Part shown: piece by piece, positions 1 through 32,635 of the stretch | Layout of the letters: each line of letters opens with the position of its first letter | How positions within the stretch are numbered: the stretch's first letter is position 1 | DNA from: Thermogemmatispora sp. | GTDB lineage: Bacteria; Chloroflexota; Ktedonobacteria; Ktedonobacterales; Ktedonobacteraceae | Direction of reading: 5' to 3' | Length of the DNA stretch: 32,635 nt | Assembly (NCBI RefSeq): GCF_019683755.1 | Contig: NZ_JADGHT010000011.1 | Span: forward strand, 1-32,635 | The notes under the pieces: generated by a model | The model's input: only the letters and a program-made list of their open reading frames with translations | What the model was told of the DNA's origin: nothing | Databases searched by the model: none | Translations under genes and position numbers: made by a program

Positions 1-69
1 CCACCCTTCCGAGCATACAGTCCCCACTTGTTACTAGTATTATATGTTGCTCTTCCGATGATGGGTACG

Positions 70-98
70 TTGCCAGCTAACAAATTTTGCGCCATAAT
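70..98 (+). promoter_or_regulatory. Probable promoter of the XRE/MmyB-type regulator
   Basis: A TTGCCA box (70-75) is separated by 17 bp from CATAAT (93-98). Each box matches the housekeeping consensus at five of six positions. Transcription would start near 105, leaving a leader of about 38 nt with AAGGAT before the ATG at 143. The call rests on consensus matching only. Confidence 0.6.
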
Positions 99-142
99 GA
101 GCATGTAGCTAACACATAAAAGCGCACAAGGATGGTTCAGCG

Positions 143-946
143 ATGAGTCGGAGCACTGAGGCCGCTGAGCGTTCGGAGTTCGCTCGCCTCTTGACTGAGC
201 TGCGCCAGAAGCATGGCCTTTCTCAGGGTCAGCTTGCTCAGGCGAGCCGCCTTTCACGGACCTATATTTATCATTTGGAGGTCGGCATGCGCGCTAATCC
301 GTCTCCGCATGTGGTGCGCAATATTGCCCGCGCCCTGGAGTTGCAGGGCGAGGAGTGCCAGCGGTTCTATGAGGCGTATACGCGCTTGACCGGCCAGCAT
401 GTGGAGCCGGATCATTTGAGCAGCGCTCTGCTGGAGCTGGGCGAGCTGGCCAGTCTGTTGGTGCAGAGTACGTCGTACCCGGCCCATTCTCTCGATCGCC
501 TCTGGTTCCTGCATTCTTGGAATAACGCTTCTCTTCGCCTCTTTGAGATCGATCCCCATCTGGCCGAGCATCATCCTAGACTGCATTTGTTGGAGTTCGT
601 CTTTGATCCGCATATGCGCCGCCGCTTCCACGGCTGGGAGGATTTGGCTCGCCGCCTGGTCAGCGATTTTCTGTACAATACGCATACGATGACGCATTTG
701 CCCGAGTATAAGGAGCTGTGGCGCCGTCTGCGCGAGTTGCCGGAGTTTAAGCGGATTGCTGCGGCGGCCTATCCCAGCGGGAAGCCGGCTCCTTCCTTTG
801 TTTTCCAGGTGCAGCATAGCGAGCTGGGTCGCCTGACTCTGCGCACGGCGACGACGGTCTTTACGGGGATGAGCAGCTATTCTATGGTGAGCTATGTGCC
901 GGGCGATCAGCAGACGCTGAAGATCTATCGTGAGCAGGGCTGGTAG
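143..946 (+). CDS. XRE-family transcriptional regulator with MmyB-like sensor domain
   Basis: This is a cytoplasmic DNA-binding regulator of 267 aa. Residues about 13-77 form a Cro/C1-type helix-turn-helix: LRQKHGLSQGQLAQASRLSR followed by YIYHLE and an ARALEL helix. Residues about 105-262 resemble the MmyB-like ligand-binding domain, with a WNNAS motif, an FDPHMRRRFHGWEDLA-type block and a C-terminal beta-rich stretch ending in YVPGDQQT. MmyB-like regulators are a large family in Actinobacteria and Chloroflexota, often with oxidoreductase or fatty-acid-like targets, but the ligand here is unknown. The start follows AAGGAT and a good promoter. Its stop lies only 27 bp from the stop of the converging membrane gene, so the two transcripts probably overlap. 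The family call is firm, the target is not. Confidence 0.85.
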   Translation: MSRSTEAAERSEFARLLTELRQKHGLSQGQLAQASRLSRTYIYHLEVGMRANPSPHVVRNIARALELQGEECQRFYEAYTRLTGQHVEPDHLSSALLELGELASLLVQSTSYPAHSLDRLWFLHSWNNASLRLFEIDPHLAEHHPRLHLLEFVFDPHMRRRFHGWEDLARRLVSDFLYNTHTMTHLPEYKELWRRLRELPEFKRIAAAAYPSGKPAPSFVFQVQHSELGRLTLRTATTVFTGMSSYSMVSYVPGDQQTLKIYREQGW

Positions 947-973
947 TGGCCTCTGCTCTCAGGCAGGGCCTCG

Positions 974-1669
974 CTAGGGCGTGCAAGGCTCCCCCTCGCT
1001 CGCGCTTGCTCGCGGGCCTGGGGCTGTCTTTTGACGCTCTGCCGCTTGTATGGCCAGCCGCCGGCCATAGGCAAAGGCTCTGGTCCCCAGGGTGCGGGCC
1101 ACCATCGCTCTCACCAGGGAGTCGAAGAGCTGGCAGATCAGGCTGATCAGGAGCAGGGCTAGCAGCGCTTGTCCGCCTCCTTCGATGCTTTCTTTTGCTG
1201 TGAGGAGGCCCGGGGAAAGGGCGCCCAGGATGATGAAGGGCAGTAGGCTGTGGAGGCAGAGGTAGGTGCCGCTGGCTCGGCGCAGGAGCGTCTCCGGCTC
1301 TGCCGCCCACCAGCCTTGGCGCGTGAGCAGGTAGCCGGCGGCCAGGTAGATGAGCAGTCTGCTCCCTTCGACGAGGGCCAGGGGTAGGAGGGCCAGCAGG
1401 GCATAGGCGAGATTGAGCGGGAAGAAGGCAATGAAGAGGTAGAGGACGAAGAGGTACCACCAGGGTCCTGGAAGCATGAGCAGGCTGGGCATGAGTAGCG
1501 CCAGGGCCAGCAGCCCGGTCAGTAGCCAACAAGGCCGCGCCTGGTGTCTGGTCAGGAGGCTCTGTGTGGGGCTATCAGCTCCACTTTCTCTTTGGAGAGC
1601 CGGCGCTGTGGCGGGCCAGGGTCCCGCTCCTGGCCGGGGCAGTTGGGTGTGCTCGTCGCTCGCGCTCAT
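974..1669 (-). CDS. Multi-pass membrane protein of unknown function
   Basis: I do not recognise the family of this 231-aa protein. The first 45 residues are polar and Pro/Ser-rich. Hydrophobic segments follow at about 47-67, 70-100 (one long or two short), 103-116, 134-156 and 167-183, giving roughly five membrane spans. A basic, Ala/Gln-rich tail closes the protein. Its ATG overlaps the TGA of the upstream gene by four bases (ATGA at 1669-1666), so the two are very likely translationally coupled and may form a complex. There is no signal peptide or catalytic motif. It could be a Yip1-like or stress-related membrane protein, but nothing in the sequence settles this. Confidence 0.7.
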   Translation of the reverse strand: MSASDEHTQLPRPGAGPWPATAPALQRESGADSPTQSLLTRHQARPCWLLTGLLALALLMPSLLMLPGPWWYLFVLYLFIAFFPLNLAYALLALLPLALVEGSRLLIYLAAGYLLTRQGWWAAEPETLLRRASGTYLCLHSLLPFIILGALSPGLLTAKESIEGGGQALLALLLISLICQLFDSLVRAMVARTLGTRAFAYGRRLAIQAAERQKTAPGPRASASEGEPCTP

Positions 1670-2394
1670 CGGCGATCGTTCTCCTCTCTCCGCAACCTGC
1701 TTTTGAAGCGGCTGCGCCCCAGGCGATTGGTCAGCCAGTAGGCTCCCAGGCCCAGGGTGAAGGCCAGTAGGCCGTTGAGGAAGAGGCCGCTCACAAGCAG
1801 CAGGCTGACCGCAAAGAGCAGGCCAGTATTGAAGGAGACAGAGATCACCTCTGCGATGTTGAAGCCGCTGTAGATAAAGAGGTAGAGGTCAAAGAAGGGT
1901 AAGAAGAGGATGGCATCGGCCAGCAGGTAGCAGATGGTGGCCAGGAGGGCCGGAACCAGGCCATGAGGACTCGGGGGACGGGCTGGCGCTTCTCTTTCCA
2001 GTTCCAGGGGTGGCCAGCCACAGGCGAGGTAGCAGAGGATGGCACAGCCGCTTTGGATCAGGCAGGCCCAACAGGTGTAGGCCAGCAGGAAGGAGAAGAT
2101 GTCTCCTAATTGGAAATGAGCCATGAGGAAATTGGCCAGCGGGGTGCCGAGGAGAAATAGACTCTGGTTGAAGGGGAGTAGCAGGATGATATACCAGACG
2201 ACGGTGAGGATGATGAGGGCGTTGCGCAGGCTGGGATCAGCCCCCGACCAGAGGCCGCTATGCTCTCGAGCATGGCCGTCTGCCCTTGACGCCTGTCTCT
2301 CTGGCCCCGGCGGCTCTGGCTCGCTCGGGACAGCTTCCTCTCTTCCCAGGCCTGGAGGCTCTGGCTCCGCCTGGGAGGCGCGCTCAGCATCCAT
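1666..2394 (-). CDS. Multi-pass membrane protein of unknown function, coupled to the next gene
   Basis: This 242-aa protein is counted from the ATG of MDAERASQ. The ORF track starts 22 codons earlier at a GTG (2460) with no ribosome site, whereas the chosen ATG has AAAAGGAC about 11 nt upstream and lies behind a good promoter. The first 60 or so residues are Pro/Glu-rich and soluble. About five hydrophobic segments follow, starting with NALIILTVVWYIILLLPF, and the C-terminus is strongly basic (SRFKSRLRREENDRR), which fits a cytoplasmic end. It ends in an ATGA overlap with the next membrane gene. No family was recognised. Frame and membrane location are secure, function is unknown. Confidence 0.7.
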   Translation of the reverse strand: MDAERASQAEPEPPGLGREEAVPSEPEPPGPERQASRADGHAREHSGLWSGADPSLRNALIILTVVWYIILLLPFNQSLFLLGTPLANFLMAHFQLGDIFSFLLAYTCWACLIQSGCAILCYLACGWPPLELEREAPARPPSPHGLVPALLATICYLLADAILFLPFFDLYLFIYSGFNIAEVISVSFNTGLLFAVSLLLVSGLFLNGLLAFTLGLGAYWLTNRLGRSRFKSRLRREENDRR

Positions 2395-2485
2395 TGAACA
2401 GGCGTCCTTTTCGCCTCGACAGATTGGACCACCAGCCACGGGGAGCCTGGCCGGCGGCACGGTTGCTGCGTTGGCTCCTATGGAA

Positions 2486-2514
2486 AGTATACCTGCTGCG
2501 CTCTGGTTTGTCTA
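2486..2514 (-). promoter_or_regulatory. Internal promoter for the coupled membrane gene pair
   Basis: Read on the minus strand, TAGACA (2514-2509) is followed after 17 bp by TATACT (2491-2486). This is five of six matches for each box. Transcription would begin near 2479, 85 nt before the chosen ATG. It shows that the pair at 974-2394 need not depend on the upstream membrane gene. Confidence 0.6.
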
Positions 2515-2599
2515 GTGCGGTTGAGCTTAGGCTAGCCCGCAAGCAGCCGACGGTGCGAATCGCTTTCTGCTCGCGGCCCGCCTTTCTGGCGCTCTCGGT

Positions 2600-3403
2600 C
2601 TAGCAGGCACCCCCCGACGGGGCCGGCGGCTCTTGATTCGGCGTTGTCCCTTGCGGCGGTTTCATCCCTGGTATGGGCGGGGGGATCTGTACCGGCAAGG
2701 GTCCTTGCAGCATGTAGGGATCTAGTCGCACTGGCGCCGGCTTTGGGAGGGTAAGCTCTCCACCCAAAGCAGCCGCCCCCAGTCCCCAAATACAGATCAT
2801 AAATGCATCAAAGATGGTGAAAATGATATATGGCTGAATGAAGTCAGGCGAAGAAAAATAGTTACCAAGGTCATTTAAAGGAAAATCATGCATTTGATAG
2901 TAGAGAATGGCGGAGATGAAAGGTGACAGGACGTCCAAGAGGACATACCAGAGGGTCGCCAGGACAGCGGTGCTCATGACCACGCTCATGTTGCCAGTGC
3001 GACGCCCCAGGAAGATGCCGAAGCCGAGATAGACGCAGGAGGCCAGCAGGGTTTGAACCAGACTGAAGATCAGGCTATAGACGAAGCTGGAGAGGACTGT
3101 ATCGCTCCCAGTGGAGGAGCTAAGAAGGCCAGAGGCAATGGCACGGGATAGCTGATAGAGCACATTCCCCGCGGACGTCATGGTGCAGACTTGGAGAAGG
3201 GCCATGATCAATAAGAAGGCCAGCGCCATGAGGAGGCTGGTACGGAGAACGAGGCCGCGCCGATTCCTTACACCTCCCGGCAGGGCCAGCGGAGCTGGCC
3301 CGCCCGCAGTTCCTGTCTGGACAGGCGACATTTGCCCCGCCACCCAGCCCGGCGATGGGCCTTGCTTGGCTTCCCTCTCTGAGGCTTGCTGTGGCTCTTG
3401 CAT
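2600..3403 (-). CDS. Four-span membrane protein with proline-rich tails
   Basis: This 267-aa protein has a well-placed ribosome site (AAGGGGG, about 5 nt before ATG). The N-terminal 50 residues are polar. Hydrophobic segments lie at about 50-72, 104-132, 139-166 and 191-215, and the last 50 residues are very Pro-rich with PPPIPGMKPP-like runs. I recognise no family. Topology with both tails in the cytoplasm is the simplest reading. It is the first of three membrane genes on this strand and is separated from the next by about 200 bp that contains another promoter, so the three are neighbours rather than a strict operon. Similarity between the three is limited to hydrophobicity. Confidence 0.7.
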   Translation of the reverse strand: MQEPQQASEREAKQGPSPGWVAGQMSPVQTGTAGGPAPLALPGGVRNRRGLVLRTSLLMALAFLLIMALLQVCTMTSAGNVLYQLSRAIASGLLSSSTGSDTVLSSFVYSLIFSLVQTLLASCVYLGFGIFLGRRTGNMSVVMSTAVLATLWYVLLDVLSPFISAILYYQMHDFPLNDLGNYFSSPDFIQPYIIFTIFDAFMICIWGLGAAALGGELTLPKPAPVRLDPYMLQGPLPVQIPPPIPGMKPPQGTTPNQEPPAPSGGAC

Positions 3404-3702
3404 GAATCCCCCTTGTTACAGAGAGGAACAAGGCTGAGCGCCTCTCCCCTCACTCGCTCTCTGACGATACCGTAGCACCAGATGATAGATCCCAGCTTAT
3501 CATTGATGCGCTGTTTCTTGATTTGGAATGTGTAACGTATTTTCGTCTATGATAACATTTGTCAGGATTGTTGTAAATAGAGCGGCTCTGGCTTCTCGCT
3601 TCCGCTGAACTATGTCAGTCTCGTCTTCTGCAGGCCTGTAGCGGCCAGGCAGCAACTACGAACGTCTGCTCGGTTGCCCGACCGCTATTCAGGCGGCTCA
3701 GC
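3404..3702. other. Intergenic region with AT-rich promoter zone
   Basis: No coding sequence was found. The middle of the stretch (about 3480-3580) is clearly more AT-rich than its surroundings and carries the promoter described at 3549-3577. The part near 3600-3700, downstream of the TPR gene stop, shows no clear terminator hairpin. Confidence 0.6.
3549..3577 (-). promoter_or_regulatory. Promoter of the first membrane gene
   Basis: On the minus strand TTTACA (3577-3572), a 17-bp spacer and TATCAT (3554-3549) match the consensus at five of six positions each. Transcription would start near 3542, giving a leader of about 140 nt before the ATG at 3403. Confidence 0.65.
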
Positions 3703-5151
3703 CTAGGGCTGGCCTCTCCCCGGCGCGTGCTCCTGGCGCTGGTGATCAGGATCGCTAAAGTAGAGATCGATCCCCCGCTTCAGGGTCTCTAGCAGCGTCT
3801 GGTAGCGATGCCGCAGTGGGAGCGAGACGCTGTGACCATCCAGCAGGCCCTGCAGGGCCTCAAAAAATTCTAGTTCTTGATGGCCGGTACCTACGCCCGC
3901 GAGACCATTGGCAAGCTGGGCCCGCAGGACTTCTCGCGCGCGCTGCAGGATCACTCGCACCGCTAGACTGGCCTCGGGATGGGCTGTGCAGACGTCGACG
4001 ACCGCTTCGCTGATGAAGGCCAGCATCTCTAGTGTCAGTGCGCCTCTGCTCATGGCACGCATGGCCTGGGTGAGCGGTCGCTCCAGCGCTTCGGCGATTA
4101 AGTCGGCGGCTCGCGGCGCTAACTCTTCCAGTTGCTCGTTGATGCCTTCTTCCTGGAGGTGCTCATGGAGCAGGGCAATCGAGGCCTCCACTTCTTCACG
4201 CTGACCAGGCGGCGCTTGCCAGTCGCTCAGCTCGCGTATGCGTAGAAAGCAGGCCAGCGCCAGGCGCGTCTGATTGAAGAAGGCAAAGAAAATCGCCAGG
4301 TTGCTCAAGATGATGGCTTCGCGCTCCTGGTCGTGGATCTGGCGCGCGAGGCTAAGGGCCTCACGATAGCAGCGCAGGGCCTCTCTGGGCTGCAGACAGG
4401 TCTGATAGAGCTGGCCCAGGCCGCCGAGCGTGAGGGCTAAGAGGGGACGGTCGTTCTCGCGACGGAGCAGGAGCAGCGCCTCCTGATAGTAGGCATGGGC
4501 ACGCTGGATCTGCCCAAGCGAGAAGGAGAGGCAGGCCAGTTTGCTCAGCGTAGCTCCCTGGCCGCGTCGATCGTCGATCTCGTGTTGGATGAGTAGCGCC
4601 TCCTGAAAACACTGTAAGGCCCGCTGGATCTGGCCGTGCTCTTGATAGAAGGTGCCCAGGTTGTTGAGCGTGGTGCCTTGACAGCGACGATTGCCTACTT
4701 CCCGATGAATGGCCAGGGCTTCACGATAGCAGATCAGGGCCTGCTGATCGTGGTGCAGCTCGTGGTAGAGGGTGGCCAGCCGCCCAAGGGTGGTACCTTC
4801 GCCCGGGAGGAAGCCGTTTTCGCGCTGGATATTTAAAGCCTGGCGATAGGCCTGTAAGGCTTGCTCTCGCTGGCCACGCTGTTGATAGAGCGTTCCCAGG
4901 CTACAGAGCGCGTTGGCTTCTTCGATGGGGAGGCCACGCTCGCGGCTGAGGGCCAGCGCTTGCTGATAGTAGTTGCAAGCCTGTTCAAGGTCATGCTCTC
5001 GCTGGAAAAGGAGGCCGAGCCTGAAGAGGCTAGCCATCTCACCATCCCGGTCCCCTTGCGCGCGCTGCCACTCTAGCTGCTGCTGATAGTGCGCAATTGC
5101 TTCACTACGGGTCATCTGACCCGGCTCTTCATTCTCTTGCTCGAACGCCAT
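3703..5151 (-). CDS. TPR-repeat protein (first of two)
   Basis: This is a 482-aa soluble protein. Residues about 35-320 form roughly seven TPR units of the 40-residue TPR_12/LGN type, with repeating signatures such as ALCSLGTLYQQRGQREQAL and TTLNNLGTFYQEHGQIQRAL. The C-terminal 150 residues are helical and not repeat-like. TPR arrays bind peptides or partner proteins, so this is presumably a scaffold or regulator. The start has GAGGAGC about 10 nt upstream. It resembles the neighbouring TPR protein in both repeat style and the last 60 residues (LLDGHSVSLP versus LLEGEPAELP), so the two are probably diverged paralogues. No enzyme domain is visible. It lies next to a cluster of small regulators and may belong to the same circuit. 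Confidence 0.85.
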   Translation of the reverse strand: MAFEQENEEPGQMTRSEAIAHYQQQLEWQRAQGDRDGEMASLFRLGLLFQREHDLEQACNYYQQALALSRERGLPIEEANALCSLGTLYQQRGQREQALQAYRQALNIQRENGFLPGEGTTLGRLATLYHELHHDQQALICYREALAIHREVGNRRCQGTTLNNLGTFYQEHGQIQRALQCFQEALLIQHEIDDRRGQGATLSKLACLSFSLGQIQRAHAYYQEALLLLRRENDRPLLALTLGGLGQLYQTCLQPREALRCYREALSLARQIHDQEREAIILSNLAIFFAFFNQTRLALACFLRIRELSDWQAPPGQREEVEASIALLHEHLQEEGINEQLEELAPRAADLIAEALERPLTQAMRAMSRGALTLEMLAFISEAVVDVCTAHPEASLAVRVILQRAREVLRAQLANGLAGVGTGHQELEFFEALQGLLDGHSVSLPLRHRYQTLLETLKRGIDLYFSDPDHQRQEHAPGRGQP

Positions 5152-5483
5152 TGCTGGCCGCTCCTCTGATGATCTCAGACTAGGGGTCGTTTGACCCGGC
5201 CTCCTTCACGTGCCCGCTGCTCGCTGCCAGGCTGCTCCCGCTCTTCTCGCTCGGTCAGCGCCAGGCGTCAGGCTCGCGCGGGGATAGGCCCAGATGCGTC
5301 TATGCAGCAGGCGCCTGCTCCAGGCGCTGCTCTCAGAAGCTGCTCCCGGCTCCCTGGCGATTGTGCTGCCTGCACTCAGTCTCGGCGCCGCTTCAATCGG
5401 CCCTCCCCGGCTGCTGCTGCAGGCTCTGCTGCCGTCTGCCGCGCTACTGTGAGCAGCTACACGCTTGAGATATACTTGGTGCG

Positions 5484-5504
5484 TAGCTACTTGCTTGGTA
5501 GCTA
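5484..5504. repeat. Paired TAGCTA sites at the TPR promoter
   Basis: Two copies of the palindrome TAGCTA (5484-5489 and 5499-5504) are spaced 15 bp centre to centre, just downstream of the predicted -10 box of the first TPR gene. The position fits a repressor site. No cognate regulator can be named. Confidence 0.35.
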
Positions 5505-5515
5505 TTTCTGTCTTA

Positions 5516-5544
5516 AGTATACAACAAATTTTTCTGGATGGATA
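5516..5544 (-). promoter_or_regulatory. Candidate promoter of the first TPR gene
   Basis: On the minus strand TATACT (5521-5516) sits in the context GTATACTTAA, the same ten bases as at the histidine kinase promoter. The -35 region 17 bp upstream (TATCCA) is weak. If used, the leader to 5151 would be about 350 nt. Confidence 0.4.
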
Positions 5545-5607
5545 TACCTATTGGTCAAGTAGTGAGATGAAGCACATGAAGTGAACACGAGAGTTAGCCC
5601 AAAATGG

Positions 5608-7269
5608 CTAATCTTGCTGATTGCTTGCTATCTGGAAGGCCCTCCAGGCGGTTTGGCCCTTCTGGATAAGGAAGAGCGGCAGGGCATAGGGATGCTCGGG
5701 GGGCAGCTCGGCAGGCTCTCCCTCTAGGAGGGCCAGGAGGGCGGCGTAGAAGTCGGCTGCCGCGGCGCGGGCGCGCTGTTCGGCCTCGTCAGGCGCGCTC
5801 TGGGCCTGGGCCTGGGCCCGCAGGTGCTCTAGTTCGCTCTGCAGGGCCTGCCTCTCTTGGGGCGGACTCTGGTCCGCCAGGGCCAGGCTGATGCGCTCGA
5901 TCAGTGGGCTGAGCTGCTCGGGGGGCAGGATGAGCCGCTCTTGCTGGCTAGGCTCGGGGGGGATGATGCCGGCGATGGTGGCCTCGATCAGGAGGCTGCG
6001 CTCAGATTCGCTGATCTGGCGGATAAAGGCCAAGGCTTCGGGACCAAGTTGGTCGCGGATGGAAGCGATCTCGTCGTCGATGCTGGCGCAGGTGGTGCTG
6101 TCTCCCTGTTCTTCGGCGATGGTGCGCGCCTCGAGGAGGTGGGCCAGGGCGCTCTCTAGCTGGCCGAAGTGGCCGTAGAGGTCGCTGATGGAGCGCAGGG
6201 TGAGGATGAGGCCGGTGGTGTCGCCGCTGCGGGCGCGGCCAAGGAAGGCCCGTCGATAGCGGTCGATGGCCTGAACAGGCTGGCCCAGGTAATGGAAGAA
6301 CTGCCCGAGGGCGTTCCAGCTCATGTATTCGCAGGAGGGGGGCAGGTCGTTGCTCCTGGCCAGGGTCAGGGCCTGCTCGTAGTGGTGGCGGGCGCTCCCG
6401 GTGAGGGCAAGCTGAAAGAGGAGGCCGCCAAGGTCGATGTGGATGGCGAAGAGGCCGAGAGGGTCACTCTGGCTCCCGGCTTGCAGGGTCAGGGCCTGCT
6501 CGTAGGTGGCTCGCGCCTGCAGGAGCTGCCCGCTTTGGTGGTAGACCCCAGCCAGGCTGAGGAGAAAGCCGACTTCGCCTTCACGGTAGCCAAGTCTCCG
6601 GCAGAGGACGCAGGCTTCTTCGTAGAGGCGCCGGGCTTCTTTGTAGTGCTCCTGACGCTCGGCCAGCCGCCCCAGGTCTTTGATGACTATCAGTTCGCGC
6701 TGGAGGGCACCGGCTTGCTGCAGGAGTTGGCGCGCTTGCTGGTAGTGCTGGCGGGCCTCGTCGTAGCGCCCGCGTCGCTCGGCCAGCCGCCCCAGGTTGA
6801 TGAAGGGGACGGCCTCGTTGCTGGGTTCGCCCAGGGCCTGCAGGATCGCAATGGCTTCCTGGTAGGCGGCCTTTGCCTGTTCGTCACGCCCAAGACTTTC
6901 GTAAAGCTGGCCAAGGTTGTGGAGGGTGAAGGCCTGCCCTCGTCGGTCGTTGTGGTGGCGCAGGATGGTCAGGGCTTGCTCGTAAGCGGCTCGCGCGCGC
7001 TCGGGGTCCTCGTCTCTGAGGAGGACGCCAAGGTTGTGAAGGGTGGCAACTTCTCCCTGGGAGTCACCAAGCTGCTGGAAGATGGTCAGGGCCTGCTCGT
7101 ATGAAGTGAGCGCTTGCCCGGGCTGCCCTAGCTGTTGGTAGAGTCCTCCCAGTTCATGGAGGGTGGTCGCCTGGTGCCAGCGATCACCGCTGCGGCGGTG
7201 GTGCTCTAGTTCGCGCTGGCGCTGAGCGATCGCTTGTTCCAGGGCCAGCCTTTCGCCGTCGGTAGTCAT
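5608..7269 (-). CDS. TPR-repeat protein (second of two)
   Basis: This 553-aa protein is counted from the ATG of MTTDGERLALEQ. That start has AAAGGAGC about 7 nt upstream, whereas the ORF-track start at 7491 adds 74 low-complexity Arg/Ser/Pro residues with no ribosome site. About ten TPR units cover residues 10-400, each with a LG.LY...G...A...YE.AL pattern. The region after 420 is helical with a Gln/Ala/Arg-rich coiled-coil stretch and a final hydrophobic LPLFLIQKGQTAW block. It is a likely cytoplasmic scaffold. It is paralogous to the protein at 3703-5151. Its 5' region carries a copy of the duplicated element also found upstream of the first small XRE gene. Several long antisense ORFs here are shadows caused by G+C bias. 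Confidence 0.85.
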   Translation of the reverse strand: MTTDGERLALEQAIAQRQRELEHHRRSGDRWHQATTLHELGGLYQQLGQPGQALTSYEQALTIFQQLGDSQGEVATLHNLGVLLRDEDPERARAAYEQALTILRHHNDRRGQAFTLHNLGQLYESLGRDEQAKAAYQEAIAILQALGEPSNEAVPFINLGRLAERRGRYDEARQHYQQARQLLQQAGALQRELIVIKDLGRLAERQEHYKEARRLYEEACVLCRRLGYREGEVGFLLSLAGVYHQSGQLLQARATYEQALTLQAGSQSDPLGLFAIHIDLGGLLFQLALTGSARHHYEQALTLARSNDLPPSCEYMSWNALGQFFHYLGQPVQAIDRYRRAFLGRARSGDTTGLILTLRSISDLYGHFGQLESALAHLLEARTIAEEQGDSTTCASIDDEIASIRDQLGPEALAFIRQISESERSLLIEATIAGIIPPEPSQQERLILPPEQLSPLIERISLALADQSPPQERQALQSELEHLRAQAQAQSAPDEAEQRARAAAADFYAALLALLEGEPAELPPEHPYALPLFLIQKGQTAWRAFQIASNQQD

Positions 7270-7686
7270 GCGAGGCTGCTCCTTTCTCCAGCTCTGTAGA
7301 GCACGCCTCGGAGTGGATCGCTTCGCTCGCCGGCCAGGTGGCGGCGTGAGGGACGGGCCAGGATGGCGCGCTCCGCTTGGGCTGGCTTGTCCTGTTGTCT
7401 CTCTCTGGCGCCCGCTCGCCTCTTCTGTCACCCAGCGCTGCGCCTCTCGCTGGCCTGCGCTCCGCTCAGTCACCCCAGACAGCATCAGCATTGCGCTGGA
7501 CGACGATCCAGCAAGCAGACGCCCCTTTTCTTCTCTTGTGAAGAGTATACACTATTCGCCAGGGTGTTTGCACGCGATGTCGCTCGCTTGCGCTTCTGCC
7601 CTCCTGTTGCGGCGAGGGTTCTGGAGAGGCCAGCTCTCGCCGCCTGGTGGGCGTTGCGCTGGTGTTGCTCTTTCGCTCGCGCGCTC
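7270..7686. other. Leader of the second TPR gene and space before XRE-1
   Basis: No separate gene is supported. An in-frame extension of the TPR ORF runs to 7491 but looks non-coding. The region holds one copy of the duplicated element (7510-7577). Confidence 0.55.
7510..7577. repeat. Duplicated regulatory element, copy 1
   Basis: About 68 bp are matched at 8143-8209. Two 14-bp boxes are identical in both copies: TGAAGAGTATACAC (7539-7552) and GTGTTTGCACGCGA (7564-7577). They are separated by 11 variable bases here and 10 in the other copy. Read on the minus strand, the first box contains a TATACT -10 motif with TGCAAA 17 bp upstream. The copy lies 110 bp downstream of XRE-1 and upstream of the second TPR gene. 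Confidence 0.6.
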
Positions 7687-7956
7687 CTAATGAGGGGGAC
7701 GCTTGCCTCTGGCTGCCTTGCGCTTGAGCTGCTGCAGTTCTTCTTGCATTTGCTCCCGCGATACGTCTTCGATGAGGGCCGTGACGGGTACGTCCAGCGC
7801 TTCGGCGATGCGATTGAGGGTATAGGTGGAGATCGTTCTATAGGGATTGGCGCAAATACCACGAATAATGTAATAGCTAATTTCCGCTAACATAGAAAGA
7901 CGATGCATTGATATATTTTTCTCTTGAGCTACTTCTTTGACTCGCAGACGTAACAT
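7687..7956 (-). CDS. Small XRE-family regulator, paralogue 1
   Basis: This 89-aa Cro/C1-type helix-turn-helix protein opens with MLRLRVKEVA, as do its two sisters in this window. The HTH covers residues about 1-65: KNISMHRLSMLAEISYYIIR is helix 2-turn-helix 3, then NRIAEALDVPVTALIED. The last 20 residues are charged and basic. It has no sensor domain, so it is probably a dimeric repressor or an antitoxin-like regulator. It starts at ATG behind AGAGGAAT, with a TGCTATGCT extended -10 about 30 nt upstream of the start. It sits in the same orientation as the second TPR gene, about 420 bp upstream of it. Targets are unknown; the duplicated boxes nearby are plausible binding sites. Confidence 0.85.
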   Translation of the reverse strand: MLRLRVKEVAQEKNISMHRLSMLAEISYYIIRGICANPYRTISTYTLNRIAEALDVPVTALIEDVSREQMQEELQQLKRKAARGKRPPH

Positions 7957-7985
7957 GCATTCCTCTCAACTTTCCAGCCATGCAG

Positions 7986-7994
7986 AGCATAGCA
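7986..7994 (-). promoter_or_regulatory. Extended -10 promoter of XRE-1
   Basis: TGCTATGCT on the minus strand (7994-7986) is an extended -10 element ending 29 nt before the ATG. XRE-2 has TGGTATGCT at nearly the same distance, which supports both. No good -35 box is present. Confidence 0.5.
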
Positions 7995-8142
7995 CGCGGT
8001 GAATGAGGCGCTCCTCCGCGGCTGGCCCCCTCATCCACCTCTGTGTCTGGCCGCTTCACGCTTTCTAACAGTAGTGGACCGTCGGCGCCTGCCCACCGTT
8101 GAGGTCGCCAGGCCACACGCCAGCCGCCACCAGCGATGGCTA

Positions 8143-8209
8143 AGCAAGCAAGCGCTTCTTTTCTACTGTTATGAAGAGTATACACCATTGTCAGAGTGTT
8201 TGCACGCGA
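8143..8209. repeat. Duplicated regulatory element, copy 2
   Basis: This is the second copy of the element at 7510-7577. The identical boxes lie at 8172-8185 and 8196-8209. It is 94 bp downstream of XRE-2 and about 150 bp upstream of the XRE-1 promoter. The left 28-bp flank still matches at 21 positions, whereas most of the surrounding intergenic DNA has diverged. Confidence 0.6.
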
Positions 8210-8302
8210 GCGCACGTCTTTTGGCTTATTCTCTCTCACTGCGCCAGCCTTGGGGCAATTGGTTGACCGGATGTCCATCATTGCTCATCTATCGTCAAGC
8301 GT

Positions 8303-8572
8303 TCAATCAGGCTCAGTCTCATACTCGGACGATTTCCTTTTGAGGCGCTGTCGCTCCTTTTCAGCCTGCTCCCGCGGGACATCTTCGATGATCTCGGTGA
8401 CGGGCACGCCCAGCGCTTCAGCGATGCGATTGATTGTGTCCGAGGAGACCGGTTTGTAGGGATCAACAAAGATCTCGCGAATGACGTGATAGCTGAGCTG
8501 TGCTTGCAGAGAAAGTCTATGCATTGACATTCTCTTTGCTAAGGCAACTTCTTTAACGCGCAGGCGCAGCAA
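8303..8572 (-). CDS. Small XRE-family regulator, paralogue 2
   Basis: This 89-aa Cro/C1-type helix-turn-helix protein is the closest relative of XRE-1: same length, same MLRLRVKEVA start, and a shared GVPVTEIIEDVPREQ segment. The recognition region is RMSMHRLSLQAQLSYHVIR. It starts at TTG with a strong GGAGGAA site about 6 nt upstream. An AGCATA (minus TATGCT) extended -10 sits 27 nt before the start. The rare start codon suggests low, buffered expression. The tail is acidic (SSEYETEPD), unlike the basic tail of XRE-1, so partner specificity may differ. It is divergent from the 134-aa gene on the plus strand. Confidence 0.85.
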   Translation of the reverse strand: MLRLRVKEVALAKRMSMHRLSLQAQLSYHVIREIFVDPYKPVSSDTINRIAEALGVPVTEIIEDVPREQAEKERQRLKRKSSEYETEPD

Positions 8573-8599
8573 GCTGGTTCCTCCACCTGTTTTTTTCTT

Positions 8600-8608
8600 A
8601 GCATACCA
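8600..8608 (-). promoter_or_regulatory. Extended -10 promoter of XRE-2
   Basis: TGGTATGCT on the minus strand (8608-8600) precedes an A-rich initial transcribed stretch and ends 27 nt before the TTG start. The -35 region is weak. Confidence 0.5.
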
Positions 8609-8661
8609 GCCAGTCGCTACACAGGTAATTCCACTTCTTGGTATCTCCTTGAAAGGATATA

Positions 8662-8690
8662 TTTACAAATTGATACTTTGAAGATATAAT
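8662..8690 (+). promoter_or_regulatory. Strong promoter of the 134-aa gene
   Basis: TTTACA (8662-8667), a 17-bp spacer and TATAAT (8685-8690) form one of the best housekeeping-type promoters in the window. It is divergent from XRE-2. Transcription would start near 8697, leaving a leader of about 75 nt. Confidence 0.7.
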
Positions 8691-8770
8691 TTGGATGGGT
8701 TAAGGCTAATCCCAAGCACAAGCAAGGGATTGGAAGAAAGTGTCATCTTGCCGCAACAGAAAGGAAGTGC

Positions 8771-9175
8771 ATGATGAAGGAGGGGCAACGGGGGGAGAAG
8801 CGGGTGATGATGGGAATTGGGGCCGATGACCTCAAAGCCATCAAGTACATCCTGCTCTTCCACGGGCGCTATCTCCAGAGCGGTCAGGCTGATCAGGCGC
8901 GGCCAGCGGTAGATGAGCGTCGCATCAATCAGATCCAGCTTGCGCTGCTCAAGATCGAGCAGATTCTCAGCGGGCAGGTCATCATGCTGAGCTGGGAAGA
9001 GTTGCGGCTGATCACCGAGGCCATTGCCGCCTTTACGCGGCTGGTACGAGGCAAGATCGCCGCCACGCAGGAGCGCGATCAGGTCCTGGCGAGCTGTGAG
9101 CAACTGCGTGGCTATTTGAGCCTGATTTTGCCGCCCATGCAGTCGACCCGGAAAGGAGGTGAGAGCAGCTCCTGA
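8771..9175 (+). CDS. Unknown helical protein, 134 aa
   Basis: I do not recognise this protein. It is soluble and predicted mostly helical, with heptad-like stretches such as INQIQLALLKIEQILSG and LRLITEAIAAFTRLVRGKI. There are no Cys pairs, membrane spans or catalytic motifs. The first ATG is followed by a second ATG, with AAGGAAG a few bases upstream. A start at residue 12 or 13, behind GGGGGGAG, is also possible and would remove a Gly/Arg/Lys-rich lead. It is driven by a very good promoter and followed 12 bp after the stop by a 15-bp inverted repeat, so it is a single-gene unit. It sits between two of the three XRE paralogues and could be part of their circuit. Confidence 0.7.
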   Translation: MMKEGQRGEKRVMMGIGADDLKAIKYILLFHGRYLQSGQADQARPAVDERRINQIQLALLKIEQILSGQVIMLSWEELRLITEAIAAFTRLVRGKIAATQERDQVLASCEQLRGYLSLILPPMQSTRKGGESSS

Positions 9176-9685
9176 AGCTCGGCTACTGAAGAGGGGCCTT
9201 CTGGCAACCCTTCTCTCTCTCTATCCCTGTTCTTGCGCTGGCGACCTGCATCCCCTACCTGTTGGCCTGCCTGCCAAAGAGCGAGAAGGCCCCTCTTCTC
9301 TGCTCTCCGCCTGCAACTGTCTGACGCAAGGTAGCGGTGGCAGAGCTTCCGCGGGATGGCGTGAGTGGGCGCGTCGACTCGAGCCGGCGCGGGTGGACCA
9401 CGCACGTCATCCTTTGGCCAGGCCCGGTCAGGGCTGCGGCCTTCGCTGTTGTTTCCCTCGCCCCGATGGCCAGGTAAGAGCAAGCTGGCGGCTGAGACAG
9501 TCAACGACAGCGCCTGTGCGTTTGCCGCCCTCGCCTTGTGCTGTCCGTGCTGGCTGGCTGACCTCCTCTATCCTATGAGGGCCTGCCTGCGCTGGCCCGC
9601 CTTTGGCAGAGCGGCGCGTCGCCGCTCCCCTTCAAGTTAAGAGCCTGGCTGATTGAGTTGAGGCGCTGGGCGTGGACCCCTCTGT
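9176..9685. other. Gene-free stretch between the 134-aa gene and XRE-3
   Basis: No coding sequence is supported; the overlapping ORFs have no ribosome sites and random composition. The first 125 bp hold the long inverted repeat at 9188-9298. I see nothing definable in the rest. Confidence 0.55.
9188..9298. terminator. Wide-loop 15-bp inverted repeat after the 134-aa gene
   Basis: GAAGAGGGGCCTTCT (9188-9202) and its exact reverse complement (9284-9298) are separated by 81 nt. The first arm begins 12 bp after the stop codon. There is no T tract, so this is not a textbook intrinsic terminator. A small terminal-inverted-repeat element is an alternative, but I see no flanking target duplication. 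Confidence 0.5.
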
Positions 9686-9985
9686 TTACGCCGGGGACCG
9701 GCTCTGCTGGCGAGGCTGGCGCCCGGGCCGGCGCGGTATGGCCAGTTCTGCCGCCAGGGCGAGCTGCTCGCGCGCCATGTCTTCCTCTGAAACATCCTCC
9801 ATGAGGGCGGTCGTTGGCACCCCCAAGGCTCGCGCCAGGCGGTTGACGGTGGCGGTATTGGTGGGCCGATAAGGATTGCGATAAATGGCCTTAATGATGT
9901 TATAGCTGACTCCAGCACAATGTGATAGCTGGTTCATTGACAGTCCCTTCTCACGTGCGACCTCTTTCAAGCGCAGCCGAAGCAC
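9686..9985 (-). CDS. Small XRE-family regulator, paralogue 3, divergent from the TIR operon
   Basis: This 99-aa Cro/C1-type helix-turn-helix protein is homologous to XRE-1 and XRE-2 (MLRLRLKEVA, NPYRP, GVPTTALMEDVSEED). The recognition region is GLSMNQLSHCAGVSYNIIK. It has a longer, strongly basic Arg/Gln/Pro-rich tail that could bind nucleic acid nonspecifically. It starts at GTG behind GAGGAGAG, so the three paralogues use ATG, TTG and GTG respectively. It shares its upstream region with the small ORF/TIR-STAND operon on the other strand, so it is the natural candidate for that operon's repressor and for autoregulation. The family is clear; the regulatory role is inferred from position. Confidence 0.85.
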   Translation of the reverse strand: MLRLRLKEVAREKGLSMNQLSHCAGVSYNIIKAIYRNPYRPTNTATVNRLARALGVPTTALMEDVSEEDMAREQLALAAELAIPRRPGRQPRQQSRSPA

Positions 9986-10017
9986 GGTTCTCTCCTCAGA
10001 TGCAAGCTATTTCCGAC

Positions 10018-10023
10018 AGTATA
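10018..10023 (-). promoter_or_regulatory. -10 box of XRE-3
   Basis: TATACT on the minus strand (10023-10018) ends 32 nt before the GTG start, the same geometry as at XRE-1 and XRE-2. No convincing -35 box is present, so activation or an alternative sigma factor is possible. Confidence 0.45.
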
Positions 10024-10095
10024 GCGCAAGCGTCGCCTTTAGGGAAGACTTTTGTGAAAAAGCAGCATCCTCCGCAGCAAAGTACTGACTGCTTT

Positions 10096-10121
10096 CTTTG
10101 TATGCTCTACCATATACAAGG
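10096..10121. promoter_or_regulatory. Inverted repeat between divergent XRE-3 and TIR promoters
   Basis: CTTTGTAT (10096-10103) and ATACAAGG (10114-10121) are inverted copies with one mismatch and are spaced 18 bp centre to centre. They end 15 bp before the -35 box of the TIR operon. Size and place suit a dimeric HTH operator. Binding by XRE-3 is a guess. Confidence 0.45.
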
Positions 10122-10135
10122 GACCAGTATTATGG

Positions 10136-10164
10136 ATGACGCGAGCTGTATTTTATGGTATACT
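10136..10164 (+). promoter_or_regulatory. Promoter of the small ORF/TIR-STAND operon
   Basis: ATGACG (10136-10141) has four of six -35 matches. After 17 bp comes TATACT (10159-10164), preceded by TGG, which makes an extended -10. Transcription would start near 10171, about 100 nt before the small ORF. Confidence 0.6.
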
Positions 10165-10271
10165 CGCAGAAGAAGCGGGCAGCTTTGTAAGACAAGAGCA
10201 GCGAGCTGCCTCGTCTCTGGGGAAAGCCCACAGGCGTGGGTCAGCCGCTGGCAGAAAGGAAGCGCGCCATC

Positions 10272-10517
10272 ATGGAAGCGGAGCCGAGTCAGCTATTTTG
10301 TCCCGACGCCTACCCAGATAACGCCGACTGGACAAAGCGCACCTGGGACCTGCCAGAGATCACCAGCCCCGAGAAGCTGGACGCCTATCTCGAGAGCACC
10401 GGGCTGTCGGCCCAAGCCTTTGCCTGCCTTCCGGTCTGTCGTTGGAACGTCTCCAAGATCCCCTGGTTACGCGACTGGTTGCTGAGTCATGGGTTGCCCG
10501 TGCCGCCCGAGAGCTGA
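10272..10517 (+). CDS. Small protein of unknown function upstream of the TIR-STAND gene
   Basis: I do not recognise this 81-aa protein. The chosen ATG (MEAEPSQLFC) has AAAGGA about 12 nt upstream; a GTG 12 codons earlier (10236) is also open. It is acidic and Trp-rich, with three Cys (LFCPDAYP, AFACLPVCRW). A helix-like ITSPEKLDAYLESTGLSAQAF stretch resembles a short helical bundle, and the tail ends in a Pro-rich stretch. It lies 100 bp before the 1526-aa gene on the same strand, behind the only good promoter, so the two are probably co-transcribed. It could be a partner, sensor or inhibitor of the TIR protein, but nothing in the sequence proves it. Confidence 0.6.
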   Translation: MEAEPSQLFCPDAYPDNADWTKRTWDLPEITSPEKLDAYLESTGLSAQAFACLPVCRWNVSKIPWLRDWLLSHGLPVPPES

Positions 10518-10617
10518 GAGCGCTGGCCAGGCCCGTCACCAGGCAGCGCAGAGCGCAGCCGGATCGCCTGGCCAGGTTCATAAGCTGGGATCAGGCTGAG
10601 GAGGCAGGAGGAGCAGC

Positions 10618-13600
10618 ATGCAAGCCGAGAGCCGAGCCAATTGGGGCCTGCGCGTCTACATCAGCCATGCCAGCGCGGAACGCAACTGGAGCGAGCATAT
10701 CGAGAGACGGGTAAGGCTGGCCGCGCGGGCCGCGGGCCTGGAGGCCCCGCACATCAGCGGGCCAGGAAAGGTACTGGCTGGCAGCGACTATCAGCAGGCC
10801 AGACGTGCCGCCCTTGAGAGCGCCAATCTCATTCTGCTCCTGATCAGCCCCGACTTTCTCACCGACGACCAGTGTCTGCAAGAAATGGAGATAGCCCTGG
10901 CGCGGCGGCGCGAGCGTGAGGTCACAGTTGTCCCCATCATTGTGCGTCCCGTGAGCTGGGAGCATACCCCACTTGGTGAGCTAGAAGCCTTGCCGCCGGG
11001 CCAGCCGCCCAAAGCCCTCAGCCTCTGGCGACCGCGCGACGAAGGACTCCATCGCATTGAGGAGGAACTACGCCGCCTCCTGAGCGCGCAGCGTTGGCGC
11101 GAGGGTTCTACCAGGGCCGGTCAGCTTGCGCCCGAGCAAGCGCGGGCCGTGCGCGCCATGCTCGTCGACCATCGTCCCTTTATCGCCAGCCGTGTCCGGG
11201 GATTTGTTGGCCGCAGCGCCGAGCTAGCCGCCATCCGCCGGCACATCGCCGAACTACAGCCGGGCGGCGGCTACCTGATCATCAGCGGGCAGGCTGGCCA
11301 GGGCAAAAGCAGCCTCATTGCCCGTCTGGTCCAGGAAGAGGGACCGGAGCGTGTGCCCCATCACTTCCTGCCGCTGGACCCGCCGAGCGATCACGTCGTA
11401 GCCTTGCTGCGCGACCTGCTGGCGCGCCTGATTCTCGCCGAATCTCTTGACCCGACGCCCTTACTGTTGGCCGGGACCAGTCGCGCCACCCTCACCACAG
11501 CCTTCTGGAACCTGCTCAACGAGCTGGGCGAGGCCGGGAAGCCTGTACTGATCTGCATCGACGGCCTTGACCAACTTCCGCGCTCGCCCTTCGGCAAGCG
11601 CGACCTGAGCTTTCTCCCCCTGAGACCCCCGCCGGGCTGCGTCTTCGTTCTCGGCAGCCGGCCCGATGACACGCTGGAGGCCCTTCACCAGCGCGGACCT
11701 GAGCGTGAGTACAGTCTGCCCCCTCTCAGCCGGGCCGACTTTGAGCAGCTTCTGCGGGCGCGCGGCCTGCAGCTCACGCGCGTCGAAGGCGACCGCCTCT
11801 ATGCCCTGACAGAGCAGAACACGCTCTACCTCGACCTGGCTGCCCGCGAGCTGGCGAGCGACCCAGCCCTGACCCCGCAAGCCTTGAGCGCGCGTCTCTC
11901 CAGCAATCCCGCCAACCTCTTTACCCTGAGCATCGAGCGTCTCAAGCAAGATCCCCATTGGGAGCGCACCATCTACCCCTTGCTGGGTCTGCTGCTCGTC
12001 GCGCGCGAGCCACTGGGACCATCTCACCTGAGCGATATTTTGGCTCCCCTCCCAACCTATCAGGTGCGCGACGCCTTGCGGCAGCTCGGTGGCCTGCTCG
12101 TCAGCGACAGCAATGGGCACTACAGCCTCTTCCACTCCAAGCTACGCGACTATCTGCGTCAGGACCCCCAACAGCCGGGCAAGCCGTACCTCTTCACGGT
12201 CGCCGAAGAGGCGCATTGGCATCGCATACTGGCCGACTGGTGTGAGCGTGGCGGCAGTGAGCTGATCTGGCAAGAGGCGCGTCACGATCCTGACGAGGAC
12301 CGGCGTCGGAGCTACGCCCGGCAGCACCTGGCGGCCCACCTCTTCTACGGGCGGGCCTGGGAGCGTCTCTTTGCTCTACTCGACGCCGGTCGCTATGGCC
12401 AGCGCAAGATTCACGAGCTTGATCCGAGCACCCGCGCCTACGCTGACGATCTTGACCTGGGACGCCAGGCCGCGGCCTGGGAGGGCTGGAGCTTCAGCGA
12501 GGGCCTGGCCCAGCTTCCCCGCCTGTGGCGCTACACCTTTTTGCGCTGCAGCCTGAGCAGTCAGGCTGAGCGCTATCCGCCGCAAGCCTTCGCCCTGCTC
12601 GTTCAGCTTGGGCGGCAGCATGAGGCGCTTGGGCTGAGCGATCTCATCAGCGATCCCGGGCGTCGGCTAGAGGCCCTGGTAGCCATCGCGCGCCAGCTCC
12701 AGGAGCAGGGAGCGCCGGAGGAAGACTATGGGCCGCTCTACTGGCGCGCCTGCGATGTGGCGCGCCATAGCTACGAGCCGGATCGTCTGGCCCCCTTACT
12801 GAGCGAGCTGGCGGAGGATCTCTACAGGGCCGGCTGGCGAGAATCGGCCCTCCAGCTCTGGCGGACAGCCATCGACGTGGCACGGCGCATTCCCCTGGCC
12901 GAGCCATGCGCAGAGACCCTCTTAGAGATCGCCCAAGGGCTGGCCGAAGCCGGACAGAGCGACGAGATCGAGGAGATCATCGAAGTCATGCCCGCCGAGA
13001 CCCTGCAGAACGAAGCGCGTCAGGCCCTGGTCACCGCCCTGGCACGGTCCCAGCGCTGGAGCGACGCCGATCAGGCGCTGGTCACCATCCCCGAAGAGGC
13101 TGCTGGAGCACGCGTCGCCGCCCTGGCCGAGCTAGGGCGCGCACTGGCCCAGGCTGGCGAGCAAGAGCGAGCGCAATCCTTATGGCAGCAGGCCGAGCGG
13201 CTGGCCATGACCATAGCCTTTCCCTGGGAGCAGGCCAGCGCCTTAGTCAGACTGGTGCAAGCTCTGGCCAGTGCTCAGCGCTGGAGCGAGGCCAAGCGCC
13301 TCTGTGAGAGCATTCCCGACCGGTGGCAGCGGGGTGAAGCACAGCTAGTACTGGTGCGCGCGCTGGTCAGCGCCGCCCGCTGGCAGGAAGCAGAAGCCCT
13401 CTGCCAGCAGATCAACGACCAGGGCCAGGAGGCCGAGGCCCGTCTGAGCCTGGTTCAGGCCCTGATCGCTGCCGGGCGCTGGCAGGAGGCCGAGGCCCTG
13501 AGCAGCAGCATCACGCGCCCGCGCGAGCGTTTGCAGGCCCTGGCCGCGCTTGGCCAGGCGCATGCCGAGCGTGGTCAGGCGAGCGCAGCGCGGTGCCTCT

Positions 13601-15198
13601 GGCAGCAGGCAGAAGCCGAGCTTAGGCGGCTAGAGCGCGCTGACGAGCAGCAGGCGGCTTGTGTCCTGCTTGGGCAGACAGCGGCGCGAGCGGGTCTGTC
13701 GGCAGAGGCGCAGCGCTACTGGCGGCAGGCGGAGGCGATCACGCGCGCGCTGCCGGACGGCGAAGAACGGCGCGACGCCCTGGCCCTGCTGACAAGAAGC
13801 CTGGTTCAGCTTGAGCGCTGGCAGGAGGCCGTCCGCATCGCCAGTACGATTGGCGACTGGCAGCAACACGCTGAGGTCCTTATCGCCCTGGGCCGGGGCC
13901 TCAGCCAGACGGGACAGCAGGCCGAGGCTGAGCAGCTCTGGTGGCAGGTGGTCAAGCTGGTGCGGAAGCAGGCCAGGACACGCGAGCAGCGCCGGGCCGC
14001 TATCACGCTCGTCACAGCCTTCGAATCACCGGCGGCCTGGTGGGATGAGGCGGAGCGCTGCGTCCGCAGCCTGGTGGAGGGCCAAGAGCGGGGCGAGGTG
14101 CTGGCCTATCTTGGACGGCTGGAGGCGCAGGCGGGGACCAGAGAGCGGGCCCGGCGCCTCTGGCAGGAAGCCGAAACCCTGATCGCCGCAGAAGACAGCA
14201 GTTGGGAGCAATCCGACGGCTACCAGGCTCTGGCGCGCGAGCTGGCTCGGGCTGGTGAATGGGCCGAGGCCGAACGCATTGTCGAGCGCGTGCCCGGGGG
14301 CTGGGAGCGGGCCGATGCTCAAGTGCTGCTGGTCCGCGAGCTGACCAGGGCCGGGAACCTTGATGAGGCCGAGCGGCTCTCTCGGGCCATTGAGCTGGCC
14401 CCTCAGCGGGTCGAGGCCCTGCTGATCCTGGGGCAGGCCTACGCCCAGCGAGCAGAGCCAGAGCAGCAGGCGCGGGCTGAGGAGTGCTGGCGCCAGGCTG
14501 AGCAGCTCATCGAGGGCCTGGAGGCGCCGCAGCGGGCTGAGCTGCTGGCCTCCCTGGGGGGAGCCGTCGCCGCCGCGGGCGAGCCTGAGCGAGCGCGGCA
14601 GTACTGGCAGCAAAGCGAGCAGTGTATCGCCGGCCTGACGGGCGAATGGGTACAGGCTGAGGCCCTGGCTGATCTGACCAAGACCCTGATTACTGCCCGC
14701 GAGTGGGACGAGGCGGAGCGCCTCTTGAAGCGCTTTCCGCATGGCTGGCGGGCCAGCAAGCTGGCGACCAGGTTGGTCACCGCGCTAGCCGAGGCGGGCA
14801 AGTGGGAAGCCGCGCGGCGCATCAGTAAGAGCATTGCCGTGGATCAGGAGCGGGCGCAGGCCTTAGCGGTCCTGGGGCGAGCGCTGGCGCAGGCTGGTGA
14901 GCGTGAGCAAGCACGCCAGCTCTGGGCAGAGGCTCAGGCTCTCAGCGCAGCGATCCCTACCGAGGAGGAACAGGCGCAGGCCTTGCTGGCGCTGGGGCAG
15001 GCCTTGGACGAGGCTGGCGCGCATGAGGAGCTACTGCGTTTGGTCCAGCGGGAGTGGCTGCGCGTTGGCACGCGCGTGCAGGCGCTGCGACTCTTTCCAC
15101 TGATCGGGGGCTTGCTCAGGTTAGCACCCGAGCTTGGGCCGGCTCTAGGCGAGGCCTTTGCCGCCGTCGACCGCTTCCTGGCCGGAGCCGTCGACTGA
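10618..15198 (+). CDS. TIR-STAND NTPase-solenoid protein (NLR-like)
   Basis: This is a 1526-aa, three-part signalling protein with a strong start (AGGAGG 6 nt before ATG). Residues about 9-155 are a bacterial TIR domain: VYISHASA, ILLLISPDFL, and VVPIIVRPVSWE with PLGELEALP. E91 in QEMEIAL lies where NAD-cleaving TIR domains keep their catalytic Glu. Residues about 195-480 are a STAND/NACHT-type NTPase with Walker A GQAGQGKS (224-231), Walker B LICIDGLDQL (311-320) and a following winged-helix-like region. From about 590 to 1500 there are degenerate TPR-like helical repeats (ALA.AG....A..LW..AE). In known bacterial NLR-like proteins the solenoid senses a trigger, the NTPase oligomerises and the TIR domain depletes NAD. 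By analogy this is a likely anti-phage or stress effector. The domain order is clear; the trigger is unknown. Confidence 0.9.
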   Translation: MQAESRANWGLRVYISHASAERNWSEHIERRVRLAARAAGLEAPHISGPGKVLAGSDYQQARRAALESANLILLLISPDFLTDDQCLQEMEIALARRREREVTVVPIIVRPVSWEHTPLGELEALPPGQPPKALSLWRPRDEGLHRIEEELRRLLSAQRWREGSTRAGQLAPEQARAVRAMLVDHRPFIASRVRGFVGRSAELAAIRRHIAELQPGGGYLIISGQAGQGKSSLIARLVQEEGPERVPHHFLPLDPPSDHVVALLRDLLARLILAESLDPTPLLLAGTSRATLTTAFWNLLNELGEAGKPVLICIDGLDQLPRSPFGKRDLSFLPLRPPPGCVFVLGSRPDDTLEALHQRGPEREYSLPPLSRADFEQLLRARGLQLTRVEGDRLYALTEQNTLYLDLAARELASDPALTPQALSARLSSNPANLFTLSIERLKQDPHWERTIYPLLGLLLVAREPLGPSHLSDILAPLPTYQVRDALRQLGGLLVSDSNGHYSLFHSKLRDYLRQDPQQPGKPYLFTVAEEAHWHRILADWCERGGSELIWQEARHDPDEDRRRSYARQHLAAHLFYGRAWERLFALLDAGRYGQRKIHELDPSTRAYADDLDLGRQAAAWEGWSFSEGLAQLPRLWRYTFLRCSLSSQAERYPPQAFALLVQLGRQHEALGLSDLISDPGRRLEALVAIARQLQEQGAPEEDYGPLYWRACDVARHSYEPDRLAPLLSELAEDLYRAGWRESALQLWRTAIDVARRIPLAEPCAETLLEIAQGLAEAGQSDEIEEIIEVMPAETLQNEARQALVTALARSQRWSDADQALVTIPEEAAGARVAALAELGRALAQAGEQERAQSLWQQAERLAMTIAFPWEQASALVRLVQALASAQRWSEAKRLCESIPDRWQRGEAQLVLVRALVSAARWQEAEALCQQINDQGQEAEARLSLVQALIAAGRWQEAEALSSSITRPRERLQALAALGQAHAERGQASAARCLWQQAEAELRRLERADEQQAACVLLGQTAARAGLSAEAQRYWRQAEAITRALPDGEERRDALALLTRSLVQLERWQEAVRIASTIGDWQQHAEVLIALGRGLSQTGQQAEAEQLWWQVVKLVRKQARTREQRRAAITLVTAFESPAAWWDEAERCVRSLVEGQERGEVLAYLGRLEAQAGTRERARRLWQEAETLIAAEDSSWEQSDGYQALARELARAGEWAEAERIVERVPGGWERADAQVLLVRELTRAGNLDEAERLSRAIELAPQRVEALLILGQAYAQRAEPEQQARAEECWRQAEQLIEGLEAPQRAELLASLGGAVAAAGEPERARQYWQQSEQCIAGLTGEWVQAEALADLTKTLITAREWDEAERLLKRFPHGWRASKLATRLVTALAEAGKWEAARRISKSIAVDQERAQALAVLGRALAQAGEREQARQLWAEAQALSAAIPTEEEQAQALLALGQALDEAGAHEELLRLVQREWLRVGTRVQALRLFPLIGGLLRLAPELGPALGEAFAAVDRFLAGAVD

Positions 15199-15662
15199 AG
15201 GCCCGTAAGCGGTTCAGCCCACCACAAGCCAAGCCGCAACTCCATACAGCTCCAATGCGCTGCACCTCGCCAGGCCAATGCCGACCGTGCTGCCCCGCCT
15301 CCTCCCACTCTCGCCTCGACCCGCCGCTGCCTCACAAGCCAGCCTCCCGGACAGGCCCCGCTTCTCGATAGAGCCAGACCCGCCATCAAGGCGACTCCCG
15401 CGGCCTGCAGCGCCACCACGCCTCTCCTCCGTCTCGCGTCCCTGCCCCACCCAGCACCCACAGGCGCACTGGCCACAGCCCACCTTTCCCGGCCAGGCAC
15501 CAGCCCACCCCTGCCATGATATAATGAAATGCGGCGGCAGCCCGCAGCGGTTCCGGTGCCTGCCCTGCCTCCGTGCTGCCACCAGCAAGTAAGCAACTCA
15601 GGCAGAGCCAGCCAGAGGCCACAGCCAGCAAATCAGCCAGACCAACGAGCGAAGACGCCAGT
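15199..15662. other. Intergenic region before uvrC
   Basis: No gene is supported. The stretch is very C-rich on the plus strand. It holds an extended -10 promoter at 15517-15525. No convincing terminator for the TIR gene was found. Confidence 0.55.
15517..15525 (+). promoter_or_regulatory. Extended -10 promoter of uvrC
   Basis: TGATATAAT (15517-15525) is a perfect extended -10 element in otherwise G+C-rich DNA. The -35 region is poor. The leader to 15663 would be about 130 nt. Confidence 0.55.
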
Positions 15663-17636
15663 ATGAACGACAAAATCCGCAGTGTCCTCAACAGCCTGCC
15701 CCACAAGCCGGGCATCTACCTCATGAAAGACGCCCAGGGGCAAATCATCTATGTCGGCAAAGCCGTCTCACTCCATCAGCGCGTCCGTTCCTACTTTCAG
15801 GAATCCGCCGACCTCAGCCCCAAGAATCGCAGCATGGTCGCGCGCGTCGACGACATCGAATACGTCGTCGTCGAAAACGAGATCGAAGCCCTGGTACTCG
15901 AAAGCAACTACATCAAGCAATATCGCCCGAAATACAATGTTCTGCTGCGGGATGACAAAAACTATCCCTACATCAAAGTAGCCCTCAGCGAAGACTTTCC
16001 GCGCGTCTATCGCGTGCGCAACTACCAGCGTGACGGCAACCGCTACTTTGGACCATACACCAGCTCAGCCGCCGTCGACGCCACCCTTGACCTGCTCAAC
16101 AAACTCTTCCCCTTCCGCACCTGCCGCTACGACGGCAGCGCCTGGGCCCCGCCGCGCAATGGTCCGACGCCACCTGGCTGGAAGCCCAAGTACCTGAGCC
16201 GGCCCTGCACGCAATACTACATTCATCGCTGCCTGGCTCCGTGCGTCGGCTACGCCACGCGCGAAGACTACGACGCCATCATCGCCCAGGTCATTCTTTT
16301 CCTCGAAGGCAAACATGAGGAAGTCGTCAAGCAGCTCGAGGCCCGCATGCACGAGGCCGCTGAGGCCCTCAACTTTGAGGAAGCCGCCCGCCTGCGCGAC
16401 CGCATCCGCGCCGTCGAGCACATACTAGAGAAGCAGCGCATCATCAACACCGAAGGGCAAGAAGACCAGGACGTCATCGCCCTGGCCAGCGCCGAAGACG
16501 AAACCTGCGCCCAGGTCTTCTTTTTCCGCGCTGGCAAACTCATCGGGCGCGAATACTTCATCCTGCAAGGCACCCGCGACAGCAGCCCGGGGGAAATCAT
16601 GAGTTCCTTCCTGCAGCAGTTTTACGAGAGCGCGCCCCACATTCCCGCCGAAATCGTCCTGGAAGTCGAGCCAGATGACCGCGATATGCTGCTGGCCTGG
16701 CTCAAAAGCCGGCGCGGCAAAGCTGTCAGCCTGAGCATTCCGCGGCGCGGAGACAAGCGCAGCCTCATCGAGCTGGTCAAACAGAACGCCCAGGAAGTGC
16801 TCGAGCAGCAGCGCATCAAATGGCTCAGCGACAGCCAGAAGACCCAGCTTGCCCTTGAAGAGCTGCAGGCCGCCCTGAACCTGGCGGCGCCGCCCTACCG
16901 CATCGAATGCTACGACGTCTCCAACATCCAGGGCAGCAGCGCCGTTGGAGCCATGATCGTCTTTGAAGCCGGGCGCCCCAAGCCAGCAGAGTACCGGCGC
17001 TTTCGCATCAAGAGCGTCGAAGGCGCCAATGACCCCGCCAGCCATCAAGAGATCCTGCGCCGCCGCTTCCGTCGCGAGCCGGGCACGGGAGCGCCCTCCT
17101 CCGCCAAAGAGGCGGACGAGGCAGAGAACAGCATCGAGAACGCTGCCGCGCAAGCCGCCGCCTTCAGCCACGACTGGCCTCTACCGGACCTCATCGTCAT
17201 CGACGGCGGTAAAGCCCAGCTCAATGCCGCCCTGCAGGTCCTCGAAGAGCTGCACGTCGAAGTTCCTGTCATCGGACTGGCAAAAGAAGAAGGCTCACAC
17301 AGCCGCCTGCCGACCGCCGAAGAGATCTACCTGCCAGGCAGCGCCGAACCGCTGCGTCTACCGCGCACCTCCCAGGGCCTCTACCTACTGCAGCGCATCC
17401 GCGACGAGGCCCACCGCTTTGGCATCACCTACCATCGCAAGCTACGCAGCCAGCGCACATTCAAATCACAGCTCGACGAGATCCCGGGCATCGGCCCCAG
17501 ACGCAAGCAGGCCCTGCTCAAGCACTTCGGCTCACTGCAGGCCATCAGCCAGGCCAGCATCGAAGAGCTAGCCGCCGTCGAGGGCATGACGCGCGCCGCT
17601 GCCGAAAAGGTCAAAGAATACATCGGCAAATCCTAG
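15663..17636 (+). CDS. uvrC: UvrC, excinuclease ABC subunit C
   Basis: UvrC makes both incisions around a DNA lesion in UvrABC nucleotide excision repair. The 657-aa product starts at MNDKIRSVL; the ORF-track start 30 codons upstream lacks conservation and a ribosome site. In order it has the GIY-YIG nuclease domain (GIY 17-19, YVG 30-32, catalytic-type E80), four Cys (C154, C182, C190, C194) of the reported Fe-S site, a UVR motif (EALNFEEAARLRDRI) and the RNase H-like endonuclease domain (ECYDVSN, VIDGGKAQL and the later DEAHRFG His). A double helix-hairpin-helix (IPGIGPRRKQALL, VEGMTRAAAEKV) ends it. The spacing between the first two Cys is larger than in E. coli because of a Pro/Trp-rich insert. 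It appears monocistronic, with no other uvr gene nearby. No strong Shine-Dalgarno is visible. Confidence 0.98.
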   Translation: MNDKIRSVLNSLPHKPGIYLMKDAQGQIIYVGKAVSLHQRVRSYFQESADLSPKNRSMVARVDDIEYVVVENEIEALVLESNYIKQYRPKYNVLLRDDKNYPYIKVALSEDFPRVYRVRNYQRDGNRYFGPYTSSAAVDATLDLLNKLFPFRTCRYDGSAWAPPRNGPTPPGWKPKYLSRPCTQYYIHRCLAPCVGYATREDYDAIIAQVILFLEGKHEEVVKQLEARMHEAAEALNFEEAARLRDRIRAVEHILEKQRIINTEGQEDQDVIALASAEDETCAQVFFFRAGKLIGREYFILQGTRDSSPGEIMSSFLQQFYESAPHIPAEIVLEVEPDDRDMLLAWLKSRRGKAVSLSIPRRGDKRSLIELVKQNAQEVLEQQRIKWLSDSQKTQLALEELQAALNLAAPPYRIECYDVSNIQGSSAVGAMIVFEAGRPKPAEYRRFRIKSVEGANDPASHQEILRRRFRREPGTGAPSSAKEADEAENSIENAAAQAAAFSHDWPLPDLIVIDGGKAQLNAALQVLEELHVEVPVIGLAKEEGSHSRLPTAEEIYLPGSAEPLRLPRTSQGLYLLQRIRDEAHRFGITYHRKLRSQRTFKSQLDEIPGIGPRRKQALLKHFGSLQAISQASIEELAAVEGMTRAAAEKVKEYIGKS

Positions 17637-17637
17637 T

Positions 17638-17692
17638 CGGCAGGCTGGGCCTGGCCTGCCGCCGGGCACGTCCCAGCCAGCCCAGCCTGCCG
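17638..17692 (+). terminator. Inverted repeat downstream of uvrC
   Basis: CGGCAGGCTGGGC (17638-17650) and its perfect reverse complement (17680-17692) enclose a 29-nt loop that can fold further. The repeat begins two bases after the stop codon. No T tract follows. Confidence 0.6.
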
Positions 17693-17771
17693 GGCAGAAC
17701 AGCCGAAAGCAAGCCGTGGCAGCCGCTCCTGCTGGCAACCCACGGCGAGCGCTAGCACTCCCCGCCTTCGA

Positions 17772-17800
17772 TTGACAACGAGGAGATCGGCGATTACTAT
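17772..17800 (+). promoter_or_regulatory. Promoter of the FmdB-type gene leader
   Basis: A perfect TTGACA (17772-17777), a 17-bp spacer and TACTAT (17795-17800). Transcription would start near 17807, directly before the first hairpin, giving a leader of about 160 nt. Confidence 0.6.
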
Positions 17801-17807
17801 TTAATGT

Positions 17808-17919
17808 AGAGCATCTCGTAAATTGTGCAGACGCTCTCTTGTCAGGCAAGGAGGAAAGCGGCTACGCTTTCCCTCCTGTTTCTTATGAAGGGAAGGAAGT
17901 CATGATTTGACCTCCTTCC
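17808..17919 (+). promoter_or_regulatory. Three-hairpin leader, possible attenuator or small RNA
   Basis: Hairpin 1 pairs AGAGCATCT with AGACGCTCT (17808-17837, one mismatch). Hairpin 2 has a 12-bp stem with one bulged C and a GCTA loop (17849-17877), followed by TGTTTCTT, and is terminator-like. Hairpin 3 pairs GGAAGGAAGTCA with TGACCTCCTTCC (17891-17919, one mismatch). Hairpin 2 could end a short RNA of about 75 nt or attenuate the downstream gene. No known riboswitch class was recognised. Confidence 0.45.
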
Positions 17920-17966
17920 GTTCTCTAGTGTTGAGCCATGTTCTGGCGCGGAGGTGACAGCACCCT

Positions 17967-18272
17967 ATGCCCACGTATGAATATGCGTGCCGGGCATGTG
18001 AGCATCGTTTCGAGATCTGGCAGAAAATCACTGACGATCCTTTAACGGTTTGCCCACAGTGTGGCGGCGAAATTCATCGCGTGCTCTTCCCAACGGGGAT
18101 CGTCTTCAAAGGGCACGGCTTCTATAAGACGGACTATAACGGCTCCAGTGCCAACGGTAGCAGCTCATCCCAGAGCGAGAGCAGCAAGTCCAGCGAGAGC
18201 AGCAGCTCCGCAGCCACCACTGAGGGCAGCGGGAAAGCTCCCGTGGCTTCCAGCAGCAGCAGTAGCTCCTAA
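17967..18272 (+). CDS. FmdB-family zinc ribbon protein
   Basis: This is a 101-aa protein of the FmdB/CxxC_CxxC_SSSS putative regulatory family. It opens with MPTYEYACRACEHRFE and has two Cys pairs, C8/C11 and C29/C32, that should bind one zinc. It continues with the usual FPTGIVFKGHGFYKTDYN segment. The last 50 residues are almost only Ser, Gly, Ala and Lys, as is typical of the family, and probably disordered. The start has a perfect GGAGGTGA about 8 nt upstream. Family members are widespread in bacteria with no settled function; the name comes from genes near formamidase or amidase operons. The structured leader suggests post-transcriptional control. The family call is secure. Confidence 0.92.
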   Translation: MPTYEYACRACEHRFEIWQKITDDPLTVCPQCGGEIHRVLFPTGIVFKGHGFYKTDYNGSSANGSSSSQSESSKSSESSSSAATTEGSGKAPVASSSSSSS

Positions 18273-18291
18273 GCCAGCCAGCCAGCCAGCC
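18272..18291 (+). repeat. Short AGCC tandem repeat
   Basis: Five consecutive copies of AGCC begin within the stop region of the zinc ribbon gene. It may be a slippage-prone tract. No function is apparent. Confidence 0.6.
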
Positions 18292-18485
18292 GGCTAGCAC
18301 AAGCCCTCGTCCAGCCATCGCCCTCGCGGTGGCCAGGCAGACCAGTAGCCAGGCAGCGATGATCAGGGCCAGGTGTGCCTCCCTGACTGGCAACAGGCGA
18401 CAAGGCAGGCTGAGCTTGGCGTCCGAGCCAGCAAGAGTATCATCAGCGAGCACAAGCGAACCCTGAAGAAGGGAGCCTATAACGC

Positions 18486-18698
18486 ATGGCCGAATCGGCT
18501 TTGGCCGCTCTGCAGCGCCGGCAAATCGAAATCACGGTTGGCGAACTGTGGCTGGCGACCGACTTCTACACACGCCAGGAAATCATTGAGCGGCTGCGCC
18601 ACCTGATCGCCCATGCCGATCCCAGCCTCGACCTCACTCAATTGAGCGAGGGGGCACAGGAAGAGCTGCGCGAATTAGGCCTGATTCCGGCAGAATGA
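18486..18698 (+). CDS. Small unknown protein, 70 aa
   Basis: The family was not recognised. The protein is compact and predicted helical: RRQIEITVGELWLATDFYTRQEIIERLRHLI is followed by an acidic LSEGAQEELRELGLIPAE end. A GAAGGGAG lies about 12 nt before the ATG, which is somewhat far. Coding support comes from its plausible amphipathic pattern, the lack of competing ORFs and the strong hairpin just after the stop. It lies 213 bp after the zinc ribbon gene with no clear promoter between them, so co-transcription is possible. It has no Cys, membrane span or enzyme motif. Confidence 0.6.
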   Translation: MAESALAALQRRQIEITVGELWLATDFYTRQEIIERLRHLIAHADPSLDLTQLSEGAQEELRELGLIPAE

Positions 18699-18719
18699 GC
18701 AATTTAATGAGCGTGGCGG

Positions 18720-18766
18720 CTGTCGAGAGGCAGCAAGCGCAGGCGCTTGCCTGCCCCTCTTGACAG
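18720..18766 (+). terminator. Strong hairpin after the 70-aa gene
   Basis: CTGTCGAGAGG (18720-18730) pairs with CCTCTTGACAG (18756-18766) with one G-U, and an inner AAGCGC/GCGCTT stem closes on an AG loop. This gives an almost continuous 20-bp hairpin. No T tract follows. Confidence 0.65.
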
Positions 18767-18870
18767 CGGCGCGCCGCCTTCCCAAGAGCGGAAGCCCGCT
18801 TCCTTTACCTTTCTCTCCCCCAAAATTCCCAGCGGCTTCCGCCTCAACCGCTGGCCACGTGGATTAAGTG

Positions 18871-18876
18871 TATACT
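18871..18876 (+). promoter_or_regulatory. -10 box of the histidine kinase gene
   Basis: TATACT lies in the near-palindrome TTAAGTGTATACTTAA, in a short AT-rich island 43 bp before the start. The -35 region is weak. The GTATACTTAA core recurs upstream of the first TPR gene. Confidence 0.45.
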
Positions 18877-18918
18877 TAACGATGTATTAGCCACCGAGCG
18901 AGTAGGGAGGCCACACGC

Positions 18919-19698
18919 ATGCGAGCTCACCGCAAGCAGTCGCAGGAAGAGGTTGTCAGGGCGCTGCAGCAACAGGTAGATGAGTTGACTCGTGCCAATA
19001 TGCTCCTGCAAGAGGAGCTAGCCCGTAAAGAGCAGTTTACCGCCATGATTGCTCATGAGCTGCGTGGCCCACTCGCTCCTATCATCAACTATGCCCAAAT
19101 GATTGCTCGCCCCAACTGCCGCCGCGAGACCATCGAGCGTGGCACAGCGATTATTATCAGCCAGGCCCAGCGTCTCAAGCGCCTGGTGAATGATCTGCTT
19201 GATGCTTCTTATCTGTCAACCGGTCAGTTCAAGCTGCTGCTAGGCGAGTGTGACATTGTCGCCCTGATTCGCGAGCTAGTGGAACAGTTCCGCCCCCTGG
19301 CCCCTTATCATCGCCTCGAGGTCGAGGCTCCTGAGAGGCCACTTGTCGGTCGCTGGGATGGCGAGCGTCTTCAGCAGGCCATTGGCAATCTACTGGACAA
19401 TGCCATCAAGTACTCCGACGAGCACACGACCATTACGGTCCGCGTCAGCCAGCCCGAGGAGCATCTCGTACGCGTGAGTGTCCACAACGTGGGGCGTGTG
19501 ATCCCCGCGGCGGAGATCAACAGCATCTTCCGTCCCTACGTACGGCTGCAGACGGCACGCAGCCGCCAGGGGTCGGGCCTAGGCCTCTATATTACGAAGA
19601 GCATCGTTGAGGCTCACGGCGGTACTCTGCGCCTGGAGCGTCCTGGCGCCGAGGAGCAAGGGACCACCTTCTCATTTGATCTCCCCCTCTCGTCCTAG
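18919..19698 (+). CDS. Soluble sensor histidine kinase
   Basis: This 259-aa kinase has no membrane span or recognisable sensor domain. Residues 1-38 are a coiled coil. The HisKA domain has phospho-acceptor H46 (MIAHELRGPL). The HATPase domain has the N box IGNLLDNAIKYS (155-166) and the G2 box GSGLGL (218-223). The G1 box reads NVGRVIP (190-196), with Asn where the adenine-binding Asp of DxGxG is usual. It presumably senses through a partner or an intracellular signal and passes phosphate to a response regulator, none of which is encoded nearby. It starts at an ATG with AGGGAGG about 10 nt upstream. A short perfect hairpin about 140 bp downstream likely ends the transcript. Confidence 0.93.
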   Translation: MRAHRKQSQEEVVRALQQQVDELTRANMLLQEELARKEQFTAMIAHELRGPLAPIINYAQMIARPNCRRETIERGTAIIISQAQRLKRLVNDLLDASYLSTGQFKLLLGECDIVALIRELVEQFRPLAPYHRLEVEAPERPLVGRWDGERLQQAIGNLLDNAIKYSDEHTTITVRVSQPEEHLVRVSVHNVGRVIPAAEINSIFRPYVRLQTARSRQGSGLGLYITKSIVEAHGGTLRLERPGAEEQGTTFSFDLPLSS

Positions 19699-20322
19699 TC
19701 TTGTCGTCCGGCCACTTGCCCGCCGATGGCACCCCGCAGCAGCGTGCCGCGGGCAGCCCTCTCCGACCCGGTCCCAAGGCCACGCCTGCTCTTCTCTCCC
19801 TGCTTACTCCTCCCTCAGCCGCTCTGCGCCACTGCCCCTGGTCATTTGACCAGGGTCCTTCCCTGGCGATTTTCCCGGCCCTGGTCCCCTGCCTTCTGAC
19901 GGTGCGCGGCAGCGAGCCAACGACTATACTGTTTCCTGGGCAGAGAGACCCGTGGGAGCCTGTCCTCCTGCCTCGCCCGGAGCCTGTTGCATTGTGGAAC
20001 CCGGCAGGCTCCGGCGTCTGGCGGAGAGGCCACAGGACCTGGCAAGAGCGTGCGAGGCGTCAGGCTGGCCTGTCCGGCGCCAGGGAGGCCACCGGATGTG
20101 GCTTCAGCAGGTACGGATGGCAGGCCACCACGGGTCTGGCGCCTGCCCCACCAGGTGCCGGGATCATCAATCAGGTCAGGTCAGCGAGGCGCTGCCGGTT
20201 TTCTTTGACTGATTCTGGCAGGGCGCTTTGTCCGTCGTCCGTCTCGCCTCGCCCGTACCGGCCTATCGAGGCCGCCCTCAGCCAGAGAGGCTGAGGCCAG
20301 CATCTTGAAAGGAGCAAGCGCT
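19699..20322. other. Long gene-free stretch between kinase and DUF4177-like gene
   Basis: The 197-aa and shorter ORFs here lack ribosome sites and have Arg/Pro/Gly-rich random composition, so I do not call a gene. It contains the hairpin at 19836-19855 and a 7-bp GGCAGGC/GCCTGCC stem at 20119-20147. A lone TATACT at 19925-19930 has no matching -35 box. The rest shows nothing definable. Confidence 0.5.
19836..19855 (+). terminator. Short perfect hairpin downstream of the histidine kinase
   Basis: CCCTGGTC (19836-19843), the loop ATTT and GACCAGGG (19848-19855) form an 8-bp perfect stem followed by TCCTTCCC. This is the most conventional terminator-like hairpin in the window. Confidence 0.5.
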
Positions 20323-20619
20323 ATGGCACAGCAGTGGGCCTACAAGGTCGCTTATATTGATACCCGCGGACGCATCTCTTGCGAAGGCCTGGAGACCCTG
20401 ATCGGTAACGAGCGACGCAGCGCTTTCGTACGTCGCTATCTGAGCAGCCTGGGACGCGAGGGCTGGGAACTGGTGGGCATCCAGCCCCTGACCTCGACCT
20501 CGGCCTACTACGTCTTCAAGCGCCCCGCCCAGGAAGGCGACTACAGCGAGCCGGCTCCTGCCGCCCAGCAACCACAGGCTGAGCCAAGTAGTGGCGGCCC
20601 CACGATTGAGACGGCCTGA
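20323..20619 (+). CDS. DUF4177-like small protein
   Basis: This 98-aa protein starts at MAQQWAYKVA, with AAAGGAGC about 7 nt upstream; the ORF-track start six codons earlier has none. Residues 5-70 follow the DUF4177 pattern: an edge strand WAYKVAYID, a helix around FVRRYLSSLGREGWELVGIQ, and a last strand AYYVFKRP. The 25-residue tail is Pro/Gln/Glu-rich and probably disordered. DUF4177 proteins are small, widespread and of unknown role. It stands alone, with a long bidirectional hairpin between it and the converging peroxiredoxin gene. The family call is moderately firm. Confidence 0.75.
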   Translation: MAQQWAYKVAYIDTRGRISCEGLETLIGNERRSAFVRRYLSSLGREGWELVGIQPLTSTSAYYVFKRPAQEGDYSEPAPAAQQPQAEPSSGGPTIETA

Positions 20620-20704
20620 ACCAGGCCATCTCAGTCTGCTCTGTAGGTCATGTTCTAGATGGTAGTCGGTCGCTAGAGGCTGCGCCTGTCGCAGCCAACA
20701 GCGC

Positions 20705-20777
20705 GCGGCCCTGTCCCTTCCCCTGGCTGCCGCTTCCGCCGTCGAGAGCCGACAGCCGAGAGAAGGGGCAGGGCCGC
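20705..20777. terminator. Bidirectional 16-bp inverted repeat between converging genes
   Basis: GCGGCCCTGTCCCTTC (20705-20720) pairs with 20762-20777 over 16 positions with one G-T wobble. The 41-nt loop contains an inner GGCTG/CAGCC stem. It sits between two convergent genes, so it can serve both. No T tract is present. Confidence 0.6.
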
Positions 20778-20858
20778 ACAGGCTTTAGCTCGCCAACCCT
20801 CTTCGGGCGCGCGATGGTCGCTCCACGGGCTGCGGTCTAAGCAGCCAGATGAGAGCGA

Positions 20859-21404
20859 TCAGGCCTCTTGGCGAGGCCCCTCAGCCGCAGCCTCTGAAGG
20901 GGCCGCCGTCCCTTCCTCGTTTTGTAAGGCCCTGACAATGGTCAGCGCCTCCTCAACATGCTTCTCAGGGTTGAATTGAGATGAGAAGATGTGACGTACA
21001 ACGCCGCGTTTATCGATAATATAAGTCACACGCCCCGGCAGAAGACCAAGCGTCGTCGGTACACCGTAGCGCTTGCGCACGGCAGCCCCTTGGTCGCTCA
21101 GCAGAATAAAGGGCAGCCGATGCTGGTTGGCAAACTGCTGATGCGACTCGCTCGAATCCGAGCTAACGCCGATCACTTCGGCCCCCGCCTGCTTGAAGAC
21201 CACATAGCTATCGCGGAAACAGACCGCCTCAGCCGTGCAGCCGGGCGTATTGTCCTTGGGATAGAAGTAGAGGACAATCACAGCTTTGCCGATGAAGTCG
21301 TGGAGGCTGACCGGACGACCTGTCTGATCGGGCAGGGTGAAGTCGGGCGCCAGGTCACCGACTTGTACCTTTTTGCGCTGCTCCGCAGTTTCTGATGCGC
21401 TCAT
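20859..21404 (-). CDS. bcp: Peroxiredoxin, BCP/PrxQ type
   Basis: This is a 181-aa thiol peroxidase that reduces hydrogen peroxide and organic peroxides in the cytoplasm. The AhpC/TSA fold is clear: GDLAPDFTLPDQTG, VLYFYPKDNTPGCT with peroxidatic C56, and GVSSDS. The usual resolving Cys of BCP/PrxQ lies five residues after C56, but here the only nearby Cys is C62, six residues on (CTAEAVCFRD). The C-terminal 15-20 residues are a Glu/Ala-rich extension. The ATG has AAAGGGAAA about 9 nt upstream. It is a single gene; a TATAAA near 21532-21527 on the minus strand is a weak promoter guess. It converges on the DUF4177-like gene across a shared hairpin. Confidence 0.93.
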   Translation of the reverse strand: MSASETAEQRKKVQVGDLAPDFTLPDQTGRPVSLHDFIGKAVIVLYFYPKDNTPGCTAEAVCFRDSYVVFKQAGAEVIGVSSDSSESHQQFANQHRLPFILLSDQGAAVRKRYGVPTTLGLLPGRVTYIIDKRGVVRHIFSSQFNPEKHVEEALTIVRALQNEEGTAAPSEAAAEGPRQEA

Positions 21405-21884
21405 GAGCGTGTTTCCCTTTCTTGTCTTTCACGTCGCGGAAGAGCAACCGCCGCGCTGACCCGGAGCGCCCAGAGGGAGCTGCTGGCGGCGAATCCGTTG
21501 CTCTTCTCCGCGAACTAAGCAGACCATTTATACGTAGAGAATCTAGGTCAGACGCACAACCCTGGTCAAGGTCCAAGCAAGGTAGCGACAGGCCGCTCAG
21601 GTCAGTCAGCGCCAGCGGCTGTCAGCAAGCGCGCCACTTGATCGCCCTCTCCAGGTGTCTCCTGACTGGTATGCTATAATGAGGATCGGCTGCCAGCGGC
21701 CAGGCCAGCCCGCTCAGCAGACAAGCTTGCAGCCTCTGGCGGGCAGGTCTGCCGGCGCCGACCGGCGGGCGGGAAGGCAGCGCAAGCACCATCCCTGAGC
21801 CGCCAGCAGCCGCTGATCGAGGCCGATCCCGAGCTGTTTTCACAGCCTGCAGTGACGATACTCTCAGTGAGGAGTGACCTTTCT
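21405..21884. other. Divergent control region of peroxiredoxin and aldehyde dehydrogenase
   Basis: No gene is supported. It holds the extended -10 promoter at 21673-21681 and about 200 nt of G+C-rich dehydrogenase leader with possible hairpins but no recognised riboswitch. A weak minus-strand TATAAA (21532-21527) could serve the peroxiredoxin. Confidence 0.5.
21673..21681 (+). promoter_or_regulatory. Extended -10 promoter of the aldehyde dehydrogenase gene
   Basis: TGCTATAAT is a perfect extended -10 element. The -35 region is poor. The leader would be about 195 nt. Confidence 0.55.
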
Positions 21885-23381
21885 ATGACACAGCCACAAG
21901 TACAGACCAGTGCGCCGGCGCGTAGCGAGCCGCCGGTCTTCTATAACTTCATCGGCGGCCAGTGGCGGCCTGCGGCAAGCGGCGCCACCTTTCCCAGCAC
22001 CAACCCGGCCCACCTTTCCGAGATCATCGGGTACTATCAACAATCGAGCGTCGCCGACCTTGATGAGGCCGTGCGAGCCGCGCGCCAGGCTCAACCCGAC
22101 TGGGCAGCCACCCCTGCACCGCAGCGCGCCGCGATACTCATGCGGGCGGCCCAGATTCTGGAGGCGCGCCAGGAAGAGCTAGCCGTCCTCATGACGCGTG
22201 AAATGGGCAAGATCCTGAGCGAAGCGCGGGGAGAAGTGCAGACAGCCATCGACGTCGCCCGCTACATCGCCAGCGATGGCTGGCGGGCCGAAGGCGAGAC
22301 CGTGCCCTCCGTCCAGCGCGGCAAGCTCTATCTCACCGTTCGCCAGCCGTTAGGCGTCGTCGGCCTCATCACTCCCTGGAACTTCCCCCTGGCTATTCCT
22401 GCCTGGAAGGCCTTTCCCGCCCTGCAAGCCGGCAACGCCGTTGTTCTGAAGCCGGCCAGCGACACCCCTCTGCTCGCTCTCAAGCTCGCTGAAGTACTGC
22501 AGGAGGCCGGGCTACCAGACGGCGTTTTCAACGTTGTCACCGGTCCCGGTGGCACCCTCGGCGAGGCCCTGGCCAGCCATCCCGACGTCAATATGATCTC
22601 TCTCACCGGCTCGACTGAAGTTGGCAAGCGCGTAGCCGAGCTATGCGGGCGCGACCTGCGTCGCTGCGCGCTGGAGCTGGGCGGCAAGAACGCTGTCATC
22701 ATCCTGGAAGACGCCGATCTGCCGCGCGCTGTTGCCAGCGTCGCGCTGGGAGCCTTTGGCACGACCGGCCAGCGCTGTACGGCCACCAGCCGCGTCATTG
22801 TACAGCGCCCCGTCCTTTCTGAATTCACCGAGCGCCTGATCGAGGCCGCCGCCAGGCTGCGCATCGGCGACGGTCTGCGCGAGGACGTCGATATGGGGCC
22901 GCTTGTCAATATGGGACGCGTCCAGGCGGTGCAGGAGTACACGGAGCTGGGCAAGCGTGAAGGGGCAAAGCTCTTGTATGGTGGCAGCCCGCTGCGCGAA
23001 GGGGAATGCAGCGATGGAGCCTTTTACCAGCCGACTATCTTCGGCGATGTCCAGCCGGAGATGCGCATCGCTCGCGAGGAGATTTTTGGTCCTTTCGTCT
23101 CGATCATCCCGGTCGACTCCTATGAAGAAGCCGTTCGCGTCGCCAACAGCACCATCTATGGCCTCTCAACGGCCATCTTCACGCGCAGCACGCACTACAC
23201 TTTCCGCGCCATGCGCGACATTCAGTCCGGGCTGATCTATGTCAACGCGCCAACCACGCGCTCAGAGATCCACATGCCCTTTGGGGGCATGAAAGCCAGC
23301 GGCAACGGCCACCGCGAACTGGGGCCGCATGCCGTCGCCGATTACACCGAGGTCAAGACCGTCGCCGTTGTCTACGAGTAG
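21885..23381 (+). CDS. NAD(P)-dependent aldehyde dehydrogenase, 2,5-dioxovalerate dehydrogenase-like
   Basis: This 498-aa enzyme oxidises an aldehyde to the acid using NAD(P). The ATG at 21885 has GAGGAGTG upstream and gives the normal family length; the GTG 11 codons earlier is less likely. Key residues are present: TPWNFP with N166, K189 in VLKPAS, E264 in ELGGKN and catalytic C298 in GQRCTAT. From memory the sequence most resembles B. subtilis YcbD-type alpha-ketoglutarate semialdehyde dehydrogenases of sugar-acid degradation (FI.G.W...SG, STEVGK, FGGMK.S). No sugar-acid genes are next to it, so the substrate remains open. A 13-bp inverted repeat follows the gene. Confidence 0.9.
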   Translation: MTQPQVQTSAPARSEPPVFYNFIGGQWRPAASGATFPSTNPAHLSEIIGYYQQSSVADLDEAVRAARQAQPDWAATPAPQRAAILMRAAQILEARQEELAVLMTREMGKILSEARGEVQTAIDVARYIASDGWRAEGETVPSVQRGKLYLTVRQPLGVVGLITPWNFPLAIPAWKAFPALQAGNAVVLKPASDTPLLALKLAEVLQEAGLPDGVFNVVTGPGGTLGEALASHPDVNMISLTGSTEVGKRVAELCGRDLRRCALELGGKNAVIILEDADLPRAVASVALGAFGTTGQRCTATSRVIVQRPVLSEFTERLIEAAARLRIGDGLREDVDMGPLVNMGRVQAVQEYTELGKREGAKLLYGGSPLREGECSDGAFYQPTIFGDVQPEMRIAREEIFGPFVSIIPVDSYEEAVRVANSTIYGLSTAIFTRSTHYTFRAMRDIQSGLIYVNAPTTRSEIHMPFGGMKASGNGHRELGPHAVADYTEVKTVAVVYE

Positions 23382-23414
23382 CGTCCCTGGCCAACCAGAA
23401 TAAGGGCAACTGTG

Positions 23415-23489
23415 GGCAGGAGCCGGACGGCTGAACGGGGAGATGAATGGCGCGATCTGGACCCGAATCAGACCCATCCGGCTCCTGCC
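23415..23489. terminator. Wide-loop 13-bp inverted repeat between converging genes
   Basis: GGCAGGAGCCGGA (23415-23427) and its perfect reverse complement (23477-23489) enclose 49 nt. It lies between the convergent dehydrogenase and DUF4388 genes and can act on both strands. There is no T tract. Confidence 0.55.
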
Positions 23490-23586
23490 TGGTTAGCCTG
23501 TGAGTCTAGTGCCTCACCATCATTGATGCAGGGAGCCTGCTCCTCGTCTTCGCCTCTCCCTGACTTTCCCTAGCTCAAGGCGCGTT

Positions 23587-24852
23587 TCAATTCTGTGGCG
23601 GTTCGAAGAGCGAGAAGAACGCTTCCCAGACCTCCTGATTTTCCAGGCGTTCATAGAGAGAAGCAACGCGCGAATTAATTGTCTCAAAGATTACGCGCAA
23701 GATGCGCGAGAGCACCGAGAGCGCCTCTTCATAAAACTCCTTGGAGCGCTGTAAATCGGCGTGGAGCACCTCATGGCAAAGCGCTGTGAAATTCTCCACA
23801 TCGATGCGATTATTGTGGATAATGAACTTATAGTTCCCCATATAGCGCAGCTTCTCGCGAGTCAGCAGCGCCTCCAGCGTATTGGGATCTAGCTCCGTGC
23901 CATTAGCGCGACACGTTTCAGCCAGCGCCTCCATTGTCCAGTTAATATACTGCACCAGGGCCGGCAACTGCTCCACGGGACTCTTGCGCTTATACCAATC
24001 CTGCTCCATGCGGCTAATCAGATTGAGCAGCTCAAAGCTCTCCATGCGCATCCGCTCGGCGGGGCCGGGTAAGCGCACGGTGCGCGCATCACGCGAGGGG
24101 GGATGCGGCTCCTCAGGCAGGGGGACAATCAGCCGCTGCTGCACCAGAGTCGCCAGGTCGCGCGCTACTTCCAACTCAGGACGGCGCAGACCAGTGGCAA
24201 TCTTGCGTACCCAACGATGGAGCGCCACCCGCTGCAGGATCTCAACCACGCGCCCGTTAAAGCTCAATGGGTAGGGGATCGTTGGCACTAACTTTAACAT
24301 CGTGCGCATGCCATTGGGCAAATAAGGCTTAAGCTGCTCCCACTCATCGGCATAGCGCACCATCTCCATTGTCACCCGCACAATCTCCAGATCAAGCGAC
24401 TGCTCCCCATACGGCAGAAAGGCCTGCTTTTTGGGGCTTGTAATGAACTCATAGGTCCCTTCGCGCCAGAGCGCCAGCTCACGCGCTGTCCAGAGAGCCT
24501 TTGTGCGCAGCGCCTCATAGAGCTGCTGCTCAGTAATGACGCGCATGGCGATCAGGCGCTCGCCGATGCGGCGCCCGAAAGCGTCCTGCAACTGCTGGGT
24601 GAAGGCAAACTCCACCTGCTGGAAGGTGGCCATCCCCAATTGTTGGAGCACATCGCCCAGGGTCAACGCGCATGGATCAAGCTCAGAGCAGTTGGCGATC
24701 TTGCCATCGCTGAAATAGAGAATACCGACTCGCCCCTGCTCGTGCTTCAAGTGCAAGGCACCCGTCGCCGACCCCAGCTCCATCATCTGCAGAATTTCAA
24801 CCAACCCGAAATCTCTCAGCGACCCCTGCAAGAGTCTGGTATTCGTCGTCAT
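23587..24852 (-). CDS. DUF4388 (PATAN-type) signalling protein
   Basis: This 421-aa cytoplasmic protein starts at MTTNTRLLQG behind AGGGGGAAGT; the ORF-track start 15 codons upstream has no ribosome site. Residues about 5-110 form the DUF4388 domain: LRDFGLVEILQMMELGSATGALHL-type opening, IYFSDGKIANC-like block (here GILYFSDGKIANC) and VITEQQLYEAL. Such domains are found in gliding, polarity and two-component pathways and are thought to bind response regulators. The remaining 300 residues are helical and not recognised. The promoter carries an inverted repeat over its -10 box, so the gene is probably repressed by a dimeric regulator. It lies downstream of the glycosyltransferase on the same strand, but with its own promoter. 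Confidence 0.85.
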   Translation of the reverse strand: MTTNTRLLQGSLRDFGLVEILQMMELGSATGALHLKHEQGRVGILYFSDGKIANCSELDPCALTLGDVLQQLGMATFQQVEFAFTQQLQDAFGRRIGERLIAMRVITEQQLYEALRTKALWTARELALWREGTYEFITSPKKQAFLPYGEQSLDLEIVRVTMEMVRYADEWEQLKPYLPNGMRTMLKLVPTIPYPLSFNGRVVEILQRVALHRWVRKIATGLRRPELEVARDLATLVQQRLIVPLPEEPHPPSRDARTVRLPGPAERMRMESFELLNLISRMEQDWYKRKSPVEQLPALVQYINWTMEALAETCRANGTELDPNTLEALLTREKLRYMGNYKFIIHNNRIDVENFTALCHEVLHADLQRSKEFYEEALSVLSRILRVIFETINSRVASLYERLENQEVWEAFFSLFEPPQN

Positions 24853-24954
24853 ACTTCCCCCTCGAATGGGACTAGCCGCCACGCCACCTGTCATCACTTC
24901 CGGCCACGCCAGGCCAATCAGAGCCTCGGTCTCTGCCTGATGCTGGGAGCGTAC

Positions 24955-24982
24955 ACTTGGTGCATTATAACAAATACCAAGT
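24955..24982. promoter_or_regulatory. Operator-like repeat over the DUF4388 promoter
   Basis: ACTTGGT (24955-24961) and ACCAAGT (24976-24982) are perfect inverted arms spaced 21 bp centre to centre. Between them lies TATAAT on the minus strand (24969-24964). Candidate -35 boxes (TTGTTG with 18 bp or TTGAAA with 15 bp) lie just upstream, at the 3' end of the glycosyltransferase gene. A dimer bound here would block RNA polymerase. Confidence 0.55.
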
Positions 24983-24986
24983 CATT

Positions 24987-26240
24987 TCAACAAGCACCGC
25001 TTTGCCCCTGCTGCCCCAGCCCATTATGAGCCGCGAGCGCCGCCCGTAGCTGGGGTTCAAGCGCCTCCCAGGAATAGCGCTCCTCGACGAGGCGGCGCCC
25101 ATTGCGTCCAAGCTGGTGCGCCAGGCGCTGATCACGTAGTAGGGTCACAATGGCCTCCTCAAAATCTTCCAGCTCGCGGATCAGGGCATGCTCCCCATCG
25201 CGCAGCGCCAGACCCTCCGCTCCCCGCGGCGTCGTAACCACAGCGCGCTCGAGTGCCAGGGCTTCCAGGATCTTATAGCGGGTACCTGAGCCATGCCGCA
25301 AGGGCACCGGCACAACCGCCGCGCGGGCCAGATACGGGCGTACGTCAGGCACGGTATCAGTGACAACCACCTCCGGCTCACGGCGTAAGCAGCTCACTAG
25401 CCCATAGCGATCACGTCCTACCAGTACCAGCCGCGCCTGTGGGCAGCGGCGACGCACAGCGGGCAGGATGCGCCCACTCAGGAGGGCTGCCGCTTCAACA
25501 TTGGGGCCATAGCCAAACTCCGCCGGATAGACGATATCAAAGCTCTCTTCTGCTGCCAATTCGCCAGACGTCGACGCCCGCGGCGGCTCATACTGACGCA
25601 GGTCTAAGGCGTTGGGGATGACGCGCCAGTGCACTGCAGCGGAGGGGCCACAGACCTGACGCTGACGGCAAACATCTTCCTCTGATGGGAGCCAGACCTC
25701 ATCGGCGGCGGGAAAACAGCGACGCTCGCGCCTCCGAAAGACCAGATGGCGCAGACGCGCCTCCTCTGCCTCGCGCGGCGAGCCGGCTAGCTCTGCCAGT
25801 TGTAGCGCCAGCTCGCTTTCAACATTATGGCAATCAATAAAGACACGCAGGCCACGCCGCTTGAGAGCCGGCGCCAGCTCGCTGGCGTAAGGATGCACCA
25901 GAACAACATGAGAGATCTGCTCCTGCCTCAGCCAGTCCAGCAGGCGCCGTCGCTGGTTTGCCAGCGACGAAGCCACATAGCCAGGCCATAGATGACAGAG
26001 GCGCAGCCCCAGAGCGCGGACGCCCCGCGGTGGCACAAAGGCCGCCAGCTCGGGGCGCTGTGGGTCAGAGAGCGGCGCTCGCTCCAATGAGACCGGGCCC
26101 CCGTCGCGCAAGTCCCAGATGGCCAGCCCCTGCGCCCCAGCCAGGCGCGCCAGCAGACACTGTAGCTGATAAAAGCGGATCTGCAGTCCCCCAATGATGG
26201 GCGGTCTCACCACCCAAGGAGCAATCAGTGCCAGTCGCAT
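24987..26240 (-). CDS. Glycosyltransferase, GT4-like (GT-B fold)
   Basis: This 417-aa enzyme transfers a sugar from a nucleotide donor and is probably cytoplasmic or membrane-associated. The chosen ATG (MRLALIAPW) has AGGTGGC about 10 nt upstream; two earlier Met codons lack a site. The N-terminal half has the RPPIIGGLQIRFYQL loop of GT-B enzymes. The C-terminal half has VYPAEFGYGPN, RLVLVGRD, and the donor-binding block VPLRHGSGTRYKILEALAL, then GAEGL. The last motif is typical of GT4 family retaining transferases in polysaccharide or glycoconjugate synthesis. No other polysaccharide genes are adjacent, so acceptor and donor are unknown. It is driven by a plausible TTGACA promoter about 190 bp upstream. 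Confidence 0.88.
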   Translation of the reverse strand: MRLALIAPWVVRPPIIGGLQIRFYQLQCLLARLAGAQGLAIWDLRDGGPVSLERAPLSDPQRPELAAFVPPRGVRALGLRLCHLWPGYVASSLANQRRRLLDWLRQEQISHVVLVHPYASELAPALKRRGLRVFIDCHNVESELALQLAELAGSPREAEEARLRHLVFRRRERRCFPAADEVWLPSEEDVCRQRQVCGPSAAVHWRVIPNALDLRQYEPPRASTSGELAAEESFDIVYPAEFGYGPNVEAAALLSGRILPAVRRRCPQARLVLVGRDRYGLVSCLRREPEVVVTDTVPDVRPYLARAAVVPVPLRHGSGTRYKILEALALERAVVTTPRGAEGLALRDGEHALIRELEDFEEAIVTLLRDQRLAHQLGRNGRRLVEERYSWEALEPQLRAALAAHNGLGQQGQSGAC

Positions 26241-26428
26241 CGTCTTCGCCACCTTTTCCTCCATCCACAATGAGAGATGAGCGAGTTCCAGCCAGCCAGC
26301 CAAAGGGCGGCGGTCAGCTATGCCCTGATCACCCATCTCAGGCCCAGCTCGCGCTCTCCTGCCTCAACCAGTTGGAGCCAAACAGCCGCAGCCGCCTCCT
26401 GCTCAGGGTGCTCATCCTCATCAGGAGC

Positions 26429-26458
26429 ATTGTGCGCCACGAGCCTGCTTGCTGTCAA
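26429..26458 (-). promoter_or_regulatory. Promoter of the glycosyltransferase gene
   Basis: On the minus strand a perfect TTGACA (26458-26453) precedes CACAAT (26434-26429) by 18 bp. The -10 box is weak. The leader would be about 180 nt. Confidence 0.45.
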
Positions 26459-26580
26459 ATCCCCTTCCTGGTTCGATGGCAGCATCAGAGAGCCAGCCCA
26501 TCGCCCTCTCTCGTGGTTCGTTTCCGGTTGAGGAGGAGCAGCGAGTCAAACCAGAGAGCATGAAAAAGCCTCGCTGCCTT

Positions 26581-26589
26581 TGCTATAAT
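26581..26589 (+). promoter_or_regulatory. Extended -10 promoter giving a leaderless SDR mRNA
   Basis: TGCTATAAT (26581-26589) is a perfect extended -10 whose end lies seven bases before the ATG at 26597. Transcription would therefore start at or next to the start codon. No Shine-Dalgarno is present. Confidence 0.6.
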
Positions 26590-26596
26590 TCCGAAC

Positions 26597-27310
26597 ATGA
26601 GCATCAAAGATCGAGTCGCTGTCATCACCGGAGCAGGCCGTGGCATTGGGCGCGCCACCGCTGAGCGCTTTGCGCGCGAAGGGGCCCGCCTCGTTCTGTT
26701 CAGCCGTACACCGGAGCATCTCGACGAAACGCGCGCGCGCGTCGAGCGTCAGGGAGGCAGCGCCCTCACCATCGTCGGCGATGTCGCCCGCGAGGAGGAC
26801 GTCGAGCAGCTCTTTCAACAGGCTCGCGCCCACTATGGGCGCGTCGACATCCTCATCAACAGCGCTGGCATCGTTGCCGTGCGCCCCTTTCGCGAAATGG
26901 ACACCGCCACCTGGGATCGGGTCCTGGCGGTCAATCTGCGCGGAACCTTCTTGTGCTGTCGAGCCGCCTTTCGCCTCATGGCCGAGCAGGGGCAGGGCGT
27001 CATCATCAACATCTCGTCGCTCTCGGGCGTCAAAGGCGTGGAAAAATTTCCGGGTCTGAGCGCTTACAACGTCTCCAAAGCTGGCATCGCCAGCCTGACC
27101 GAGATCCTGGCTCTGGAAGGAAAAGCCTACAATATCCGCGTCTGCGCCGTCAGCCCGGGAGCAGTCGACACCGACATGCTACGCCAGGCAGCGCCCCACC
27201 TCAAGCCTGGCATGAGCGCGGACGATATGGCAGAGATCCTGCTCTTCCTGGCCGACGACAGCGGGCGTATGCTCAGTGGCACCAACCTGGAAATCTACAG
27301 CAACGCCTAG
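26597..27310 (+). CDS. Short-chain dehydrogenase/reductase (classical SDR)
   Basis: This 237-aa NAD(P)-dependent oxidoreductase has all classical SDR marks: TGAGRGIG cofactor loop (11-18), NSAG, the catalytic Ser in NISSLSG, and YNVSK. The Arg in LFSRTPEH after the second strand suggests NADP preference. The C-terminus ends in LSGTNLEIYSNA. It resembles FabG-like and general SDRs; sepiapterin-type pterin reductases are also SDRs, which is notable because a pterin synthase gene follows 230 bp downstream. Substrate cannot be told from sequence. It appears to be translated from a leaderless transcript. Length and motifs are complete. Confidence 0.92.
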   Translation: MSIKDRVAVITGAGRGIGRATAERFAREGARLVLFSRTPEHLDETRARVERQGGSALTIVGDVAREEDVEQLFQQARAHYGRVDILINSAGIVAVRPFREMDTATWDRVLAVNLRGTFLCCRAAFRLMAEQGQGVIINISSLSGVKGVEKFPGLSAYNVSKAGIASLTEILALEGKAYNIRVCAVSPGAVDTDMLRQAAPHLKPGMSADDMAEILLFLADDSGRMLSGTNLEIYSNA

Positions 27311-27361
27311 CCGTAGCGAGCAGGAAGCCAGCGAGGCCGTTGGCCCGGCTCGAGCAGTCCA

Positions 27362-27403
27362 GGCCGGACGGCTCCAGGAGAAGCTAGGGAAGCAGGTCCG
27401 GCC
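27362..27403 (+). terminator. Possible hairpin downstream of the SDR gene
   Basis: GGCCGGAC (27362-27369) and GTCCGGCC (27396-27403) form a perfect 8-bp stem with a 26-nt loop. There is no T tract. In such G+C-rich DNA this could be chance. Confidence 0.3.
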
Positions 27404-27540
27404 CGCCAGGCCAGCGGGAAAGAGAGGCAGCCCCCGACCGGGCCAGAGTCGACAGACAGAGATGGCCGTCGCTGGCCGTCTCAGATCCGATAGACAGGAG
27501 TCAGCAATTGAGGGGACAAGACGGGAGGACAGACGGGACT

Positions 27541-27975
27541 ATGGCAACAGTCTACTTAACACGTCGCGCCAGCTTCAGCGCCTCGCATCGACTCTGGAGC
27601 GAGGCCCTCAGCGAACGCGAAAACTGGGAACTCTACGGTAAATGCGCCAATCCCAACGGGCACGGGCACAACTACACCCTGGAGGTCACTCTGCGCGGCG
27701 AACCAGACCCGCGCACTGGGATGCTCATGAACCTGACCGAGCTGCGCGAGATTATGCATCGCGCCATCATCGACCAGGTTGACCACCGCCACCTCAACTA
27801 CGATGTACCCTGGCTACGTGAGAGCATTCCCACAACCGAAAACCTGGTCATCAAATTCTGGGAACGCCTTGAGACAGCGCTCCCGCCAGGCCTGCTCTAC
27901 GAGGTCAGGCTGATCGAAACCGACAACAATAGCGCTAGCTACCGAGGCGAGCGCCACCCACTCACTCATCCATAA
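27541..27975 (+). CDS. 6-pyruvoyl-tetrahydropterin synthase / QueD-family protein
   Basis: This 144-aa zinc enzyme acts on dihydroneopterin triphosphate. The ATG at 27541 starts right before the conserved VYLTRRASFSASHRL; a TTG 11 codons earlier is the alternative. Zinc ligands are H16, H41 and H43 (NPNGHGHNY). Catalytic residues are C35, D81/H82 in VDHRHLNYD and E126 in LIETDNNSASY. The spacing C-x5-HGH is that of eukaryotic-type pyruvoyltetrahydropterin synthases (biopterin branch), whereas queuosine QueD enzymes usually have C-x3-HGH. So a pterin-cofactor role is at least as likely as queuosine. No other queuosine gene is nearby. Its 3' end overlaps the converging exonuclease gene by 14 bp. 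Confidence 0.9.
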   Translation: MATVYLTRRASFSASHRLWSEALSERENWELYGKCANPNGHGHNYTLEVTLRGEPDPRTGMLMNLTELREIMHRAIIDQVDHRHLNYDVPWLRESIPTTENLVIKFWERLETALPPGLLYEVRLIETDNNSASYRGERHPLTHP

Positions 27976-29155
27976 GTGAGCGGAGGCGGGCTTTCCAATC
28001 GGTGTCGTTGGCAGCATCGTCGCTCTCGCCGATCGTCCAACTGCGGGCGCCATCGGTGAGACGGGTCGGCTGTGCTGTCAGCGGACGTGGAGAAGAACTG
28101 AGGGTACGCAGGGCAGACTGCGCGGCCTTGCGCACATCGTAGACGGGGTCCTGCAAGAGAGCACGGATCGCCTCGCGGCTGCTCTGGTGCCCCAAGCGGC
28201 CCAAAGCTCGCGCGGCAGCGGCGCGCTCATCGGAGGTCGGTGCCTTAAGCAAGGCTTCGATCTCGGGCGCCAGCCCGGTCAGCGAGAGATCGGCGATCAG
28301 CCGCAAGAGCCGGCTTCGACGCATTGGATGGCGCAGGCTGGCCAGGGCAGCACGACAATCGGCATAGATCTGCTCCTCGCTCAACAGCCCCTTCTCACGC
28401 GCCTCGGCTACCGCTAGCTCGGCGGGCAGCGAAGACGAGCCGCGCAGGAATGGCTCAATCCACTCAGCGACCGGCTCCAGCCCACCAACATACTCATGTA
28501 GCACTAGAATATCATGATAGTGCTCATCCAACCAGTAGTAGAGAGCTAGGGTCATCTCGGCATCTCGTGCCGCATAGGCCACCATCGCCGGTGGAAGGGG
28601 ACGCCGCGCCCAATCGGTACGCTGTAGACTCTTATCGAGATGAATGCCAAAGGCCCGCTGCAACATGGCCGCTAGCGATGACTCGTTCTGGCCGAAAATC
28701 GAGCGGCTTGCCGCCTCCAGATCAAAGTAGTGGGCTACATTCAGGCCGCGTTCGGCCATCACATGCAGATCAGCCCCCGCCCCATGTAGCAGAATACTGA
28801 TCTCAGGGTTTTCCGTGACCGCCGCCAAAGGAGAGAGATCGGCAAGACGCCAGGCATCAATCACAAAACACTGGCCATCGATCGCTAACTGCAGCAGGGC
28901 CAGGCGGTGGGAAGGACCATTCTCGCCCAGGAGCCGAGAGCGACCCTGGACGAACTCGGCATCGACTCCAATAATGCGGGCCGTGCGTAAGATCTCGACA
29001 GCATCACGCAATTGCTCCGGTCGCTCTACATAGAGCCGCCGCCCTTTAGCCGGCGGGCGACCGAGTGGAGGCGTCGGGCCAAGATAACCCGGCTGAACTT
29101 TTTCCTGCACGCCTGGTTCCGGCGAAGCATCTCTGTCTTTCAACGCTTCTGCCAT
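27962..29155 (-). CDS. RNase D-like 3'-5' exonuclease with HEAT repeats
   Basis: This 397-aa protein starts at MAEALKDRD (29155); earlier Met codons are less plausible because a promoter lies at 29215-29210, though no strong Shine-Dalgarno is visible. Residues about 40-210 are a DEDDy exonuclease domain: D65 and E67 in GVDAEFV, D129 in HGAGADLHVM, and Y194/D198 in YAARDAEMT. RNase D trims the 3' ends of tRNA and other small RNAs. Instead of a clear HRDC domain, the C-terminus has HEAT/PBS-lyase-like repeats at about 290-370 (AAAARALGRLGHQSSREAIRALL). This is an unusual module mix. The tail is acidic and polar. Confidence 0.87.
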   Translation of the reverse strand: MAEALKDRDASPEPGVQEKVQPGYLGPTPPLGRPPAKGRRLYVERPEQLRDAVEILRTARIIGVDAEFVQGRSRLLGENGPSHRLALLQLAIDGQCFVIDAWRLADLSPLAAVTENPEISILLHGAGADLHVMAERGLNVAHYFDLEAASRSIFGQNESSLAAMLQRAFGIHLDKSLQRTDWARRPLPPAMVAYAARDAEMTLALYYWLDEHYHDILVLHEYVGGLEPVAEWIEPFLRGSSSLPAELAVAEAREKGLLSEEQIYADCRAALASLRHPMRRSRLLRLIADLSLTGLAPEIEALLKAPTSDERAAAARALGRLGHQSSREAIRALLQDPVYDVRKAAQSALRTLSSSPRPLTAQPTRLTDGARSWTIGESDDAANDTDWKARLRSLMDE

Positions 29156-29209
29156 CCTGGTCACAAAAGCTAGAAACGTTACCTGACTATCAACCTGGAG
29201 GTGTCTCCC

Positions 29210-29218
29210 ACTATAGCA
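29210..29218 (-). promoter_or_regulatory. Extended -10 promoter of the exonuclease gene
   Basis: TGCTATAGT on the minus strand (29218-29210) is an extended -10. The -35 box is poor. The start point near 29203 leaves a leader of about 50 nt. Confidence 0.45.
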
Positions 29219-29437
29219 GATTTTCGCGCTGACGTACAGACCGCAGTTGCCAACCACTCAAGTAGGCCGCAGCCGCAGATCAGCCCAGCTTCGGCCCCTT
29301 CCTTTCCGCGCCGCCAAGCCCAACGCATAGGTTGTGGAACTATAACGGGATGTGGAGGGGCGCAGCCTCATCAGCTCAGCTACTACGGCCACGCCAGCGC
29401 CCTGCCTTTCTCAGTGCCCCACGGGCTAGCTCCAACC

Positions 29438-30025
29438 TTAGCCGGCCAGCCCCGGACGCCTGTCGCGGTCAACCAGTTCCAGCTTGCCGCTGACCACATC
29501 AATCACCAGGCCATGCACCGGGAGTTTGGGCAAGAAGGGACTGTTACGAATGAACTGCACGACCTCGCGGACATTCCCCTCAACATCGGAAAAGGCCCCC
29601 AACCAGCGCACCAGGCCCGCCTGATCGCTTAGACTATAGCGCTCAATCAGGCGCTGCGGCTCAACCCCCAGCGCTTGCATCGAGGCGGTCAGCGCCACTG
29701 GATCAACATGGGCGAGACCACAGTTAGTATGGCCGATCACCAGCACCTCGCGTACGCCAAGTAAATAGATGGCCCCCGCCAGCGAGCGGATCAAATCACT
29801 GTTGACCCCATCCCCCTCGCGCCCGGGGGCAGCCACCGTCGCCCCTGCGGTGCGCAGCTCAACCACATCGCCACGCTCCAGCCCGAGCGCCTGCTCTAGC
29901 AAGCCCACTAGGCGACAATCCATACAGGTGACCACCGCCGTCCGCCGGCGAGGCAAATGACTGAGCGCTGTCAGTTGATGCTCCTCAACAAAGCGGCGAT
30001 TATGCTCTAAAACCTCATCCAGCAT
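29438..30025 (-). CDS. Beta-class carbonic anhydrase
   Basis: This 195-aa enzyme interconverts carbon dioxide and bicarbonate. The ATG at 30025 (MLDEVLEHN) is preceded by a GA-rich stretch (GAGAGAGACAAG); the ORF-track start is 15 codons earlier. Zinc ligands C34, H99 and C102 and the catalytic dyad D36/R38 are present in CMDCR and HTNCG. The C-terminal NSPFLPKLPVHGLVIDVVSGKL resembles short mycobacterial-type beta enzymes. It is a single gene with its own promoter 180 bp upstream. The extra Cys37 in the motif (usually Ser/Ala/Pro) is unusual but not disabling. Role would be bicarbonate supply or pH balance. Confidence 0.95.
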   Translation of the reverse strand: MLDEVLEHNRRFVEEHQLTALSHLPRRRTAVVTCMDCRLVGLLEQALGLERGDVVELRTAGATVAAPGREGDGVNSDLIRSLAGAIYLLGVREVLVIGHTNCGLAHVDPVALTASMQALGVEPQRLIERYSLSDQAGLVRWLGAFSDVEGNVREVVQFIRNSPFLPKLPVHGLVIDVVSGKLELVDRDRRPGLAG

Positions 30026-30330
30026 GGCTTGTCTCTCTCGCCAAATTGTGTACCCACCCTCACGAAGCACTTCCCTCTCCCACCGCTGCAGTGGCCGATC
30101 AGCCCTTCACGCGAGCCGGAGACCAGGCGAACCAGGCGCGGCGCCCGAGCAGCGGGTAGGTCAATACCCTGAAGGGTGAGCGAATGCATCGATGGATGAG
30201 TTCCAGTGTAGCATAGTCGCCACAAACGTGCAATGCGCAGGTTCTACGGGCCAGCCCGCTTGCGAGACTGCTTATCTGGCCACACCAGCCTGACCGGCAA
30301 CCAGCAGCACCGGTGAGCCAGACAGCCCGA
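30026..30330. other. Carbonic anhydrase leader and promoter region
   Basis: No gene is supported. It holds the promoter at 30205-30233. A weak GGCCAG/CTGGCC stem (30249-30281) downstream of phoU is the only terminator-like structure. Confidence 0.5.
30205..30233 (-). promoter_or_regulatory. Promoter of the carbonic anhydrase gene
   Basis: On the minus strand TTGCAC (30233-30228), a 17-bp spacer and TACACT (30210-30205) with the extended TGC. Transcription would start near 30198, giving a leader of about 170 nt. Confidence 0.5.
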
Positions 30331-31137
30331 TTACTCCGGCTGGCGCTCAGCGATGGCCGCCTCTCCCTCAACGATAAAGACAATGCGCTCACAGATATTC
30401 GTGCAATGATCAGCGACGCGCTCCAGCTTATGAGCGATCCAAAGCAGGTAGGTGGCACGTTGCAAGATGCGTGGATCGCTCTGAAGGGCGGGAATGGCCT
30501 GCGCACCCGCCAGCATGGCCATCAGATCATGGCGTACCAAATGATAGCGCACATCAACCACATCATCCTCCTGCCAGAGATGGCGGGCAGCCGCCGCATC
30601 GCGCTGCGCAAAGGCCTGCATTGTGCCCTGCAAGACACGGCGCGCCTCCTGACCCAGATCAAGGATGCCCTGCATAATTGAGGCCTCGCTCACACGGTGA
30701 GACGCCTGCCGCCCTGCCGCCTGAGCTGCTGCCGGCTTCACCCCAGGATCGCCATCCGCTAGGTGACTATCGACCTCCACCTGCGAGGCGGCTTCTGTAC
30801 GCAGCGGCATCATGCGTAGAATAATCGTCGCAATGCCCGCCGCACCATCGCCAATGCGCTCCAGGTCACTGGCGATCGACAAGGCCGCTGTCAGATAGCG
30901 CAGATCCATACCCGCTAATGGCTGCTGAAGCGTGAGCAAACGGATCGTGTGCTCCTCGATCGCTGCACGCAGGCTATCGACACGCGCATCTGCCTCTATC
31001 ACCATGCCTGAGCGCGCCTGGTCGCCGGTGCGCAAAGCGTCGAGCGCGTTCTTGAGCGCCTCATCAACCATCGCGCCAAGCTGATTGATCTGCTGATCTA
31101 GCTCCTGTAGCTCTTTATCAAGCACTGTTCGCGTCAT
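30331..31137 (-). CDS. phoU: PhoU, phosphate signalling protein
   Basis: PhoU links the Pst phosphate transporter to the PhoR/PhoB two-component system and lowers phosphate uptake. The 268-aa product starts at MTRTVLDKEL with AGGAGA about 7 nt upstream; the ORF-track start 32 codons earlier has no site. The two three-helix bundles are evident, with metal-binding motifs ASDLERIGDGAAGIA and AHKLERVADHCTNICE. A polar linker of about 35-40 residues (around 112-150, EAASQVEVDSHL to SHRVSE) separates them and makes the protein longer than usual. The first motif has Gly where the second has His. No pst or phoRB gene lies in the window, so this is a stand-alone copy. Confidence 0.93.
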   Translation of the reverse strand: MTRTVLDKELQELDQQINQLGAMVDEALKNALDALRTGDQARSGMVIEADARVDSLRAAIEEHTIRLLTLQQPLAGMDLRYLTAALSIASDLERIGDGAAGIATIILRMMPLRTEAASQVEVDSHLADGDPGVKPAAAQAAGRQASHRVSEASIMQGILDLGQEARRVLQGTMQAFAQRDAAAARHLWQEDDVVDVRYHLVRHDLMAMLAGAQAIPALQSDPRILQRATYLLWIAHKLERVADHCTNICERIVFIVEGEAAIAERQPE

Positions 31138-31344
31138 CACTTTCTCTCCTTGCACAAAGTCAGCTCGCTGTGGGAAAGCAGACAGGTCTCCGCTCTGGCC
31201 TCCCCAGGCAGCAGAGTTTGCCTGCGCAGCCAACCGCTCAGCGTGCTAGCAGGCAGACAGGCAGCAGCTCGCTACCGCATGGCCCCGGCCTCCTTGCCGC
31301 TGCCGAGCCAGGCAGCTAGATGGCTGCCGGTTCTCACCCCGTTC

Positions 31345-31353
31345 AGTGTACCA
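31345..31353 (-). promoter_or_regulatory. Extended -10 promoter of phoU
   Basis: TGGTACACT on the minus strand (31353-31345) follows an A-rich stretch. The -35 box is weak and no clear Pho-box direct repeats were seen. The leader would be about 200 nt. Confidence 0.4.
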
Positions 31354-31458
31354 TATTTTTCTCCGAAAAGATAGAGTATTATTGCAATCTCCTCCTCTAA
31401 CCTTTAGGGATAGGAGAAAAGCACTGCAGCCGACCAGGCAGCGGCTCTACGCTTACAA

Positions 31459-31488
31459 TTGACAGCCAGCGGCGGGTGATGGTAGAGT
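31459..31488 (+). promoter_or_regulatory. Promoter of the PIG-L deacetylase gene
   Basis: A perfect TTGACA (31459-31464) precedes TAGAGT (31483-31488) by 18 bp, with an extended TGG. The leader would be about 40 nt. Confidence 0.55.
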
Positions 31489-31535
31489 AGCAGCAGGTTC
31501 CACGCAGCTAGCTCGTACAAAGGGGATAGAAAGAC

Positions 31536-32387
31536 ATGGCAACACGGCGACTGCTGGGCGTCTTTGCCCATCCCGACGATGAAGGGAGCATGAGCGGTGC
31601 CTTTATCCTTTACGGTCAGGCAGGGGTTGAGACTGGGCTGGTCTGTGCCACGCGGGGGGAAGTAGGAGAAATTGCTGATCCTGTCCTCGCCACCCCAGAG
31701 AACCTTGGCCAGGTGCGCGAACAAGAGCTGCGCGCTGCCGCCGACGTGCTGGGCATAGGGCACCTCTGGTTTCTCGACTATCGCGACTCTGGTATGGCGG
31801 GCACACCAGACAACAACGACCCGCGCGCTCTCATCCAGGCCCCACCTGCTGACGTCATTGGCAAGCTGGTCGCCATTATTCGCGCTTTCCGCCCGCAAGT
31901 CATGGTGACCTTCGACGAAACGGGAGGATACGGCCATCCTGACCACATCGCCATCTACCGCTACACCACAGGCGCCTTCTACGCCGCAGCCGATGAGGCG
32001 CAGTATCCCGAGCTAGGGCCGGCCCATGCCGTTTCTAAGCTCTACTACACCGGCTTTCCGCGCAGCGGCATTCGTGTCCTTGCCGAATGGCTCAAGGAGC
32101 AAGATCTTTCCCTTGAAGGGACCGCCCTGCGTGGTAGCGACCTTGATCAGCTTGGCATTCCTGATGAACAGATCAGCGTCTTCCTTGATGTGTCCTCGGT
32201 GCTCGATCTCAAAGACCGTGCCTGGGCCTGCCATCGGACGCAGCTCGGGACAGTTGGCATTATGGCCCGCATTCCTCCAGAAATCCAGCGGCGCTGGCGA
32301 GGTTACGAGTGCTACCAGCTTGCCGCCACGCGCGTTGGTCCCGACTTGCCAGGCGAGAACGACCTATTCGCTCATATTCATAGCTAA
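31536..32387 (+). CDS. PIG-L/LmbE-family zinc deacetylase
   Basis: This 283-aa protein belongs to the GlcNAc-PI de-N-acetylase family, which removes acetyl or acyl groups from amino-sugar conjugates. Zinc-binding AHPDDE (H12, D15) and GHPDH (H137) are intact, with D14 as the likely catalytic base. The GGYGHPDH context is like MshB and Mca of mycothiol metabolism, and bacillithiol BshB enzymes share the fold. No thiol biosynthesis gene is nearby, so the substrate is open. The ATG has a purine-rich AAAGGGGATAGAAAG stretch upstream. Length is normal. It converges on the kinase fragment at the window edge. Confidence 0.93.
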   Translation: MATRRLLGVFAHPDDEGSMSGAFILYGQAGVETGLVCATRGEVGEIADPVLATPENLGQVREQELRAAADVLGIGHLWFLDYRDSGMAGTPDNNDPRALIQAPPADVIGKLVAIIRAFRPQVMVTFDETGGYGHPDHIAIYRYTTGAFYAAADEAQYPELGPAHAVSKLYYTGFPRSGIRVLAEWLKEQDLSLEGTALRGSDLDQLGIPDEQISVFLDVSSVLDLKDRAWACHRTQLGTVGIMARIPPEIQRRWRGYECYQLAATRVGPDLPGENDLFAHIHS

Positions 32388-32540
32388 ACTACAGAGCGCT
32401 TCCAACGTCCTTGCTCTTCTTTCGCCGGATGCGCTCGGCCTCTCGGCTCCGGCCCAAGCTGATCCGCTCCGCGGCAGTCAAGCGCTGGTCAGCCGCCAGG
32501 GAACAGGCTGCGCCCAGCGCCTCAGCCCGGTGTCACCGCT

Positions 32541-32635
32541 TTAATCTCCCAGCAAAGCCCGCTCACAGGCCCTGGCAAAGGCCCAGACAGAGGGATAACG
32601 TTGCTCCGGCTCATGAGCCAGTGCCCGTGCTAGCA
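32541..32635 (-). CDS. C-terminal fragment of a probable Ser/Thr protein kinase
   Basis: An open frame enters from the window end and stops at TAA (32543-32541). The last 30 residues read LARALAHEPEQRYPSV followed by WAFARACERALLGD. The A.A.EPEQRYPSV pattern is the end of the PknB-type kinase domain, where the conserved Arg sits. It is too short for the ORF track. The catalytic part and the rest of the gene lie outside the window. A different protein with a similar ending is possible. Confidence 0.65.
   Translation of the reverse strand, partial: LARALAHEPEQRYPSVWAFARACERALLGD

Follow-up and report, generated by a model that had tools for sequence, protein, structure and literature searches.

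The window, by which we mean the whole 32,635-nt stretch of Thermogemmatispora DNA analysed here, contains an array of XRE genes on its minus strand. The order on that strand is XRE-3, XRE-2, an intergenic element termed P2, XRE-1, a related element termed P1, a gene for a TPR-repeat protein and a second TPR gene (Table 1). XRE-1 and XRE-2 share 70% nucleotide identity over 235 nt and lie at a spacing of 616; orthologues of XRE-1 are found in T. carboxidivorans (84%), among others. Much of this gene order is retained in the congeners with contigs spanning the region. In congeners, the second TPR gene possesses its own conserved promoter-like box, GGTGTATACTAAGAAAGAAATAG, with a -10 similar to that of P1 and P2 (L094 ~1820-1850, L090 ~990-1030). 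Two genes of the locus lie on the plus strand. The product of the larger harbors an N-terminal TIR domain (ThsB-like, PADLOC E=2.8e-20), an AAA/NACHT domain and TPR-like repeats, and appears to resemble TIR-STAND defence proteins. Over its N-terminal 600 residues, it shares 74-79% identity with the proteins found at the syntenic place in the five congeners examined, without exception. The 134-residue protein, ~70% identical in the same five species, has no match in Pfam, PADLOC or NCBIfam; its gene is preceded by a strong consensus promoter (TTTACA, 17 bp, TATAAT, 11/12) at 8662-8690 on the plus strand.

Table 1. Genes and predicted promoter elements of the XRE array (positions in the window).
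Feature	Position	Strand	Evidence or remark
TIR-NACHT/AAA-TPR protein, 1526 aa	10618-15198	+	
XRE-3	9985-9686	-	
134-aa protein	8771-9175	+	
XRE-2, 89 aa, HTH_26 (Cro/C1-type)	8303..8572	-	Pfam PF13443, E=9.7e-7
P2	8204-8144	-	
P2 -35-like hexamer TGCAAA, 16 bp from -10	8199..8204	-	Sequence; TGCA/TGTA core kept in aligned copies
P2 -10 TATACT, inside GGTGTATACTCTTCA	8177..8182	-	Six-species alignment: invariant save TATAAT in G4
P2 predicted RNA start	near 8170-8172	-	
P2 conserved initial stretch of predicted transcript, AGAAAAGAAGCGCTTGCTTGC	8144..8164	-	Locus-only pattern matches; top conservation window
XRE-1, 89 aa, HTH_26	7687..7956	-	Pfam PF13443, E=2.7e-7; first gene after P2
P1	7572-7511	-	
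P1 -35-like hexamer TGCAAA, 17 bp from -10	7567..7572	-	Sequence; aligned copies
P1 -10 TATACT	7544..7549	-	TATACT kept in G1, G3, G4 and G5 P1 copies
P1 predicted RNA start	near 7537-7539	-	
P1 initial stretch of predicted transcript, AGAAAAGGGGCGTCTGCTTGC	7511..7531	-	
TPR-repeat protein	5608..7269	-	ATG start 7269; TPR_12 E=2.4e-47; first gene after P1
Second TPR gene	5151-3703	-	

The original prediction described P1 and P2 as a duplicated element with two invariant 14-bp boxes, and both boxes are indeed identical in the two copies: box 1 (TGAAGAGTATACAC) at 7539-7552 and 8172-8185, and box 2 (GTGTTTGCACGCGA) at 7564-7577 and 8196-8209. The boxes are 11 bases apart in the 7539 copy and 10 in the 8172 copy, and the similarity of the copies continues leftward to 7510 and 8143 (47 nt, 83%). 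In pattern searches, from which all genome-wide motif statistics given here are drawn, the 4.9-Mb assembly yielded two matches to the two-box pattern and none to its reversed control. The stretches 7539-7577 and 8172-8209 are the only full copies of the repeat in the window genome. A dispersed repeat or mobile element was rejected on these grounds, both full copies lying here and the genus-wide matches to the leader (at most one mismatch) all falling within this locus. The placement of the boxes ~100 bp 3' of XRE genes was also correct (93 bp from the end of XRE-2 at 8303, 109 bp from that of XRE-1 at 7687). The copies matter, however, for the gene that follows each of them, to which they are 5' elements, and not for the XRE gene that precedes them.

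Six Thermogemmatispora species were compared, namely the window genome (W) and five congeners, G1-G5 (G001-G005), the closest named relative being T. carboxidivorans PM5. Copies are designated by the suffix _1 for P1 and _2 for P2 (e.g., W_1, G4_2). The element was found in all five congeners, which brings the total to 11 copies with the two of the window. They were aligned on the minus strand and occupy syntenic positions in the XRE array, adjoining XRE genes; G2 contributes one copy, the only one on its assembled contigs. At the genus level, the two boxes fare differently. Box 1 is conserved as part of a longer block comprising box 1 and the sequence to its left (7510-7552 and 8143-8185), and it is this block that is selected, whereas box 2 is not maintained. 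In the nine copies outside the window genome, it displays 3 to 7 mismatches out of 14, some counted at the best-fitting and others at a fixed spacing, and only its TGCA/TGTA core persists, at the -35 position. The minus-strand consensus is a TGCAnA-like hexamer, 16-17 bp, GGTGTATACTCTTCA, n5 and GnAGAAAAGAAGCGnnTGCTTGC.

The strength of this conservation was estimated on a 416-column alignment of the gap between XRE-2 and XRE-1, in which P2 lies, from all six species. The 43-column block has 34 invariant columns, as compared with at most 24 (mean 9.8) in non-overlapping windows of the same alignment and a maximum of 27 in 5000 column permutations. Pairwise identity ranges from 79 to 100% within the block and from 50 to 91% outside it. 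The P1 and P2 leaders are alignable genus-wide; the flanking DNA is alignable inside each orthologous group, whereas flanks of P1 do not align with those of P2. Of note, the same gap holds a second conserved patch, GACATCCGnTCAAC (8256-8302, minus strand), directly 3' of the XRE-2 stop, which in congeners can pair with an upstream TTGAGCG (~30 nt loop) and has no T-run. The gap downstream of XRE-2 is 91% identical outside the block between G005 and G001, and yet the HTH half of XRE-2 itself clearly differs (L094:3851-4084 and L089:3481-3714, respectively), which suggests that XRE-2 has been replaced by recombination.

The two copies are probably paralogous promoters of the sigma-70 type on the minus strand; we infer transcription and its starts from sequence, and this confidence covers the promoter reading and excludes the operator discussed below. 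The minus-strand promoter initially proposed (TGCAAA, 16-17 bp, TATACT) is well supported by the conservation in five congeners, the -10 pattern, the spacer and the orientation of the copies towards genes. The -10 hexamer is TATACT in 10 of the 11 copies and TATAAT in the remaining one (G4_2, T. carboxidivorans), so that its variation is towards the consensus only. The -35 hexamers are TGCAAA, TGCACA, TGTACA, TGCATT and TGCAAT, located 16-17 bp from the -10 in the copies counted. They match TTGACA at 3 or 4 positions out of 6 where counted, below the scan threshold, and neither P1 nor P2 was listed by a plain consensus promoter scan. P2 precedes XRE-1 in all six species, with a leader of ~215 nt in the window. 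P1 precedes the TPR gene in W, G1 and G5 (orthologues at 55% in G1 and 63% in G5), with a leader of ~270 nt in the window. In G3 and G4, no TPR orthologue was detected directly after P1 by this search, and a different TPR gene is found further on; their P1 copies contain one extra base, which is consistent with a weaker constraint in these two species. A promoter on the plus strand was rejected from the sequence: the TATACA of that strand is replaced by TATAGA in G3_1, and a TTCTTT-like hexamer stands 17 bp upstream of it.

Box 1 also occurs beyond the array. With up to two mismatches, TGAAGAGTATACAC has 127 matches over the six genomes against 50 for the reversed control, and exceeds its control in each of the six. 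Box 2 alone, likewise allowed up to two mismatches, is no commoner than its control (25 matches against 31). Similar boxes, TTGTATACTCTTCA and GTGTATACTCTACA, are found in several species 78-96 bp before DedA-like and ArsC/LMW-phosphatase-like genes, as named from their translated starts. Near-identical -10 boxes before unrelated genes imply that the -10 box of P1 and P2 is an ordinary one, and it looks like a -10 and start region in general use within the genus. P1 and P2 share with sigma-70-type (RpoD/SigA) housekeeping promoters the TATACT/TATAAT -10, the 16-17 bp spacer and, in the window, copies that face genes. They depart from them by their TGCAnA-like -35, with 3-4 of 6 positions matching the consensus, and by a conservation that reaches 25-35 nt into the predicted transcript. 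Of the original prediction, the promoter half is supported, and the two selected boxes give way to one longer block that includes box 1, with the strongest conservation running past the predicted start, into AGAAAAGAAGCGnnTGCTTGC. A plain promoter needs no conservation from +10 to +35, and the promoter model by itself leaves that of P1 and P2 unexplained.

The identity of GTGTTTGCACGCGA between the window's two copies is quite possibly, at somewhat less than even chances, the outcome of an exchange that took place locally and recently between P1 and P2 in this lineage, and not of long-term selection. Over the -35/spacer stretch, the best score of W_1 is with W_2 (14, against 5-7 with P1 of other species); over the -10/leader stretch, its best partner is the P1 copy G1_1 (34, compared with 26 for W_2). 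A box 2 close to that of W_2 next to a leader close to that of G1 P1 fits exchange or chance better than long selection. The compared stretch is, however, very short, and chance or a shared -35 constraint would likewise raise the similarity.

As to the stretch beyond the predicted start, it may tentatively be viewed as an operator for XRE-1 and XRE-2, through which these would be autoregulated and the TPR gene would come under the same control. The two copies flank genes of Cro/C1-type HTH proteins in species of the genus, and the 21-nt AGAAAAGAAGCGnnTGCTTGC is locus-specific, all its matches with at most one mismatch in the six genomes falling at P1 or P2. Furthermore, the conserved block overlaps the -10 and the start, where a repressor would act, and the -10 is embedded in a near-palindrome of sequence GnGTATACnC. 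Cro/C1-type proteins are known from autoregulated operator-promoters such as those of phage cI/cro and PBSX Xre. P1 and P2 resemble these in that a promoter region adjoins genes of small HTH proteins and neighbouring genes may be controlled jointly, but do not display clear repeated palindromic operators. The leader GAAGCGnnTGCTTGC is asymmetric, without a good dyad, and its short AAGC-N4-GCTT core is altered in W_1 and G1_1. Moreover, the region upstream of XRE-2 itself lacks the block, which is also missing from the genus's second XRE locus and from family-level XRE loci; its score at these other loci is near shuffle level.

Alternatively, the stretch could act as RNA, affecting stability or elongation, through a 5' hairpin (AAGAAGC-GYYU-GCUU-G-CU) or a longer stem with the downstream GAGCGAGCGC, which seems unlikely. 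The small helix has standard pairs in 97% of cells, and of its four kinds of change three remain paired as G-U, but no pair is changed on both sides, its folding energy is not clearly below that of shuffles, and the copies entering these statistics are not independent. The complementarity between leader and downstream sequence, summed over copies, amounts to 295 as compared with 238 (sd 10) in shuffles. However, the leaders pair equally well with the downstream DNA of other copies as with their own, which fits the GCGAGCGA/GCTTGCTT repeats common in these intergenic regions; despite its excess over shuffles, the long stem was rejected, own partners displaying no co-evolution. As in riboswitch- or attenuator-type leaders, a ~215-270 nt leader has a conserved first part; unlike in these, the 5' hairpin shows no compensatory pairs, the remaining leader is unconserved, and Rfam gave no match up to E=1 within 5000-11000. 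The pairing is compatible with a hairpin, short of proof, and an operator for the XRE proteins would be a more economical idea than an RNA hairpin or stem. It is highly improbable that the block encodes a conserved small protein (GTG TAT ACT CTT CA., VYTLHxxRKExxAC). Its first residues are open in 9 of the 11 copies, several with ATG or GTG at the same place, but this reading was rejected because one inserted base breaks the frame in the two others, G3_1 and G4_1, the latter then stopping at once. Besides, the changes are mostly non-synonymous and the end of the frame ranges from an immediate stop to open.

Under the promoter reading, the following scheme can be proposed. The element copies lie 633 apart and the two XRE genes 616, so that a single duplication probably took in gene and element together. 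The unit concerned, an XRE gene with the promoter behind it, would have been copied in tandem before the species of Thermogemmatispora diverged. RNA starting near 8170 at P2 would read XRE-1, and RNA starting near 7537 at P1 the TPR gene. Selection would retain the -10 and the degenerate -35 together with the start region and the initial 25-35 nt of RNA, leaving the remainder of the leader to drift. The conserved transcript start might then serve as a shared control site keeping both units co-regulated, most plausibly as a start-overlapping operator bound by the array's own XRE proteins. That AGAAAAGAAGCGnnTGCTTGC is a genus-specific control site common to two promoters per genome, by which the XRE array co-regulates itself and the adjacent TPR gene, is a doubtful proposal, of which no earlier description was found. 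The literature searched contained nothing relevant on Thermogemmatispora promoters or XRE genes, nor a transcript map for this group.

Overall, P1 and P2 are elements of an ordinary kind, apart from one conserved stretch that the promoter model does not account for. They provide a small, testable set of conserved predicted promoters, whose TATACT/TATAAT -10 is shared with unrelated genes, and they mark a paired control point in a cassette that is itself conserved and comprises XRE, TPR and TIR-NACHT/AAA proteins. The part of chief interest is the conserved transcript start: if the proposed AGAAAAGAAGCGnnTGCTTGC control is true, it would act within a conserved cassette that also holds the TIR-NACHT/AAA-TPR protein.

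What the first reader, a model, noticed from the sequence alone, without database searches (positions are those of the whole stretch)
10136..15198. TIR-STAND-solenoid giant with a small unknown ORF as a candidate defence or cell-suicide system
One operon appears to encode an 81-aa Cys/Trp-containing protein and a 1526-aa protein with an N-terminal TIR domain (E91 at the NADase position), an intact Walker A/B STAND NTPase and about 900 residues of degenerate TPR-like repeats. This architecture matches bacterial NLR-like immune proteins. The small upstream ORF is not one I know from described systems and may be a regulator, a sensor or a bait.
Basis: partly seen in the sequence, partly recalled or inferred. 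Interest (0 to 1): 0.8.

Follow-up and report, generated by a model that had tools for sequence, protein, structure and literature searches.

The report
TIR-STAND gene with phage-like small partner
A heat-loving soil bacterium carries an animal- and plant-like immune receptor gene, and just in front of it, in half of its sister species, sits a tiny gene whose only known relatives are virus proteins found beside virus ADP-ribosylating enzymes, which suggests that the cell uses a copy of a viral enzyme's partner as bait or antidote.

Summary
The window (Thermogemmatispora, Chloroflexota) encodes an 81-aa protein (10272-10517) and a 1526-aa TIR-STAND-TPR protein (10618-15198) behind one conserved promoter-like site (10136-10164). 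The TIR NADase glutamate is E89, not E91. The giant is a genus core gene, in all six genomes at one syntenic site near uvrC; by fold it is closest to the TIR-NLR RPP1, a STAND-TPR protein and Apaf-1. The 81-aa gene is real (dN/dS about 0.25) but occurs in only three of six species; the other three lack it and have D at position 89. New here: the 81-aa protein belongs to an unnamed, otherwise viral family ("DNADW"). A profile made from viral members alone finds it at E about 1e-18. In 28 of 43 non-redundant viral loci found through a DRAT-like ADP-ribosyltransferase (ART), a DNADW domain lies near or fused to the ART. In 400 Chloroflexota genomes it occurs only at this locus; no such ART was found in the order. 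Most likely the host copy is a captured partner of a phage ART that acts as bait or antidote watched by the NLR-like protein (inferred, untested). New variant of a known kind; interest 0.62.

The parts
10136..10164 (+). Promoter-like site (ATGACG, 17 nt, TATACT, with TG before the -10), shared leader of the small gene and the TIR-STAND gene
   Evidence: 1 found, 0.2 expected; the TATGGTATACT segment is present in all six genus leaders; 85% identity against about 58% around it
10272..10517 (+). 81-aa DNADW-family protein (P0002); D12, N17, D19, W20, W25, P54 invariant in 17 aligned family members
   Evidence: purifying selection; viral family; helices 33-72, flexible N-terminus
10618..15198 (+). 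TIR-STAND-TPR protein, 1526 aa (P0001)
10648..11097 (+). TIR domain (residues about 11-160)
   Evidence: TIR_2 1.3e-11; ThsB TIR model 2.8e-20; alpha/beta secondary structure in the model
10882..10884 (+).
   Evidence: D at this place in three congeners
11188..11937 (+). STAND/NACHT NTPase module (residues about 191-440)
   Evidence: AAA_16, NACHT; fold matches RPP1, STAND-TPR 6mfv, Apaf-1
11287..11310 (+). Walker A GQAGQGKS (residues 224-231)
   Evidence: G227, G229, K230, S231 invariant in six orthologues
11548..11577 (+). Walker B LICIDGLDQL (residues 311-320)
   Evidence: D315 and D318 invariant
11953..12192 (+). Winged-helix region (residues about 446-525)
   Evidence: HTH_TANC1 1.2e-3, below its curated cut-off
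12586..15117 (+). TPR-like alpha-solenoid, 33- and 40-residue periods
9686..9985 (-). Divergent Cro/C1-type HTH gene sharing the intergenic region; conserved at this place in all six species, possible regulator
15660..17636 (+). uvrC, syntenic neighbour (context, not part of the system)

Best explanation
The locus encodes an NLR-like immune receptor (TIR effector, STAND NTPase switch, TPR solenoid sensor) together with, in some species, a small host copy of a phage protein family (DNADW) that in viruses accompanies DRAT-like ADP-ribosyltransferases, several of them encoded in the phage head module. Proposed working: phages of this kind bring an ART into the cell; the host DNADW protein binds it as the phage's own DNADW partner would, which masks the ART and presents the complex (or its modified form) to the solenoid; the STAND module then oligomerises and the TIR domains cleave NAD+, stopping growth. 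Shown by sequence: architecture, co-directional order behind one promoter-like site, purifying selection on the small gene, its viral family, the ART link in viruses, and no detectable ART in the host order. Inferred: virus-to-host direction, binding to ART, binding to the solenoid, NADase activity, defence.
For: NLR-like fold and domains. Small gene real and in the leader of the giant. 52% identity over 62 residues to a viral 65-aa protein. Iterated profile from viral hits only scores the host protein at E about 1e-18; control loci gave only its congener. ART loci collected without using DNADW: 28 of 43 clusters hold a DNADW domain, mostly starting 22-116 bp after the ART match, some fused. 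ART identity: R, SS and ExE motifs invariant, DRAT above cut-off in L137. Head-module context: portal, MuF/ART, DNADW, capsid in L096; protease and capsid after it in L076; MuF fusion in L077. Host range: 3 of 400 Chloroflexota, all at this locus; no such ART in 47 genomes of the order. Precedents: phage MuF toxins including ARTs (PMC5576092); phage ART Bxa blocked by a small binding protein (PMC11699363); plant NLR RPM1 guarding RIN4, which the injected ART AvrRpm1 modifies.
Against: Three of six orthologous TIR-STAND genes stand without the small gene, so the receptor does not need it in general. The DNADW role in phages is itself unknown; DNADW is sometimes fused to the ART or heads the next gene, which fits a structural or loading role as well as an inhibitor role. 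No binding or activity data. The empty ART search in the host order had no positive control genome. The direction of transfer rests only on distribution.
Confidence: 0.4

Rival explanations
1. The 81-aa gene is an orphan antidote: it binds and blocks incoming phage ARTs by itself, and shares only a promoter with the TIR-STAND gene.
For: In phages DNADW genes mostly lie directly after the ART, the usual place of immunity genes of polymorphic toxins; Bsi is a small phage-encoded binder that blocks an ART; the host has no detected ART of its own.
Against: It would not explain why the gene is found only in the leader of the TIR-STAND gene in 400 genomes.
Confidence: 0.25
2. The 81-aa protein directly restrains or activates the TIR NADase (antitoxin-like or co-factor); species without it have a changed TIR (E89 to D).
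For: Small gene first, effector second, one leader; presence of the gene and E89 coincide in 3 of 3 species, absence and D89 in 3 of 3; both TIR and ART are NAD+ enzymes, so one small family might act on both.
Against: The coincidence may reflect one branch of the tree and is not independent evidence; the root of the genus is not resolved. TIR-STAND relatives with V or K at position 89 suggest that this residue is lost repeatedly.
Confidence: 0.2
3. The small gene is a passenger: a phage-derived gene kept for an unrelated reason and not functionally linked to the TIR-STAND gene.
For: Absent from half of the orthologues; it has phage relatives, and phage genes are often left behind in chromosomes.
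Against: dN/dS about 0.25 at dS about 0.8 shows long-term use; same order kept in three diverged species; co-directional behind a conserved promoter-like site.
Confidence: 0.15

Closest known systems
Plant TIR-NLRs (RPP1), Apaf-1, STAND-TPR proteins
   Same: TIR or other effector, NTPase switch, repeat sensor; best Foldseek matches of the 1-740 model
   Different: Bacterial; TPR instead of LRR or WD40; trigger unknown; TM-scores are low and the model is of medium confidence
Bacterial NLR-related proteins (bNACHT) and Avs
   Same: Tripartite STAND layout used against phages; guard-type sensing proposed for bNACHT25 (PMC12169576)
   Different: Here a TIR effector, no known phage trigger, a fixed core gene rather than an island gene, plus a virus-like small gene
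TIR AP-ATPase-TPR effectors linked to FxSxx peptide systems (PMC7159879)
   Same: N-terminal TIR, STAND/AP-ATPase and TPRs encoded near a short peptide gene
   Different: The 81-aa protein does not end in FxSxx, and none of the neighbours scanned is a peptide-processing enzyme
Phage MuF polymorphic toxins with ART domains; Bxa and its small immunity protein Bsi
   Same: Head-module toxin gene, small gene next to a phage ART (PMC5576092, PMC11699363); viral DNADW genes sit in such places
   Different: The host locus has the small gene but no ART or MuF gene; a relation of DNADW to Bsi was not tested
RIN4-RPM1-AvrRpm1 of plants
   Same: An NLR watching a small host protein that an injected ART acts on
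   Different: Analogy only, no homology claimed

Membership tests
STAND/NLR-like receptor | NACHT/AP-type NTPase with intact Walker A and B | tested here: met
STAND/NLR-like receptor | N-terminal effector and C-terminal repeat sensor | tested here: met
STAND/NLR-like receptor | Ligand-induced oligomerisation | not testable with these tools
   needs protein work
TIR NADase | Catalytic glutamate in the S-x-x-C-x-x-E motif | tested here: met
   E89 in the window protein (position 83 is D instead of S); aligns with Cat1 E74; D89 in three congeners
TIR NADase | NAD+ cleavage | not testable with these tools
   no assay
Thoeris | ThsB-type TIR | tested here: met
   PADLOC ThsB model 2.8e-20 on residues 15-159; this reflects the TIR domain only
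Thoeris | ThsA effector next to it | tested here: not met
   no ThsA match among the ten neighbouring proteins scanned
Mobile defence-island system | Patchy presence and clustering with other defence genes | tested here: not met
   in 6 of 6 genus genomes at one syntenic place; PADLOC hits of the neighbours are generic HTH, TPR and histidine kinase models
DNADW phage family | Sequence profile of the viral members | tested here: met
   viral-only profile, E 1.1e-18
DNADW phage family | Gene next to or fused to a DRAT-like ART | tested here: not met
   no ART at this locus or found elsewhere in the order (no positive control genome)
Phage ART immunity protein | Neutralises the neighbouring ART | not testable with these tools
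   needs co-expression
FxSxx peptide / TIR-AP-ATPase system | FxSxx tail on the small protein | tested here: not met
   C-terminus is PVPPES in the window, SDAE in congeners

The most novel reading that the evidence does not exclude
A bacterial NLR-like receptor has taken the viral partner of a phage-delivered ADP-ribosyltransferase as a bait: a bacterial counterpart of a guard-and-decoy pair, with the bait encoded in the receptor's own leader.
Probability: 0.28. Interest if true: 0.88.

Novelty: new variant of a known kind. Interest (0 to 1): 0.62.

Why it matters
What most bacterial STAND receptors sense is unknown. Here a candidate trigger can be named from sequence: phage DRAT-like ADP-ribosyltransferases whose small partner the host carries in front of the receptor. 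It also defines an unnamed viral protein family tied to a class of putative phage-delivered enzymes, with a likely antidote, loading or partner role that a simple co-expression test would settle. If true, it would be a bacterial case of an immune receptor with a virus-derived bait.

Tried and rejected
E91 as NADase residue: rejected, E89. Small ORF as chance ORF: rejected. Non-viral homologues of the 81-aa protein: weak hits in G010 (a frame that looks like a transposase), G045, G046, G018, G002 and G014 lie mostly in broken or unrelated frames and are not found with the broader profile; a hit in G127 is an OmdA/YdeI-family protein at chance level for 400 genomes. Pfam Ish1 hit of the small ORF: below cut-off, covers 15 residues. 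PHROGs, NCBIfam, Pfam and PDB searches with DNADW proteins: nothing convincing. BFVD fold search: one weak unnamed match, none below E 0.001. Plasmids: none. The ART alignment of six was too diverse for a scan; a subset of three worked. Genus rooting by UvrC or by the TIR-STAND tree: unresolved, so gain or loss of the small gene is undecided. Fxs peptide system and Thoeris: defining partners not seen.

Full report
WHAT IS THERE. The window is contig G000:C409 of a draft genome (4.9 Mb, 537 contigs) in the genus Thermogemmatispora; named congeners came back as T. carboxidivorans PM5, T. aurantia A1-2, T. tikiterensis T81 and MAG HOG59. An 81-aa ORF runs from 10272 to 10517 and a 1526-aa ORF from 10618 to 15198. 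The only sigma-70-like site of the region, with an extended -10, is at 10136-10164. Its TATGGTATACT is present in all six genus genomes, including those that lack the small ORF. So the small gene lies in the leader of the large one, and co-transcription is likely (inferred).

THE LARGE PROTEIN. Pfam finds TIR_2 (1.3e-11), AAA_16 and NACHT (3.8e-11, 1.7e-8), a weak winged helix, and TPR-type repeats. The solenoid has 33- and 40-residue periods. A model of residues 1-740 (mean pLDDT 67, so medium at best) matches, in the PDB, the plant TIR-NLR RPP1 tetramer first, then a STAND-TPR protein and Apaf-1. The NLR-like reading is therefore supported by sequence and fold. Related STAND-TPR genes elsewhere in Chloroflexota carry other N-termini, among them sequences that look like caspases by eye (GHG and DCC motifs), so the chassis seems to exchange effectors.

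THE CATALYTIC RESIDUE. The alignment to the CRISPR-associated TIR protein Cat1 puts it at E89; Cat1 E74 lines the active site and is needed for toxicity (PMC12162218). Across Ktedonobacterales TIRs the S-x-x-C-x-x-E motif ends at position 89, whereas position 91 is E, Q, K, R, T or L. E89 is present in the window species and in G039 and G040, and is D in G038, G041 and G042.

CONSERVATION OF THE GIANT. It is in all six genus genomes, full length, at 73-77% identity to the window protein, at one place: small HTH genes upstream in all six, and uvrC downstream in those where the fetched stretch reaches it. UvrC is 92-94% identical, so the giant evolves much faster: the TIR (64-70%) and solenoid fastest, the NTPase and residues 531-720 slowest. 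It is a fixed core gene, not an island gene; PADLOC on ten neighbours gave only generic HTH, TPR and kinase models.

THE SMALL PROTEIN. It is present in three of six species (window, G039, G040); the leader of the other three is shorter and has no such ORF. dN/dS is 0.25-0.29 at dS about 0.8, with synonymous against non-synonymous differences unequal at p 3e-6 on approximate counts. DNA identity is 75% in the ORF, 57% before it and 42% after it. It is a selected gene. Whether it was gained or lost within the genus is undecided because the genus tree could not be rooted.

A VIRAL FAMILY. A scan of IMG/VR with the three host proteins found five viral relatives, the best 52% identical over 62 residues. 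They share the DNADW, W-D-L and F-x-x-LP motifs (broader set). In each the gene is next to, or fused to, a protein with the R, SS, ExE pattern of ADP-ribosyltransferases (in L075 read by eye). Bacillus phage SP-15 has it just upstream of SP15_258, also an ART by motif. L096 has portal, MuF plus ART, DNADW, then a scaffold-like ORF and capsid.

TEST OF THE ART LINK. To avoid circularity I collected viral loci with the ART domain alone: 62 loci, plus L181 from a second ART query. A DNADW profile hit 35 of these 63 loci; after merging near-identical ARTs, 28 of 43 clusters have it, on the same strand, usually starting 22-116 bp after the ART match. Some of the 15 negatives end soon after the ART. 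The three ARTs used as query came from DNADW loci, so a bias towards that ART subfamily remains. In 38 control loci the only hit was the T. carboxidivorans homologue (2.2e-18; the next best E was 1.6). The final profile contained viral sequences only and scored the window protein at 1.1e-18. The ART is DRAT-like: one member passes the Pfam cut-off (L137, 35.3 bits), and five of six others match weakly.

HOST DISTRIBUTION. With a broad 17-sequence profile, 3 of 400 Chloroflexota genomes have the protein, all at this locus. The ART was not found in 47 genomes of the order (no positive control genome, so weak evidence). Wide in viruses and narrow in hosts suggests virus-to-host transfer, which is inference. 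Other phyla were not scanned.

STRUCTURE OF THE SMALL PROTEIN. AlphaFold2 gives four short helices (33-72, pLDDT about 85), with residues 1-17 at low confidence and the rest of the conserved DNADW-WDL stretch without secondary structure. A conserved but flexible motif beside a small helical core fits a binding peptide; this is a guess.

HOW IT MIGHT WORK. Phage MuF proteins can carry toxin domains, some of them ARTs, and were proposed to be delivered with the DNA; small genes after toxin genes are usually immunity genes (PMC5576092). For the prophage ART Bxa, a small neighbour (Bsi) binds and blocks the enzyme (PMC11699363). By analogy the viral DNADW protein is a partner, perhaps the inhibitor or loader, of the ART. 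A host copy before an NLR-like receptor would be a bait or antidote: it meets the incoming ART, and the receptor reads the event. Plants offer a parallel in RPM1, which guards RIN4, a protein that the injected ART AvrRpm1 modifies. I put this at 0.4, stand-alone antidote at 0.25, direct TIR control at 0.2, passenger at 0.15.

LIMITS. Function is inferred from sequence throughout. The small gene is dispensable for three orthologues. E89 and the gene go together in six species, but this may be a single branch. Several DNADW domains are fused to the ART or head the next gene, which speaks for a structural role as much as for inhibition.

Noticed in passing
window 7687-7956, 8303-8572, 9686-9985 (- strand): Three paralogous 89-99-aa Cro/C1-type HTH genes, conserved as a group in the genus; the last is divergent from the TIR-STAND leader and may regulate it.
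   Followed up: partly
window 3703-5151 and 5608-7491 (- strand): Two TPR-only proteins upstream, largely syntenic in congeners.
   Followed up: no
L048 5629-9297 (G000:C373): Second TIR-STAND gene in the same genome, with V at the NADase glutamate position and no small co-directional gene seen in the roughly 290-bp gap to the divergent gene.
   Followed up: partly
L059, L060, L062, L064, L066: STAND-TPR relatives in other Chloroflexota with caspase-like N-termini (GHG and DCC motifs seen by eye); L062, L064 and L066 have an upstream 144-239-aa ORF.
   Followed up: no
L137 2507-5227: Viral protein with two DNADW domains and a DRAT domain in one chain.
   Followed up: no
L141 4759-6078: Viral DNADW-headed ORF with weak HipA-like/PI3K-like kinase matches further on, directly after the ART.
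   Followed up: no
L079 2634-5000: By eye, an intein-like insertion in a MuF-like region of the ART protein before its viral DNADW gene.
   Followed up: no
L153 1535-5146: Portal protein, pentapeptide repeats, DRAT-like ART and DNADW in a single 1204-aa viral frame.
   Followed up: no
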